A stretch of DNA of 64,000 nucleotides from Thermoplasmata archaeon (GTDB lineage: Archaea > Thermoplasmatota > Thermoplasmata > Lutacidiplasmatales > UBA184). A program made the translations under genes and the position numbers. Under the pieces are notes generated by a model that was not told the DNA's origin, did no database searches, and saw only the letters and a list, made by a program, of their open reading frames with translations. Within the stretch, counting starts at the first letter, position 1; each line of letters begins with the position of its first letter. Location: assembly GCA_027315455.1 (NCBI GenBank), contig DAHUXZ010000009.1, positions 1 to 64,000 on the forward strand, given 5' to 3'. Shown one piece after another: positions 1 through 64,000 of this stretch.

Positions 1-502
1 GGTCGTGATGGACGCCTGCACGCGAGAGGTGGTCGGGCACGAGCTGCTGCGCTCCTGCGGGGCGGCGGAGGCCCTGTCGGTGGTGGAGCGTGCCGTCCTG
101 GCACGCTTCCCGAAGACCGGGCGAGCACCGGGGCTCACGCTGAAGACGGACGGAGGCGCCCAGTTCGTCGCCCACCGGTTCCAAGAGGGCTGTCGGACGA
201 TCGGGATCTCGCTGATGGCCACGAGGAAACGGAGGCCGGAAGACAACGGCATGATGGAGAGCTGGAACGGGCACTTCAAGCAGGACTACCTGTGGATCCG
301 GGAGCCCATGACGTTCCTGGAGACTCGCCAGATGGTGGACGAGGGTGTGGTCGACTACAACACGCAGCGACCCCACTCGTCGCTGAAGTATCTCACACCA
401 AGCGAGTACGCCGAACGGAAGAAGGAGGAACAGAACGCATGAACGGAACGACGGACAAGCCAGGGCCGAGCGCCCCTCCCCGAACCCCACCCTCAGGTGT
501 AC
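1..502 (+). mobile_element. Partial IS3-family insertion sequence, 3' part; left end lies outside the window
   Basis: IS3-type OrfB/rve ORF at 5..442; the likely right terminus is near 'CCTCAGGTGTACA' (491-503), where the adjacent reverse-strand gene is interrupted. Exact boundary inferred. Confidence 0.7.
5..442 (+). CDS. IS3-family transposase (OrfB, rve integrase core), 5' truncated by window edge
   Basis: Protein contains LKTDGGAQFVAHRFQ...TRKRRPEDNGMMESWNGHFKQDYL...DYNTQRPHSSLKYLTPSEY, typical IS3 DDE C-terminal half. Confidence 0.9.
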   Translation: MMDACTREVVGHELLRSCGAAEALSVVERAVLARFPKTGRAPGLTLKTDGGAQFVAHRFQEGCRTIGISLMATRKRRPEDNGMMESWNGHFKQDYLWIREPMTFLETRQMVDEGVVDYNTQRPHSSLKYLTPSEYAERKKEEQNA

Positions 503-2475
503 AAACGAGAAGGGAGCACGTCAGGCGGTCCGACGCCGATGACATTGAACGACGCCTGCCAGGAGTCCCCCACCTGCAGGACGTTGAGGTTCGGGTCGGC
601 GCTCCAGTTGAAGGTGAGGGTCCGGACCCCGTCGACGGTGGCGGTTCCGCCTCCGTAGGCGCAATTCTCCGGGTACCCCGAGGAGCGCTCGCAAGCCGTC
701 ACGAGGCCGAGCGCGGGAGCCAGCTGGACGTTACCCCAGGGAACGAAGCTGAAAAGGGGCGCCTCGTCGGTCGGGGCGGCAAGGGCGAGTTCGTTGGGAG
801 GCGCCCCGAGGCCGACCGAAGCAAGGGCGGCGATGAGGGAGGGGTTGCTGGTGTTGAAGTACTCCCGCCCGACGTCGCAGCCTTCCCACGTCTGCCCGCA
901 CGGCCCGGTCCACTGGGTGGGCGGAGAATGGTTGCTCCAAGCCAAGGTTCCGTTTGTCCCGTTGCACGAGGCGGGGGGCCAAGGATTGTACCGGTCGTAG
1001 GACTCGTTCCAGAAGTCCCACCACTGCGGTCCGTCCCATGAGCCGCCGGTGGCTTGGGACAAATCACAGCCGGCGGCAAGAGTTCGGTTGCCGGTCTGCC
1101 ACATCTGCTGGTCGGAGATCAGGCCATATCGGGAGCAGGCGCCGGTGTTAAACCAGTTGAAGCAGAGCGAAGTGGCTGACCCAAACTCGGACTGATTGAA
1201 GGCGTACGACCACGGGTCCAGGGCAACGGCTAGCGTATCGATGGTGTCGATGGTGCAGCTCCCGCCCAGGGAGTCGACGCAATCGGGAGCGGAGTAGGCG
1301 AGCTGCGCGATGGAGTCCGAGACGTTCCCGTCCTGCGGAACGACCCACCCCTCGCACCGTGGGCTTACGATACCCGCCCCGAAGTTGTACGACGGCTCGC
1401 AGGAGGGGCTGTAGCAGCTCGGTTCGGTCGGCGACGTGACGTTCTTCGGCACGTGGGGCGAGACCGTCTGGCACAGGTTCGCCTCGTAGTTGGGGTCGCG
1501 TGGGGTCGTCGAACCGACCCAGACGATGACGTGGTGGGCGTCGCTCGTCCACCCGATCCCCGCTCCCATGAGCGTCCCATACAAGGCGGTGATCGAGGAG
1601 GCGTAGAGGAAGTTGTCCGCGAGGGTGGAGTTCGGGAGGATGTACGAGCCGTTCAGCACCCGGGTCTGGAGGGAGTTGTGGACAGCTCCGGCGAAGGCGG
1701 AGGCGTTGACGAAGTTGCCGATGTCGACGTGGTACTCGGAGCCGTCGGCGTCATCCCACTGGTCGTGGGTCGCGAAGAAGTCGACGAGGCCGAAGCTCAT
1801 GCGGGTGAGCGGGTGAGCGGCCTGGAGGCGCTCGGTGTAGACGGAGGCGTTCGCGATGAACGCCTCCACGGTATTGGTCTCGCTACAGAGCCACAAGGGG
1901 TTTTGCGCGGAGCACATGGCCGTGGAAGAGTTGTCGAAGCTAGCGTTGCTCGCGACGTAGTCAAACACTCCGTCGTAAGGGTCGGTCTCGAGAACGAAGA
2001 CGACCTGGACCGCCGGCCATGCAGCGATCCCGGTCGACGGGGCGGTTGCGGTCATCGTCACGCGTCCGAACTCGGTGCCGGCAGGGCAGACACCGCCACC
2101 GGTCACGCAGATGGTCGAGGGAGTCTCCACTAGGGTAAGGTTCGGGGCTAGGGTGCCGCCGGTCGCGCCAGAAGCAAGAGAGATCGGGGGCACGAATTGC
2201 GATCCCAGCAGTCGCGGCGCGGGCTCCCGACCGCCGGACGCAGGAACGAAGGTCGCGGTGAGCAGCAGGCCCGCCGTCACTGAGGTGACAACCAAGACGA
2301 ACACGAGCCGGCTACCAATCCGGTGGCCCCTTCCCGAAGGGCCCAGTGGAGGGCCGCCGTGGCCCGACGGAGCGTTGGTAGCCGGCCCGTCGGAGGGACC
2401 TAGGCGTCTCGGAACGGGGTCCCCTGCTCTTCGCGGGATCGGAGCGATGGCGTGCTCTTGGCGCTCAGGCCACAT
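493..2475 (-). pseudogene. Secreted/membrane-anchored surface protein, VWA-like, probably 3'-truncated by the IS element
   Basis: N-terminal TM segment (SRLVFVLVVTSVTAGLLLTATF), then VVFVLETDPYDGVFDYVA and Cys/Asn-rich ectodomain; the last residues LYT* come from the putative IS end. Start chosen at internal Met. Confidence 0.55.
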
Positions 2476-3010
2476 CGACAGTACCGCTAGCGTAGCACGC
2501 CGCATAAATGTCGCCGTTCGCGCCGTCCATCGCGAGCGCCGCCGGCCCGGAGTCGACGGTCACCGTCCCCAACACGACATCCAGCCCCGAGACAATGGTC
2601 GCGGATGCGGACCCGTTGTTGGCGACCGTGAGGTTGCCGGTCGCATCGTCGACGAGCGCTGCCGCAGGGCTGGAACCCACGAAAACGGATCCCACCGACC
2701 CCAAGGCGCTGGCGGCGAAGATGAAGACCGTCCCCGAGCTCGCTGAGGAAGTGACCGCTATCTGATCGATGCTAGGGGAGGGGAACCACGCGACGCTGAG
2801 CGCGGAACTGACGCTCGCTGTATGGGTCACCGTGTTCGTGGAACCCGAGATGACCGAGACGGTTCCCGCACCGCTGTCGGTGACGTAAATGTAGTTGTGC
2901 GTCGGGTCGAACGCGACCGCTTGAACGCACGATGCCCCACCCTGGGTTCCGACGGTGATCGTGGTCGTCACCGAGTTGCTCGCTGTGGAGACCACCGAGA
3001 CCGTGTCAAC
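2465..3010 (-). pseudogene. YVTN-type beta-propeller surface protein fragment
   Basis: Repeats such as VDTVSVVSTASNSVTTTITVG, HNYIYVTDSGAGTVSVISGSTNTV; no credible N-terminus or signal peptide, and it ends abruptly where the next gene begins. Confidence 0.5.
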
Positions 3011-3122
3011 AGACGGTGACCACAACCGAACTTCGACGGATGACCGACGGCTGACGCCAAACTCCTCATCCTCTTCCGCCCGACACGATGGAGGACCCCG
3101 ACGCCTACGGCGAGCCCGTTCC

Positions 3123-3281
3123 ATGGGCGGAGACGCGAACGGCTCAACCGAGGTCCATTGCCTTCGATGTGACTACCGGTGGACGCCTCCCGGAAGGACC
3201 CCGAAGGTGTGCCCACGGTGTGAGTCCTACCGGTGGAGCGAGGAGATGCCGGCCCGTAATCGGCCCCGAGAACCGACATGA
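3123..3281 (+). CDS. Small zinc-ribbon protein (CxxC...CPRC)
   Basis: MGGDANGSTEVHCLRCDYRWTPPGRTPKVCPRCESYRW; two CxxC knuckles with the common archaeal YxWxPPxRTPKxCPRC motif. Confidence 0.55.
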   Translation: MGGDANGSTEVHCLRCDYRWTPPGRTPKVCPRCESYRWSEEMPARNRPREPT

Positions 3282-3491
3282 GCCGAAGCGGAACGGGGGC
3301 TCCAAGTTGGAGTTCGGCGTCCAAAAGGACCCCGGGGGTCGAGAGCGTCTGCTAATGACACTTTTCGAAAGAAATCAACACCATGCCTCTCGGACCGGCG
3401 GCGTTCCGAGAGACGCGTTGTCCCCTCAGTGGCAGACAGCACACCTCGCCGAAACTGAGCAGTTGATTCCTTTCCACCTGGGTCATTAGGA

Positions 3492-3866
3492 TTGACACGG
3501 GGCGAACCGAGCCCGACGGAGTGCGGGCTCGATGGGACCCCGCTCGTGGAAGGTCTCCGTCCGTGGCCCGAGGAGGGCGCCGGGCTCCACCCGGCCCGCA
3601 AGTGCCCCAAGTGCGGGCTCATCTACCGAACCCGGGACGTGGCGAGGTGGCTCCTCGAGGACGTGGACCGCGGGAAGGGGAAGTGGGGCACCCCGGTCGG
3701 AGGACAAGGCCTTCTACCCCTACCCCCTCACCCACCCCTCGATCGGGAGAAACGGGGTTGGGCCTTGGGGAAAAGACTTGAACCAAGGTGGGACTCCATG
3801 CCCCGCTATCTCGTTCCTTGTGCTGCTCCCTCCGCCGGGGGACCCCATGGACCTGACCGTCGGTAG
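3492..3866 (+). CDS. Possible small zinc-finger protein
   Basis: Contains CGLDGTPL...KCPKCGLIYRTRDVARWLLEDVD; the C-terminal part of the ORF is probably non-coding or misframed. Confidence 0.3.
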   Translation: MTRGEPSPTECGLDGTPLVEGLRPWPEEGAGLHPARKCPKCGLIYRTRDVARWLLEDVDRGKGKWGTPVGGQGLLPLPPHPPLDREKRGWALGKRLEPRWDSMPRYLVPCAAPSAGGPHGPDRR

Positions 3867-3878
3867 GCGGGGAGCACC

Positions 3879-4289
3879 GTGACGGGCGGGGCCGGCCGCA
3901 AGGCCCGCGGACCGGTGCCGCGCGAGCTCTCCTGCATGATCTCGCTCGACGGGCGGGACTACTGCATCGACCCGGTCGGGGGCCTCGCCGAGGCGCTGGG
4001 CAAGAAATGGACCCTGCCGCTGATCGGGGTCCTCGGCAACCGCGAGGTGAACCGGTTCGGGGACCTCCTCCGTTCCCTCGAGGGGATCGGCTCGAAGGCG
4101 CTCGCGGACCGGTTGAAGGACCTCCAGACGCTCGGCCTGGTCAGTCGCCACGTCTTCGCCGAGGTGCCCTCCCGGGTCGAGTACCGGCTCACCTCCCGAG
4201 GGGCGTCGTTCCGTCGTGCGCTGGTGCCCCTCCTCTCCTGGGCCGCGACCGACGCGACGCTGGCCCCGTCGAGCGCGTCCCGGCGGTAA
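3879..4289 (+). CDS. HxlR-family winged-helix transcriptional regulator
   Basis: YCIDPVGGLAEALGKKWTLPLIGVLGNREVNRFGDLLRSLEGIGSKALADRLKDLQTLGLVSR. Confidence 0.85.
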   Translation: MTGGAGRKARGPVPRELSCMISLDGRDYCIDPVGGLAEALGKKWTLPLIGVLGNREVNRFGDLLRSLEGIGSKALADRLKDLQTLGLVSRHVFAEVPSRVEYRLTSRGASFRRALVPLLSWAATDATLAPSSASRR

Positions 4290-4292
4290 GGC

Positions 4293-4850
4293 TCAGCCCT
4301 TCGTGCGCGGGGTCCGCTTGCGCGGCGTCCGGGGGCGCGGGGCGGGCGTCGGTTCGGGCTTCGGCTCGTCGACCGTCGCCGCGGCGGCCGGCGACGGGTT
4401 CGCCGGTCCATCGCTCGTCTCCTCGGTCGCGGTCGCCGCCGTCGGCTCGGGGTCCTCGGGCTCCGGCTCCGGCGGTGCGGGGGCGGGAGCCGGCACCGTC
4501 GGAAGGGAGTCCGGTTCGCCTGGGGGGGGCGCGACGACGGGAACGGTGGGGGCCGTCGGCGCGGTCGGTGGCGGCGCTGGGGCGAGGGGGGGAGCCGGCG
4601 CCTCGTTCTTCGCCGAGGCCTTCCCGGCGATGGGGATGAACTCGCCGGGTCGCCACGTGTGCGGTTGGTGGAGGACCGTGATATCCCGGAGGAACAGGTC
4701 GGCGTGGCCGCACGACCGGCAGATCCGCGTACCGAGCGGGATCTCCCCCCGCGAGCGCAGCGAGAGGCCGCCGCTCCCCGTCAGGCCGGTCTTGAGGTCA
4801 TTGGCCCAGACGAAGTCGGAACTTCCGCAGTTGCTGCACACCGGTGCCAC
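4293..4850 (-). CDS. Zinc-ribbon protein with long Pro/Ala-rich tail
   Basis: MAPVCSNCGSSDFVW...TRICRSCGHADLFLRDI then APAPPLAPAPPPTAPTAP repeats and a basic C-terminus. Confidence 0.65.
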   Translation of the reverse strand: MAPVCSNCGSSDFVWANDLKTGLTGSGGLSLRSRGEIPLGTRICRSCGHADLFLRDITVLHQPHTWRPGEFIPIAGKASAKNEAPAPPLAPAPPPTAPTAPTVPVVAPPPGEPDSLPTVPAPAPAPPEPEPEDPEPTAATATEETSDGPANPSPAAAATVDEPKPEPTPAPRPRTPRKRTPRTKG

Positions 4851-5000
4851 AGTGCTTCCTCGCGATGGCCAGTAGGCCCTTAGGGTCCATTATAGTTTGT
4901 TCGAGGACCCGTGCGATCGGCCCCGGTTCGGCCCCGGCCCGATCGCGCCCTCGACGAAACGGCCATGTAGCGGTGGGCGCCTTGGGACCCGGGAACGAAG

Positions 5001-5459
5001 ATGTTCGAGCGGATCGTGGTCGCGGTGGACGGCTCGCCGTATGCCGAGCAGGCCCTCACGCATGCCCTCGACCTCGCGCGGAAGTACGCGAGCGAGCTCA
5101 CGGTGCTCTCGGTCGCCCCCCTCGTCCCGATCTACGTGGCGACGGCGGAGCCGTACGTCCCGACGGAACTGATCGAGAGCGAGGGCAAGTACTACCGCGG
5201 GGTCACCGATGCGGCCGTCGCCCGGGCCCAGAAGGAAGGGCTCTCCCGAGTCAGCGGCGTCTGCCTCGAGGGCGTCATCGTCGACGAGATCCTCGGGTTC
5301 ATCGAGCGGCACCCCACGGACCTTCTCGTCATGGGCTCGCGGGGACTCTCGACGGCGAAGCGGCTGTTCCTCGGCAGCGTCTCCGAAGCGGTCCTGCACC
5401 ACGTCGGGTGCCCGGTATTGATCGTCCGGGGCCTCCCGGCGTCTACGCCGAAGAGCTGA
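5001..5459 (+). CDS. Universal stress protein (UspA family)
   Basis: MFERIVVAVDGSPYAEQALTHALDLAR...LVMGSRGLSTAKRLFLGSVSEAVLHHVGCPVLIVR. Confidence 0.93.
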   Translation: MFERIVVAVDGSPYAEQALTHALDLARKYASELTVLSVAPLVPIYVATAEPYVPTELIESEGKYYRGVTDAAVARAQKEGLSRVSGVCLEGVIVDEILGFIERHPTDLLVMGSRGLSTAKRLFLGSVSEAVLHHVGCPVLIVRGLPASTPKS

Positions 5460-5946
5460 TCAGGAGCCGGGTGGGCATCGGCAGCTTGTGGGCCGCCTTG
5501 CGGAGGGCCTCCTTGGCCGTCTCCGCATGGTCCGGCGTCGTGTAGATCGTCAAGAGCTCGCTCCCGATCTGGGCCCGGACCGCGTGCGAGACGGGCTTGC
5601 CGAACGCGCGGCGCATCCCGTCGGAGATACGGTCGGCGCCGGCCCCCGTCGCCATCTTGTGCTCGCGCAGGATCTGGTGGGGGTAGCGGCGGACCTTGAG
5701 CCGGAAGGCGTTGGGCGCGCCCTTCTCGAGCACGCGCACCGCGCTGACCCGGGCCGCCTCGAGCGCGATGTCGCGGACCTGGGCCGCCTCCTCGGCGCCC
5801 AGCGTGAACCGGAGCGGGAAGCTCTCCTTGAGGTTGCCGGTGTCGAACTGCGTGATGCGGCACGCCGGAATGCCGCCCATGTACTCCTGCCGGGTGTAGA
5901 CCTGCCCCTCGATCTTGCGGTACATCCGGGCGGGCTTACGGGTCAT
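5443..5946 (-). CDS. rpl10e: 50S ribosomal protein L10e (uL16)
   Basis: MTRKPARMYRKIEGQVYTRQEYMGGIPACRITQFDTGN...LREHKMATGAGADRISDGMRRAFGKPV. Confidence 0.93.
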   Translation of the reverse strand: MTRKPARMYRKIEGQVYTRQEYMGGIPACRITQFDTGNLKESFPLRFTLGAEEAAQVRDIALEAARVSAVRVLEKGAPNAFRLKVRRYPHQILREHKMATGAGADRISDGMRRAFGKPVSHAVRAQIGSELLTIYTTPDHAETAKEALRKAAHKLPMPTRLLISSSA

Positions 5947-6902
5947 GGGGAGCGGCCGAGCCGGGTTCGAGGTAAAAGCCTTTCCCTTGCGGTCTCCGCG
6001 ACGACCCGAGCGCCCATCGGCGACGCCCCGAGCTCCACGGTCCGAACGCCGGCACGCGAGAGCCGGCGGAGGACGGCCCGGCGGGAGGCCGGCCCACGGG
6101 GAACCGCGAAGAAGCTGTGGCCGAACATCGCCTGAGCGGCCCGGGCGCCGTCGGACCGGAGCCCGCGGATCAGGCGGGCCAACGGGGCCGGGGCGAATCC
6201 CATCTCGTCGGTGAACCGCTCCGCCTCGGCGAGGAACGCCGCCGGGGTCGGCCGCGCCCCGAGACGGTCGAGGGCCCCCGCGCTCGCCGCGCGGACGCGG
6301 TCGAGGAAGACGGCGTCGGTCAGGAGGCGGGGCGACGGGATCGGTGGTCCCGTCACCCCGAGGAGGACCGGACGGGGGAACGGAAGGTGACGAATGCGGC
6401 CCCGGGGCGGGATCCCGGGCCGCTCGCGGACCTCGAGCCCGCCGCCGAGGATGGCGGCGACGCCGCCGAGGCCCCCGCCCCCAAAGAGGTCGGCAAGGTG
6501 GGCGACCTCGATCGCCCGGGCGCGCGGGAGGTCCAGAAGGCGCGCGACGGCGAGCGCCGTGGCGAGCGCCCCCGCGGCGCTCGTCCCGAACCCCTGGCCG
6601 ATCGGCACGTCGTGCAGGAGGTGGACGGTGAGCGCGAACGGCCGATCCCCGAGCAGACGGACCGCGGTCTCCTCGGAGATCGGCATCGGTCCCCGGGGGA
6701 CAGCGCGGACAACGACGGCGGGCCGGCGGGCCGGTGCGAGCGCGACGCGGGCGCGGACCCCCGCATCGAGGACGACCCCGGCGCCTATCGAGCCCCGGCC
6801 GCGCGGGTCGCGGCTGACGGCGGCGGGGGAGAAGACACCCGTCACGTGCGCCGGGGCGAACGCCTCCACGACGGCGCGCGAGAAGGCGCCCACCGCCGGC
6901 AT
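5943..6902 (-). CDS. Pantoate kinase-like GHMP kinase
   Basis: MPAVGAFSRAVVEAFAPAHVTGVFSP...DVPIGQGFGTSAAGALATALAVA; GHMP motif with archaeal pantoate-kinase N-terminus. Confidence 0.8.
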   Translation of the reverse strand: MPAVGAFSRAVVEAFAPAHVTGVFSPAAVSRDPRGRGSIGAGVVLDAGVRARVALAPARRPAVVVRAVPRGPMPISEETAVRLLGDRPFALTVHLLHDVPIGQGFGTSAAGALATALAVARLLDLPRARAIEVAHLADLFGGGGLGGVAAILGGGLEVRERPGIPPRGRIRHLPFPRPVLLGVTGPPIPSPRLLTDAVFLDRVRAASAGALDRLGARPTPAAFLAEAERFTDEMGFAPAPLARLIRGLRSDGARAAQAMFGHSFFAVPRGPASRRAVLRRLSRAGVRTVELGASPMGARVVAETARERLLPRTRLGRSP

Positions 6903-6923
6903 CAGGTCGGCCGAACCGCGACT

Positions 6924-6932
6924 TCTTATAAG
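6924..6932 (+). promoter_or_regulatory. TATA box candidate for PAN
   Basis: TCTTATAAG about 65 nt upstream of the PAN ATG in the divergent intergenic region. Confidence 0.4.
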
Positions 6933-6993
6933 GTGGGGCGCCTTACAACGCCGTGGACTCGCCCGGTTCACCTCCGAAAGGGAGCTTGTTCTC

Positions 6994-8199
6994 ATGAGCG
7001 AACCGGAAGCGCCACCGGCCGGCCGAGACGCGTTCGAGCGGGTGAACTTCCTCGAGCTCAGGAACAACCAGCTCGCCGAGTCGATCAAGCGGGTCGAGAG
7101 CGAGCGCCACTACATGGAGGCCGAGATCCTCCGCCTTCAGCGCGAGGTCAAGCGGCTCAAGACCGAGCTCGACCGCCTGCGCTATCCCCCCCTCATCGTC
7201 GGAAGCGTCCGGGACGTCCTCACCGACGGCCGGGTCGTCGTGAAGTCCTCGACGGGGCCGGACTTCGTCGTGAACGCCGCCGAGACCGTCGAGCACGACA
7301 AGATCACCGTCGGCTCGCGCGTCGCGCTCAACAAGCAGACCCTCGCCGTGATGGGCGTCCTGCCCGCGTCGCTCGACCCGCTCGTCGCCGCGAGCGAGAT
7401 CGTCGACAAGCCGAACGTCACCTACGCGGAGATCGGCGGGCTGACCGAGCAGATCCGCGAGATCCGCGAGGCCGTCGAGTACCCCCTCCTGCGCTCGGAG
7501 CTCTACCGCAAGGTCGGCGTCGAACCGCCGAAGGGCGTCCTCCTCATCGGGTCGCCGGGGACCGGCAAGACGATGGTCGCGAAGGCCGTCGCGCACCACA
7601 CCCACGCGACCTTCGTCCGCCTCGTCGGCAGCGAGCTCGTCCAGAAGTACATCGGTGAGGGCGCGCGGCTCGTCCGCGAGCTGTTCCAGCTCGCCCGCGA
7701 GAAGGCGCCGACGATCATCTTCATCGACGAGGTCGACTCGATCGGGGCAAAGCGCCTCGAGGTGGCGACCAGCGGGGACCGCGAGGTCCAGCGCACCCTG
7801 ATGCAGCTCCTCGCCGAGATGGACGGGTTCGAGCCGCTCTCGAACGTCAAGATCATCGCGGCGACCAACCGGCCGGACATCCTGGACGACGCGCTCCTGC
7901 GTCCCGGGCGCTTCGACCGGATCATCGAGGTCCCGGTCCCGACCTTCACGGGTCGGGCGGAGATCTTCAAGATCCACTCGAAGGGCATGGCGCTCAAGGA
8001 GGCGATCGACTTCGAGGCGCTCGCGGGCCGTTGCGAGGGCGCGACCGGCGCCGACATCAAGGCGATCTGCACCGAGGCCGGGATGTGGGCGATCCGCGAG
8101 GAGCGCGATCAGGTGACCAGCGCGGACTTCGACCGGGCGATCGAAAAGGTCGTCGGGGAGGAGGAGCTGCGCAAGGAATCGGTCACGATGTTCGCCTAG
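6994..8199 (+). CDS. pan: Proteasome-activating nucleotidase (PAN)
   Basis: Coiled coil plus OB region, then [61 protein letters not shown]. Confidence 0.95.
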   Translation: MSEPEAPPAGRDAFERVNFLELRNNQLAESIKRVESERHYMEAEILRLQREVKRLKTELDRLRYPPLIVGSVRDVLTDGRVVVKSSTGPDFVVNAAETVEHDKITVGSRVALNKQTLAVMGVLPASLDPLVAASEIVDKPNVTYAEIGGLTEQIREIREAVEYPLLRSELYRKVGVEPPKGVLLIGSPGTGKTMVAKAVAHHTHATFVRLVGSELVQKYIGEGARLVRELFQLAREKAPTIIFIDEVDSIGAKRLEVATSGDREVQRTLMQLLAEMDGFEPLSNVKIIAATNRPDILDDALLRPGRFDRIIEVPVPTFTGRAEIFKIHSKGMALKEAIDFEALAGRCEGATGADIKAICTEAGMWAIREERDQVTSADFDRAIEKVVGEEELRKESVTMFA

Positions 8200-8206
8200 G
8201 GCCGCC

Positions 8207-8443
8207 TCACGCGACCCCGGCCGCGGAGAACATCTCGATCCGCCCGCACGCCGGGCACCACGCGAGCTCGACCAGCAGCGCGCCGTCAGAGATCCCCTCG
8301 CCCCCCGCCGTGCGTAGCCGCTGGCGGCCGAGCGGCGTGAGGGCGCCGTCGCAGCCGGCGCACCGACGGACGGCCCGGCGCGCGACGAGGTCACCGGGCT
8401 CGGGGACCCGTGGGGCGGGCGGCAGCGTCACGACCCACCGCAA
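8207..8443 (-). CDS. Small zinc-ribbon protein
   Basis: RRCAGCDGALTPLGRQRL...VELAWCPACGRIEMF. Confidence 0.5.
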   Translation of the reverse strand: MRWVVTLPPAPRVPEPGDLVARRAVRRCAGCDGALTPLGRQRLRTAGGEGISDGALLVELAWCPACGRIEMFSAAGVA

Positions 8444-8463
8444 CGGGGTCGTCCCTCAAAAGG

Positions 8464-9408
8464 TCAGACGGTCGCGGCAAGCGTGAGGCGCGCCGCGATG
8501 CGGGGGCCCCCCGGGGGCGTCAGGTCCGCGAGCAGCGCCGCGTCGCCGGGCTCGAAGACAACGGGACGGTCGGCCTCGAGCTCGAAGGCGTCCGCATCGA
8601 AGCGGCGGACCTCGACCGGTACGAACTGCAACCCGATGAGGGCGTGGAGGTGGGCCCCCGCCCGGAGCGAGCCGCGGAAGTAGCGGCAGAGCGCGCGGTC
8701 GCGGCCGACCAGCCGCTCGGAGACGGTGAGCGAGCCGGGCGGCGCGAGGACCTGGCCGCGGCCGAGCTCGTCGGCGTCGGCCCCCTTGAGGGCGACCCCG
8801 ACGCGCGAGCCGGTCCCGGCCTCCCGGACCTCGATGTCGTGGACCTGGATCGACCGGGCCTCGACCTCCCTCTCGGTGGGGAAGAGGCGCAGCCGGTCGT
8901 GCGCGCGCAGGGTGCCCCGGCGCACGACGCCGAGGGCGACGGCGCCGACGCCCTTCACGGGAAAGGCGTGGTCGATCGGGACGCGGACCGGCCCGTCGCG
9001 TGGCGGGGCCGTCCACCCCTCGACCTCGGCCCGCAGGGACAGAAGGTCGAGCGGGGCCATCGCCAGCGTCTCGAGGCGGGTCCCCCGGAACGCCCGGCGA
9101 ACCTCCTCCTCCCCGACCCCGGGCCCGAGGCGGATCGTCGTCGGGACCGCCACGAGGTCGAGGACCGCGGCCATCTCGGCGACCTCGCGCGAGAGCCCCG
9201 GCACGACCAGGAGGACGTGGTCGGCCATGGCGATGGCGTAGAGGAGCGGGGGGAGCTTCTCGGGGAACTGGGTCGGCTCGACCAGCGTGAGGGCGTGGTC
9301 GTCCCGCACGGCGTTGTAGAGGGTGAGGTCGCTCGAGGTCCCCTTCTTCGCGAGCTCCTTCGCGAGGTCGGCGGCCCCCAGGACCGCCACGGTCACCGCT
9401 CCGCCCAT
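8464..9408 (-). CDS. EF-Tu/SelB-like translation-factor paralogue with degenerate G domain
   Basis: Domain-2-like VPIDHAFPVKGVGAVALGVVRRGTLRAHDRLRLFPTEREVEARSIQVHD; the P-loop GxxxxGK[ST] and NKxD motifs are absent. Confidence 0.7.
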   Translation of the reverse strand: MGGAVTVAVLGAADLAKELAKKGTSSDLTLYNAVRDDHALTLVEPTQFPEKLPPLLYAIAMADHVLLVVPGLSREVAEMAAVLDLVAVPTTIRLGPGVGEEEVRRAFRGTRLETLAMAPLDLLSLRAEVEGWTAPPRDGPVRVPIDHAFPVKGVGAVALGVVRRGTLRAHDRLRLFPTEREVEARSIQVHDIEVREAGTGSRVGVALKGADADELGRGQVLAPPGSLTVSERLVGRDRALCRYFRGSLRAGAHLHALIGLQFVPVEVRRFDADAFELEADRPVVFEPGDAALLADLTPPGGPRIAARLTLAATV

Positions 9409-9415
9409 CCCTTCC

Positions 9416-12040
9416 TCACCGGGCCGTTACCATCGGCGCCTCGGGCGTGACGGCGAGCTCGATGTGATCGCCCCGGACCTCGACGCGGACCGACGCGCCG
9501 TCGCGCACCTCCCCGGCGAGGATGCGGACGGTCAGCGGGTCGACGACGAGGCGCTGGACGGTCCGCCGAAGGGGCCGCGCCCCGAACTGCGGGTCGAACC
9601 CTTCCTCGGCGAGGCGCTCGCGCGCCTCCGGCGTGATCGTCACCTGGATGCGGCGGTCGCGCAGGCGCCCCTGGACCTGGCGGATCTGGAGATCGACGAT
9701 CTGCTCGATCTCGGCCTTCCCGAGGGTGTGGAAGACGACGATGTCGTCGAGCCGGTTGAGGAACTCCGGTCGGAAGTACGAGCGCAGCGCCCCGTCGATC
9801 ACCGAGCGGCGCTCCTCGTCGGTCTTCGCCGACGCGAGGAGGTCGGTACCGAGGTTGCTGGTCATGATCACGAGGGTGTTGCGGAAGTCGACGGTCCGGC
9901 CCTGGCCGTCGGTAAGGCGGCCTTCGTCGAGAAGCTGGAGGAGGACGTTGACGACGTCCGGGTGCGACTTCTCCACCTCATCGAAAAGGATGACGGTGTA
10001 CGGATGGGTCCGGACCGCCTCGGTGAGCTGGCCCCCCTCCTCGTACCCGACGTAGCCCGGCGGCGCCCCGATGAGGCGCGCGACGGTGTGCTTTTCCATG
10101 TACTCGCTCATGTCGAGGCGCACGAGCGCCTTCTCGCTGTGGAAGAGGAAGCCCGCGAGCGCCTTCGCGAGCTCGGTCTTCCCGACGCCCGTCGGGCCGA
10201 CGAAGAGGAACGCGCCCATCGGCCGGTTCGGGTCGGCGAGACCGCTGCGCGAGCGGCGGACGGCGCGGGCCACGGCCTCGACGGCCTCGTCCTGCCCGAT
10301 GACCCGCTCCTTGAGCTCGTCCTCCATCCGGAGCAGGCGCTGGGTCTCGCCCTCGAGCATGCGGCTGACGGGGACGCCGCTCCACTTCCCGATCACCTCG
10401 GCGATGTCGTCCTCGCCGACCTCCTCGCGCAGGAGGGTCCCCTCGGGGCTCTCGGCGGCGAGGGATTGGGTCTTCTCGGCGATCTGCTTCTGCAGCTCGG
10501 GGATCGCCCCGTAGCGGAGCCGCGCCGCCCCCTCGAGGTCGCCGGAGCGCTCGGCCTCCTCTTCCTGGCCCTTCGTCTGCTCGAGCCGCTTCCGCAGCTC
10601 GCGCACCTCCTCGATGCGGTCCTTCTCCCGCTTCCATCGGGCGAGGAGCGCCCCCTCGCGCTCCTTGAGGTTGGCCACCTCCTTGTCCAGCTTGCGGAGG
10701 CGGTCGGCCGAGGCGGGGTCGGTCTCGCGCTTGAGCGCCGCGCGCTCGATCTCGAGCTGGCGGAGCCGGCGCGAGAGCTGGTCGAGCTCGGGCGGGCGGG
10801 AGTCGAGGGCGAGGCGGACCATCGAGGCCGCCTCGTCGACGGCGTCGATCGCCTTGTCCGGAAGGTGGCGGTCGGTGATGTAGCGGGACGAAAGGGTCGC
10901 GGCGGCCACGAGCGCCGCATCGTGGATGCGGACCCCATGGTGGATCTCGTAGCGCTCGCGGAGGCCGCGCAGGATCGAGATCGTGTCCTCGACGGACGGC
11001 TCGGTCACGTAGACGGGCTGGAACCGCCGCTCGAGCGCGGCGTCCTTCTCGATGTACTTGCGGTACTCCTGGATCGTCGTCGCCCCGATCGCATGGAGGC
11101 TGCCGCGGGCGAGCGCCGGCTTGAGCAGGTTCGAGGCGTCCATCGCGCCGCCTTCGGTCGACCCGGCGTGGACAAGGGTGTGGAGCTCGTCGATGAACAG
11201 GACGATGCCGCCCTCCGACCGTTCGATCTCCTTGAGGACGGCCTTGATCCGCTCCTCGAACTCGCCGCGGAACTTCGCGCCGGCGAGCAGCGCCCCGAGG
11301 TCGAGGGCGAAGACCTTCCGGTTGCGGAGCGAGTCCGGCACGTCCCCGGCGGTGATGCGGAGCGCGAGGCCCTCGGCGATCGCGGTCTTCCCGACGCCCG
11401 GGTCCCCGACGAGCACCGGGTTGTTCTTCGTGCGGCGGGAGAGGATCTGGATCACGCGCCGGATCTCGTCGTCCCGGCCGATCACCGGGTCGAGCTTGCG
11501 CTCCCGGGCGAGCGCCGTGAGGTCCCGGGCGTAGCGCTCGAGCGCGCGGTACTCCTGCTCCTCCTGGCGGCTCTCGACCCGGCGGCCCGCGCCCCGGACC
11601 GACTCGAGCGCGGCCTCGACGGCGGCCCGACGGACGTCGACCTCCTCGAGGAGCTCCTTGGCCTTCGACTTCGCGCTCAGGAGCCCGAGGAAGAGCTCCT
11701 CGACGCTCGTGTAGCGGTCCTTTCGCTTCTGCGCCTCGGCCTCGGCGGACTCGATGACGGCCGCCAGCGGGCGGGAGACGTACTGGTCCGTCGGGGCGAC
11801 GTGGTCGGCCGTCGGCAGGCGGGCGAGGTGCTCCTCGAGGAGCCCTTCGAGCTTGGGGAGGGGGACCGAGAGGGCCTTGAGGACCTGGACCGTCGGGCCG
11901 TCGGGGTCCGAGAGAAGGGCCGCGAGCAGGTGCTCCGGCTCGACGGAGGCGTGGCGGAGCTCGGCCGCACGGGAGAACCCCTTCTCGAGCGCCGTGCGGG
12001 CCGCATCGGTCAGTCGGTCCAGCCGCATCGGGGTTTTCAT
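9416..12040 (-). CDS. clpB: ATP-dependent chaperone ClpB (HSP100)
   Basis: Clp_N repeats, two AAA modules ([35 protein letters not shown]), middle coiled coil and [25 protein letters not shown]. Confidence 0.95.
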
Positions 12041-12042
12041 CG

Positions 12043-12056
12043 TCTATACCGATATA
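12043..12056. promoter_or_regulatory. AT-rich divergent promoter region (clpB / pyrD)
   Basis: TCTATACCGATATA between divergent start codons in a very GC-rich context. Confidence 0.4.
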
Positions 12057-12068
12057 AGCGGATGCCCT

Positions 12069-13028
12069 GTGCGCGGACCGGTGGCGGACCTTTCCACGCG
12101 CGTCGCGGGCCTCGCGCTGCGCAACCCGTTCCTCCTCGCCTCGGGGATCTGGGGCGAGACGGGGGAGTCGCTGCGCGGCGCCTATGAGGCCGGGGCCGGC
12201 GGGGTCATCACGAAATCGATCGGCCGCGCGCCTCGGACCGGCTATCCGAACCCGACCGTGGAGATGTACGACCGCTGGGGGTTCCTCAACGCGATGGGGC
12301 TCCCGAACCCCGGCATCGGGGAGTACCCGCGCGAGATCGCGATCGCCCGCGCCGCGGGCGCCCCGGTCATCGGCTCGGTCTTCGGACACGACGCGGAGGA
12401 GTTCGCCGAGCTCGCCGAGGCGATGGAGGGGGCCGGGGTCGCGGCGCTCGAGCTCAACCTGAGCTGCCCCCACGCCGAGGGTCTGGGCGCGGAGATCGGG
12501 TCGGAACCCGAGGCGGTCGAACGCATCACCCGCGCCGTCGTCAGCCGGACGCGGCTCCCCGTGATCGCGAAGCTCACGCCGAACACCCACGACATCGCCG
12601 CGCTCGCCCGCGCCGCCGAGCGGGGGGGCGCGAGCGCGGTGAGCGCGATCAACACCGTGCGCGGGATGGCGATCGACGTGCACCTTCGGCGCCCGACGCT
12701 GGCCCACGGCATGGGGGGTCTGAGCGGCCCGGCGATCAAGCCGGTCGGGCTCGCCTGCGTCTTCCAGATCCACCGCGCGGTCCGGATCCCTGTGATCGGG
12801 GTCGGCGGGATCGTCACCGCCGAGGACGCCCTCGAATACCTCCTCGCGGGGGCCCGCGCCGTTCAGATCGGGACCGCCGTCGCCTTGGACGGGATCGGGG
12901 TCTTCGGGACCCTGGTCCGGGACCTGGGCCGGCGCCTGGACGAGCTCGGGGTCGCCGGCCTCGAAGAGCTCATCGGGGCGGCCCACCGGACCGAGGCCGC
13001 GTCTTCGGGGACCGGCGACGCGTTATAG
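12069..13028 (+). CDS. pyrD: Dihydroorotate dehydrogenase, catalytic subunit
   Basis: LALRNPFLLASGIWGETG...ELNLSCPHAEG...VIAKLTPN...AINTVRGMAID...GVGGIVTAEDALEYLLAGARAVQIGTA; GTG start chosen. Confidence 0.92.
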   Translation: MRGPVADLSTRVAGLALRNPFLLASGIWGETGESLRGAYEAGAGGVITKSIGRAPRTGYPNPTVEMYDRWGFLNAMGLPNPGIGEYPREIAIARAAGAPVIGSVFGHDAEEFAELAEAMEGAGVAALELNLSCPHAEGLGAEIGSEPEAVERITRAVVSRTRLPVIAKLTPNTHDIAALARAAERGGASAVSAINTVRGMAIDVHLRRPTLAHGMGGLSGPAIKPVGLACVFQIHRAVRIPVIGVGGIVTAEDALEYLLAGARAVQIGTAVALDGIGVFGTLVRDLGRRLDELGVAGLEELIGAAHRTEAASSGTGDAL

Positions 13029-13049
13029 GGCGTCGGGCCTCGACCGGCC

Positions 13050-13823
13050 GTGCGCCGCATCGTCCCTGTCTCGGATCGGACCGTGGAGACGCCGAGCACC
13101 GTGACGCTGCGCTTCGTGGACGACCGGCCGGCGGCCCCCGGGCAGTTCGTGATGCTTTGGGTCCCCGGGGACGACGAGATCCCGATGTCGCTGTCCTACG
13201 TCGGACCGCGCAAAGGGGTCACGGTCAAGGTGATGGGGGCGACCAGCCGCCACATCCAGGGGATCTCCCCCGGCACCCCCCTCGGCATCCGGGGCCCGTA
13301 CGGGAACGCCTTCGACCTGACCCCCCACCGCGTGCTCCTCGTCGCGGGCGGCTCCGGCGCGGCGGTCCTCGCTCCCGCCGCGGAGGCGCTTGGCGCCCGG
13401 GGCGGCGAGGTCGAGGTCGCCCTCGGGGCGACGACCGCCTCCGAGCTGCTCTTCGAGGAACGGTTCGCGGCGATGGGGGCGGCGGTCCACGTGGCGACCG
13501 ACGACGGCTCTCGCGGGGAGCGGGGATTCGTGACCCGGCTCGTCGGCGGGCTCCTCGATCGCGGGCGGTTCGACGCGGTCTGGACCTGCGGGCCCGAGGT
13601 GATGATGCAGAAGGTGATCGCCGCCGCGCAGGGGAGCGGGGTCCCCGTCGTCTGCTCGGTCGAGCGCTGGATGAAGTGCGCTCTCGGCCTCTGCGATGCG
13701 TGCGCGCTCGGCCCGTTCCACGTGTGTGTGGACGGTCCGGTCTTCCCCGCCGAACGCCTCTCCCCGATCCCCGAGTTCGGCCACACGAAGCACGACGCCG
13801 CCGGCCGGCGGGTCCCGGGGTAG
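13050..13823 (+). CDS. pyrK: Dihydroorotate dehydrogenase electron-transfer subunit
   Basis: FAD/NAD-binding fold plus C-terminal Cys cluster CSVERWMKCALGLCDACALGPFHVCVDGPVF. Confidence 0.92.
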   Translation: MRRIVPVSDRTVETPSTVTLRFVDDRPAAPGQFVMLWVPGDDEIPMSLSYVGPRKGVTVKVMGATSRHIQGISPGTPLGIRGPYGNAFDLTPHRVLLVAGGSGAAVLAPAAEALGARGGEVEVALGATTASELLFEERFAAMGAAVHVATDDGSRGERGFVTRLVGGLLDRGRFDAVWTCGPEVMMQKVIAAAQGSGVPVVCSVERWMKCALGLCDACALGPFHVCVDGPVFPAERLSPIPEFGHTKHDAAGRRVPG

Positions 13824-13872
13824 CCCCGGGCCCAGAGCAAGGTCTTTTGACCGCCGCCCGCTAAGGGGGCCG

Positions 13873-14532
13873 ATGCGTCGGGGCCGGTTTGTCATCGGGA
13901 TCGTTCTTCTGCTGATCGGCCTGGTCCTGGTGGTCCTGCCCTTCGTCGCGACGACGACGGAGTCGGTCGCCCCGAGCCAGGTGCTGACCCTGACGCCGGC
14001 GTTCGTCGGCTCGGGCACGGTCACGGTCAGCTGGTCGGGGGCGCCGACCTCGACCTTCGTCAAGCTCTATTCCTGCGCGACGTCGGTCTGCGACTCCGGT
14101 TCGACGGTCGCCACCGGCCAGGGCGGCTCGGGGTCGTTCTCCGCCTCGCTCTCCTCCGGTCAGACCTACGGGATCCAGGTCACGGGGACCGGGAGCGCCG
14201 CGGTCACCCTCACCCTTCGGACCCTCGGTCTCACGATCCCGATGATCGCCGGCATCGTCCTCCTCCTGGTGGGGATCGTGGTCGTCGCGCTGAGCTTCCG
14301 CCGCCCGGCCCACGACGCGACGCCCGGCGGTGAGGCGCCGCCCGCTCCGCAGGGAGCCGCCGAGGGGGCGCCGGCCCCTGAGCCCGAGGAGACGGTCGCG
14401 TCCCCGACCCCCACCCCGCCCGCCGCGGGAGGCAGTCGGCCGCCCCTCACCTGCGCGCACTGCGGCGCCGTCAACGAGGTCTGGCTGACGAACTGCCGCA
14501 CCTGTAAGCGCCCGCTCAAGACGACGGGGTAG
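13873..14532 (+). CDS. Two-TM membrane protein with C-terminal zinc ribbon
   Basis: TM at N-terminus (FVIGIVLLLIGLVLVVLPFV) and mid-protein (IPMIAGIVLLLVGIVVVALSF); C-terminal CAHCGAVNEVWLTNCRTCKRPL. Confidence 0.7.
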   Translation: MRRGRFVIGIVLLLIGLVLVVLPFVATTTESVAPSQVLTLTPAFVGSGTVTVSWSGAPTSTFVKLYSCATSVCDSGSTVATGQGGSGSFSASLSSGQTYGIQVTGTGSAAVTLTLRTLGLTIPMIAGIVLLLVGIVVVALSFRRPAHDATPGGEAPPAPQGAAEGAPAPEPEETVASPTPTPPAAGGSRPPLTCAHCGAVNEVWLTNCRTCKRPLKTTG

Positions 14533-14625
14533 TTCGCTCCGGACGGGGCCGGCGACCGCCCGCGACGCGGGCGCCGGGCGCTGACTTTAAGGTCGGACCC
14601 CGCTACCAGCGCGGGGGGGAGCGGT

Positions 14626-16260
14626 GTGAAGGTCATTGTCGTGAGCGGGGGCGTGATCTCGGGCTTGGGCAAGGGGATCACGACCTCGTCGCTCGGGCGC
14701 CTGCTCAAGGCGCGCGGCATCCCCGTCACGATCCTCAAGATCGACCCCTACCTCAACGTCGACGCCGGCACGATGAACCCCTACCAGCACGGCGAGGTGT
14801 TCGTGCTGGACGACGGGACCGAGGCCGACCTTGACCTCGGCAACTACGAGCGCTTCCTCGGCCAGAGCCTGGTCGGGACGCACAACCTCACCACGGGGAA
14901 GATCTACCGCTCCGTCATCGAGAAGGAGCGGCGGGGCGATTACCTGGGCAACACCGTCCAGATCATCCCGCACGTCACCGGGGAGATCAAGCGGACGATC
15001 CGGGAGGTTGCCCAGGCCTCGGGGGCCGAGGTCGTCCTGGTCGAGGTCGGGGGGACCGTCGGCGACATCGAGTCGATGCCGTTCCTGGAGGCGTTGCGGG
15101 AGCTCTCCTACGAGCTCGGCGAGGGGCACGTCGCCTTCGTCCACACCACGCTCGTCCCGGTCGTCGGTCCCGTCGGCGAGGCGAAGACGAAGCCGACGCA
15201 GCACTCGGTGCGTGAGCTGAGGGCGATCGGCATTCGCCCCACGATGATCATCGCCCGCGGGCCGACGCCCCTCGCGCCGGACATCAAAGCGAAGATCTCC
15301 CTCTTCTGCGATGTCGCGCCCGAGGCCGTCATCTCCGTCCCGGACCAGTCGATCATCTACGAGGTCCCCCTCGTCCTCGAGGCGCAAGGCGTCGGAACCC
15401 ACCTCACCCGCCTCCTCGGCCTGCCGGACCGCGAGCCCGACTACGCCGCGTGGAAGGAGTTCCTCGCGACGTACCGGCGCGAGGAGGGCTCGGTGGAGGT
15501 CGCCGTCGTGGGGAAGTACACGGACCTGCGGGACGCGTATCTCTCCCACATCGAGGCGTTCCACCACGTCCAGGGCCGGCTCGGCTGCGCGATCCGCCTC
15601 CAGTGGTACGACGCGGAGGACCTTCCGCGCAACCCGGGGGCCCTCGGCCGCCTGAAGCGGTCCGACGCCATCCTCGTCCCGGGTGGCTTCGGGACCCGCG
15701 GGGTGGAGGGCAAGGCCCAGGCGATCGAGATCGCGCGGACGGACGGGATCCCCTTCCTCGGCATCTGCTACGGCTTCCAGATGGCGGCCGTCGAGTTCGC
15801 CCGCCACGCCCTGAACCTTCCCTCGGCCAACACGACCGAGGTCGACCCCCACACCCCCGACCCCGTCGTCTGCCTCCTCGAGGAGCAGAAGGCGCTCACG
15901 GGCCTCGGCGGGACGATGCGTCTCGGCGCCCAGCGGGTCGTCCTCACGGAGGGCTCGCGCGTCGCCCACGCCTACGGCCGTACCGAGGTCTGGGAGCGCC
16001 ACCGTCACCGCTACGAGATCAACCCGAGCTACCTCGAGCGGTTCCGCGAGCACGGGCTCGTCGTCTCCGGCCGGGCCGTGGACGGCCGTGTCGAGGTCCT
16101 GGAGCTCGAGACCCATCCCTTCTTCCTCGGGGTGCAGTACCACCCCGAGTTCCTCTCCCGACCCGAGGCCCCCCACCCGCTCTTCCTCGAGCTCGTCCGG
16201 GCGGCGCTCGCACGCAAGGAGGTGCCCGCCCCTGTCGTTGCCCCGCCGGCTGGCGCGTGA
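14626..16260 (+). CDS. pyrG: CTP synthase
   Basis: [31 protein letters not shown]...[25 protein letters not shown]; glutaminase [11 protein letters not shown]. Confidence 0.96.
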
Positions 16261-17542
16261 GCTCAGCGCGCTCGACGGAACGGTCGTCCGGATCGGCGGC
16301 CACCTCGAGGACTACCGCGCGCTCGGCGGCGTCGCGTTCGCGATCGTCCGGGACGGCTCCGGGACGGTCCAGGTCACCCTCAAGAAGGGCTCGACCGACC
16401 CCGCGCTGTTCGCCCTCCTCGAGACCCTGCCGCGGGAGTCCGTTCTCCGCGTCGACGGGACCGTTCGCCGGTCGGAGAAGGCCCGGCGGGGGGTCGAGCT
16501 CGTCCCGAGCGCGATCGAGGTGCTGAGCGCGGCCGAGGTGCCGCTGCCCCTCGGGGTCGTCGACAAGGTCGGCGCCGAGCTGGACACTCGCCTCAACCAC
16601 CGCGTCCTCGACCTGCGTAAGCCCGGGGTCCGGCAGGTCTTCGAGCTCCGGAGCGCGCTGCTCGCAGGGCTCCGTCACGCCTTCCGGGCGCGGGGGTTTC
16701 TCGAGGTGGAGACGCCGAAGCTCCTCCGTCAGGGCGCGGAGGGCGGGGCGACGCTCTTCCCCGTCGAGTACTTCGAGGAGCGCGCCTACCTCGCCCAGAG
16801 CCCCCAGCTCTACAAGCAGATGCTGATGAGCGCGGGGTTCGAGCGCGTGTTCGAGATCGCCCCCGCGTTCCGGGCCGAGCCGTCGGACACCGTGCGCCAC
16901 ATCACCGAGTTCACGAGCCTCGACGCGGAGATGGCCTACATCGATTCCGCCGACGACCTCCGGACGGCCCTCGAGGGGATCCTGGCGGACGCGATCGGTG
17001 AGGCCCGGGGCGCCCTCGCGGGCCTCGGCCACCCCCTCGCCGCCGCGCTCCCCGAGGTGCGAACGCCGTTCCCGCGGTTCCCTTTCCGCGAGGTCGAAGG
17101 CTGGCTGGGACGACCGGGGGCGGACCGGGACCTCTCGACCGAGGACGAGAAGAAGGTCGGGGAGGTCGCGGAGAAGGAGCACGGGGCCTCCTTCTACTAC
17201 ATCACCGAGTTTCCGACGGCCGTCAAGATCGCGACCTTCTACGCCCGGCGCCAGGACGACCACCCGGACCTCACGGGCTACTTCGACCTCGGCTATCGGG
17301 GCCTCGAGCTCGCGAGCGGGGGCCCGCGCGAGCACCGTCTCGCCCGCCTCCTCGACAACTTCCGGGCCGCGGGGGTCGACACGGCCGGCTTCGCCGGCTA
17401 CCTCGAGGCGTTCCGGTTCGGCATGCCGCCGCACGGGGGATGGGGGCTCGGCCTCGACCGCCTCGTCTGGGTCCTCGCGGGGGTCGCCAACATCCGTGAG
17501 GCACGATTATTCCCTCGCGACCGTTACCGCCTGGAGCCGTAG
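16238..17542 (+). CDS. aspS: Aspartyl-tRNA synthetase (archaeal type)
   Basis: OB fold then [44 protein letters not shown]...[25 protein letters not shown] start inferred, overlapping pyrG. Confidence 0.92.
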
Positions 17543-17554
17543 GAGGACGCTCAG

Positions 17555-19666
17555 ATGGTCGCCGCCGGCCGCACCCTTCCCGCGGGCCCCGAGCTCGTGG
17601 GGCGATGGGTCCAGGTCCTCGAGGAGGAGGTGCTGCGCCCCCGCATCCTGGAGATCGCGGACCGCTACCCGGAGGAGCGCTCCCTCGAGGTCGCGTTCGG
17701 ACGCATCGAGGGGGTCGACACGGCGCTCGCCGACCTGCTCCTCGAGCGACCGGAGGAGGTCCTCGGGGCCGGCTCGCGGGCGATGCGCGAGCTCGTCCCC
17801 GTCGCCGGGCCCGAGGCCGAGGGCCTGCGGATGCGGATCACGGGCCTCCCGACGACCGTGCGGCGGCTGATCCGCTCGATCCGGGAGACCGACCTCAACC
17901 GATTCCTGGCCGTCGACGGGATCGTGCGCAAGGCGACGGAGGTCCGCCCGCAGATCCGGGACGCGGTGTTCAACTGCCTCGCCTGCCGCCAGGACATCCA
18001 CGAGATCCAGGACGACGGGGCGCTGATGCTGCGCGAGCCGAACGAGTGCCCGCACTGCGGCAAGCCCGTGGGCCGCACCCGCTTCCGCCTTCTTCCCGAG
18101 AAGTCCACCTACATCGACTCGCAGCGCATCGAGGTCCAGGAGAACCCGGAGAACCTCAAGGGGGGCGCCCACCCGCAGGGGCTCACCGTCCTCCTGACCG
18201 AGGACCTCACGGGCCGGGTGATCCCCGGCAACCGCGTCGTCGTCAACGGCGTCCTCAAGAGCCAGCAGCGGGCGTCGGCGTCGCGGACCGGGCTCCTCCG
18301 CTCGACGACGTTCGACCTCATGCTCCTCGGCAACTCGCTCGAGTACAAGCAGCAGGAGTACGAGGAGATCGCGATCTCCGAGGAGGAGGAGCAGCTCATC
18401 CTGCGCTTCCGCGGCGACCCGACGGTCGTCGACACGATCGTGCTGTCGCTCGCCCCGACGATCAAGGGGATGGAGGACGAAAAGGAGGCGATCGCCCTCC
18501 AGCTCTTCGGGGGGGTCGAGAAGCGGCACTCCGACGGCGTCCGCATCCGCGGCGACATCCACGTCCTCCTCATCGGGGACCCGGGGACGGCGAAGAGCCA
18601 GCTCCTCCGCTACATCGCCGACGTGGCCCCGCGCGGGATCTACACGAGCGGCAAGGGGGCGACCGCCGCCGGGCTGACGGCCGCCGCGGTCAAGGACGAC
18701 TTCGCCGGCGGCCGGTGGGTCCTCGAGGCGGGGATGCTCGTCCTCGCCGACGGGGGGATCGCCGTGGTCGACGAGCTCGACAAGATGACCCCCGAGGACC
18801 GCTCGGCGATGCACGAGGCTCTCGAGCAGCAGACGGTCTCCGTCGCGAAGGCCGGCATCACGGCGACGCTCAACGCCCGTTGCCCCGTCCTCGCCGCGGC
18901 GAACCCGAAGTGGGGCCGATTCAACACCGAGAAGTTCATCAGCGAGCAGATCGACCTTCCCCCGACCCTCCTCTCGCGCTTCGACGTGATCTTCTCGATC
19001 CAGGACCGGCCCGACCACGAGCGCGACCGGATCCTCGCGAACCGCATCCTCCTCTCGCACCAGGAGGGCGAGCACCGCGAGGTGATGCGTGGCGCCGGCG
19101 AGACCCCCGGCGCCGGCGACGCGCCGTTCTCCCCGGAGTTCCTGCGCAAGTTCATCGCGTACGCCCGGCGCACCGTCCGCCCGGTCCTGTCGAACGAGGC
19201 GCTCCAGGCCCTCGAGGACTTCTACGTCAAGGTCCGGGGCAAGGGGGAGGAGCCGAACTCCCCGGTCCCGATCACCGCCCGCCAGCTCGAGGCGCTCGTG
19301 CGCCTGAGCGAGGCCGCGGCCAGGGCGCGGCTCTCGCCGGTGGTGAGCCTCGCCGACGCCGAGCGGGCGACCCGGCTGTTCCAGAAGTTCCTCGACCGCA
19401 TCACCCCGCCGAACGAGAAGCTCGACATCGACGTCGTCACGACCGGCGTCTCGCGCAGCCAGCGCGAGCGCATCGACATCGTCCAGGGGGTGATGCGCCG
19501 CCTCCAGGAGGAGGGCGGCGGATCCTTCACCCTGGCGGAGGTCAGGGACGCCGCCGAGCGCGAGGGGGTCCCCGGCGGCCGGACCGAGGCGCTCTTCCAG
19601 ATGCTCCGCAACCAGGGCGAGCTCATCGAGGTCCGCCCCGACCGCTGGCAGCTCGTGCGCTTCTGA
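17555..19666 (+). CDS. mcm: Replicative helicase MCM
   Basis: Zinc motif CLACRQD...CPHCGKP; HVLLIGDPGTAKSQLLRYIADVAPRGIYTSGKG; LSRFDVIF arginine finger. Confidence 0.97.
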   Translation: MVAAGRTLPAGPELVGRWVQVLEEEVLRPRILEIADRYPEERSLEVAFGRIEGVDTALADLLLERPEEVLGAGSRAMRELVPVAGPEAEGLRMRITGLPTTVRRLIRSIRETDLNRFLAVDGIVRKATEVRPQIRDAVFNCLACRQDIHEIQDDGALMLREPNECPHCGKPVGRTRFRLLPEKSTYIDSQRIEVQENPENLKGGAHPQGLTVLLTEDLTGRVIPGNRVVVNGVLKSQQRASASRTGLLRSTTFDLMLLGNSLEYKQQEYEEIAISEEEEQLILRFRGDPTVVDTIVLSLAPTIKGMEDEKEAIALQLFGGVEKRHSDGVRIRGDIHVLLIGDPGTAKSQLLRYIADVAPRGIYTSGKGATAAGLTAAAVKDDFAGGRWVLEAGMLVLADGGIAVVDELDKMTPEDRSAMHEALEQQTVSVAKAGITATLNARCPVLAAANPKWGRFNTEKFISEQIDLPPTLLSRFDVIFSIQDRPDHERDRILANRILLSHQEGEHREVMRGAGETPGAGDAPFSPEFLRKFIAYARRTVRPVLSNEALQALEDFYVKVRGKGEEPNSPVPITARQLEALVRLSEAAARARLSPVVSLADAERATRLFQKFLDRITPPNEKLDIDVVTTGVSRSQRERIDIVQGVMRRLQEEGGGSFTLAEVRDAAEREGVPGGRTEALFQMLRNQGELIEVRPDRWQLVRF

Positions 19667-19721
19667 GCCGCCGAGAAGGGTGATAACCCCCTCCCCCTTC
19701 CTTCGGGCAGGAGCGGGGCCC

Positions 19722-20036
19722 GTGGCCGAGGACGGGATCGTCATGCGCATCCACCGGGTCCGCGCCGAGGTCGTCGTCGCCGCCTGCGATTGCGAGCTCG
19801 TCGGGCAGGACCTCCCCGTCGGGGCCGCCGGGCGGACGGTCCGCATCTCGGCCGACTTCTACGGCGAACGGGTCGTCTCCCGCGAGGAGCTCCTCTGGGC
19901 GCTGCGGCGGGCGACGGTCGTGAACCTCTTGGGCCGCCGGGTCATCGAGGTCGCGCGGAGTGAAGGGCTCGTCGCCGACGGGGGGCTCGGGAGCCTCGGC
20001 GGGCACCCCCACGCCGAGGTCTTCGCGATGCTATAG
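19722..20036 (+). CDS. DUF424 family protein
   Basis: MRIHRVRAEVVVAACDCELVGQDL...ISADFYGERVVSREELLWALRRATVVNLLGRRVIEVARSEGLV; followed by NMD3 as in many archaea. Confidence 0.8.
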   Translation: MAEDGIVMRIHRVRAEVVVAACDCELVGQDLPVGAAGRTVRISADFYGERVVSREELLWALRRATVVNLLGRRVIEVARSEGLVADGGLGSLGGHPHAEVFAML

Positions 20037-20047
20037 TGAGGGGCGAC

Positions 20048-20860
20048 ATGTCCGGGGAGTTCTGCGTCGTCTGCGGGCGGACGGACGTCCCCCTCGAGGA
20101 GGGGGTCTGCCCGGACTGCTTCGCCGCCCGCCACGTCCTCGTCGACGCCCCGGGGCGCCCGACGGTCGTCCTCTGCCCGACGTGCGGGGCGCGCAAGGTC
20201 GGCGAGCACTGGGAGCGGGCCGGGGCGAGCCCGACCCTCCTTGCCGCCGAGGACCTCACTCCGCTGCTGCGGATCTTCCCCGATGTGGCCGTGCGTCGGG
20301 TCCGCTGGCAGGAGGTCAGCGAGGACAAGATCCTGCGGGAGTACCACGGCGAGGCCGACGTCCGCTTCCGGGGGACGGAGCGGACCGTGGCCTTCGCTCT
20401 CCGCCTCAAGGTCCAGCACCGGACGTGCCCGGAGTGCTCGCGCCTCTCGGGGCGGTTCTTCACCGCGATCCTCCAGCTCCGCGGCCCCGAGGGCCGCCAG
20501 CGCCTGCCCCCGCGGGAGCTTCGGGCCGCGCTGGGGTCGCCGTTCGACTCGATCGTCGCCGAGACCCCGAAGGCGTGGCGGCAGGCGCTCTCGTGGAAGG
20601 AGGCGCTCCCCGAAGGGTGGGACTACTACCTCACCGACACCACCAGCGCGCGCGCGCTCGCCCGGCACCTCAAGGTGAGGCTCGGGGCGACCTTGAGCGA
20701 GTCCGCGACCCTCTGGGGCCGCAAGGATGGCCGCGACGTCTACCGGGTCACCTTCTGCCTGCGGCTGCCGGTGGGGACCCGCCGCCGCCCGGCGACGGCC
20801 GGGGGGGCGGAGGACGGGGACGGACGGCCGGCCCCTCGGCGAGTCGAACGGCATGCTTAA
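20048..20860 (+). CDS. NMD3-family ribosome export/biogenesis-like protein
   Basis: CVVCGRTDVPLEEGVCPDCF...LCPTCGARKVGEHW...QHRTCPECSRLSGRFFTAILQLR. Confidence 0.85.
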   Translation: MSGEFCVVCGRTDVPLEEGVCPDCFAARHVLVDAPGRPTVVLCPTCGARKVGEHWERAGASPTLLAAEDLTPLLRIFPDVAVRRVRWQEVSEDKILREYHGEADVRFRGTERTVAFALRLKVQHRTCPECSRLSGRFFTAILQLRGPEGRQRLPPRELRAALGSPFDSIVAETPKAWRQALSWKEALPEGWDYYLTDTTSARALARHLKVRLGATLSESATLWGRKDGRDVYRVTFCLRLPVGTRRRPATAGGAEDGDGRPAPRRVERHA

Positions 20861-20905
20861 GAAGCGACCCCCCCTCCAAACCGGCAGGCCCGGGGAGACC
20901 CCACG

Positions 20906-21286
20906 ATGCTGAGCAGAAAAGGGATCCTTCGACGACACCATGGCGCCGACACCCTCGAGGAGGGCACGTTCCTCGACCTCGGGACGATGCCGTTCGAGGA
21001 CGAGGCCGCGGGCCTCGCCGGCGCGAAGAGCAATGTCCGGCTGGTCGAGATCCTCCGCTTCGAGGACCTCCACCACGCGACGAAGCTCGCCTACCAGGGT
21101 GACATCGTGATCCTCGACTACACCTCGATCGCCAACGACCAGGTCGCCGTCCGGCGGATGAGCCTCGACCTGAAGAACGTCGCGAAGGACACCGGCGGCG
21201 ACGTCGCCGGGATCGCGAAGAACCTGCTCGCGCTCACGCCCGCCGGCATCCGGATCGACCGGCAGAAGATCCGGCCGTCGTTCTGA
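20906..21286 (+). CDS. sepF: SepF-family cell division protein
   Basis: VRLVEILRFEDLHHATKLAYQGDIVILDYTSIANDQVAVRRMSLDLKNVAKDTGGDVAGIAKNLLALTPAGIRIDRQKI. Confidence 0.88.
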   Translation: MLSRKGILRRHHGADTLEEGTFLDLGTMPFEDEAAGLAGAKSNVRLVEILRFEDLHHATKLAYQGDIVILDYTSIANDQVAVRRMSLDLKNVAKDTGGDVAGIAKNLLALTPAGIRIDRQKIRPSF

Positions 21287-21306
21287 ACCGGTCCGGGGAA
21301 CGGGCG

Positions 21307-22830
21307 GTGAAGCTCGGCCTGGACCGGCGCGACGCCGGTGTGGTCAGCGTCGATGCCGTCGTGAGCGGCGTCTTCGAGCGGGGCGAGAAGGACGACACCC
21401 TCCCGCGGTCGCTCGCCAAGGACGGCGAGGCCGTCCCGGGCCACCTCACGGCCGCGTGGGAGCGCCGGGAGATCCGGGGCCGGCGCAAGGAGATCACCGT
21501 CCTGCATCGGCCCGCCGGCAAGGGGCGCATCGTGCTCGTGGGTCTCGGCCCGCGCAGCGACTACGGCGCCGACCTCACCCGCCGGGCGGCCGCCGAGGCG
21601 GTCCGCGCCCTGCGCGGGCGCGGGGCCCGCACCCTCGCCTTCCGCCTCGCCACGTTCGTCACCGAGGCCGTCCCGGCCGACCTCGCGGTACGGGGGCTCG
21701 CCGACGGGGCGGTGTTGGGCGGCTACGAGTTCCTGCGGTACCGTTCGTCCCACGACGCGGGCGTCGAGGAGGGGACGATCTGCCTCGGCGAGGAGCACGC
21801 CCGCGAGGAGGCCGCGCTCCGCCGCGCCCTGGACGAGGAGGACGTCCTCCTGGAGAGCGTGGTCCGCACGCGCGAGATCGTCAACACCCCGGCCGACACC
21901 GCGACCCCCGAGTGGCTCGCCGAAGAGGCGCGGCGGGTCGGCAAGGAGGTCGGGGTCAGGGTCACCGTCTACGACGAGAAGAAGCTCGCCGAGATGCACT
22001 GCGGCGGCCTGCTGGCCGTGGGGGGCGGCAGCGCGCATCCGCCGCGCCTCATCGTCCTGGAGTACGGCGGCGGGGCCCGTGGCGGCCGGACGATCGCCGT
22101 CGTCGGGAAGGGGATCACGTTCGACTCCGGCGGCATCTCGATCAAGCCGGCGGAGGCGATGGCCGACATGAAGTTCGACAAGGCCGGGGCCTGCGCGGTC
22201 CTCGGCATCGTTCGGGCGGCGGCGCTGCTCAAGGCCCCTCCGCGCGTCATCGGGGTGATGGCGTGCGCCGAGAACCTCCCGAGCGGCTCGTCGTACCGGC
22301 CCGGGGACCTCGTCCGGACCTACAACGGCCGCACGATCGAGGTCCTCAACACCGACGCCGAGGGCCGGGTCGCCCTGTCCGACGCCCTCGGGTTCGTCGT
22401 CGATCGCTTCCATCCGGACGAGGTCATCGACCTCGCGACCCTCACCGGCGCGTGCGTGACGGCGCTCGGGGACGACACGGCCGGCCTCATCGCGACCGAT
22501 GACCGGCTCGCCGCCGGGCTCCTCGCCGCGTCGGCGGCGACGGGGGAGCCGCTCTGGCGCCTGCCGCTCACCGACTACCACCGCGAGCTGGTCAAGAGCG
22601 ACATCGCCGACGTGCGCAACCACACCGAGATGAAGATCGCCGGGGCCCTCACGGCCGCCGCGTTCCTCGAGACGTTCGTCGGGCGCGTGCCGTGGGCCCA
22701 CCTCGACATCGCCGGCCCGTCCTTCACCACCCCGACGACGCGCAAGTGGCAGCCGGCGTACCAGAACATCGGGGCGACGGCGTTCGGGGTGCGGCTCGTC
22801 ACCCGCTACCTCCTCGACGGCGGGAAGTAG
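21307..22830 (+). CDS. pepA: Leucyl aminopeptidase (M17 family)
   Basis: VVGKGITFDSGGISIKPAEAMADMKFDKAGACAVLG...YRPGDLVRTYNGRTIEVLNTDAEGRVALSDAL. Confidence 0.95.
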   Translation: MKLGLDRRDAGVVSVDAVVSGVFERGEKDDTLPRSLAKDGEAVPGHLTAAWERREIRGRRKEITVLHRPAGKGRIVLVGLGPRSDYGADLTRRAAAEAVRALRGRGARTLAFRLATFVTEAVPADLAVRGLADGAVLGGYEFLRYRSSHDAGVEEGTICLGEEHAREEAALRRALDEEDVLLESVVRTREIVNTPADTATPEWLAEEARRVGKEVGVRVTVYDEKKLAEMHCGGLLAVGGGSAHPPRLIVLEYGGGARGGRTIAVVGKGITFDSGGISIKPAEAMADMKFDKAGACAVLGIVRAAALLKAPPRVIGVMACAENLPSGSSYRPGDLVRTYNGRTIEVLNTDAEGRVALSDALGFVVDRFHPDEVIDLATLTGACVTALGDDTAGLIATDDRLAAGLLAASAATGEPLWRLPLTDYHRELVKSDIADVRNHTEMKIAGALTAAAFLETFVGRVPWAHLDIAGPSFTTPTTRKWQPAYQNIGATAFGVRLVTRYLLDGGK

Positions 22831-22838
22831 GCGCCGCC

Positions 22839-24299
22839 TCAGTTCTCGACGATCTTCACCGACTCGCCGCCGTGGCGCGTCGCGCGGGGGCGGACCTCGC
22901 AGAACAGCGGGGTGTGGTAGCCGCCGCCGGTGACGAGGGCGGTCCCGACGGGGAGCGACTGGATCATCTCGGTCATCCCGTTCGTGAGCCCCTCGATCGA
23001 CTGGGCGATCGCCTTGAGGTCGAGGGGGTTCGTGACCTGGAGGATCAGCTGGGTGTTGCACTGCGAGAGCACGCTCTTGTCGATGCGCGCGGCCCGCTGG
23101 GTGACGCAGCACAGCCCGAGGCCGAACTTCCGGCCCTCGCTCGCGATGTTCTTCAGGACCCGCGAGCAGGCCGCCGTCCCCTGCTGCGGGGCGAAGTTGT
23201 GCGCCTCCTCGATCACGAGGAACAAGGGCGGGACCTTCCCCTTCTTGCGGAACTCGAAGAGGTTGGAGGCGATCCGCGCGACGACGAGCTCCTGGACGTC
23301 CGGCGCGACCCCGCGCAGGTTGATGAGGGTCGCCGAGCCCTTCTCGACGAGCTCGTTGAGGCTCGTCCCCTTCGGTCCGAGGAGCTTCGTCTGCTCGACG
23401 TACTCGAGCCGCTCGTGGAGGACCTCGGCGACGGCGCCCTCGCCGCGCTCGGCGGCGCGGACGAGGTCGCGGACCGTGAACTCGGGGTTCGCGGCGCTCA
23501 CCTCCTCGAGGAGCGCCTTGAGGGGGGCGAGGTACTGCTTGATGTTCGTGAGCCCCATGAACACGAGCAGGTCCCGCGGTTCGAGGTTCCGCAGCGAGAA
23601 GGTGAGCGGCCGGGCCGTGGGATTGAGGGTCACGTCCGGGGAGAACTCGAGGACCTGCTTCGGGAACCCCTGCGTCTCGACCATGAAGCGGCCGTGGACC
23701 CCGTTCTTTTCCCCGGCCTGGCGGAGCGAGCCGTACTCCCCGTGCGGGTCGATGATGACGCACGTGACGTGGTGGCGGAGGAGCTCCTCGATGAGGACGC
23801 CGAGGAGGTAGCTCTTGCCGCCCCCCGTCTTCGCGAGGACGCTCACGTGGCGCTGGACGAGCTGGTTGATGTCGAGCTCGATCCGGAGCGAGTGGTTCCG
23901 CAGCAGGCCGACGTAGGCGCCGGTGTTTCCGTGGTGCTTGAGGCCGAGGACCTCGGCGATGAGCGGTTCCTCGGCGCGGAAGACCTTCGCCCCGGGGCGG
24001 AACGGGATCGTCGGGAGCTTGACGAGCCCCTGGTGGTCGCGGAAGCCGATGATGCGCGCGATGCCGAGGAGGTTCTCGTGGATCAGCGTCTCCGCGCCGT
24101 GCCCGAGCTCGTCGGCCCGCACGAGGTCGAGGTCGCTCTTCCGCCTAAGGTCGTCCAGTTGGCAGAGGACCGGCCCGTGGGCCTCGTCCTCGACGGCGAG
24201 GTAGTCGCCGCGCTCCACGGCCTGCGTGAGGCTCAGGTGGAACACCCCGAGGCCCACGTCGCCGTAGATGCGTCCCACGTCCTCCACGAACGCGTTCAT
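22839..24299 (-). CDS. herA: HerA-type bipolar DNA helicase/ATPase
   Basis: HVSVLAKTGGGKSYLLGVLIEELLRHHVTCVIIDPHGEYGSL; PLFLVIEEAHNFAPQQGTAACSRVLKNIASEGRKFGLGLCCVTQR. Confidence 0.9.
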   Translation of the reverse strand: MNAFVEDVGRIYGDVGLGVFHLSLTQAVERGDYLAVEDEAHGPVLCQLDDLRRKSDLDLVRADELGHGAETLIHENLLGIARIIGFRDHQGLVKLPTIPFRPGAKVFRAEEPLIAEVLGLKHHGNTGAYVGLLRNHSLRIELDINQLVQRHVSVLAKTGGGKSYLLGVLIEELLRHHVTCVIIDPHGEYGSLRQAGEKNGVHGRFMVETQGFPKQVLEFSPDVTLNPTARPLTFSLRNLEPRDLLVFMGLTNIKQYLAPLKALLEEVSAANPEFTVRDLVRAAERGEGAVAEVLHERLEYVEQTKLLGPKGTSLNELVEKGSATLINLRGVAPDVQELVVARIASNLFEFRKKGKVPPLFLVIEEAHNFAPQQGTAACSRVLKNIASEGRKFGLGLCCVTQRAARIDKSVLSQCNTQLILQVTNPLDLKAIAQSIEGLTNGMTEMIQSLPVGTALVTGGGYHTPLFCEVRPRATRHGGESVKIVEN

Positions 24300-24405
24300 C
24301 GGGGGGGCCGTTTATTAGCGTGACCCCGCATGCGAACGTCGTTGCCGCGGCCGGCGCACCGGCACGCGCCGGGGGCCGGCACCGACACGCCCCCGCGCGG
24401 AAGTC

Positions 24406-24414
24406 TTTTTATAC
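24406..24414 (+). promoter_or_regulatory. TATA box candidate
   Basis: TTTTTATAC about 40 nt upstream of the COG1340-like gene. Confidence 0.45.
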
Positions 24415-24450
24415 GCTCCCAATGTCGAACGTTCCCTCCGCGCGCCGGGA

Positions 24451-25338
24451 ATGGGCGCGGGGAGAAGCGCTTTGACCGACGCCGCCGAGGAACTGGAACG
24501 CAAGCGCGCCGAGCTCAATGTCCGGGCCGATGAGCACCGTGCCCGGCGCGACAAGCTCAACACCGAGGCGCGCAGCCGCGCCGAGGAGCGCGGCCTGATC
24601 CTCGACGAGCTCCACGCGAAGAGCGCCGAGGCGCAGGACCATCGCCGCCACCGCGACGACCTCAACGACCAGGTCCGCGAGGCGAAGCGGCTGCGCGAGG
24701 AGTGGAACCGCAAGCTCCAGGAGACGAGCGACCGCGTCGCCGATCTCAAGCGCGCGCGCGTCCCCCGCCCCGGGGCGGTCCCGGTCTGGCGGCTGAGGAA
24801 AGAGCTGCGCGAGCTCGAGTTCCGCCACATGACCACCGCCCTCACCGGCGACCAGGAGAAGCGGCTCGTCGAGGAGATGAAGCGCCTCGAATCCGCGATC
24901 CGCGAGCAGGACGAGGCGCTCCACCAGGACCCGGAGATCGATCAGGCCCTCGCCGCGCTGAACGAGGCGCGGACCGAGGCCGAGAAGCACCACGCCGCCG
25001 TCGGAGGGCTCGCCGAGGAGGCGCAGCGCGAGCACGAGGAGATGGTCCGCCTTTTCGAGGCCGTCGACGAGCTGCGGCGCCGCGCCGACGAGGTCCAGGC
25101 CAAGCTCATCGAGGTCAAGGCGGCGGCCGACGAGGCGCACCGCGCCCACATTTCCGCGATCGAGGAGGTCCGGGACGTGGAGAAGATGCTCTACGCCGCA
25201 CGCGGCGGCCGCGCCCCCGCGGCCTGGGCCGGCGAGACCGAGCCGCCCAAGGAGGAGGACTTCCTCGCGCGCCTCAAGAAAGGCGAGAAGGTCTCGACCG
25301 AGGACCTCCTCGAGCTGCAGAAGACCGGCCGCGGATAG
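24451..25338 (+). CDS. Archaeal coiled-coil protein (COG1340-like)
   Basis: Long Glu/Lys/Arg-rich heptad regions throughout; PGAVPVWRLRKELRELEFRHMTTALTGDQEKRLVEEMKRLE segment typical of the family. Confidence 0.8.
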   Translation: MGAGRSALTDAAEELERKRAELNVRADEHRARRDKLNTEARSRAEERGLILDELHAKSAEAQDHRRHRDDLNDQVREAKRLREEWNRKLQETSDRVADLKRARVPRPGAVPVWRLRKELRELEFRHMTTALTGDQEKRLVEEMKRLESAIREQDEALHQDPEIDQALAALNEARTEAEKHHAAVGGLAEEAQREHEEMVRLFEAVDELRRRADEVQAKLIEVKAAADEAHRAHISAIEEVRDVEKMLYAARGGRAPAAWAGETEPPKEEDFLARLKKGEKVSTEDLLELQKTGRG

Positions 25339-25344
25339 GCGACC

Positions 25345-26112
25345 GTGAGCGTTGCGTCCTCCCCGCCGCGTCGCGCGGTCCTCTTCGACCTGGACGACAC
25401 GCTCGTCCCCTGGCACACCGTGGCCCACTGGCAGTGGGCGTGGCGCCCCCAGGGCCCCGTCCTTTCCGAGCGGCATACCCAGGCCGCGATCCGCCGCTCG
25501 CTCCACCACTGGGACCGTCGGCGCTGGGAGGGGCTCGTCGGCGCCGGGCCGCCGACGACGGCCGACGACCTGCGGGAGGCGCTGCGCGCCGAGCTGTTCG
25601 CCATCGCCGCGCACCCCCTGCCGACCGCCGAGACCGAGGCGGTCGTCGACCGGTTCCTGCGGCCGGCGGGCGAAGGGGAGGCGTTCGCCGATGCGGCGCC
25701 GACCCTCGCCGCCCTCGCCGAGCGCGGGGTCCGCCTCGGGGTCGTCACCGATCTGCCCTTGGCGTCGGCGCGCCGCGCGCTCGCCCGCGCCGCGCTCCCC
25801 GAGGACCTCCTGGTCCTCCACGGGGACGACGCCGAAGCCCGCCTGCCCAGCGCGGCGGCGTTCCGCCTGGCCGCGGCGCGCCTCGACGTCAAGCCGCGCG
25901 GGTGCCTCTATGTCGGGGACCTGTTCTGGAGCGACGTCCGCGCGGCGGCGCGCGCCGGGTTCGCTTCGGTCCTCCTCGACCGCACCGATGCCCTGGCGCG
26001 GGTCACCGGCACGAGGGTCCGCTCGCTCGCCGAGGTGCCCGGCCTCCTCGCCGCCCCCGCGCCGGCGTCCGCGATGCCGGGGCCCGACGCGGCCGCGGGG
26101 ACCGGACCGTGA
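25345..26112 (+). CDS. HAD-superfamily hydrolase
   Basis: RAVLFDLDDTLVPWHT...GVVTDLPL...KPRGCLYVGDLFWSDVRAAARAGFASVLLDR. Confidence 0.9.
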   Translation: MSVASSPPRRAVLFDLDDTLVPWHTVAHWQWAWRPQGPVLSERHTQAAIRRSLHHWDRRRWEGLVGAGPPTTADDLREALRAELFAIAAHPLPTAETEAVVDRFLRPAGEGEAFADAAPTLAALAERGVRLGVVTDLPLASARRALARAALPEDLLVLHGDDAEARLPSAAAFRLAAARLDVKPRGCLYVGDLFWSDVRAAARAGFASVLLDRTDALARVTGTRVRSLAEVPGLLAAPAPASAMPGPDAAAGTGP

Positions 26113-26148
26113 CGGTCCGACGCACGCCGGCCCGTTTCGAAGGAACGC

Positions 26149-26156
26149 CTATATAT
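26149..26156 (+). promoter_or_regulatory. TATA box candidate upstream of V4R gene
   Basis: CTATATAT; overlaps the first ATG of the automatic ORF at 26155, so the true start is downstream. Confidence 0.45.
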
Positions 26157-26175
26157 GCCGACCGCAGGTGACTCC

Positions 26176-26583
26176 GTGTCGATGCGCTACGTCAAGCTCA
26201 ATCAGTCGGAGCTCCACAAGATCAAGGAGCTCTACGAGGGCGTGATGAGCCATGCCTGCCACGGCCTGTTCTTCAAGGAGGGTTCCGTCGTCGGGTCCGA
26301 CATGGCGGAGGAGGCCCTCAAGGACCGGGCCCACTTCCACCAGCGTGCCGGCGAGATCCTCAAGGAGCGCGGCTGGGTCGACGAGATCTCCTTCAAGGAC
26401 GGCGAGGTCGTCGTCAAGGGGTCGATCGAGGTCGTCCCGAGCGATATCCCGACCTGCCACCGGCTTCGGGGCATCCTTCGCGAGTTCTACGAACGTTTTA
26501 AGGGCTCTCGCGTCAAATGTACCGAGGAGGCGTGCGCTTCCGTCGGACAGGCCGAGTGTCGTTTCCGTATCGAGGAGATGTAG
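26176..26583 (+). CDS. V4R (4-vinyl reductase-like small-molecule binding) domain protein
   Basis: ACHGLFFKEGSVVGSDMAEEAL...VKCTEEACASVGQAECRFRIEEM. Confidence 0.65.
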   Translation: MSMRYVKLNQSELHKIKELYEGVMSHACHGLFFKEGSVVGSDMAEEALKDRAHFHQRAGEILKERGWVDEISFKDGEVVVKGSIEVVPSDIPTCHRLRGILREFYERFKGSRVKCTEEACASVGQAECRFRIEEM

Positions 26584-26596
26584 GGGCTCCGGGTAG

Positions 26597-26956
26597 ATGA
26601 TGGCGACGGGTAGCGTAGGCGCGGTGATCAAGGACCTCAAGAGCCGGATCGGCGGGATCGCGACAGCCCTCGTCTCCCGCGACGGGCTCGTGCTGTACGC
26701 CGACGTCCCCGCGGGGGTTTACACCGAGACGTTCGCCATCATGTGCGCGACGATCCTCGGTGCCGCCGCCACGGCGAACACCGAGCTCAACCGCGCTCCC
26801 CCCGAGCGCATCGTGATCGAGGGGAACGACTCGAAGACGATCATCGTCGGGAGCGGGAAGAAAGCGCTCCTCGTCGCGGTCGTCGACCAGAGCGCCGAGG
26901 CCAACCGCGTCCTCGCCGAGGTCGCGAAGGTCGCGGAGCTGCTCAAGACGACGTAA
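26597..26956 (+). CDS. Roadblock/LC7 domain protein
   Basis: LKSRIGGIATALVSRDGLVLYADVPAGVYTETFAIMCATILGAAATANTELNRAPPERIVIEGNDSKTIIVGSGKKALLVAV. Confidence 0.85.
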   Translation: MMATGSVGAVIKDLKSRIGGIATALVSRDGLVLYADVPAGVYTETFAIMCATILGAAATANTELNRAPPERIVIEGNDSKTIIVGSGKKALLVAVVDQSAEANRVLAEVAKVAELLKTT

Positions 26957-26998
26957 CCGGCCCTCCGGGCCGTCCCCTGCGCGCGGCGCGGGGATTCG

Positions 26999-27907
26999 CT
27001 AGCTGCCGGGTCCGCGGGCACCGGCCCGCTCGGCGGCGGTCGCTCCTGTGGAGGCCGGCTCGCCCTCGGGGAGGGCGGACTTCGCCGGGACGGGAGAGAG
27101 CCGCCGACCGGCCCCGGTGAAGACCCGCGTGAGGTAGCCGGCGAGGGCGGCGACGAGGCGGGCCCAGGCGATGACGGTGCGCTGGGTCTCGACGAGCCGG
27201 CGGACGCGGTAGCTGCCCCAGAGGGTGCCGTGCTTCTCGGTGAGCTGCTTACGGCCATAGCCGTTCCAGAACGCCTGGTAGAGGAACCGGATCAGGTTCG
27301 GGCGCATCGCGTGGTAGACGAGCGCCCCGGGATGGTGGAAGATCCGCGCGCCGTGCTGGACGGCGCGCAGGTTGAGGTCGATGTCCTCGGCGGTGATGAA
27401 GCGCGGGTCGAACCCGCGCAGCTCGTCGAAGCGCGCGCGCCGGTAGCCGAGGTTGCAGGACGGGTAGGTCACGTCGCTGCCCCGCCGGAACAGCTCGACC
27501 CGGTCGAGGGCGCCGTACTGGGGGCTCCCGACGGCGACGGTCGTGCCGGCGACGATGTCGCTCGTCGCGAAGCCCTCGCGAAGGGCGTGCAGCCAGGCGG
27601 AGTCGGCGAAGCAGTCGCCGTCGATGAAGGCGACGAACTCCCCCTTCGAGGCGCCGACGCCCGCATTGCGCCCGATCCCGCGCGAGCCGAACCGCTGGAA
27701 GGCGTGGAACCGCTCCGGATAGCGCGCCGCGAACTCCCCCGCGATAGCGAAGGTCGCATCGGTCGAGAGGGCGTCGACGACGACGACCTCGTAGGGCTCC
27801 TCCTGGGCGAGGAGGCTCTCGAGGAGCCGGCGGAGGTGCCGCCCCTCGTTCTTGACGGTGATGACGACGGAGACGAACGGGCGGGTTTGCGCGGCGCTAC
27901 TTCCCAA
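26999..27907 (-). CDS. Family 2 glycosyltransferase
   Basis: PFVSVVITVKNEGRHLRRLLESLLAQEEPYEVVVVDALSTD...FVAFIDGDCFADSAWL. Confidence 0.92.
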   Translation of the reverse strand: MGSSAAQTRPFVSVVITVKNEGRHLRRLLESLLAQEEPYEVVVVDALSTDATFAIAGEFAARYPERFHAFQRFGSRGIGRNAGVGASKGEFVAFIDGDCFADSAWLHALREGFATSDIVAGTTVAVGSPQYGALDRVELFRRGSDVTYPSCNLGYRRARFDELRGFDPRFITAEDIDLNLRAVQHGARIFHHPGALVYHAMRPNLIRFLYQAFWNGYGRKQLTEKHGTLWGSYRVRRLVETQRTVIAWARLVAALAGYLTRVFTGAGRRLSPVPAKSALPEGEPASTGATAAERAGARGPGS

Positions 27908-28139
27908 GTTCCATCACGACGACGTCCTTGACCGCGCGCATGCTCTTGAAGGGGAGCACCAGGCGGCCGGACCCGTCGATCTGGAACAGGCGCGGCTCGA
28001 CGTCCTCGCTCGGCGTGACCAGGACATGGGCGATGCCCCCGGTCTGGGTGTCCACGACGAAGTTCTCGATCATCCCGAGGATCTGGCCGTCATTGGTCAT
28101 CACGGTCTTTCCCCGGAGCTCGGTCAGGAACTTGCGCAT
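27897..28139 (-). CDS. PRC-barrel domain protein
   Basis: MRKFLTELRGKTVMTNDGQILGMIENFVVDTQTGGIAHVLVTPSEDVEPRLFQIDGSGRLVLPFKSMRAVKDVVVMEL. Confidence 0.85.
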   Translation of the reverse strand: MRKFLTELRGKTVMTNDGQILGMIENFVVDTQTGGIAHVLVTPSEDVEPRLFQIDGSGRLVLPFKSMRAVKDVVVMELGK

Positions 28140-28302
28140 GGCGTCCTCGCCGGCGGATGGCGGACGTCGCTATTTAATCGTTATCGGCGGCGGGAAATCG
28201 TTCCGGCCCACCGGCCGCTTCCCCCGCACGGTCGTGCGCGGGGCCTCGCGGAGGCTCGTACGCGCGCCCGCCGCGCGCCGCGTGCTGCCGCCGGCGGCAA
28301 GC

Positions 28303-28311
28303 CTTATATGA
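28303..28311 (+). promoter_or_regulatory. TATA box for L18e-L13-S9-rpoN operon
   Basis: CTTATATGA 26-34 nt upstream of the L18e ATG at 28337. Confidence 0.55.
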
Positions 28312-28336
28312 AGCACCCGGGTCGAGGCCCTCCCGC

Positions 28337-28702
28337 ATGCTTCGCACCATCCGCAAGGACAATCCGGAGCTCCGGCGTATGCTCATCGAGCTGCGTCGCG
28401 CCGCCCGAGCGCACGAGGCCCCGATCTGGGGCGCGGTCGCCGAGAAGCTCGCCCGTCCCCGGCACGCCGCCCCCGCGGTGAACGTCGGTCACCTCGACCG
28501 CCTCGCCAGCGAGGGGGAAACGCTGGTCGTCCCGGGAAAGCTCCTCGCCGACGGCCGGCTTTCCAAGCCGCTCACCGTCGCCGCGTTCCAGTACTCGCGA
28601 GAGGCGCGGGAGAAGATCCACGGGGCCGGTGGCACCGCCCTGACCCTCGACGAGCTGCTCAAGGCCAAGCCGAACGGCGCGGGGGTGCGTCTCTTTGCCT
28701 GA
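28337..28702 (+). CDS. rpl18e: 50S ribosomal protein L18e
   Basis: MLRTIRKDNPELRRMLIELRRAARAHEAPIWGAVAEKLARPRHAAPAVNVGHLDRLASEGETLVVPGKLLADG. Confidence 0.92.
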   Translation: MLRTIRKDNPELRRMLIELRRAARAHEAPIWGAVAEKLARPRHAAPAVNVGHLDRLASEGETLVVPGKLLADGRLSKPLTVAAFQYSREAREKIHGAGGTALTLDELLKAKPNGAGVRLFA

Positions 28703-29378
28703 CGAGGCCGACTCCCCCGCCGCCCCGGCCGCCGAGAAGAAGCCGGCCGCACCGAAGGCTCCCCGGGCCCCCCGCGCGCCCCGGACCGTGACGGCGCCGG
28801 CCGAGAAGGGCGAGACGCCCGCGGCCGCCCGGCCGTCGGCGGCGAAGCCCGCGACCACGACCCCCGCCGCCGGGACTGCGGCTCCGGCCCAGAAGGCCCC
28901 CACGCCTCCGGCCCAGAAGGCCCCCACGCCTCCGGCGCCCGCCCCCGCGGCCGTGCCGAAGGGGACGGTCGTGGACGCGAGCGGTCTCGTCCTCGGCCGC
29001 GCCGCGAGCGTCATCGCCCAGCGCCTCCTGCGCGGGGAGCTCATCGTCGTCGTCAACGCCGAGAAGAGCGTCGTGACGGGTTCCCGCGCGTCGGTCCTCG
29101 GCCACTACCGCGAGAGCCGCGCCCGTGGCTCGGTCCGCAGCGGCCCGCACTTCCCCCGCTACCCGGACCGCATCTTCCGCCGCACGGTCCGGGGGATGCT
29201 ACCGCATCTCAAGACCCGCGGCAAGGAGGCGCTCGACCGCCTCACGGTGCACATCGGCGTGCCCCCCGAGCTCTCGGGGGTCGCCCGCGTCTCGATCGAC
29301 CAGGCCCGCGTGCGCCCCGCGCTCCGGGCCCCGACGACCCTCCAGGAGATCAGCCGCCTGCTCGGAGCCCGTGTATGA
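28695..29378 (+). CDS. rpl13: 50S ribosomal protein L13 with long N-terminal Ala/Pro/Lys-rich extension
   Basis: C-terminal VVDASGLVLGRAASVIAQRLLRGELIVVVNAEKSVVTGSRASVLGHYRESRARG is L13; about 85 residue low-complexity extension precedes it. Confidence 0.9.
   Translation: MPDEADSPAAPAAEKKPAAPKAPRAPRAPRTVTAPAEKGETPAAARPSAAKPATTTPAAGTAAPAQKAPTPPAQKAPTPPAPAPAAVPKGTVVDASGLVLGRAASVIAQRLLRGELIVVVNAEKSVVTGSRASVLGHYRESRARGSVRSGPHFPRYPDRIFRRTVRGMLPHLKTRGKEALDRLTVHIGVPPELSGVARVSIDQARVRPALRAPTTLQEISRLLGARV
28884..28931 (+). repeat. 24-bp perfect tandem duplication inside L13 extension
   Basis: CCGGCCCAGAAGGCCCCCACGCCT x2 (28884-28907, 28908-28931), encoding PAQKAPTP repeats. Confidence 0.9.
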
Positions 29379-29782
29379 AGGCCCCCGTCATCGTCCAGGC
29401 GACCGGCAAGCGGAAGGAGGCGATCGCCCGCGCGACGATCCGCAAGGGCGCCGGGCGCGTCTGGATCAACCGCCGCCCGCTCGAGATCGTCGAGCCCGAG
29501 ACGGTCCGCCAGAAGATCCAAGAGCCGCTCCTCATGGTCGGCGACCGCTGGCACGCGCTCGACATCAGCGTCGACATCCAGGGCGGCGGGATCATCGGCC
29601 AGGCCTCGGCGGCCCGGACCGCGGTCGCGCGCGGCCTCCTCGCCTGGCTCAAGGACCCCGCCCTCACGGACATGTTCAAGCGCTACGACCGGTCGCTGAT
29701 CGTCAACGACCCCCGCCGCAAGCTTCCGAAGCGGCCGGGCGGGCGTGGCGCCCGCAAGCGGCGGCAGAAGTCGTACCGCTGA
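29375..29782 (+). CDS. rps9: 30S ribosomal protein S9
   Basis: VQATGKRKEAIARATIRKGAGRVWINRRPLEI...RKLPKRPGGRGARKRRQKSYR. Confidence 0.94.
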   Translation: MKAPVIVQATGKRKEAIARATIRKGAGRVWINRRPLEIVEPETVRQKIQEPLLMVGDRWHALDISVDIQGGGIIGQASAARTAVARGLLAWLKDPALTDMFKRYDRSLIVNDPRRKLPKRPGGRGARKRRQKSYR

Positions 29783-29798
29783 GGAAGGAAGGCCGTCG

Positions 29799-29996
29799 AT
29801 GACGATGATGGTGCCCGTGCGCTGCTTCACCTGCGGCGCCGTGATCGGCCAGAACTGGGACGAGTACCGAGAACGGACCGCGCGGGGCGAGAACGCGGGC
29901 GAGGTACTGACCGCCCTCGGCCTCAGCCGCTACTGCTGCCGCCGGATGCTCCTGACCCACGTCGACCTCCTGGACGAGGTCGGCCCCTACGGGTAG
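29799..29996 (+). CDS. rpoN: DNA-directed RNA polymerase subunit N (Rpb10-like)
   Basis: MVPVRCFTCGAVIGQNWDEYRERT...LGLSRYCCRRMLLTHVDLLDEV. Confidence 0.95.
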   Translation: MTMMVPVRCFTCGAVIGQNWDEYRERTARGENAGEVLTALGLSRYCCRRMLLTHVDLLDEVGPYG

Positions 29997-30099
29997 GGCG
30001 CTCCCGCGTCGTGCGTAGCCCACCGGGCGCTCTCCTTGGGCCGTGGCGCCCCTTGGGCGGCCCTACGGCGGCCCGAGACTCCTTGGAGGACGAGAACCG

Positions 30100-30129
30100 C
30101 TCCGGGCGCCCCTTGCGGGGCGACCGGAG
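30100..30129. terminator. GC hairpin in convergent rpoN / surface-protein intergenic region
   Basis: CTCCGGGCGCCCCTTGCGGGGCGACCGGAG: near-perfect stem, TTGC loop; function inferred only. Confidence 0.3.
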
Positions 30130-30171
30130 ACGTGGGGAATAGGTTCGCGGGTACGGCCGATCCCGGCCGCC

Positions 30172-33100
30172 CTACTCTTCGTCGTCCTCTTCGTCCTTCT
30201 TGGACGACCGCTCGAGGCCGGCCTTCCCGGTGCTCGAGCTCGACGCCTTCCCGGTGCTCGAGCTCGACGGCTTGGCCTTCGAGGAGGGGGTCCCGCCCAT
30301 CCCGCGGCGGCGGTAGAAGAACACCGCGAGCAGGATCAGGACGACGGCAGCGCCCCCGACGGCCCCGTAGATGATGTACTGGCTCGTGGGGTTCGGGTTG
30401 AGGGTCACCTGCACGTGCGCCTGGTTCGCCCCAGCGGTGTAGTCGCCCACGAACTCGTTCGTGGCCGTCGCGTTCGCCCAGAGGTCCCACGTCCCCGTGC
30501 GGCCGGGGTTGAAGGAGATCTGCGCGCGCACCGTGTGGTTGTACGGGAGGTTCACGACCCCCGCCCACGGCGAGGTCGCGACGACCCCGCTGCTCGAGTA
30601 GTTGTAGTAGCTCACGGTGCCGCCGATCCCGATCTGGGAGCCGCCCCCGCCCGGCGAGAGCAGGTAGAAGCGCACGGCGAGCGCCTCGGCCGTCGAGTTC
30701 TTCCCGATCGTGTTGGTGACGTTGACCCAGACCGTGTAGGACGTCCCCTCGGTCATCGTCGTGGGGGTGGTGAGGTTCGACACGGAGAGGACGGGCCGCT
30801 GGCTCGTGTTGATGCTCACGGTCAGCTGGCTCGTCGTGTAGGCGGTGTTGCCCGCGCGGTCCGTGACGGTCAGGTTCACCGTGTAGGGCTTCGACTGGGG
30901 GGCCAGCCACAGCTGAGGCTTCGCCGGGAGCTTGAATCCCGGCTGGACCGCGGGCTGGGAGATCGTGCGGTTCGCCGAGCGGTTCACCGGGTTGGTGATG
31001 TTCCAGAAGTACGACGCGATCGAGCCGTTGTGCGGGTCGGTCGAGTTCGTCGCCACGAGCACCACGTCGGCGGTGCCGTTCGACCCCTCGATGATGCCCG
31101 AGCTCGAGATCGTCCGACCGGCGGAGTCCTGGATCGCCAGGACGGGCGTCGGCTTCTCGGTGTCGTTGACCAGGACGACGAGCGTGGCCGAGGCGAGATG
31201 GCCCGCGCCGTCCCAGACCTTGAGCGAGACGTTGTACTCCCAGCCGTAGAAGGTCGCGGCGAACGGGAACGGCAGGGTGCCGTTCGTGTAGTAGTCGCCC
31301 GCCCCGAGGAACGTCAGCGTGAGGTTCCGCTGGGACGGGTTCGTGACGCCGCTGCTCGCCGTGTAGTTCGCGGTCGTCTGGTAGCCGCCCGCGCTCGTGA
31401 TGTTCCACGAGGCGATCGACAGTATCCCGTGGACCGGCGCGCCGGAGTAGACCGTGTCCGAGCTCAGGGACGCGTTGAAGTGCAGCGTCCGCGACCAGTT
31501 CACCCAGACGTAGGAAACGCTACCCGAGCTGAGCACGGTCGCGTTCGTGCTGATCTGCGCCGTCGGCGGGACATTGTCCGTATAGACGGTGAAGGCCGTC
31601 GCGCTCGTGCGGCCGCCGCTCGACGTCACCGTCAGCGAGCCCGCGTAGCTCTGGGCCCCCGTGTAGGTGTGGTAGGTGGTCGGGCTCGAGGTGTTGGTGA
31701 ACGTCCCGTCGCCCCACGCCCACTGGTAGAGGGTCCCGTTGGTCCCGGCGGGGAACGTCGAGTTCAGCGCGCTGAACGTCGCGTTCTCGCCGGAGCCGAT
31801 GATGACCTCGTAGTGGCCGCGGGTCTGGTTGAGGACGTTCGCCTTCGAGAAGGCGAAGTTCGAGGTCGTCACGTTGACGATCGCCGTCACGTTGGCGTAG
31901 CGGACGACCGAGAACGTCGCGGTCGAGCTCGGCGAGGCGCTCGGGAGCGAGACCAGCGTGAAGCTCGTCCAGGTCCCACCGGGTCCCGCGGGGGCGAGGC
32001 GGCTCTGCGCGGGAACGGGGTTGCCCGCGGCGAGGACGTAGCCCGAGGGGAGGACGACGGTGTAGTTGAACACCTGGCCGTTGGTCGGGTGGCGGAAGTT
32101 GAACGACACGGTGTAGTTCTTCGCGCTCGCGGCGAGGGAGCCCGTCACGTTGTAGGCCTGGGCCCAGTAAAGGTCGAGCGACGCGCTCGAGGTGAGGCCG
32201 CAGGTCGCCGTGCAGGTCGTCGTGTTGGTGAAGGTGTAGTTCGTCGGCTGGCCGAACCCGACCGCCCCGCCCGCGGCGGCGACGGCGAGGTTGCTCTGGC
32301 CGGCGGCGAAGAACGGTCCGCTCGCGTTGATCCAGCCGAGGACGTGCGTCAGGTTCGCCGCGTCGAAGGCGAGGTTGTGCTGCCAGTCGAGCGCGAGCTG
32401 CGCCCAGAGCTGGCCGACGGAGGCGTTCGTGAGGTCGGGGAAGACGGAGTCGTTGCCCAGCGTCGCCTGGGTCGCCACCGCCACCTTGCCGAACCCGCTC
32501 GAGAAGTTGAGGGTCGTCAGGTACTGCGCGGGGGGCACCTGCGGGCGCGAGAGGACGATGTGGGGGTTCGGCCCCGAGCCGTTCGGGCTCGCCGCCGAGA
32601 TCGTCACCGGGTAGCTCACCGTCTGCCAGCCCACGGGGGCGAGGACGACCTCGAAGGTCCGTGCGCCGGTGCCGGTGAAGCCGGCCGGGTACGCCCCGAA
32701 GCTGTAGTAGCCGCCGGCCGGGGTCGGAGCGCTGTAGATGTAGCTGGTCGAGGTGTCGACCACCGTCACGTTGCCGCCGGCCGGGATGTGGGCCGACGGG
32801 TTCGCGACCTGGTTGACCCAGCCCCAGACCATGTAGTTCGCGACGACCGGGTTCACCGTCTGCTTCGCGGAGTTGACCGTCACCTGAAGGAGGCTGTAGT
32901 GGTTCGGGTTGCCGGGAACGATCGTCTCGAGGACCCAGGTCCCGTAGGGGACCGAGAGGGAGAACTCCCCGACCACGGTGGTGTTCGTCGCCTTCGCGAC
33001 GGTCGTGTTGTTGGCGTAGACGAACCCGCTGATCGTGGGCTGGAGCAGCTCGACGAGCGCGCCGCCCTGCGGCTGGCCGTTGTAGGTGACGTTGCCCCAG

Positions 33101-33564
33101 ATCGTCGCGTTGTACGCGGCGAGGGCGACGCCCGTGACCGTGACGGGGTTGGCCGTCGGGTTCGTCAGGGCCGACGAGCTCTCCCAGTAGTACTGGGGGT
33201 TCGGGTTCTGGGGGATGACGGCGCAGGGGTTGCAGCCGTAGAGGTGGGCGTGGGCTTGGGGAGGGACCCAGACGCCCCACCAGCCGGGGGCGAGGCCGCC
33301 CGCGGTGTTGGCGGCGGTGAAGCTGAACTGGCCGCTCAGCGAGGCCGTCGTGGTAGCGGAGACCTGGTGGGTCGCGGACGAGATCAGGTTCACGGTGACC
33401 CCCGCAGGAACCGGCGGCGGCGACCCGCCGCCTGCCTGGTCGACGTACCCCAGTAGGGTATAGGTCGGTCCGGCCGCTCGCGCCCCCGGCACCGAGGCCA
33501 GCGAACCCGCCAGCACCAGCACGACGAGGGCCCACAACGCGGCTCGCGGTAGCCCGTTAACCAT
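30172..33564 (-). CDS. Large secreted surface glycoprotein-like protein with PKD-like domain and C-terminal TM anchor
   Basis: Signal peptide LPRAALWALVVLVLAGSLASVPGARA; many NxS/T sequons; YQWAWGDGTFTNTSSPTTYHTYTGAQSYAGSLTV (PKD-like); C-terminal TM YIIYGAVGGAAVVLILLAVFFYRRR. Confidence 0.85.
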   Translation of the reverse strand: MVNGLPRAALWALVVLVLAGSLASVPGARAAGPTYTLLGYVDQAGGGSPPPVPAGVTVNLISSATHQVSATTTASLSGQFSFTAANTAGGLAPGWWGVWVPPQAHAHLYGCNPCAVIPQNPNPQYYWESSSALTNPTANPVTVTGVALAAYNATIWGNVTYNGQPQGGALVELLQPTISGFVYANNTTVAKATNTTVVGEFSLSVPYGTWVLETIVPGNPNHYSLLQVTVNSAKQTVNPVVANYMVWGWVNQVANPSAHIPAGGNVTVVDTSTSYIYSAPTPAGGYYSFGAYPAGFTGTGARTFEVVLAPVGWQTVSYPVTISAASPNGSGPNPHIVLSRPQVPPAQYLTTLNFSSGFGKVAVATQATLGNDSVFPDLTNASVGQLWAQLALDWQHNLAFDAANLTHVLGWINASGPFFAAGQSNLAVAAAGGAVGFGQPTNYTFTNTTTCTATCGLTSSASLDLYWAQAYNVTGSLAASAKNYTVSFNFRHPTNGQVFNYTVVLPSGYVLAAGNPVPAQSRLAPAGPGGTWTSFTLVSLPSASPSSTATFSVVRYANVTAIVNVTTSNFAFSKANVLNQTRGHYEVIIGSGENATFSALNSTFPAGTNGTLYQWAWGDGTFTNTSSPTTYHTYTGAQSYAGSLTVTSSGGRTSATAFTVYTDNVPPTAQISTNATVLSSGSVSYVWVNWSRTLHFNASLSSDTVYSGAPVHGILSIASWNITSAGGYQTTANYTASSGVTNPSQRNLTLTFLGAGDYYTNGTLPFPFAATFYGWEYNVSLKVWDGAGHLASATLVVLVNDTEKPTPVLAIQDSAGRTISSSGIIEGSNGTADVVLVATNSTDPHNGSIASYFWNITNPVNRSANRTISQPAVQPGFKLPAKPQLWLAPQSKPYTVNLTVTDRAGNTAYTTSQLTVSINTSQRPVLSVSNLTTPTTMTEGTSYTVWVNVTNTIGKNSTAEALAVRFYLLSPGGGGSQIGIGGTVSYYNYSSSGVVATSPWAGVVNLPYNHTVRAQISFNPGRTGTWDLWANATATNEFVGDYTAGANQAHVQVTLNPNPTSQYIIYGAVGGAAVVLILLAVFFYRRRGMGGTPSSKAKPSSSSTGKASSSSTGKAGLERSSKKDEEDDEE
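30221..30268 (-). repeat. 24-bp perfect tandem duplication in cytoplasmic tail of surface protein
   Basis: GCCTTCCCGGTGCTCGAGCTCGAC x2 (30221-30244, 30245-30268), encoding SSSSTGKA repeats. Confidence 0.9.
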
Positions 33565-33676
33565 CGCGTTTCACGACTCCCTGTAAGTGTTCCCTATCGG
33601 GAAACTCGGCGCCGAACCTTGCCCCCCTACATATAGCTTGCCGACCGCGGGGGCGCCCCCCACCCGCGGCCCTGCG

Positions 33677-35899
33677 CTACCGGTAGATCGCCTGGACGGG
33701 CTCCTCGCGGCGGCGCCCGACGCGCTCGCGGGAGAGCTGGCGTTGGAAGTCCTCGTAGAACTTGAGCATCTCCGGGTCGCAGGAGGGGTGGACGAGCTTG
33801 AACGCCTCGTCGAAGTGGGCCATCGTCACTTTCGACGCCTTCAGGTTCTCCCGGATCGCGACCAGGCCCGCCTCGCGGGCGAGGGCGGCGAGGTCGCTCC
33901 CGACGAACCCGTCGCTCCGCTGGGCGAGCTCGCTCAACGAGACGTCCTCGAGGGGCATCTTCCGCGTGTGGACCTTCAGGATCTCGAGCCGACCGGCCGT
34001 GTTCGGCGGCTCGACGTACAGGAGCCGGTCGAAGCGGCCGGTCCGCGTGAGCGCCTCATCGAGGATGTCGGGACGGTTCGTCGCCGCGAGGACCAGGACC
34101 CGCTCGAGCGACTCGAGGCCGTCGATGCTGGTGAGGAGCTGGTTGACGATCCGCTCGGTGACCCCGCTCGACGTCTGGAGGCCCCGCCTCGGTGCGATGG
34201 CGTCGATCTCGTCGATGAAGACGATCGCGGGCGACGCCTGGCGGGCCTTCTTGAAGATCATCCGGATCGCCTTCTCGCTCTCGCCCACCCACTTGCTCAT
34301 CACCTCGGGGCCCTTGACCGAGATGAAGTTCGCCTGGCTCTCCGTGGCGGCCGCCTTCGCGAGGAGGGTCTTCCCCACGCCCGGGGGCCCGTAGAGGAGG
34401 ATCCCGCGCGGCGGCTCGATGCCGATGTGGCGGTAGACGGCCGGGTTGCGGAACGGCAGCTCGACGGACTCCTGGAGCGACTGCTTGATCCCATCGAGGC
34501 CGCCGACCTCGGCCCAGCGGACCGTCGGGATCTCGATGGTGACGTCCCTTAGGCTGGAGGGCTCGATCTGCTTGAGCGCCTCCTTGAAATCGCGCTCGGT
34601 GACCTTCATCCGTTCGAGAAGCGACAGCGGGATCGGCTTGTCGAAGTCGATCTCGGGCAGGTAACGGCGCAGCGCCCGCATCGCCGCCTCCCGCCCGAGG
34701 GCGGCGAGGTCGGCCCCGACGAAGCCGTGGCTGAGACCGGCGAGCTCGCGCAGGATGCGGTCGCGGTCCCGGTCCGAGCCTTCGATCGGCATGCCGCGGG
34801 TGTGGATCATGAGGATCTCGAGGCGCCCGGCCTGGGTCGGGACGCCGATCTCGATCTCCCGGTCGAAGCGGCCGGGGCGGCGGAGGGCGGGGTCGATCGC
34901 CTCCTCGCGGTTCGTGGCCGCGATGACGATGACGTTGCCGCGGCCGGAAAGTCCGTCCATCAGGGTGAGGAGCTGGGCGACGACGCGCCGTTCGACCTCC
35001 CCCACCACCTCGTCCCGCCGGGGCGCGATCGAGTCGAGTTCGTCGATGAAGACCACCGACGGGGCGTTCTTCTCGGCCTCCTCGAACTTCTCGCGGAGCT
35101 CCTTCTCGCTCTCGCCGTAGTACTTCGAGATGATCTCGGGGCCCTGGATCCCGATGAAGTGGGCCCCGGCCTCGTTCGCGACGGCCTTCGCGATCAAGGT
35201 CTTCCCGGTTCCCGGCGGCCCGTAGAGGAGCACGCCCTTCGGGGGGGAGATGGCGAGCCGGTCGAACAGCTCCGGGTGCTTGAGCGGCAGCTCGATCATC
35301 TCGCGGACGCGGCCGAGCTTCTCCTTGAGCCCCCCGATGTCCTCGTAGGAGACGCGCGGGGCGGCGACCTCGGTCTCGGTGACCGTCTCGTCCTTGATCG
35401 TGATGAGGGTCGTCGGCCCGACCTGGACCGTTCCCTTCGGCTGGGTCGAGACGACCATGAACGGGAGCGACCCGCCCATGAGGAAGACCCCGGGGATCAC
35501 GAAAACGTCCCCCCGGACGAACGGCCGGCGCGACAGCGCCTTCGAGACGAACGACTCGAGGCCGGGCCCGAGGTCCATCTTCGCCGAGCCGGAGTAGATC
35601 GGCGCGATCGTCACCGCGTCGGCGATCGGACAGTCGATCCGCTGGACGAGGACCCGGTCGCCGATGCTGACGCCGGCGTTGCGACGTACGACGGCCTCGA
35701 CACGGACGAGGCCCTTGCCCTCGTCGTCCTGCTGGGCGCGGTTCACGACGGCCGCCGTCGTCTTTCGGCCGCGGATCTCGATGATGTCGCCGACACCGAC
35801 CTTGAGGCGCTGGCGGGTCCCGACGTCGAGCCGCGCGGTCCCGAGCCCGATGTCCTGCTGGAACGCCTCGGCGACCCGGAGGGTGACGGCCTCCCCCAT
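33677..35899 (-). CDS. CDC48/VCP AAA ATPase (double AAA)
   Basis: Two modules: [27 protein letters not shown] / [27 protein letters not shown], both followed by Walker B FIDE[LI]D. Start set at MGEAVTLRV downstream of the TATA box. Confidence 0.95.
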
Positions 35900-35927
35900 C
35901 GATGCGCACCGTTGCACCCGGGAGCGC

Positions 35928-35936
35928 GATATATAC
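35928..35936 (-). promoter_or_regulatory. TATA box candidate for CDC48 gene
   Basis: GATATATAC on + strand, about 30 nt before the ATG at 35899 on the minus strand. Confidence 0.45.
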
Positions 35937-35983
35937 GTTGCTCTCGGGCCCCGCCGGCCGGCGAGCCGGGAGCGCGGTCCCGC

Positions 35984-36796
35984 TCAGAGGGTGCGCTGGC
36001 CCGGCTCGCGCGCGGCGGCCGTGAGGTCGGCCGGGGGGACCCCGAGGACCTCCTGGAGGAGCTCGGCCGTCCCGGGCCCGAAGCCCATGAAGTGGTTGTT
36101 GACGAGGAGGAACGCGTCGCGCGCGGCCGCGCCCTCGTGCTCGAGGTGGGTCCGCATCGCTTCCATCGCCGGACGGCCTTCCCGCTGGATGCCATCGAAG
36201 CGGGTCAGGGCCCGGTCGCCGACGAAGCGGCCGTAGAGGAAATCCCCGGGGACCCAGTACGGCGGCGCGAGCCCCGGGTAGACCGTCCAGACGAGCGCCG
36301 CGCTCCGCCGCTCGAGGAGGGCGCGCGTCGCGGGGACCCACCACGATCGGTGGCGCAGCTCGACGGCGAGCGCAAGGTCCGCCGGGAACGCCGCGAGGAT
36401 CTCCTCGAGGCGCCCCGCGTCCTTCTCCCGACGGAACGACGCGGCGAACTGCGCCACGACCGGCCCGAGCTTTCCGGCCTCGCGCAGCGGGCGCAGCGCC
36501 TCGACGAACGGACCCACCGATTCCGCGAGCGGCGGGCCGACCGGCGCGTGCGTGATCGCCTTCGGGACCTTGAGGGCGAAGAGGAAGCCCGACGGGGTCA
36601 GGGCGGCCCAGCGTCGGACCAGGAAGGGGCTGGGCGACCGGTAGAACGACGAATCGACCTCCACGAGGTCGAAGACCCGCGCGTACCGGCGGAGGTACTC
36701 CCCCGGTGGCGTCCCCTCCGGGTAGAAGACGCCGCGCCAGTCGTCGTAGGACCAGCCGGTGCACCCGACGCGGACGTGCGGCATGCCGACCCCCAC
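35984..36796 (-). CDS. DUF72 family protein
   Basis: VRVGCTGWSYDDWRGVFYPEGTPPGEYLRRYARVFDLVEVDSSFYRSPSPFLVRRWAALTPSGFLFALKVPKAITH. Confidence 0.9.
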   Translation of the reverse strand: MGVGMPHVRVGCTGWSYDDWRGVFYPEGTPPGEYLRRYARVFDLVEVDSSFYRSPSPFLVRRWAALTPSGFLFALKVPKAITHAPVGPPLAESVGPFVEALRPLREAGKLGPVVAQFAASFRREKDAGRLEEILAAFPADLALAVELRHRSWWVPATRALLERRSAALVWTVYPGLAPPYWVPGDFLYGRFVGDRALTRFDGIQREGRPAMEAMRTHLEHEGAAARDAFLLVNNHFMGFGPGTAELLQEVLGVPPADLTAAAREPGQRTL

Positions 36797-36876
36797 CCGG
36801 ACGCGGCGGATTGAGGGTTTCGGCGGCCCGGGAACCCCACGGAAGACAGATAATCCTCCGTTCGCTCGATGGGACG

Positions 36877-37797
36877 ATGGCCCCCGTCACCTCGACGACC
36901 TCTGTGCTGCGACGCCTGTTCGAGGCCGCGGGCTACCGGCTCGAGGACCGGCCGAGCGGCCTCAAGGCGATCCGCAGCCGGGACCACCGCGCCGTTCTCG
37001 TGGTATGGGGCCTGCCGTCCCCCGTGGAGGTAGAGTCCGAGTTCCCCGGGGATGCCGTGCACCGAACGCTCGTCTACGCCGAGGACCCGGGCACCGTCGC
37101 CCGGTCGATCGCCTCCGAGCGGAGCATCGAGGTCCTGGGCCCGGCGACCCTCGGCCCGGCCCTCGGCGAGCTCCTCCTCCCCCCGCCCCCGGCGCCCGGG
37201 GAGAGCGAGACGGAGTCCGAGGAGAGCCCTCTCGAGCCGCCGGCGACCCTCTTTCCGGAAGGCGAGCGGGTCGTGCGGCCCCGGCTCGGGCAAGCGGAGG
37301 CCGAGGCGCTCGCCGGTATCGACCAGGCCCACTACGCCCTGCGCCTCGTCCCGTTCTACGTGACCCCCTATCGGGTCCGCGTCCGGGGCGCCCACGGCGG
37401 CCCGGGCCCGACCTCGGACCACCTGATCGCGGTCAACGCGATCTCCGGCCGCGCCGAGGTCTGGGACCCCGGCGACCGGGAGATCGCGAGCGAGCTCGAC
37501 GTCCCGACGCAGAAGGTCGATGCGTCGCTGAGCGAGGGGGACAGCCGGCAGATCGCCGAGGAGGCGGTCCGCAAGCGCCACACGGTGAGCGTCGACCACT
37601 CCGAGCAGCACGGCGGGGCGCTCGTCATCGAGCGTCGCCGCCTGCCCCCCGGTCCCGACGACCTCCGGCTCGGGCCGACGGTCCTCCTCTACGTGCCGTA
37701 CTGGTACGTCGAAGGGCTGCAGGGTCGCGTCGTCCTGGACTCCGTGACGGGGACCCGCACGCTTCCGGACGACCCGGAGATCGACGCGGTTCGCTGA
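36877..37797 (+). CDS. Uncharacterised protein
   Basis: Uninterrupted 306-codon ORF with protein-like composition: RLFEAAGYRLEDRPSGLKAIRSRDHRAVLVVWG...ALRLVPFYVTPYRVRV...LLYVPYWYVEGLQGRVVLDSVTG. Confidence 0.65.
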   Translation: MAPVTSTTSVLRRLFEAAGYRLEDRPSGLKAIRSRDHRAVLVVWGLPSPVEVESEFPGDAVHRTLVYAEDPGTVARSIASERSIEVLGPATLGPALGELLLPPPPAPGESETESEESPLEPPATLFPEGERVVRPRLGQAEAEALAGIDQAHYALRLVPFYVTPYRVRVRGAHGGPGPTSDHLIAVNAISGRAEVWDPGDREIASELDVPTQKVDASLSEGDSRQIAEEAVRKRHTVSVDHSEQHGGALVIERRRLPPGPDDLRLGPTVLLYVPYWYVEGLQGRVVLDSVTGTRTLPDDPEIDAVR

Positions 37798-37836
37798 CCC
37801 CCTGTCCGTCAAATAGCGCCCCCGCTTCGCGCGGGC

Positions 37837-38448
37837 GTGCTCCTCGAGCGGTTCGCCGTCGGACCGTACCAGAACTTCACCTACCTCGTAGCGGACCGGG
37901 AGGGCGGAGAGGGCGTCGTCATCGACCCGTCGTTCGGGATCGACCCGGTCCTGCACGCGATCGACTCGCGGTCCGTGAAGGTCCGTTTCATCCTCAACAC
38001 CCACAGCCACCCCGACCATGTCGCCGGCAACGGCGAGATCCGCGAGCGGACCGGGGCGAAGGTCGTCGCGCACCGTCGGGCCCCGCTGAACCAGGAGATG
38101 CCCGTCGACGACGGCGACGTCGTCGAATCCGGGCGGATCCGTTTCGAGGTCCTCTACACCCCCGGTCACACTCCCGACTCCGTCCTCTACCGCTTCGAGG
38201 GCCACCTCGCGACCGGCGACACCCTCTTCGTGGGCGAGTGCGGCCGGACCGACCTCCCCGGCGGCGACCCGTCGGCGATGTACGACTCGCTCCTCGGCCG
38301 CGTCGTGAAGCTCGACGATGCGCTCATCGTCCTCCCCGGCCACGACTACGGCGTGACCCCGACCTCGACGATCGGGCGCGAGAAGCAGGAGAACTACGTC
38401 CTGAAGCCCCGCTCGCGCGAGGAATTCATCCGCTTCCTCCGGGAGTAG
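37837..38448 (+). CDS. MBL-fold metallo-hydrolase
   Basis: RFILNTHSHPDHVAGNGEIRERTG...YTPGHTPDSVLYRFEGHLATGDTLFVGECGRTDLPGG. Confidence 0.92.
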   Translation: MLLERFAVGPYQNFTYLVADREGGEGVVIDPSFGIDPVLHAIDSRSVKVRFILNTHSHPDHVAGNGEIRERTGAKVVAHRRAPLNQEMPVDDGDVVESGRIRFEVLYTPGHTPDSVLYRFEGHLATGDTLFVGECGRTDLPGGDPSAMYDSLLGRVVKLDDALIVLPGHDYGVTPTSTIGREKQENYVLKPRSREEFIRFLRE

Positions 38449-38452
38449 GCCG

Positions 38453-39025
38453 TTGTCCCCCATCCCGCCGACGGAGAGCCGGACCCTCCTGGCCGTCGGG
38501 GCCCGCCGGCGCGAAGCCGGTCGGCCGGACCGCGGCGAGATCGTCCAGACCCTCCGCCGCCTCGGGGGGGAGGGCGGCGGGCTGGTCGCGCTGTTCGACG
38601 CCCGGGCGATCGCCGGGGAGCGCCACCTCCTCTCCGCCTGGGCGCATCTCGGTCGCGCTCGCGCACGGGGCGAGGAGCGCCTGCGCGACCGGGGGGCCGA
38701 GTTCGCGCTGTTCGTCGCGGGGGACGACCAGCTCCCGAAGGCGCTCGGGAAGGTCGGCGTCGCGGCCGACACGGACCGCTTCGTCCTCGTCGTCGAGCGG
38801 CCGCGCACGATCGCCGATACCCTCGCCGCCTTCGGTCTCGAGGAGGACGCCACGGCCTACCCGGTCGGGCCCACCGCGAGGACCCTCGAGCGTCTCGGCA
38901 TCTCCGCCGAGGAGCACGGGAGCGTCCCCCCGTCGGCGTGGGAGGGGCTCGTCCTCGAGCGCATCGCCCTGGTCGAGCTCGCCGGCGCCCATGCCGCCCC
39001 GGCCCGGTCGACCCCAAAGCATTAG
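38453..39025 (+). CDS. KEOPS complex subunit Cgi121-like
   Basis: ALFDARAIAGERHLLSAWAHLGRARARGEERLRDRGAEFALFVAGDDQLPKALGKVGV; TTG start. Confidence 0.7.
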   Translation: MSPIPPTESRTLLAVGARRREAGRPDRGEIVQTLRRLGGEGGGLVALFDARAIAGERHLLSAWAHLGRARARGEERLRDRGAEFALFVAGDDQLPKALGKVGVAADTDRFVLVVERPRTIADTLAAFGLEEDATAYPVGPTARTLERLGISAEEHGSVPPSAWEGLVLERIALVELAGAHAAPARSTPKH

Positions 39026-39065
39026 GCACGGGCGCCGGTGGCGGCGCGTCCGGCGGGGACGCGCT

Positions 39066-39170
39066 GCAGGCGTAATCTAGCGGTAGGATGTCAGCCTTCC
39101 AAGCTGACTACCCGGGTTCGAATCGCCGACGCGCCCGCGGGCGCGCGGCGCGGACGTCCCGGCGCCTGCA
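39066..39170 (+). tRNA. tRNA-Gly(TCC) with predicted about 34-nt intron in the T arm (39124-39157, junction ambiguous by 1 nt)
   Basis: Hand-folded mature form GCAGGCG TA ATCT AGCGGTA GGAT G TCAGC CTTCCAA GCTGA CTAC CCGGG TTCGAAT CCCGG CGCCTGC A (71 nt); acceptor and T stem pair perfectly only after removing 39124-39157. Confidence 0.8.
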
Positions 39171-39225
39171 TCGCCCTCCGCCGGTCCGCCTCAGGTTTAA
39201 GGCCGCGCTCGCTGCTCCGTACGCT

Positions 39226-39309
39226 GCTGAGGTAGCCTAGCCCGGCAAGGCGCCAGCCTTGAAAGCTGGTGGCGGCAACGCCCCGGGAGTTCAAATCTCC
39301 CCCTCAGCG
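39226..39309 (+). tRNA. tRNA-Ser(TGA)
   Basis: Acceptor GCTGAGG/CCTCAGC, anticodon arm CCAGC-CTTGAAA-GCTGG, long variable arm, T arm GGGAG-TTCAAAT-CTCCC, discriminator G; no intron. Confidence 0.93.
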
Positions 39310-39337
39310 TCCCTCCCGTCGCTCGCCCCCGCCGAAC

Positions 39338-39346
39338 GATTATATC
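39338..39346 (+). promoter_or_regulatory. TATA box candidate for mutS
   Basis: GATTATATC about 30 nt upstream of the mutS ATG at 39372. Confidence 0.45.
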
Positions 39347-39371
39347 CCGCGGCTCGCTCGCTCGTCCTCCG

Positions 39372-41985
39372 ATGCCCGAGCCCGTGGTCGTGACTCCCCT
39401 CATGGAGCAGTACGAGGGGGTCAAGGCCCGCTATCCGGGACATCTCGTCCTGTTCCGGGTCGGGGACTTCTACGAAACGTTCGGGGACGACGCGAAGCTG
39501 CTCTCCCGGGAGGTCGAGGTCGTCCTGACCGCCCGGGCCGCGGACGGCCGCGGCGAGCGGATGCCGATGGCCGGCGTCCCCCACCATGCCGTGGACACCT
39601 ACCTGGGACGGCTCGTGAGGAAGGGGTTCAAGGTCGCGATCTGCGACCAGGTCGAGGACCCGAAGGCCGCGCGCGGGCTCGTGCGGCGCGAGGTGACGCG
39701 CGTCGTCACCCCCGGAACCGTCGTCGAGGACCGTATCCTGCCCGGGCCCGAGCACAACTTCCTCGCGAGCGTCGTCCTCCCGGCGGAGGGGCCTCCCGCC
39801 GTCGCCGCCGTCGACATCACCACGGGGGAGTGGTTCCACGGGCTCGCCCCGACGTCGGGAGCGGACGGGGTCCTGCAAGGGCTCGTCCCGTTCGCGCCGA
39901 GCGAGGTGCTCCTCGCGCTTCCGCCCGACCCGTCGCGCCGGCGGGAGGTCGAGTCCGCCCTCCGCCGGGAGTTCCCGAGGGCCCGTCTCGAATCCGCGCC
40001 GCCGGCCGCGGCCGAGCTTCCCCCCTCGCTCGCGGCCGAGGCGACGGAGCCGCTCGTCGGCGAGGCGGACCGACGCCTGGCGGCGTACGTCGGCCAGACC
40101 CAGCCGCGCCTGCTCCCCTACCTGGAGGTCGTGCCGATCACCGCGGGGCGACGGCGGATGCACGTCGACGCGAAGACCCTGCGCCATCTCGAGATCGCGC
40201 GGCCGATGAACCCCGACGACCCGTCCGGCCCGACCCTCCTGTCGGTGTGGGACGCGACCGTGACCGCACCGGGACGGCGGACGATCGGGTTCTGGCTGCG
40301 GAACCCGCTCGCCGACGCCGCCGCGATCCGGGAGCGCCTCGACGCCGTCGACGCGCTGCGGGCGCGGGGGGCCGCCCTCCTCGAGCTGCGGGAGCGGCTC
40401 GGGCCCGTCGCCGACCTCTCGCGGATCGCCTCCCGGGTCGTCGGCCGGCTCGTGCGCCCGCCCGAGCTCGCGGCGCTGCGGTCGAGCCTCCACGCCATGG
40501 CGGCCGTCGCCGAGGCCCTCGGGGAGGCCCCGACGGGTCTCCTCGGCGGAGGCCCTCGCCGGCCGGCTCGACCCGCTGCCCCGCCTTTGCGAGCGGCTCG
40601 CCACCGCCCTCCCCGAGGAGCCCCCTCCCACCGCCGACCACGGCGGGCTCTTCCGGGCGGGCTTCTCCCCGGCGCTCGACGCCCTTGTCGCGGAGGAGCA
40701 GGGGGGTCTTGCCGAGCTCGAGGCGCTCGAGCGCCGTGAGCAGGAGGCGAGCGGGATACGCACGCTCAAGGTCGGGTACAACCAGGTCTTCGGCTACTAC
40801 TTCGAGATCACGCGGCCGAACCTGGGCCGGGTCCCCGCGCACTTCCGGCGGAAGCAGACCCTCTCGGGCGGGGAGCGGTTCACGACGGAGGAGCTCGCGC
40901 GGATCGAGGAGCGGGTCCTCGCCGCCCGCGCCGCGCTCGGCTCCGCGGGGGCGGAGGCGTGGGAAGGGTTGCTGGCCGAGATCGACCCGTGGGTGCCCGC
41001 GCTCCACCGGCTCTCCCGGGCCGTCGGGGAGCTCGACACCCTCGCCGCGTTCGCCCTGCTCGCCCAGGAGCGGAACCTCGTCCGGCCCGAGGTCGACGAG
41101 GGCACGGCGCTCGTCATCCGGGATGGACGCCACCCCGTCCTCGACCGCACCCTCGGCCGTCGCTTCGTGCCGAACGACACCGACCTCGATGCCGACGGTG
41201 ACCGCCTCCTGGTCCTCACCGGGCCGAACATGTCCGGCAAGTCGACCTACATGCGGCAGGTCGGCCTCCTCGTCCTCCTCGCCCAGGCCGGCTCGTTCGT
41301 GCCGGCGCGGTTCGCCCGGGTCGGGGTCGCCGACGCGGTGTTCACGCGGATGGGGTTCACCGACGAGATCGGCCGCGGGAAGTCGAGCTTCATGGTCGAG
41401 ATGAGCGAGGTCGCCGAGATCCTCCGCTCGGCCGGCCCCCGGTCGCTCGTCCTCCTGGACGAGGTCGGGCGGGGCACGAGCACGTTCGACGGCCTCGCGA
41501 TCGCGTGGTCGGTCCTCCGCCATCTCTGCGAAACCGTCCGATGCCGGACCCTCCTCGCCACGCACTACCACCAGCTCACCGAGCTCGTCGAGCCCCTCGC
41601 CGGCGCCCGGAACGCCCACCTCGCCGTCGATGAATCGGGCGGCGAGATCGCGTTCCTCCACCGGCTCGTCCCCGGGAGCACGGACCGCAGCTACGGCCTC
41701 CACGTCGCGCGGCTCGCCGGCCTTCCCCCGGCGCTGCTCTCCGAAGCCGACCGGCTCCTGGGCCGCCTCGAGTCCGAGGGGGTCCGGCTCGCCCCGGGCC
41801 GCCGGCGCGGCGCGCCGACGCGCTACACGCAGGGGATCCTGCTTCCCGCCCCGTCGGCCGGCCCCTCTCCTTTCGAGTCCGCCCTCCTCGCGCTCGACCC
41901 CGACCGGATGGCCCCGATCGACGCGCTCGCCTTCCTGGCCGAGTGGCGCCGGCGGCTCGGCGAGGGAGCGCCGCCCCCGCCGTGA
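39372..41985 (+). CDS. mutS: DNA mismatch repair protein MutS, reading frame broken near 40540-40545
   Basis: First frame: LFRVGDFYETFGDDAKLLSREVEVVLTAR...; continues in another frame from AEALAGRLDPLPRLCERLATALPEE through TGPNMSGKSTYMRQVGLLVLLAQAGSFVPA...DEVGRGTSTFDGLAIAW. Confidence 0.9.
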
Positions 41986-43757
41986 GCGCGCCGTCGGCCC
42001 CGCGGGCGATCCGCCGCCTCGACGAGGGCACGGTCCAGCGGATCGCGGCGGGCGAGGTCGTCGAGCGCCCCGCGTCCGTCGTCAAGGAGCTCGTCGAGAA
42101 CGCCGTGGACGCCGGGGCGCGCGACGTCCGCGTGCGGCTCGAGGGCGGCGGGCTCGAGCTCATCGCCGTGGAGGACGACGGGGCCGGGATCGCCGGGGGG
42201 GACCTCCCGCTCGCCGTCGAGCGCCACGCGACCAGCAAGCTCGAGCGGGTCGAGGACCTCGCGGCGATCGCGACGCTCGGCTTCCGGGGCGAGGCGCTCG
42301 CGTCCATCGCGGCGGTCTCGCGCCTGCGCCTTCTCTCGCGGGTCGCGGGCGCGCCCGCGGCGAGCGGCATCTCCGTGGTCGCCGGCCAGGTCGTCGGCAC
42401 GTTCGTCGAGGGCCGCGCCCCCGGCACGACGGTCGAGGTGCGCGACCTCTTCTTCAACACGCCGGCGCGGCGGAAGTTCCTCCACGCGCCCGCCGCCGAG
42501 CAGCTCGAGGTCCTCGCGATGGTCGAGCGGCTCTACCTCGCGCGGCCGGCCGTCGGGCTGGCCGTCGACAACGAGCGGGGGGAGCTCGCCCGCTACCCCC
42601 CCGTCCGCTCGCTGCGCGAGGCCGCCGGCCGCGTCTTCGGCCCGGAGTTCCTCGGCCAGTCGTTCGCCGTCGCGGCCCGGCCGGCGGAGGGGATCGCAAT
42701 CCAGGCCGTCCTCGCCCGGCCCGCGATCAGCCGATCGACCTCGAGCTCGCTCTTTCTCGCGCTCAACGGCCGCGCCATCGCCTCGCGTCCCCTCGCCCAG
42801 GCGGTCCGGATCGCCTACGCTGACCACCTCCCCCGGACCCGCCACCCGGTCGGCGCCATCCACCTCGAGGTCGACCCGTCCCGGGTCGACGTGAACGTCC
42901 ACCCGACGAAGCGCGAGGTCCGCATCGCCCACGAGCGCGACCTCGCCGACGAGCTGCGCCGGGCCGTGCGGGAGGCGCTCCTCGGGACGCCGCAGGTCGC
43001 CGACCGGGCCGGAGCGGTCGGGAGACCGACCGGATTCCTTCCCCCCGCCCCGTCCTCCCCCGTCGGGCCTCTCCCGCCGCTCGCGGCGCTCCCGCGCGCG
43101 GCCGAGGAGTCGCCCCACGCCGTCCAGCGGACCCTGGGCGAGCCGCCGGCCCCGGTGACCGTGGCCGCGACGGCCCGGCGGCCGCGCCTCGCGTTCGTCG
43201 GCCAATTGTTCCGCGTGTACTGGGCCGCCGAGAGCGGCGAGGACCTCCTCCTGGTCGACCAGCACGCGGCGAGCGAGCGGGCGATCTTCACCGCGCTGCG
43301 CCGGGACGGCCGGCTCGCCCACCAGGAGCTCGTCGACCCCCTGCGGTTCGAGCTCACCCCCCGCCAGGCGCTGACGCTCTCGACCCACGGCGAAGCGATC
43401 GCGCGTTCGGGCTTCCGCGCTGCGCCGTTCGGCGGGAACGTCGTCCGCATCGAGGCGGTACCCTCCTACCGGGGGCGGCGCGCCCGCGCCGAGGCGTTCC
43501 CCGGCCTCCTCGACGAGCTCGCCGTCGGCGGGCGGCCGACGGTCCCCGACGGCCTCGCCGAGCGCACCGACGCGACGCTCGCCTGCCACAGCGCGGTGCG
43601 CGCGGGAGACCTCCTCTTAGCCGAGGAGCTCGCGCGGATCGTCGAGGCGCTCGACGCCGACCCCGAGGGGGCGTACACCTGCCCCCACGGGCGCCCGATC
43701 CTGGTCCGGATCCCGCGGGCGCGAATCGACCGCTGGTTCCTGCGGAGCGGGCCGTGA
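41982..43757 (+). CDS. mutL: DNA mismatch repair protein MutL
   Basis: IRRLDEGTVQRIAAGEVVERPASVVKELVENAVDAGA...DDGAGI...RHATSKL...GFRGEALASIAAVS; C-terminal DQHAASE and CPHGRP. Confidence 0.95.
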   Translation: MSAPSAPRAIRRLDEGTVQRIAAGEVVERPASVVKELVENAVDAGARDVRVRLEGGGLELIAVEDDGAGIAGGDLPLAVERHATSKLERVEDLAAIATLGFRGEALASIAAVSRLRLLSRVAGAPAASGISVVAGQVVGTFVEGRAPGTTVEVRDLFFNTPARRKFLHAPAAEQLEVLAMVERLYLARPAVGLAVDNERGELARYPPVRSLREAAGRVFGPEFLGQSFAVAARPAEGIAIQAVLARPAISRSTSSSLFLALNGRAIASRPLAQAVRIAYADHLPRTRHPVGAIHLEVDPSRVDVNVHPTKREVRIAHERDLADELRRAVREALLGTPQVADRAGAVGRPTGFLPPAPSSPVGPLPPLAALPRAAEESPHAVQRTLGEPPAPVTVAATARRPRLAFVGQLFRVYWAAESGEDLLLVDQHAASERAIFTALRRDGRLAHQELVDPLRFELTPRQALTLSTHGEAIARSGFRAAPFGGNVVRIEAVPSYRGRRARAEAFPGLLDELAVGGRPTVPDGLAERTDATLACHSAVRAGDLLLAEELARIVEALDADPEGAYTCPHGRPILVRIPRARIDRWFLRSGP

Positions 43758-44275
43758 GAGAGTCCGACCTCATCGCCCCGGTCGAGGCCCATCTGGCCCG
43801 CCGGGGCTACCGCGTCTGGGCCGCGCCGGACGGCGCCGACTACTTCGACATCGTGGCGCGGCGGGGCCCCGAGATCGGCCTGGTCGAGCTCAAGCTCTCC
43901 GACTGGCGCAAGGTCTTCGCGCAGGCCGTCCGCCGCCGGGCCTGGGCCGACTGGGTCGCCGTCGCCCTGCCCCGGGAGTCGCTCGCCCGGCGGCTGTTGG
44001 ACCGCCCCGAGGCGCCCCGCGCCCAGCGCGTGGGCGTCTGGGTCGTCGAGGACGGCGCGGTCCGCGAGCTGCGGCCGGCGCGTCCCCTCGTCGCCGCGGG
44101 AGAGGCCGACCCCTTCGCGGAGAGCCGGGCGCGCTTGGCGGCCCGGCTCGACGAGCTCGAGGCCGGGGCGCTGCCGGCCGGGGCGCGGTGGCTCGTCCCC
44201 GGACGCCCGTCGGTGGGCGGGTCGCGGCGGACGACGCGCGACTGGCGCCTCGAGGAGTTCCCCGACGGGAGCTAG
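43754..44275 (+). CDS. PD-(D/E)XK-like nuclease domain protein coupled to mutL
   Basis: YFDIVARRGPEIGLVELKLSDWRKVFAQAVRRRAWADWVAVALPRE (D...ELK...Q motif); GTG start overlaps the mutL stop (GTGA). Confidence 0.7.
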   Translation: MRESDLIAPVEAHLARRGYRVWAAPDGADYFDIVARRGPEIGLVELKLSDWRKVFAQAVRRRAWADWVAVALPRESLARRLLDRPEAPRAQRVGVWVVEDGAVRELRPARPLVAAGEADPFAESRARLAARLDELEAGALPAGARWLVPGRPSVGGSRRTTRDWRLEEFPDGS

Positions 44276-45423
44276 CCCAGGGTCGGGGCGATCGCCTTCT
44301 CGAACCGGTCGGCCATCCGATCGAAGCTGAACCCGTCGGCGTAGCGCTTGCCGGCCTCCCCGATCGACCGCCGAAGGGCGGGGTCGGCGAACAGCTCGGC
44401 GAGCTCGCTCGCGTAGGCCCCGGCGTCGTCGGACGGCACGACGCGGACGGCGGTCTTGGGGTCGATCCCGTCCAGGGGCAGGTGCGCGCTCACCACGGCG
44501 GGGACCCCGTAGCGCATCGCCTCACGGGGGGCGAGGCCGAAGCCCTCGTAGCGCGTCGGGAAGAGGAAGACATCGGCGGCGCGGAGGACGCGGGCCTTCA
44601 TCGGCTCGTCGACGGGCCCGAGCGAAAGGACCCCCGGCTCCGTCGGGACCGAGGAGCCGGCGACGATGCACCGCGCGCCGGGGAACAGCACCCGGATCCG
44701 TCGGAACGCGTCGAGCGCGATCGGGAGGCCCTGGCGCTCCGGGGTCCGTCCGAGGAACGCGACCACCGGGACGTCGAGCGGGATGCGGAGGGCGCGGCGG
44801 GCGTCCTCGCGCGTCCCGACCTCGAGCGGGTCCGGGACCCCGAGAGGGAGGAGCGTCACGCGGGCGGCCGGGACCCGGTAGTAGCGCTCGAGGAGCTGGC
44901 GGTTGAGCTCGGAGCCGGCGAAGACGACGCGGGCCCGGTCGAGGGCGTGGCCCTCGAGGCGGAGGAGCGCGCGGCGGTCGACCCAGTTGCCGAGGCGCTG
45001 GCGGACCCCGCGTCCCGGCTCGAGGGGGCGCAGGGTGTCGAACGTGTGGAGGGCGACGTCGTGGACGAACATCGCGAAGACCGGGCGGCCCGCGCGCCCC
45101 GCGCCGAGGGCGCCGATCGCCCCGGCCTTCTCGTCGTTGCCCACGACGAGGTCGGCGTTCGGGTCGAACAGGCCCGTCGCGTTGCGTCCGATCGCGATGT
45201 CGCGGGCGAACGGCCGGCGGCCGGCGCCCCGGAACGGGACCGGCACCGCCTCGACGCCGGGCACGGGGGTCAGGGCGGCGCCGGCCTCGGCCGGGTAGAG
45301 GACACGCACCCGGTGGCCCAGGGTCCCGAGCGACGCGGCGAGCTGCCAGACGACCCGCGACAGCCCGCTGGACGTCTCCTCGACGGGCGCCGTCGCGAGG
45401 AACTCGATCCGCCAGGCGGCCAT
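44272..45423 (-). CDS. Glycosyltransferase family 4/1 (GT-B)
   Basis: VPVVAFLGRTPERQGLPIALDAFRRI...VFLFPTRYEGFGLAPREAMRYGVPAVVS. Confidence 0.9.
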   Translation of the reverse strand: MAAWRIEFLATAPVEETSSGLSRVVWQLAASLGTLGHRVRVLYPAEAGAALTPVPGVEAVPVPFRGAGRRPFARDIAIGRNATGLFDPNADLVVGNDEKAGAIGALGAGRAGRPVFAMFVHDVALHTFDTLRPLEPGRGVRQRLGNWVDRRALLRLEGHALDRARVVFAGSELNRQLLERYYRVPAARVTLLPLGVPDPLEVGTREDARRALRIPLDVPVVAFLGRTPERQGLPIALDAFRRIRVLFPGARCIVAGSSVPTEPGVLSLGPVDEPMKARVLRAADVFLFPTRYEGFGLAPREAMRYGVPAVVSAHLPLDGIDPKTAVRVVPSDDAGAYASELAELFADPALRRSIGEAGKRYADGFSFDRMADRFEKAIAPTLG

Positions 45424-45433
45424 GGGCGGCGCG

Positions 45434-46942
45434 CTAGCCCTCCACGGTGCCGAAGCGGTCCGCGAAGGAGCGGCCGGCCATCGCCTCGGGGATCGGCGCA
45501 CCCATCGCGCTCAGGATCGTCGGGGCGAGGTCGAGGAGGGAGAACGGTTCGCTCCGCCGCTCCGGCTGGATCCCGACCCCGCTCGCGATGAGGATGCCGT
45601 CCATGCGGTGGACCCCGGTTCCGTAGAAGTAGCCCGGTCGGTCCTTGAGCATCGGGCGGGGGTAGCTGAAGTCCATCCGCGGCTCCGTCGCGAGCCCATC
45701 GATCCGCAACAGGAGCGCGGGGGCGTTCTCGAGCCGGTCCCCGCGGTAGAGCTCCGCGGGGCTCAGGACCTCGATCCGGGCCCCGGGGAACGTCTCGAGG
45801 CGGCGGCGGATCTCGTCGAGCGCGGCCCGGGCGGCCTCCGGGCGCAGCGAGGAGTTGTAGCGGTTGAGGTAGATCCCCTCGGGAACGGGGTAGGAGTAGG
45901 CGACGGTCCGCTCCCAGTCGATGCGGGGGGCCACGGCCTCGAACGTCGCGACCCCGCCGACGGCCGTCGAGAGCGCCTCGATGCGGGGGCTCGAGCGCAG
46001 CCGGTCGGCGAGCGGTCGCAACAGCCGTCGGCCCCCGGGGATACGGTCGAGGGTGACGAGGAGCCGCGAGAGCAGGTCCCGCCGGCGGTCGATCCCGCCG
46101 TTGCGGAAGCGCAGGAACCCCTCCGCCTCGAGCCAGCGGTTGGTGAAGAAGTCCGACCGGGCGTCCCCGTGGCCGTGGTCGGAGATGATGAGCGTGGCGA
46201 CGGGGGACACCGCGGCGCGGAACGCCGCGTCGATCCGCGCGAGGGCGCGGTCGACCTCCCGCCAGAACCCGCGCAGGTCCTCCCCGACCTTCGGGGGCGG
46301 GCCGGTGAGCTCGCTCCAATGCTGGTGCTGGATCCGGTCGGTCTCGCGGAAGAGGACGAAGAGGAAGTCCGGGTGGTGGGCGCGGATGAGCGCCTCCGTC
46401 GCCCGGGCGCGCTGCCCCACGGCGCGGGTCGCGAGCGCCATCCACTCGGCCCGGTGGGCCTCCCGGTAGGGCGGGAGCTCGGGGATGAGCGGCTCGCCGA
46501 GGGCGCGCTCGACCTCGTCGCGCAAGCCCTCGGGGTAGGTCGGCGGCCGGTCCGAGAGCATCCCCGGCAGGACGAAGCCGTTGAGCGCGTGGCCGGCGCG
46601 CATCGGGAAGTTGACGACGCCGACCGAGTGGCCGAGCCGGCTCAGCCGGTCCCAGATCGCCTCCGAGGGACGGTACGTCTGGACGAGCCGGCTCTTCCCC
46701 GGCCCCCCGTCCGGCTCGGTGAAGCCGAAGATCCCGAGGGCCCCGGGGTCGAGCCCGGTCGCGAAGGAGTACCAGGCGGGGATCGTCTTCGGCGGGTAGA
46801 CCGAGGCGAGGGGCGCGCGCAGCCCCGCGGCGGCGGTCCGGGCAAGGAACGGCAGCTCGCCGGAGGCCATCAGCGGGTCGAGGAGGTCGAAGGTGGCCCC
46901 ATCGAGGCCCAGTACAAGGAACCGCCGGGACACCGAACTCAT
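45434..46942 (-). CDS. Alkaline-phosphatase superfamily / type I phosphodiesterase-nucleotide pyrophosphatase-like
   Basis: RRFLVLGLDGATFDLLDPLMASGELPFLARTAAAG...FLFVLFRETDRIQHQHW...TLIISDHGHGDAR. Confidence 0.88.
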   Translation of the reverse strand: MSSVSRRFLVLGLDGATFDLLDPLMASGELPFLARTAAAGLRAPLASVYPPKTIPAWYSFATGLDPGALGIFGFTEPDGGPGKSRLVQTYRPSEAIWDRLSRLGHSVGVVNFPMRAGHALNGFVLPGMLSDRPPTYPEGLRDEVERALGEPLIPELPPYREAHRAEWMALATRAVGQRARATEALIRAHHPDFLFVLFRETDRIQHQHWSELTGPPPKVGEDLRGFWREVDRALARIDAAFRAAVSPVATLIISDHGHGDARSDFFTNRWLEAEGFLRFRNGGIDRRRDLLSRLLVTLDRIPGGRRLLRPLADRLRSSPRIEALSTAVGGVATFEAVAPRIDWERTVAYSYPVPEGIYLNRYNSSLRPEAARAALDEIRRRLETFPGARIEVLSPAELYRGDRLENAPALLLRIDGLATEPRMDFSYPRPMLKDRPGYFYGTGVHRMDGILIASGVGIQPERRSEPFSLLDLAPTILSAMGAPIPEAMAGRSFADRFGTVEG

Positions 46943-47020
46943 GCGACTCGCGGAACCCGTGGCTCCGGCCCCGACAGGAACCGGGCCCGTTAAAAAAGGG
47001 TGTCGCGGAAGCGACCCGGG

Positions 47021-48925
47021 CTAGAGCAGCCGGACCGCCTCGAGGTTGTACGGCACCCGGCTTTCCAGGTTGAAGCGCTTGTGCAGGCTTGTGGAGAGGT
47101 CCAGGGCCTTCGACTCCTCCCCGTGGCAGAGGACGACCCGCTGCGGCCGGGGGTCGAGCGTCGCGACGTAGTTCATCAGCTGGACCCGGTCGGAGTGGCC
47201 GCTGAACCCCTCGATCGTCGCCACCTCGAGGCGGACCGGGACCGTGATCTGGCGGCCGTTGTCCATGAACGTCGCCTCGCTGAGCCCGCGCTGGAGCCGC
47301 CGCCCGAACGTCCCCTCGGCCTGGTAGCCGACGAAGAGGATGCCGTTCTTCTCGTCGGGGGCCCACGAGCGGAAGTACTCCATCACGGGCCCGCCGCTCA
47401 TCATCCCGGAGGTCGCGAGGACGATGCACGGCTCCTTGCCGTCGACGACGTCGCTGCGCATCGAGGACGAGTCGACCCGGTGGAACACGTCCGAAAGGAA
47501 CGGATTGTCGCCCTGCTGGAAGATCTGGGTCCGCAGCTGGCTGTTGAGATACTCGGGGTAGGCGGTGTGGATCGCCGTCGCCTCGAAGATCATCCCGTCG
47601 AGGTAGACCGGCACCCGGGGGATCTTCCCCTCGCGCATCCGCTCCTCGAGGACGAGCATGGCCTCCTGGGAGCGGCCGACGGCGAAGACCGGCACGACGA
47701 GCTTGCCGCCCCGGCCGACGACCTTCGATGCGAGGCGCGAGAAGTCCTCCGTCGCCTGCCCCCGGCTGGGCTGGACGTCGCGGTAGCCGCCGTAGGTCGA
47801 CTCCATGATGAGGGTCTCGAGGCGGGGGAAGCGGTTCGCGGCGGGGTTGAACAGCCAGCTGCGCTCGAACTTGATGTCCCCGGTGTAGGCGAGGTTGTAG
47901 TCGCCGTCCCCGAGGTGGAAGTGCGCGATCGACGAGCCGAGGATGTGGCCGGCGTTGTGGAGCGTGAGGCGCATGTCCGGGGCGATGTCCGTCGTCTCCC
48001 CCCAGCGCAGCGGGATCGTGCGGGAGACCATGTCGCGCACGTGCGAGGAGTCGTAGAGGCCCCGACGCGCCTCCTGCGCGGTGACCTTGATCGCGTCGAG
48101 GAGCATGAGGGTCATGAGGTCGCGGGTCGGGGCCGTGCAGTAGATCGGCCCGTGGTAGCCGTACTTGAGCAGCACCGGGATGAGGCCGCAGTGGTCGAGA
48201 TGCGCGTGGGTGACGACCACGGCGTCGAGGCTGTCGAGCGGCAGGAGCTCGGGGGCGTTGAAGAACGGCGTCCGGTCCGAGCCGGGGTCGATGCCACAGT
48301 CGATCAGGATCTTGGAGTTCTGGGTGGAGAGGAGGTGCGCGCTCCGCCCGACCTCGCGGTAGCCGCCGAGGGCCGTGTTGCGGGCCCAGATCTTCTCGGG
48401 AAGGCGGTCGCGGGCGATCTTGACGCCGACCTTCTTCAGGAACGAGCGCCGGTCCTCGAAGTGGTGGCGGAGGTGGATGCGCACCTCCTCGACGGTCTTC
48501 GAGGGGATGGGGGGCGTGCGGACGACCGTGGGGACCCAGCCGATCCTCCGCTTGAGCTCGTTGAGGACGGAACCCTGGCGCCCGATCGCCGCACCGGGAT
48601 TGGCCGCCTCGATCGTCACCTCGCCGGTTTCCGGCTCGAAGAACAGCGCGCTGATCTCCGCCTCGACCGGGATGAGCTCCCGGATCGCGGCCTCGGCCTC
48701 CTTCGGCTCGCTCAGGATCGCGGGGTCGCTGCGGACCAGGACGCGGCGGCGCAGGCGCTGGGCGATCTGGCGCAGGTAGTCGCCGCCGGAGAGGAAGGCG
48801 TCGAGCTGCTTGGTGTAGAGGACGATGTGCGGACCCTCGAGCTCGATGTCGGTGACCTCGATGGCCTCCGGTAACACCTCGGCCAATGCCTGCTTGGTCT
48901 GCTCAATGAGCGAGTCGAAACTCAT
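47021..48925 (-). CDS. aCPSF1, beta-CASP ribonuclease with N-terminal KH domains
   Basis: VVVTHAHLDHCGLIPVLLKYGYHGPIYCTAPTRDL...ESTYGGYRDVQPSRGQATEDF...LATSGMMSGGPVMEYF; KH-like N-terminus. Confidence 0.95.
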   Translation of the reverse strand: MSFDSLIEQTKQALAEVLPEAIEVTDIELEGPHIVLYTKQLDAFLSGGDYLRQIAQRLRRRVLVRSDPAILSEPKEAEAAIRELIPVEAEISALFFEPETGEVTIEAANPGAAIGRQGSVLNELKRRIGWVPTVVRTPPIPSKTVEEVRIHLRHHFEDRRSFLKKVGVKIARDRLPEKIWARNTALGGYREVGRSAHLLSTQNSKILIDCGIDPGSDRTPFFNAPELLPLDSLDAVVVTHAHLDHCGLIPVLLKYGYHGPIYCTAPTRDLMTLMLLDAIKVTAQEARRGLYDSSHVRDMVSRTIPLRWGETTDIAPDMRLTLHNAGHILGSSIAHFHLGDGDYNLAYTGDIKFERSWLFNPAANRFPRLETLIMESTYGGYRDVQPSRGQATEDFSRLASKVVGRGGKLVVPVFAVGRSQEAMLVLEERMREGKIPRVPVYLDGMIFEATAIHTAYPEYLNSQLRTQIFQQGDNPFLSDVFHRVDSSSMRSDVVDGKEPCIVLATSGMMSGGPVMEYFRSWAPDEKNGILFVGYQAEGTFGRRLQRGLSEATFMDNGRQITVPVRLEVATIEGFSGHSDRVQLMNYVATLDPRPQRVVLCHGEESKALDLSTSLHKRFNLESRVPYNLEAVRLL

Positions 48926-48975
48926 CCATCGCGGAAGGGGTTGCCGGAACGGGTTGGGGGAAGCGGCGGATCGGA

Positions 48976-49644
48976 TCAGGCGAGCGCGGGCGGGAGCGGG
49001 ATCTTGAGCGCCTTGAGGCGCTTGTTGATCTCGTCCTCGCCGAACTCCTTGTACTCTCGGGAGGTGATGACGTGGACGATATACCCATCGCCGCTCGCGC
49101 TGTCGCGCTTCATGGCCGCGGTGAGCCCCCGGAGGGCGAGGTCGACGCCGTCGGAGACGCTCATGTCCCGGGAGTAGCCCTCCTCGAGGATGCCGTAGGC
49201 GAACGTCGAGCCGCTGCCGACGGAGACGAACCGGTCCTCGATCGAGCCACCGGCGGGGTCGACGGAGAAGACGTGACCGCCCTTCCCGTCGACGCCCCCG
49301 AGGATCATCCAGGCGTAGTAGGGGAACATCCGGTTGCCGTTGAGGATGTTCGCGAGGAGCGTCGCCGCGCCCTCGGCGCTGAGGGTTCCGCCCCGACGAA
49401 GGCGGTAGAGGGAGACCTCGGCGCGGAGGTAGCGGGCGAGGACCTGGGCATCGCCGACGAGCCCCGCGACGGTGACGCCGATGTTCGTGTCGATCTTGAA
49501 CAGCTTCTGGGTCGTCTTGTTCGCGATGAGATTGCCCGCCGTCGCGCGGCGCTCCGTCGCCAGTACGACGCCGTCCTTGCAGACGATCCCGATGGTCGTC
49601 GTGCCCTTGAGCAACTCCTGCTCCCGCGAACTACCAGCGTGCAT
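48976..49644 (-). CDS. psmB: Proteasome beta subunit
   Basis: Propeptide then KG|TTTIGIVCKDGVVLATERRATAGNLIANKTTQKLFKIDTNIGVTVAGLVGDAQVL. Confidence 0.95.
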   Translation of the reverse strand: MHAGSSREQELLKGTTTIGIVCKDGVVLATERRATAGNLIANKTTQKLFKIDTNIGVTVAGLVGDAQVLARYLRAEVSLYRLRRGGTLSAEGAATLLANILNGNRMFPYYAWMILGGVDGKGGHVFSVDPAGGSIEDRFVSVGSGSTFAYGILEEGYSRDMSVSDGVDLALRGLTAAMKRDSASGDGYIVHVITSREYKEFGEDEINKRLKALKIPLPPALA

Positions 49645-49689
49645 CGGCTCCCCGGAAAGGTGGGAAAACGGAAGGGGTGACTAAGGGGG

Positions 49690-49697
49690 GGTATATA
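49690..49697. promoter_or_regulatory. TATA-like element near psmB
   Basis: GGTATATAAC, about 45 nt upstream of the psmB start on the minus strand. Confidence 0.35.
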
Positions 49698-49803
49698 ACC
49701 GCTCCGAGGAGAGTGGTGTCCGCGCCACCGTGCGGGGGGTACGCGCCGGGCCGCACCCCCGCCCGCCGATAGGTTCAAGTCCGAGGGGACGGTCACGCGG
49801 GCC

Positions 49804-50613
49804 ATGTTCCGTCGTCGCACGGTCGCCGGTACCCTCGGGCTCGCGGTCCTTGCGGTCGCCCTGGTCGTGATGTCGCCCCTCGCCGCGGCCGCCGGTTCCG
49901 GCTACAACCTGAGCTACACCCGCGCCCCCGGGAGCACCTCCAACGCCAACATCGACCTCACCTCCGTCAGCTCGACGGATTCGGGCGGCGCGACGATCAG
50001 CGTGACGTTCCAGGTCTCCGGGCATCTCGTCCTGAACTCCGGTGACTACGTCTACTGGGTCTGGTTCGGCGGCTCCACCTCCTCCAACGCGACCGGCTAC
50101 GCGTCCTTTTCGAACAACACGACCGCGGGCCAGTGGTTCAGCAGCTCGGGCGGGGGGTACGGCTACGGGAGCGTCGTCTACTCGATCGGCGGCGGCGGCT
50201 CGTCGCTCACCTTCGCGATGAACAAGACCTCCGTCGGTCCGGACACGAGCTTCGGGGTGAACGTCGAATCGATCTACTCCACGTCCGCCGGCGCCGGCGG
50301 GATCAGCTGGCTCGGGACGAACTACCAGGGAGCCCTCAACTGCGGCCCGACCGGATGCACGGGCCCGGTCGTCAGCGCCGCGATGAGCGCGTTCTGGCTC
50401 TACGTCATCATCGGGGTCGTCCTCCTCGTCGTCATCGTGGTCGTCGTAGTGGTCGTCGTGGTCGTCGTCGGACGCCGCCGCCGGGCCCCGCCGATGGGCG
50501 GCGTGATGCCGCCCGCGATGGCGCCCCCGACGGGAGGTTACCCGGCCGCCTCGCCTCCGCCCCCTCCGCCCCCTCCACCGCCCCCCTCGCCTCCCGCGCC
50601 CGGGGCCCCGTAG
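49804..50613 (+). CDS. Secreted protein with poly-Val TM anchor and poly-Pro cytoplasmic tail
   Basis: Signal peptide, Ser/Gly/Asn-rich ectodomain, TM LYVIIGVVLLVVIVVVVVVVVVVVGRRRR, tail PPPPPPPPPPPSPPAPGAP. Confidence 0.7.
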   Translation: MFRRRTVAGTLGLAVLAVALVVMSPLAAAAGSGYNLSYTRAPGSTSNANIDLTSVSSTDSGGATISVTFQVSGHLVLNSGDYVYWVWFGGSTSSNATGYASFSNNTTAGQWFSSSGGGYGYGSVVYSIGGGGSSLTFAMNKTSVGPDTSFGVNVESIYSTSAGAGGISWLGTNYQGALNCGPTGCTGPVVSAAMSAFWLYVIIGVVLLVVIVVVVVVVVVVVGRRRRAPPMGGVMPPAMAPPTGGYPAASPPPPPPPPPPPSPPAPGAP

Positions 50614-50682
50614 GGAAACCGTTTCCGACTCCGGCGGGAGCCGACACGGCTCCCGCCGGCCCGCCCCGTGCGGGGGGCGGGA
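50614..50682. terminator. Cluster of inverted repeats between 49804-gene and sdhA
   Basis: GGAAACCGTTTCC; CCGGCGGGAGCCG-ACA-CGGCTCCCGCCGG (13-bp perfect stem, 50631-50659); CCCGCCCC...GGGGCGGG. Termination role inferred. Confidence 0.4.
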
Positions 50683-50745
50683 ACGGCCCGCGGGGACCGC
50701 GAAGGATTTTAGGTCCTCGACGTACGGGCGGCGAGGTTTCTCGAA

Positions 50746-52419
50746 ATGCAGCGCCATGACGTGGTCGTGGTCGGCGCCGGACTCGCCGGCCAGCGGGCGG
50801 CGCTGGCGGCCCTACAGGCCGGTCGGGACGTCGCGATCGTCTCGAAGCTGCACCCGCTCCGCTCCCATTCGGGTGCCGCCCAGGGCGGGATCAACGCGGC
50901 CGTGGGCAAGGAGGACTCCGTCGAGACCCACATCTACGACACGGTCAAGGGGTCCGACTATCTGGGGGACCAGGACGCGATCGAGTTCTTCTGCAAGGAG
51001 GCCGGCCCGACGGTGGTCGAGATGGAACACTTCGGGACGATCTTCAGCCGGGCCGACGACGGCTCGCTCGCCCGCCGTCCCTTCGGCGGGGCCGGCTTTC
51101 CCCGGACGATCTACGCCGCCGACCGGACGGGCCTCGCGCTCCTCCAGGCGCTCTGGGAGCACCTCGGCCAGGAGAACCTCACGCTCTACGAGGAGTGGGA
51201 CCTCACGCGCATCGTCGTGGACGAGGGCCGGGCCCAGGGGATCGTCGCCTTCGACCGTCGGAGGGGGGACCTCGCCCAGATCGCCGCGAAGGCCGTCGTG
51301 ATCGCGACCGGCCCCGCGGGCCGGATCTACGGGCGGACGACCAACGCCCACTCCTGCACCGGGGACGGCGTCGCCGCCGCGTACCGCGCGGGGGCCTTCC
51401 TCAAGGACATGGAGTTCGTCCAGTTCCATCCGACGGCCCTCCTCGAGTCGTCGATCCTCATCACCGAGGGCGCCCGCGGGGAGGGCGGCATCCTCAAGAA
51501 CGCGAAGGGCGAGCGGTTCATGTCCCGCTACGCCCCCCATGTCCTCGACCTCGCCTCGCGGGACGTGGTCTCCCGGGCCATCTTCACCGAGGTCCGGGAG
51601 GGTCGCGGGTTTCCCGGCGACTATGTCCACCTCGAGCTGATGCATCTCGGCCGGGAGCGGATCGAGTCCCGGCTCCAGGAGATCTGCGACTTCTCCCGCA
51701 ACTTCGCCGGCATCGACCCGGTGACCGAGCCGATCCCGGTGATGCCGGCCCAGCACTACATGATGGGGGGCATCTCGACCAATGCCCGGGGCGAGACGAA
51801 CATCCCCGGACTGTTCGCGGCCGGCGAGGCGGCGTGCGTCTCCATCCACGGGGCGAACCGGCTCGGCGGCAACTCGCTGCTCGAGACCCTCGTCTTCGGC
51901 AAGCAGGCCGGGATCGCCGCGGCGGCCTACGCCGAAGGCGCTCCGACACCGGTCCTGCGCGCCGACGACCTCGACCGCGAAACGACGGCCGTTCGGGCGA
52001 TGGGCGACCGGACCGAGGGCGAGGAGCCTCAGCACCTGCGCATCGAGATGCAGCGGACGATGGATACCCTGGTCGGGATCTACCGCAATGCCGCGGAGCT
52101 GAAGCAGGCCCTCGCCCAGATCGTCGCCCTCAAGGTCCGCTACGAGAAGGTGCGGGTCGTCGACCGCGCGAAGACCTACAACATCAATCTCACCGACGCG
52201 CTCGAGACCGGGCACATGCTCGCCCTCGCCGAGGTCATCGTCGCGGGGGCGATCGCCCGGACCGAGAGCCGGGGCGCGCACGCCCGCACCGACTTCCCGA
52301 AGCGGGACGATGCGAACTGGATGAAGCACACCCTGGCGGCGTACTCGCCGCAGGGCCCCCGCCTCTCCTACGGCCCGGTCGCCTACACGCGGTGGGAGCC
52401 GAAGGAGCGGGTGTACTGA
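50746..52419 (+). CDS. sdhA: Succinate dehydrogenase/fumarate reductase flavoprotein subunit
   Basis: [22 protein letters not shown]...[15 protein letters not shown]...[33 protein letters not shown]. Confidence 0.95.
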
Positions 52420-53390
52420 TGTCCGGCGAGCTCATCTCCGTCCCGATCGACGTCTACCGCTTCGACCCGAGCCACGACTCGGCCCCCCGCTACCAGCGCT
52501 ACACCCTCGAGCTCCCGCGCCACACCCCGGTGCTGAGCGCGCTGCTCAAGATCCGCACCGACCTCGACCCGTCGCTCTCGCTGCGCTACTCCTGCCGCAG
52601 CTCGATCTGCGGCTCGTGCGCGATGGTCATCAACTCGAAGAGCCGCCTCGCCTGCCAGACCCCGGTCGGCCCGGAGGTGGAGCGCCACGGCCGCATCGTC
52701 ATCGACCCGATGCGGAACCTGCCCGTCCTCCGCGACCTGGTCGTCGAGATGGCGCCGTTCTGGGGCCGGTACCGCAAGCTCGAGCCCCACCTCATCCCGG
52801 ACCCGAACCGCCCGATGCCCGTCGACCGGGAGAACCCCATGACCCCGGCCGAGGTCGAGCGGTTCAAGACGACCCCCCGCTGCATCGCCTGCGGGTCGTG
52901 CTACTCGGCGTGCCCGGCCGTCGAGCACGACCCGGAGTTCCCGGGCCCGATGGCGCTCGCCAAGCTCTACCGGTTCGTCGTCGACCCGCGGGACGGCGCG
53001 CGCCAGGACCGCCTCGTCCGCATCCAGGCGGAGGGCCTCTGGCTGTGCCTGCGCTGCCACCTCTGCACCGAGTCCTGTCCGAAGGAGGTCGAGCCGTCGG
53101 AGCGGATCCGTGACCTCAAGGAGATGGCGATCGCCGTCCAGGGAGGGACGGAGCACGGCTCGCGCCACGCCGTCGGGTTCAAGGACAACATCCGCGAGCG
53201 CGGCATCCTCAACGAGCTCAAGCTCGTCCGGCAGACCTACAACCCCCTGGAGGCGCTCGCCCAGCTCCCCCAGGGCCTCAAGATCGCCCGCAAGAAGCCC
53301 GAGACCCTCCACGCCCCGCGCAAGATCGAGGGGCAGGCCGAGGTCGAGGCGCTCTACGTGGCGCTCGACGATTCGAAGGAGACGCCGTGA
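52419..53390 (+). CDS. sdhB: Succinate dehydrogenase/fumarate reductase iron-sulfur subunit
   Basis: [50 protein letters not shown] overlaps sdhA stop. Confidence 0.95.
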
Positions 53391-54274
53391 AGCTGGCTTA
53401 CTACCCCGGGTGCGTCGCGCAGGAGTCCGGCCGCGAGCTCGACCAGTCGACGCGCTGGGTCGCCCAGCGCCTCGGGATCGAGCTGGTCGAGTTCCCGAGC
53501 TTCTCCTGCTGCGGCTCCGGCTTCGTCGACGAGGCCAACAGCACGCTCAACGTCGCCCTTAACGCCCGGAACCTCGCCCTCGCCGAGAAGGCCGGCCTCG
53601 ACCTCCTCACGATCTGCTCGACCTGCCAGGGGATGCTCTCGCTCGCCAACCATCGCCTCAAGGACCCCGCCGTCCGCGCCCGGGTCGACCCCGCGCTCGC
53701 GAAGATCGGCGTCGCCTACCGCGGGTCCGTCCGGGTCAAGCACCTGCTCGAGGTCGTGACGCGCGACCTCGGTGTAGACGCCATCGCGAAAAAGGTGACC
53801 CGCCCGCTGCGCGGGCTCAAGGTCGGCGCCTTCTACGGCTGCCATCTCCTGCGCCCCGCGGGCGAGGTCGGCGGCGAGAGCGGCGAGGAGCCGCGGTCCT
53901 TCGAGAACCTCATCGCCGCCCTCGGGGCGACCCCCGTGCTCTACCGCGGCCGCGTGATGTGCTGCGGATTCCCGATCCTCTTCGTCCGCGAGGGGACGGC
54001 GAACCGCATCGCCGCGACGCAGATCGACGACGCGCGGGCCCATGGGGCCGACGCCCTCGCGACGCCCTGCCCGCTCTGCCACATCTCCCTCGACTCGTTC
54101 CAGAACAAGGCCGCGAAGGCGGTGGGGCACGCGCTCGACATGCCGATCTTCCACCTCCCCCAGCTGATCGGGCTCGCCCTCGGCGCCTCGCCGGAGGAGC
54201 TCGGGCTCCCCCGCCATCTCGTGGCCACCGACGCGGCGCTCGCCAAGATCGGCCAGGTCTCCGTCCCCGCGTAG
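53387..54274 (+). CDS. CCG-domain protein (SdhE/HdrB-like) of succinate dehydrogenase
   Basis: [10 protein letters not shown]...FSCCGSGF...[16 protein letters not shown]...CCGFPI...[13 protein letters not shown] overlap with sdhB. Confidence 0.88.
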
Positions 54275-54281
54275 GGCCGAG

Positions 54282-54845
54282 ATGACGGACCTCGGCGCGA
54301 TCGCCCCGGGGCTCCTCGTGCTCGGGCTCGTCGCGGTCGTGGTGGCGATCCGGTCGATCCGGATGGCGCGGGGCGCCCCCGTCAGCGGGGCGCGGCTTTT
54401 CGCCTACGGCGCGGTCTACGTCCTCCTCCTCGCGTTCGTCCTGCTCGCCGACGCGGCGTGGCGGCCCGTCTACGGGTACGCGCTCGACGCCCTCGCCCTC
54501 GGGGCCGCGTTCGCGCTGTCGGTCCCCTACGTCGCCGGGCGCGTCGCGCTCTCTCGGCGCGCGGACGGGCAGTGGGTCTACCGGCTCGGCTGGTCGCTCC
54601 CCGTCATCTACCTCGCCCTCTTCTTCGCCCGGTTCGCCCTGGACCTCCTCGTCCTCGGGCCGTCGGCCTACGCGGGCGCGCCCGTCGCCTCCCCCTCCGC
54701 GCTCCCGCCGGGGTCGGTCGACGCCCTCCTCCTCGTCGATGCGCTCTTCTCGGCGAGCGCGGGGCTCCTCCTCGGACGGAACGTCGCCGTCTACCTCGCC
54801 TACCGCCGGCGATCGGCCGCCGCGCCGCCGACCGCCAATCCTTAA
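54282..54845 (+). CDS. Polytopic membrane protein of unknown function
   Basis: Several hydrophobic segments (GLLVLGLVAVVVAI, YGAVYVLLLAFVLLA, LPVIYLALFFARFALDLLV). Confidence 0.6.
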   Translation: MTDLGAIAPGLLVLGLVAVVVAIRSIRMARGAPVSGARLFAYGAVYVLLLAFVLLADAAWRPVYGYALDALALGAAFALSVPYVAGRVALSRRADGQWVYRLGWSLPVIYLALFFARFALDLLVLGPSAYAGAPVASPSALPPGSVDALLLVDALFSASAGLLLGRNVAVYLAYRRRSAAAPPTANP

Positions 54846-54868
54846 GCCGAACCGTCGTGGCCGTTCCG

Positions 54869-55594
54869 ATGGAGCCCGCGGCGGCGGCCGGCCCCGGGGG
54901 GCCGGACGCCACGGTGGACGACGAGCTCGGCGGGAGCGACCTCGGCCGGATCATCGCGCTGAGCGACGGGATCTTCGCCTTCGCGATGACCCTCCTTGCC
55001 CTCAGCCTGACGGTGCCGGTCTTCCGCAACGCCCAGGGGGTGCCGCTCGACCCGGGCACGATCCCCTCCCCAGAGCTCGCCCACGCGCTCCTCGGCGAGG
55101 GGTCGGCGTTCCTCACCTACGCCTTCGGGTTCTTCATCATCGCGTTCTGGTGGGAGGCCCACCATCGGATCTTCGCGCATGTCCACCGCTGGGACCGGCG
55201 GGTCCTTTCCTTCAACCTCGCCTTCCTGCTGATGATCGCGGTGACGCCGTTCCTCGTGAGCCTCTACGCCCAGTTCGGCGCCGACCAGGCCGCGCTCGTC
55301 CTCTATGCCGGGGCCCAGGGCCTCGGCGGGCTCGTGCTGGCCGCCCTCTGGGAGCACGCGACCCGCGCGCCCGGGCTCACCGGACCCGACCTCCCCGGGA
55401 CCCTCGTCGCGCGCTACCGGGCCCGCCTATTCGGCAGCTCGGCGATCTTCGGCGCCTCGATCCTCGTGTCGTTCGTGAACGTCCGGGCGGCCGAGTTCGT
55501 CTGGCTGACGGTCTTCTTCCTCGGCTGGCTCCAGACGACCCGCCTACGGCGCTCGCGCGGGCGGACCCGCCCGACCGCGGTCAGCCGGGCGTAG
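54869..55594 (+). CDS. TMEM175/DUF1211-family potassium channel-like membrane protein
   Basis: RIIALSDGIFAFAMTLLALSLTVPVF (FSDGxFAxAxTLL-type motif) and multiple TM helices. Confidence 0.85.
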   Translation: MEPAAAAGPGGPDATVDDELGGSDLGRIIALSDGIFAFAMTLLALSLTVPVFRNAQGVPLDPGTIPSPELAHALLGEGSAFLTYAFGFFIIAFWWEAHHRIFAHVHRWDRRVLSFNLAFLLMIAVTPFLVSLYAQFGADQAALVLYAGAQGLGGLVLAALWEHATRAPGLTGPDLPGTLVARYRARLFGSSAIFGASILVSFVNVRAAEFVWLTVFFLGWLQTTRLRRSRGRTRPTAVSRA

Positions 55595-55859
55595 CGTTCT
55601 CGCCGGCCCGGGCGGCCGCGATCAGCTCGCGCGCCCCGGCGCCCTTCGTCACGTGGAGATGCAGCGCGTCGCACATCCCGCGGAAGTAGGCTTCTCCGCT
55701 TCCCCGCGCGTAGGTCTCGGCGAGATCCTCGGCCAGACGGTCCTCGGGGTGCGACGGGTCGACCCGCGGGCTGAACATGCAGCGGAAGACGAGGAACCGC
55801 TCCCCCTCGAGGTCGATCCGCGCCGTCTCGGGGGCGCCGCAGAACGGGCAGGCGAGCAC
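55581..55859 (-). CDS. Small uncharacterised zinc-binding-like protein
   Basis: MLACPFCGAPETARIDLEGERFLVFRCMFSPRVDP. Confidence 0.55.
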   Translation of the reverse strand: MLACPFCGAPETARIDLEGERFLVFRCMFSPRVDPSHPEDRLAEDLAETYARGSGEAYFRGMCDALHLHVTKGAGARELIAAARAGENATPG

Positions 55860-55900
55860 GTCCGGGGCGACGGGGAACGGCAGGATAACGGTGACGGCGC

Positions 55901-56155
55901 TCAGTCGATGTAGCCGAGCGAGCGCAGCTGGTCCTTGAGGCGCCGCTCGTCCTCCTCGGAGAACGGGGTGCCGTCGGTGCGGTCGAGGAGGCGGGCGAGG
56001 ACGTAGGCGACGAACGCGTCGAGGGTCGGGAACGCGCTCGACCGCAGGCGCTCCTCGAGGCGCCGGGCGGTCTCCTCGGGGATCACGAGGCGCCGCTCGG
56101 AGGCCCCCTCGGTCGGCGGGGGGGCCGCCGGTAAAGGCTCGTCGGTCATTCCCAC
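55901..56155 (-). CDS. Small uncharacterised protein, possibly RHH-like
   Basis: RLVIPEETARRLEERLRSSAFPTLDAFVAYVLARLLD...EEDERRLKDQLRSLGYID; overlaps guaAB start region by 10 nt. Confidence 0.55.
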   Translation of the reverse strand: MGMTDEPLPAAPPPTEGASERRLVIPEETARRLEERLRSSAFPTLDAFVAYVLARLLDRTDGTPFSEEDERRLKDQLRSLGYID

Positions 56156-57093
56156 TCGATCGTCGCGGGCGGCTTGTCGGTCACGTCGTAGAGGACCCGG
56201 GTCACCGTGCCAAAGAGGGCGCGGGTGATCCGCTCGGCGATCGTGCGGAGGAGCTCGGGGGGCACGGCCATCGCCGTCGCGGTCATCGCGTCGACCGACT
56301 CGACGATACGCACGCTCACCGCCTCGCCCGCGACGCGGTTGTCGCCCATCACGCCGACCGTCGCGACCGGCAGCAGGACCGCGAAGTACTGCCAGGGGCG
56401 CGGGATCTGGCTCCGGGCGATCGCGCGCTCGACCTCCTCCTCGACGATCGCGTTCGCGACCCGGGCGCGCGCGACGCGCTCCCGGGAGACCGGCCCCGCG
56501 ACCCGCACGGCGAGGCCCGGGCCGGGGAACGGCTGGCGCTCGGGCTCGGGGACCTTGAGGTGGTGCGCGAGCTGGCGCACCTCGTCCTTGTAGAGGTCGC
56601 GCAGCGGCTCGACGATCTTCAGGGTGAGGTCCGCCGGCAGGCCGCCGACGTTGTGGTGGGTCTTGATCGTGTCCCGCAGTTGGCCGCCGCTCTCGATCCA
56701 GTCCGGGGCGATGGTGCCCTGGATGAGGGTGTCGGCCCCGCTGCGCGCGGCCTCCTCCTCGAAGAGGCGGACGAACGCCGTCCCGATCCGGCGGCGCTTC
56801 TCCTCCGGGTCGGTGACGTCATGCAGGGCGGACAGGAAGCGGTCCTCCGCGGAGAGGACCTCGAAGGACAGGCGGCTCGCCCGGAAGAACGCGCCGACCC
56901 GCTCGACCTCGCCCTGCCGCAGCAGGCCGGTGTCGACGAACAGCGCGCGGGCGCGATCCCCGATCGCCTCCTGGACGAGGAGGGCCGCCACCGTGCTGTC
57001 GATCCCCCCGCTCGCGGCGACGATCGCGCGACCGGGTACGTCGGCGCGGAGCCGGCGGATGGCCTCGACACGGAACGTTTCGGCGTCCCTCAC
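56146..57093 (-). CDS. guaAB: GMP synthase, ATP-pyrophosphatase subunit
   Basis: AIVAASGGIDSTVAALLVQEAIGDRARALFVDTGLLRQGE...RQPFPGPGLAVRVAG...VLYDVTDKPPATIEWE. Confidence 0.95.
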   Translation of the reverse strand: MRDAETFRVEAIRRLRADVPGRAIVAASGGIDSTVAALLVQEAIGDRARALFVDTGLLRQGEVERVGAFFRASRLSFEVLSAEDRFLSALHDVTDPEEKRRRIGTAFVRLFEEEAARSGADTLIQGTIAPDWIESGGQLRDTIKTHHNVGGLPADLTLKIVEPLRDLYKDEVRQLAHHLKVPEPERQPFPGPGLAVRVAGPVSRERVARARVANAIVEEEVERAIARSQIPRPWQYFAVLLPVATVGVMGDNRVAGEAVSVRIVESVDAMTATAMAVPPELLRTIAERITRALFGTVTRVLYDVTDKPPATIEWE

Positions 57094-57548
57094 GGGGACC
57101 CCGCGGGGGCCGACGGTTCCTCGTGCCAGCGGCGCCGGTACGCCTCAAGGCGCGGGACGAGCTCGGGATACTTGAGCGCCAGGATCTCCGTCGCGAGCAG
57201 TGCCGCGTTCTCGGCGGCGTCGAGCCCGACGGCGGCGACGGGGACCCCGGGCGGCATCTGCACGACGCTCAGGAGGCTGTCGAGGCCGAGGCCGCGGTGG
57301 AGCGGGACGCCGATCACCGGCTTGAGGGTGCGCGCCGCGACGCTCCCGGGAAGGGCGGCGGAGAGGCCGGCCATCGCCACGAAGACGTCGGTCGCCGGGT
57401 CGGCGGCGAGGCGGTCGACCTTCTCCGGCGTGCGGTGGGCGGAGGCGACGTGGACCTCGCACGCGACACCGAATTCGGTCAGGCGCGTGCGGACCTTCTC
57501 GGCGACCTCGAGGTCCGACTTGCTCCCGACGAGGACGGCCACCTTCAT
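57090..57548 (-). CDS. purE: 5-(carboxyamino)imidazole ribonucleotide mutase
   Basis: MKVAVLVGSKSDLEVAEKVRTRLTEFGVACEVHVASAHRTPEKV...AMAGLSAALPGSVAARTLKPVIGVPL. Confidence 0.94.
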   Translation of the reverse strand: MKVAVLVGSKSDLEVAEKVRTRLTEFGVACEVHVASAHRTPEKVDRLAADPATDVFVAMAGLSAALPGSVAARTLKPVIGVPLHRGLGLDSLLSVVQMPPGVPVAAVGLDAAENAALLATEILALKYPELVPRLEAYRRRWHEEPSAPAGSP

Positions 57549-57620
57549 GGTCCGTGGGAGGAGCGCAGGGAAAAAAGGATTCCCGGGCCGGCCCAAAGGC
57601 TCACTACCCGGGGCGGCTCC

Positions 57621-58292
57621 GTGCCGCCGGTGACGATCCGTCTCCACCGCGGCGGCCGGTGGCGGTCGTGGCTCGGCCGACGGCTCGGCGGCGACGCGGC
57701 GCTCGGCGACCGCGTCTGGCGCCGCTGCCTCCACTTCGCCGGCGCGTCCGTCCTCCTGTACTACCTCCTCCCGCCCGGCGCCTTCCTCGTCGTCCCGACG
57801 ACGACGGTCCTGCTCGCCGCGCTCGCGGCCGTCCTGGTCCTCGAGGCGCTCCGGCTCGCCGCCGGTCTCGAGCTGCCGACGATCCGGCCGTACGAGCGGC
57901 GGCGCCTCGCGAGCTACGCCTACTACGCCGTCGGCCTCACGCTCGCCGTCCTCCTCTTCCCGAGGCCGATCGCCGTCGCCGTGGTGCTCGGCACGGCGCT
58001 CGTCGACCCGCTCATCGGGGAGCTGCGGCTGAGCGGGCGGTGGCGGCCGCTCTACCCGGCCCTTCCGGTCGCCGTCTGGGCCGTGCTCGGCTTCGCCGCG
58101 TTCCTTCTCGTCGGCGCCTGGACCATCCCGGCGGCGGCCATCGCGGCCCTCGCCGGCGCCGGGCTCGCCGTCGCCGCGGAGCGCCCGCGCATGGCCGGCA
58201 TCGACGACGACCTCGTCATGACCCTCGTCCCGGCGCTCGCGCTCACGGGCCTCCTCCTCGTCGTCCCGGGGTTCCCCGGGCTCGCCGGATAG
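57621..58292 (+). CDS. Polytopic membrane protein, dolichol-kinase/CTP-transferase-like
   Basis: RRCLHFAGASVLLYYLLPPG...YERRRLASYAYYAVGLTLAVLLFPRPIAVAVVLGTALVDPLIGELR. Confidence 0.6.
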   Translation: MPPVTIRLHRGGRWRSWLGRRLGGDAALGDRVWRRCLHFAGASVLLYYLLPPGAFLVVPTTTVLLAALAAVLVLEALRLAAGLELPTIRPYERRRLASYAYYAVGLTLAVLLFPRPIAVAVVLGTALVDPLIGELRLSGRWRPLYPALPVAVWAVLGFAAFLLVGAWTIPAAAIAALAGAGLAVAAERPRMAGIDDDLVMTLVPALALTGLLLVVPGFPGLAG

Positions 58293-58298
58293 ACGGCC

Positions 58299-59843
58299 TC
58301 AGACGATCGGGGTCAGGCGCGCGTGGGGGGCGCCCTTCTCCGGGTCGTAGGAGATCGAGTAGATGGTCGTCCGCGGCCGGATCCCGTAGATGCACGGGGC
58401 GTTGTCGATGTTGATGATCCGGAAGTACGTGTCCATCATGTTCAGGATCTCGCTGGACACGAGCAGCCCGGGCTTGAGGAGGCCGATGCCGAGGTTGCCG
58501 ACGAGCTTCGTCCGCTGGACCCCGTGGAAGTACATCCGGATCGCCACCTGGTCGCCCATCAGGCTCTCGAGGGTGTCGAACGCGGTGTACTCGAGGAACG
58601 GCTTCTGCTCGGGGCCGCGGGCCGCCTTCTCGGCGGTGACCATCGCGCGCATCGCCTCGTCCCGGCCGAAGCGGGCCATCGGGACGATGTAGCTCTGCTC
58701 GGTCTCGTTCGCGGTGTAGTCGGCGATGCGGACGCGGGTGTCGAAGACGTTGGGCGGGGTATGGCGCACGAGGGTCTCCCTGAGCTTCTCGTGCGACTCG
58801 CCCGCCGCGAGGACGGCGATGATCCCGCGCGACTGGGTCAGGAAGTTGAGCAGCGTCGGCGTGAAGAGCATGTAGTAGTCGTCGATCCCGACGTTGACGT
58901 CGACCTCGAAGGCGTTGAAGCTCCCCCGGCGGAACCCCCCGCCGAGGAGGGCATCGAAGTCGGGGATCCCCGAGGAGTAGAAGCGGTCCGGGTCGGCGAT
59001 CGGCTTCCACTGCGGCGGGTTGGCCGAGGGCGAGGTCGTGACGGGGACGCCGAGCGCCTCGAACCGTCCGCCGTTGAGCGTCACCGCGTAGCGCGGGCGC
59101 TGGATGTGGGTCGCGCGGAGCTTTTCCAGGCGCATGTGGCGCACGCGCCGCTCGTCGAGCTCCTCGCGCTGGATCGACAAGAGGCCGTCGACGAGGTACT
59201 CGATCCCGCCCGCCTCGGGCTTCTCGAGGATCATGACCACGTTGGTGTTCGACGCCTCCACGAGGTCCTTCTGGAGGGCCATCACGAACTCCTCCATCTC
59301 GAGACCGTACTTGTGGGTCACACCCTCGAGGGAGTCGATGACGAGGAGCGACTTCTCCGGCAGCGCCTGTTCGATGCGGTTGTAGACGTTCTCGACCTCC
59401 GGCATCGGGTTGCGCTTGAGCAGCGCCGTGAGGTGCGTACGGTCGACGCGCGTGGGGGGGCCGCGCTCGTCGGCGAACGTCCGCATCATCTCCCGGGCGG
59501 CCTGGATCTTCTTCTTCTCGACCTCGGGAAGATCCGGGGCGACGTTCCGGGTCGAGGCGTTGACCGCGTCGAGGAAGAGCTTGCCCGCATCGAGGATGCG
59601 CGCGCGCATCTCGCTGGCCTTGAGCCAGGGGAACTGGCGGTAGAGCGCCTCGTCGCCGACGCGGGTCGAGAGGTAGTAGGACTGCTGGGGCCGCCCGATC
59701 CGTTCGAGCAGCTCGAGCCCGAAGGTCGTCTTGCCGGTACCGGCGCCGCCCTTCACGATGAGGGAGCGGCCGCCGCGGCCGCTCAGGAAGGTGATGACCT
59801 CCGTCGGGACGCCGCCCGGAGCGGCCCCGTTGTTCTCGGTCAC
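58299..59843 (-). CDS. GvpD/KaiC-like RecA-fold ATPase, two domains
   Basis: ITFLSGRGGRSLIVKGGAGTGKTTFGLELLERIG...SLLVIDSLEGVTHKYG; second domain FYSSGIPDFDALLGGGFRRGSFNAFEVD lacks GKT. GTG start. Confidence 0.75.
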   Translation of the reverse strand: MTENNGAAPGGVPTEVITFLSGRGGRSLIVKGGAGTGKTTFGLELLERIGRPQQSYYLSTRVGDEALYRQFPWLKASEMRARILDAGKLFLDAVNASTRNVAPDLPEVEKKKIQAAREMMRTFADERGPPTRVDRTHLTALLKRNPMPEVENVYNRIEQALPEKSLLVIDSLEGVTHKYGLEMEEFVMALQKDLVEASNTNVVMILEKPEAGGIEYLVDGLLSIQREELDERRVRHMRLEKLRATHIQRPRYAVTLNGGRFEALGVPVTTSPSANPPQWKPIADPDRFYSSGIPDFDALLGGGFRRGSFNAFEVDVNVGIDDYYMLFTPTLLNFLTQSRGIIAVLAAGESHEKLRETLVRHTPPNVFDTRVRIADYTANETEQSYIVPMARFGRDEAMRAMVTAEKAARGPEQKPFLEYTAFDTLESLMGDQVAIRMYFHGVQRTKLVGNLGIGLLKPGLLVSSEILNMMDTYFRIINIDNAPCIYGIRPRTTIYSISYDPEKGAPHARLTPIV

Positions 59844-59946
59844 GCGATTTCCTCCGGACGAGCGCCGGTGGCTGTCGCACCGCTCATTGACCAATACCGA
59901 CAAGCAAGATGGGAGGGTCCTGAAGGTAAAGCTTTCGCCGGGACCG

Positions 59947-62523
59947 TCACGCGGGTGGGCCGCTCGCGAGGTCCCGGGCGCTCTCCGAGGCGGCGCGGAG
60001 CGCCGCGCGCAGCGCGGCACCCGGCTCGCCGACCGCCTGGGCGCTCTGGGGGTTGCCCCCTCCCCGTCCCCCGAACGCCGCCCGCGCGGCGTTGAGGACC
60101 TGGGAGGCACTGACGGCGGGCCAGGTCGATCCGATGAACAGCGCTCCCTTGCCTTCGACCTCGACCGCCAGGACGGCGACCCGGTCGGGGGCGGCGGTCA
60201 AGGCCCGCGAGAGCTCCCGAAGGCCCGCGAGGTCGTGGCCTTCCACCTCGGCGGTCGTGATGCGGCCCGCCCCGACGGCGACGGACCGCTCGGGGTCCGC
60301 GAGGAGGGCCGCGGCGAGCCCGCGGAGATCGGACTTCGCCTGGGCCTTCTCCTTCTGGCGGGTCGCCTCGACCCGCTCCACGAGGCGGTCGACCCCCTCG
60401 AGGAGGCGGTCGGCGGGTACCCCGAGGCGACGGGCGGCCTCGTCGACGGCGGCCCGCCGGGCCTCGACCAGGTCGAGCGCCCGCTCCCCCGCAGCGTAGG
60501 TGAGGCGCACGATGCCGTCCTGGATCCGCTCGGTCCCGAGGACCATCACGAGGCCGACCTCGCTGGTATGGGTGCAGTGGGTACCCCCGCACGCCTCGAC
60601 GTCGAACCCCGGGACCTCGATGATGCGGAGCTCCTTGCCCGGGACCGCCCCGCCCTGGTAGAGGGTGAAGCCGAAGCGCCGCTCGGCCTCGGACCGCGAC
60701 TCGAAGTAGCTCTTCACGGGGCGGTCCTCGCGGACGATCTCGTTGACGCGGCGCTCGACGGCGCGGACCTCCGCCGGCGAGAGCGCGCGGAAGTGCGTGA
60801 TGTCGATCCGCGCGGCGTCGACGCCCTTGTACGCCCCCGCCTGCCACACGTGCGGCCCGAGGAGCTCCCGGAGCGCCCCGTTGAGCAGATGGGTCGCGGT
60901 GTGGTGCTGCATGAGCTGGGTGCGACGCGCCCCGTCGATCGTGCCGTGGACGCGGTCGCCGGGGTGGAGCGGCGCCGGCGCGTCGAGCCGGTGGAGGATC
61001 CAGCGACCCCGGCGCGCGACCTCGACGACCGCATGGTCGCCGAGGCGCCCGGTGTCCGTGATCTGTCCGCCCCCGGTGGGGTAGAAGTAGGTCCGGTCGA
61101 GGACGACGAACGGCCCGTCGACGAAGAGGACATGGGCGTCGAACGCGCGCGTGTACGGATCGAGGTAGTAGAGGACCTCGGTCTCGGGGACCTCCGGCGG
61201 CACGGTGGGGAGCCCCTGGGTCCGGTCGGCGTAGTCGGTCTCCGGCGCCTCCCGCTCGTGGCGGGCGGCGAGGCGGACGTAGAAGTCCTCGGGGATCGCG
61301 GGGGGGTGGGCGAGCTCCTGGACGGCGACGTCCGGGGGGAGGCCGAGCGAGTCGTACCACGCCACGAGGTCGTCCGAGGTGATCCGTCCGCCCGCGCGGA
61401 CGACGCGCTCCTCCTGGCGGCGCACCTGCTCGCGCGCCCGGCCGATCGACTCCTCGAACCGCTCGAGCTCCGCCGAGACGACGCGGTGGAGGTCGTCCCG
61501 GTGGGCGCCGATCTCGGGGAAGTCGTGGGCGAGGTCGCGCCCCACGCGGTCGAAGACGGCGAGGAGCGGCGGCGCCTCGGGCGCGCGCGCGAGGACGCGG
61601 ACCATGCGCCGAAGGAGCAGCCGCGCGAAGTAGCCGTCCTTGCTGTTGGACGGCACCACGCCGTCGGTGAGGAGGAAGTTGAGCGCGCGCGCGTGGTCGA
61701 TGAGGACCGCGGCCTCCCGGGGCGGGAACGTGGCCCGCAGCTCCTCGTAGGCTCCCGCGAAGACGGCCTCGTAGGCGGTCTTCGTCCCCTGCGAGGCCCA
61801 CACCAGCCGCTCGAGGCCGTAGCCGGTGTCGACGACCGTGAGCGGCATCGGCTCGAGGCGGTCGCCCGCGCGGACGTACTCCATGAAGACGAGCGTCGCG
61901 ACCTCGAGCCCGGAGATGCCGACGCTCAGCGACGGGCCGAGGTTCCCGCCGCCTTCCCATTCCTCCTCCTTGTAGGAGATCGCACGGGGGTCCGCCCCGA
62001 GCTCGCCGGTCAGCAGCTCGTGGCAGAGCGCGACGCACCGCTCCTTGAAGTAGACCTCGTGGCCGGGCCGGTTGAAGGCGTGGTGGGCGAGCATCTCGAA
62101 TAGCGTGAAGTGCCGCCCGCTCCGCCCGACCTCCTCGAGGTCGATGAAGCGCAGCGACGGCTGGCTGATCGTGAGCGGGTTCGCCGGCGGGGGGATCGCC
62201 CCGCTCGTCACCCACGGCTGGAAGTCGTAGATGCTCGCCTGCGTGAAGAAGACGTCGTTGCGCCATCGCGCGACGGTCGGGTAGCGACGGATGCGGCTGT
62301 GCCCCCGCCGCTCGAAGAAGGTGAGGTAGGTCTCCCGCATCTCCGCGAGCGCGCGGGGGCGGGAGAAGACGGGACGGCCGACGAACCCGTACGGGGTGCA
62401 CGGGGCCTCCTGGCACCGGTCCATCTCGCCGAGGGTCCAGAAGGCGTGGCCGCAGGAGGCGCAGCTCCTCCGGGCGAACCCGTTCGACCGGAAGAACGCA
62501 AGGTCGTACTCCGCGGCGTCCAT
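59947..62523 (-). CDS. alaS: Alanyl-tRNA synthetase
   Basis: FFERRGHSRIRRYPTVARWRNDVFFTQASIYDFQPWVTSG...TATHLLNGALRELLG...GFDVEACGGTHCTHTSEVG. Confidence 0.96.
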   Translation of the reverse strand: MDAAEYDLAFFRSNGFARRSCASCGHAFWTLGEMDRCQEAPCTPYGFVGRPVFSRPRALAEMRETYLTFFERRGHSRIRRYPTVARWRNDVFFTQASIYDFQPWVTSGAIPPPANPLTISQPSLRFIDLEEVGRSGRHFTLFEMLAHHAFNRPGHEVYFKERCVALCHELLTGELGADPRAISYKEEEWEGGGNLGPSLSVGISGLEVATLVFMEYVRAGDRLEPMPLTVVDTGYGLERLVWASQGTKTAYEAVFAGAYEELRATFPPREAAVLIDHARALNFLLTDGVVPSNSKDGYFARLLLRRMVRVLARAPEAPPLLAVFDRVGRDLAHDFPEIGAHRDDLHRVVSAELERFEESIGRAREQVRRQEERVVRAGGRITSDDLVAWYDSLGLPPDVAVQELAHPPAIPEDFYVRLAARHEREAPETDYADRTQGLPTVPPEVPETEVLYYLDPYTRAFDAHVLFVDGPFVVLDRTYFYPTGGGQITDTGRLGDHAVVEVARRGRWILHRLDAPAPLHPGDRVHGTIDGARRTQLMQHHTATHLLNGALRELLGPHVWQAGAYKGVDAARIDITHFRALSPAEVRAVERRVNEIVREDRPVKSYFESRSEAERRFGFTLYQGGAVPGKELRIIEVPGFDVEACGGTHCTHTSEVGLVMVLGTERIQDGIVRLTYAAGERALDLVEARRAAVDEAARRLGVPADRLLEGVDRLVERVEATRQKEKAQAKSDLRGLAAALLADPERSVAVGAGRITTAEVEGHDLAGLRELSRALTAAPDRVAVLAVEVEGKGALFIGSTWPAVSASQVLNAARAAFGGRGGGNPQSAQAVGEPGAALRAALRAASESARDLASGPPA

Positions 62524-62581
62524 CGGCGGGCCCGGGACCGCCCTCGGGACAAAAGGGCTTCGGGAGCGGCCCCCCGGCCCG

Positions 62582-63355
62582 TCAGCGGGAGCGCCGGCCG
62601 GCCGCGCCGCGGGATTGGCGGGAGGGTCCGCCGCGCCGCGCGGGCGTGCGCGGCGGCCGGCGCGCGGGCGGGGCGTCCTCGGGCCTCGGGGGCCGACGGC
62701 CGTTGCGGAGCGCCCGCCCCGTCGCGCAGTGTTCCGCGATCGGACAGCGTCCGCACTGGGGCCGATGGGGGCGGCAGAGGTTCTGGCCGTGCTGGACGAG
62801 GAGGGGGTTGAGCGGGATCCAGTAGCGCTGCGGGACCGTTGCGCGCAGGCGCTCCTCCGTATCCTCGGGAGTGCGGGTCCGCACGACCCCCAAGCGGTTC
62901 GCGATGCGGTGGACGTGGGTGTCGACGGGCACCCCGGGGATCCCGTATCCGAAGACGAGGACGCAGTTCGCCGTCTTGGGGCCGACCCCGGGGAGCGTGA
63001 GGAGCGGCGCGAGCTCCCGGGGGACCTCGCCCCCGAACCGCCCGAGGAGCTCGCGGGCCGTCGCGACGATCACCCTCGCCTTCACCCGGTAGAACCCGGT
63101 CGCGCGGATCAGCGGCTCGACCTCGGAAGGTCGGGCGCGCGCGAGGGAGGGGGCGTCCGGGAAGCGGGCGAAGAGCGCGAGCGACGCCCGGTCGGTGTTC
63201 GCGTCGCGGGTGCGCTGGGAGAGGATCGTCCCGATCAGGACCTGGAACGGGCTCTCGGCATGGTCGCGGAGGTACGGGACGCGCCAGTCGCCGGCCCGGT
63301 ACTGCGCGCTCAGGGCGTCCAGGACGGCCTCCCAGTCGAACGGACGCCGGCTCAC
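62582..63355 (-). CDS. nth: Endonuclease III-like DNA glycosylase/lyase
   Basis: FQVLIGTILSQRTRDANTDRASLALF...LTLPGVGPKTANCVLVFGYGIPGVPVDTHVHRIANRLG; C-terminal CRPHRPQCGRCPIAEHC 4Fe-4S loop. Confidence 0.93.
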   Translation of the reverse strand: MSRRPFDWEAVLDALSAQYRAGDWRVPYLRDHAESPFQVLIGTILSQRTRDANTDRASLALFARFPDAPSLARARPSEVEPLIRATGFYRVKARVIVATARELLGRFGGEVPRELAPLLTLPGVGPKTANCVLVFGYGIPGVPVDTHVHRIANRLGVVRTRTPEDTEERLRATVPQRYWIPLNPLLVQHGQNLCRPHRPQCGRCPIAEHCATGRALRNGRRPPRPEDAPPARRPPRTPARRGGPSRQSRGAAGRRSR

Positions 63356-64000
63356 CGCGCCCCGCCCCCCTCCGCCGCGGCCGAAACGCCCGGGTCGGAG
63401 AGGTCCGGTTCGTCGCTCCCGACGCCCTCCCGGCGCCGAAGGAGGTCCCCGATGAGGTAGTCGCTGCCGAGGGCGAGGGTGAATCCGTCCGCGCCGGTCG
63501 CGGCCCGGGCGACGGCGAGCCCGGTCTCGGCGTCCTCGGCCTGCACGACCCACGGGAATCGCCCCGTCCCGGCCCGCCGCAACGCCTCGACGGCCGCCCC
63601 CCGGGCACTTCGGACGGGGACGACGACCAGGGTGCGCGCGAGGGGCGCCAGCGCCTCGAGCATCTCCCCGGCGCGCTTGTCGGCGAGGCAGCCGAAGACG
63701 ACCGCGTTGTCCGCCGGGTCCGCGAACGGCAGCATCTCGGCGAGGCTGACGGCCACGGCCCGCGCGCTCTCCGGTGTGTGGGCGACGTCGAAGAAGAGGT
63801 CCGGCCGCCGCGCGACCCGCTCGAGCCGGCCGCGCCAGCGCACCGAGCGCAGCCCCTTGCGGATCGCCTCCTCGGAGAGCGGCAGGCCGACCGCCCGCGC
63901 GTACGCCTGGCTCGCCGCGACGGCGAGGGCCGCGTTCGACGCCTGGAACGTCCCGAAGAGGGGCAGCTCGGCGTCGGCGACCTCCCCCGCGGGGGTGACG
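63352..64000 (-). CDS. Folylpolyglutamate synthase / dihydrofolate synthase-like Mur ligase (5' end beyond window)
   Basis: Minus-strand frame from window edge: ELPLFGTFQASNAALAVAASQAYARAVG...RLERVARRPDLFFDVAHTPESARAVAVSL...VVFGCLADKRAGEMLEAL. Confidence 0.85.
   Translation of the reverse strand, partial: VTPAGEVADAELPLFGTFQASNAALAVAASQAYARAVGLPLSEEAIRKGLRSVRWRGRLERVARRPDLFFDVAHTPESARAVAVSLAEMLPFADPADNAVVFGCLADKRAGEMLEALAPLARTLVVVPVRSARGAAVEALRRAGTGRFPWVVQAEDAETGLAVARAATGADGFTLALGSDYLIGDLLRRREGVGSDEPDLSDPGVSAAAEGGGAR

Follow-up and report, generated by a model that had tools for sequence, protein, structure and literature searches.

An intron at position 59/60 of the tRNA-Gly(TCC) gene of a Lutacidiplasmatales-type thermoplasmate and its counterparts in other tRNA genes

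How can a genome supply glycine tRNA for GGA codons when the only gene detected for it is broken within its T arm? The question is raised by a tRNA-Gly(TCC) gene at positions 39066-39170 on the forward strand of the window (the whole stretch of 64,000 nucleotides that was analysed), the host being a Lutacidiplasmatales-type thermoplasmate, a soil archaeon. On the evidence below, it is very likely that the gene is functional and apparently the sole one for Gly(TCC), that it carries a strict bulge-helix-bulge (BHB) intron at tRNA position 59/60 belonging to an old, family-wide set, and that this intron would be spliced by EndA and RtcB.

The interrupted tRNA-Gly(TCC) gene

An acceptor stem GCAGGCG/CGCCTGC and an anticodon arm TCAGC-CTTCCAA-GCTGA were read from the sequence. 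The 5' strand of the T stem, CCGGG, lies at 39112-39116, and its partner CCCGG is first encountered at 39158-39162. Excision of 34 nt generates a perfect 71-nt tRNA-Gly(TCC) with 12 of 12 acceptor and T-stem pairs, just as an earlier note on this DNA had described in proposing a T arm split by a 34-nt intron. The gene was missed by ARAGORN and gave only a shortened match with the Rfam tRNA model (39070-39132, 32.5 bits), as expected since the T arm is interrupted. No second or intronless copy of Gly(TCC), a possibility that the note had considered, was found in scans of the host genome. The features of the locus are as follows:

39012-39026, + strand: AT-rich promoter-like element CCCCAAAGCATTAGG (BRE/TATA-like); congeners have an element of similar form ahead of the gene, as judged by eye
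39066-39122, + strand: 5' exon of tRNA-Gly(TCC), tRNA positions 1-59, ending in TTCGAA; the cloverleaf is restored without 39123-39156
39112-39116, + strand: 5' strand of the T stem, CCGGG, forming the outer BHB helix with CCCGG at 39158-39162
39117-39120, + strand: TTCG (tRNA positions 54-57), exon strand of the 4-bp central BHB helix, pairing with CGGA at 39151-39154
39121-39123, + strand: 5' bulge AA^T, with the predicted 5' cut at 39122/39123
39123-39156, + strand: intron of 34 nt at tRNA position 59/60, its boundary taken from relatives, where the first intron base varies and T60 on the 3' side is invariant
39124-39128, + strand: inner helix CGCCG, pairing with CGGCG at 39146-39150, with a further hairpin (39130-39145) stacked inside
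39151-39154, + strand: CGGA, intron strand of the central helix
39155-39157, + strand: 3' bulge CG^T, with the predicted 3' cut at 39156/39157
39157-39170, + strand: 3' exon, comprising T60, T-stem strand CCCGG, acceptor strand CGCCTGC and discriminator A
39226-39309, + strand: neighbouring intronless tRNA-Ser(TGA), which adjoins tRNA-Gly(TCC) in congeners too

A U at tRNA position 33 is near-universal and is present in the window gene; 46 of the 71 parsed copies from the genus have C33 in its place (loop CCTCCAA). Downstream, MutS (39372-41985) is read as two frames (39372-40739 and 40969-41985) with a frameshift near 40540 that is either real or an assembly error. A tRNA-Ser(ACT) called by ARAGORN at 33404-33487 was rejected as false; the call falls where a protein-coding frame begins and lacks Rfam support.

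Introns at position 59/60 in the host genome and its relatives

With a plain tRNA scan of the host genome, many isoacceptors appeared weak or absent. A script allowing an interruption after position 59 read these as tRNAs with 59/60 introns, and a covariance model was constructed from 22 intron-bearing tRNA genes of two species. In its alignment, 92.5% of the named pairs form, compared with at most 54% when slid, and two-sided changes were observed in 26 of 31 pairs. The model identified 12 places in the host genome above 80 bits, the next scoring 63 bits; these 12 include an additional Gln(CTG) on a contig of 543 bp, and weaker matches yielded three further isoacceptors, Asn(GTT), Lys(TTT), and Leu(TAG). 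Including Gly(TCC), 14 isoacceptors were found to carry a 59/60 intron. The other 13, with introns of 28-35 nt, are Glu(CTC), Arg(TCT), Arg(TCG), Ser(GCT), Ser(GGA), Ser(CGA), Ala(GGC), Gln(CTG), Asp(GTC), His(GTG), Asn(GTT), Lys(TTT), and Leu(TAG), and the genome scan detected no intronless copy of any of them. As approximately 41 tRNA genes were identified in the host genome, about one third are interrupted at this position. A few expected tRNAs, e.g., Trp and Ile, were not found in the host genome and may be missing from it or hidden by other introns. T-loop variants carried an intron in none of six cases, an association with intron absence that is too weak to claim.

Other positions are also used. 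Canonical 37/38 introns were found in the host genes for Tyr, Glu(TTC), and Leu(TAA), and four genes carry D-arm introns of 27-33 nt:

G000:C30:9162-9701: Lys(TTT), D-arm intron in addition to the 59/60 intron
G000:C12:8329-8999: Leu(TAG), D-arm intron in addition to the 59/60 intron
G000:C27:16691-17198: Pro(TGG), D-arm intron only, boundaries less certain
G000:C16:7814-8321: Arg(GCG), D-arm intron only, boundaries less certain

A D-arm intron was also seen in a CAT-anticodon tRNA of one congener (G018). On short contigs of the host assembly (C53 and C74) there are additional copies of Ser(CGA), Gln(CTG), and Leu(TAG) whose exons match those of the main copies; the introns on C74 differ and C53 stops exactly at TTCAAA, and these copies perhaps come from a further strain or species included in the bin.

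All 78 genomes of the genus matched the tRNA-Gly(TCC) gene, and each of the 75 complete copies (71 parsed by script, four by eye) carries the 59/60 intron, which ranges from 25 to 34 nt and varies in its letters. The earlier note had allowed for close relatives lacking the insertion; the intron proved to be conserved across approximately 70 separately assembled species. An exon-pattern search of named genomes returned 68 matches, nearly all titled Thermoplasmata archaeon, with the intron present in 66 and the other two cut by contig ends before completion. The type genome of Candidatus Lutacidiplasma silvani carries it, as do sister genera in the same family; the Gly(TCC) genes read from other thermoplasmate families are intronless and have the same junction, TTCRAA-TCCCG. 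The simplest history would be a single gain in the family ancestor.

Across the class, 94 of 150 sampled genomes gave at least one match to the intron-containing tRNA model, with seven to 12 strong matches per genome in family f1, two in the sister family f2, and zero to four in others. All 12 of the matches read from six other families (f2, f5, f13, f20, f23, and f28) were true 59/60 introns, the isoacceptors being Arg(CCG), Arg(TCT), Arg(TCG), Glu(TTC), and His(GTG). In a draw from the phylum, judged by model score alone, 24 of 80 genomes had matches, with up to six in a genome outside the class. Non-canonical introns were described in the earlier note as not typical of Thermoplasmatota-like archaea, a view that agrees with reviews (PMC4090602, PMC6379350) but not with these genomes. 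There is close overlap between the isoacceptors interrupted in the host and those interrupted in sister genera g18 and g20, most of the host set being shared, and as part of the very likely account given at the outset, the introns would have accumulated before the genera of the family split, making the gains old.

A different origin was weighed, in which the 59/60 introns would form a site-specific mobile family that continues to spread among tRNA genes with the T loop as its target. The use of one position across 14 isoacceptors and the partly different isoacceptors interrupted in other families of the class would both be consistent with this. Yet introns taken from different host tRNAs show scarcely more resemblance to one another than shuffled sequences do (mean z of 0.29 over 91 pairs, with z >3 in three of the 91; Gly orthologues, for comparison, gave 2.0), and the sharing of much of the set among genera points to old gains, with no sign of recent copying. 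The similar sequences in different tRNAs of one genome that mark transposed introns of the Thermoproteales type were not found among the host introns. Ongoing spread is therefore considered unlikely.

Intron boundaries and the splice motif

In the window, a T occurs at both ends of the intron, and two alternative cuts give the same mature tRNA; the earlier note had accordingly offered 39124-39157 or its equivalent shifted by one nucleotide. The relatives favor the latter. Their first intron base is T in 39 copies, A in 24, C in seven, and G in one (n = 71), the T preceding CCCGG is invariant (71 of 71), and hence the junction is AA^N...^TCCCGG, which places the intron at 39123-39156 and at position 59/60. 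A real intron cut one base further on, by way of a relaxed BHB, would produce the same tRNA from the window sequence, but with a first base other than T in 32 of the 71 relatives, U60 is obtained only from the 59/60 cut, which is also exactly the one predicted by the strict motif; the alternative cut is thus highly improbable.

The strict motif consists of the T stem CCGGG/CCCGG, a 4-bp UUCG/CGGA helix, two 3-nt bulges (AAU and CGU), and a 5-bp inner helix CGCCG/CGGCG, and it is the minimum-energy fold of the precursor (-57.1 kcal/mol, z = -3.3). Cleavage of BHB motifs occurs after the second bulge base, and the predicted cuts in the window fall where this rule for the strict motif puts them. 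The GCCG/CGGC helix from which a relaxed BHB with cuts off by 1 nt had been drawn was found to be part of the inner helix, and that proposal was abandoned. Among 68 distinct genus sequences, the 4-bp central helix is complete in 59, compared with a mean of 2.9 and a maximum of nine in 500 shuffles of the intron letters, and the inner-helix pairing averages 4.3 of 5, compared with 2.1 in shuffles. The BHB structure is not a product of chance and is preserved while the intron sequence changes. In minimum-energy folds, the T stem and central helix are both present in only 34 of the 68 Gly orthologues because strong GC-rich hairpins compete. In the central helix, a G at base 57 lies opposite C, and an A lies mostly opposite G, which is a mismatch, and sometimes opposite U. 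Of the 14 host motifs, seven have the full 4-bp helix and seven have one A57.G mismatch.

Self-splicing group I introns of tRNAs have a long catalytic core and usually reside in the anticodon loop. The features of this group are absent here; the intron is 34 nt long with one hairpin, it lies in the T loop, and it matched no Rfam family except tRNA at gathering score. A restored cloverleaf, a BHB with 3-nt bulges and 4 bp, and a position other than 37/38 are those of an archaeal BHB tRNA intron at a non-canonical place, which upholds the classification made in the earlier note. Least probable of all is that the locus is a decayed or misassembled tRNA-Gly broken by chance sequence: the assembly is metagenomic, certain other tRNA exons in it reach a contig end or occupy a short contig (C53 and C74), and the adjacent MutS is frameshifted, but the identical interruption with intact exons in separately assembled species, the conserved intron structure, and the kept promoter-like element of the sole Gly(TCC) gene found all argue against a pseudogene or artefact.

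Splicing enzymes, proposed mechanism and comparison with known systems

RtcB was identified in the host genome (PF01139, E = 3.7e-174). EndA was not found in the host assembly using Pfam and a 339-aa congener protein as query; the assembly is rated 94% complete, and the likeliest explanation is an assembly gap. The splicing endonuclease that the earlier note proposed to look for was thus recovered only from relatives, most congeners encoding a single chain of approximately 350 aa with two PF01974 repeats, of which the C-terminal one is catalytic. The alpha'2 EndA of A. fulgidus (1r0v) aligns over both repeats (E = 5.6e-27), and the congener enzyme is, by its chain architecture as read from sequence, alpha'2-like. 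Sequence alignment revealed no insertion in congener EndA at the place of the CSL/ASL, the Lys-bearing loop N-terminal to the catalytic domain. A Lys-rich stretch, PRGGILHKTPSKYW, which occurs in most EndAs of the class and is absent in family f15, was rejected as a CSL/ASL-like loop; it sits in the N-terminal repeat, aligned with the pseudo-active-site segment. The alpha'2 type has been reported to be narrow in specificity (PMC6379350), and the alpha'2 EndA of Thermoplasma is listed as such (PMC4090602, PMC6379350). This narrowness, taken with the A57.G in the central helix of seven of the host's other 59/60 introns, weighs against the proposed splicing.

It is proposed that, in the transcript, the T stem together with the universal T-loop sequence UUCRAA would fold as the 5' half of a strict BHB, and the last six bases of the intron (CGGACG in the window) as its 3' half. 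The exon would supply, in bases 54-59 (UUCRAA), one side of the central helix plus two 5'-bulge bases, and the intron would supply the opposite side plus two 3'-bulge bases in its last six positions. EndA would then cut after A59 and before U60, and RtcB would join the exons. Because the T arm stays unclosed until splicing, this step probably precedes T-arm modification, the action of RNase P and tRNase Z, and CCA addition. In most tRNAs, the T loop reads TTCRAAT, and consequently almost any of them could accept a 59/60 intron without exon change, which may account for the concentration on one position. More tentatively, and with somewhat less than even confidence, we suggest that the T loop serves as a built-in half splice site, allowing introns with a short 3' half to settle in almost any tRNA at 59/60; that their removal, from roughly one third of the tRNA genes, is carried out by a two-domain EndA of a type thought to act only on introns at canonical positions; and that neither folding of the tRNA elbow nor any subsequent maturation step proceeds before splicing.

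Position 59/60 is among the listed non-canonical positions of archaeal tRNA introns (PMC4090602). According to reviews, tRNA introns are few and confined to 37/38 in euryarchaeal lineages with alpha4 or alpha'2 enzymes, and the EndA type sets intron diversity (PMC4090602, PMC6379350). No papers on tRNA introns in Lutacidiplasmatales or Thermoplasmatota were found within an incomplete coverage of the literature, and introns are unmentioned in PMC9287336; such introns may well be listed by tRNAscan-SE in archaeal mode in annotation that has gone undiscussed. The kind of intron is known, and what is apparently undescribed is its family-wide concentration on one T-loop position together with an alpha'2-like enzyme. 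This family, in which roughly one tRNA in three has a 59/60 intron, offers a natural test of the enzyme-type rule: either the alpha'2-like enzyme needs no more than a strict BHB, whatever its position, or its specificity has been broadened by other means. Moreover, plain tRNA searches (ARAGORN, Rfam) lose or shorten the interrupted genes, and estimates of completeness and codon reading can therefore be wrong.

Four known systems invite comparison. Thermoproteales and other Crenarchaeota possess non-canonical BHB tRNA introns (Sugahara 2008; Fujishima 2010, cited in PMC4090602 and PMC4033280) and resemble the host in having short BHB introns away from 37/38 in many tRNAs per genome, some with two. 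In contrast, the host belongs to the Thermoplasmatota, its introns are strongly concentrated on 59/60 with few in the D arm, those of its different tRNAs are without clear sequence similarity, and the congener EndA is a two-domain protein rather than the crenarchaeal (alpha beta)2 form with its Crenarchaea-specific loop. The Asgard lineages Atabeyarchaeia and Freyarchaeia are likewise uncultured soil archaea with many non-canonical tRNA introns and some tRNAs with several, but introns occur in 92-95% of their tRNA genes, over half of which have more than one (PMC11291895), compared with about a third of those detected in the host, mostly at 59/60. The non-canonical tRNA introns of ARMAN, served by an epsilon-2 EndA (PMC12397907), also lie outside the Crenarchaeota, whereas the congener EndAs are without the three-unit architecture and have no insertion at the ASL/CSL place in sequence alignment. 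Finally, the canonical 37/38 introns of Euryarchaeota (alpha4 or alpha'2 EndA) share with those of the host the strict BHB and, in congeners, the two-domain type of enzyme; the 59/60 introns of the host differ in location, interrupting the T loop and not the anticodon arm.
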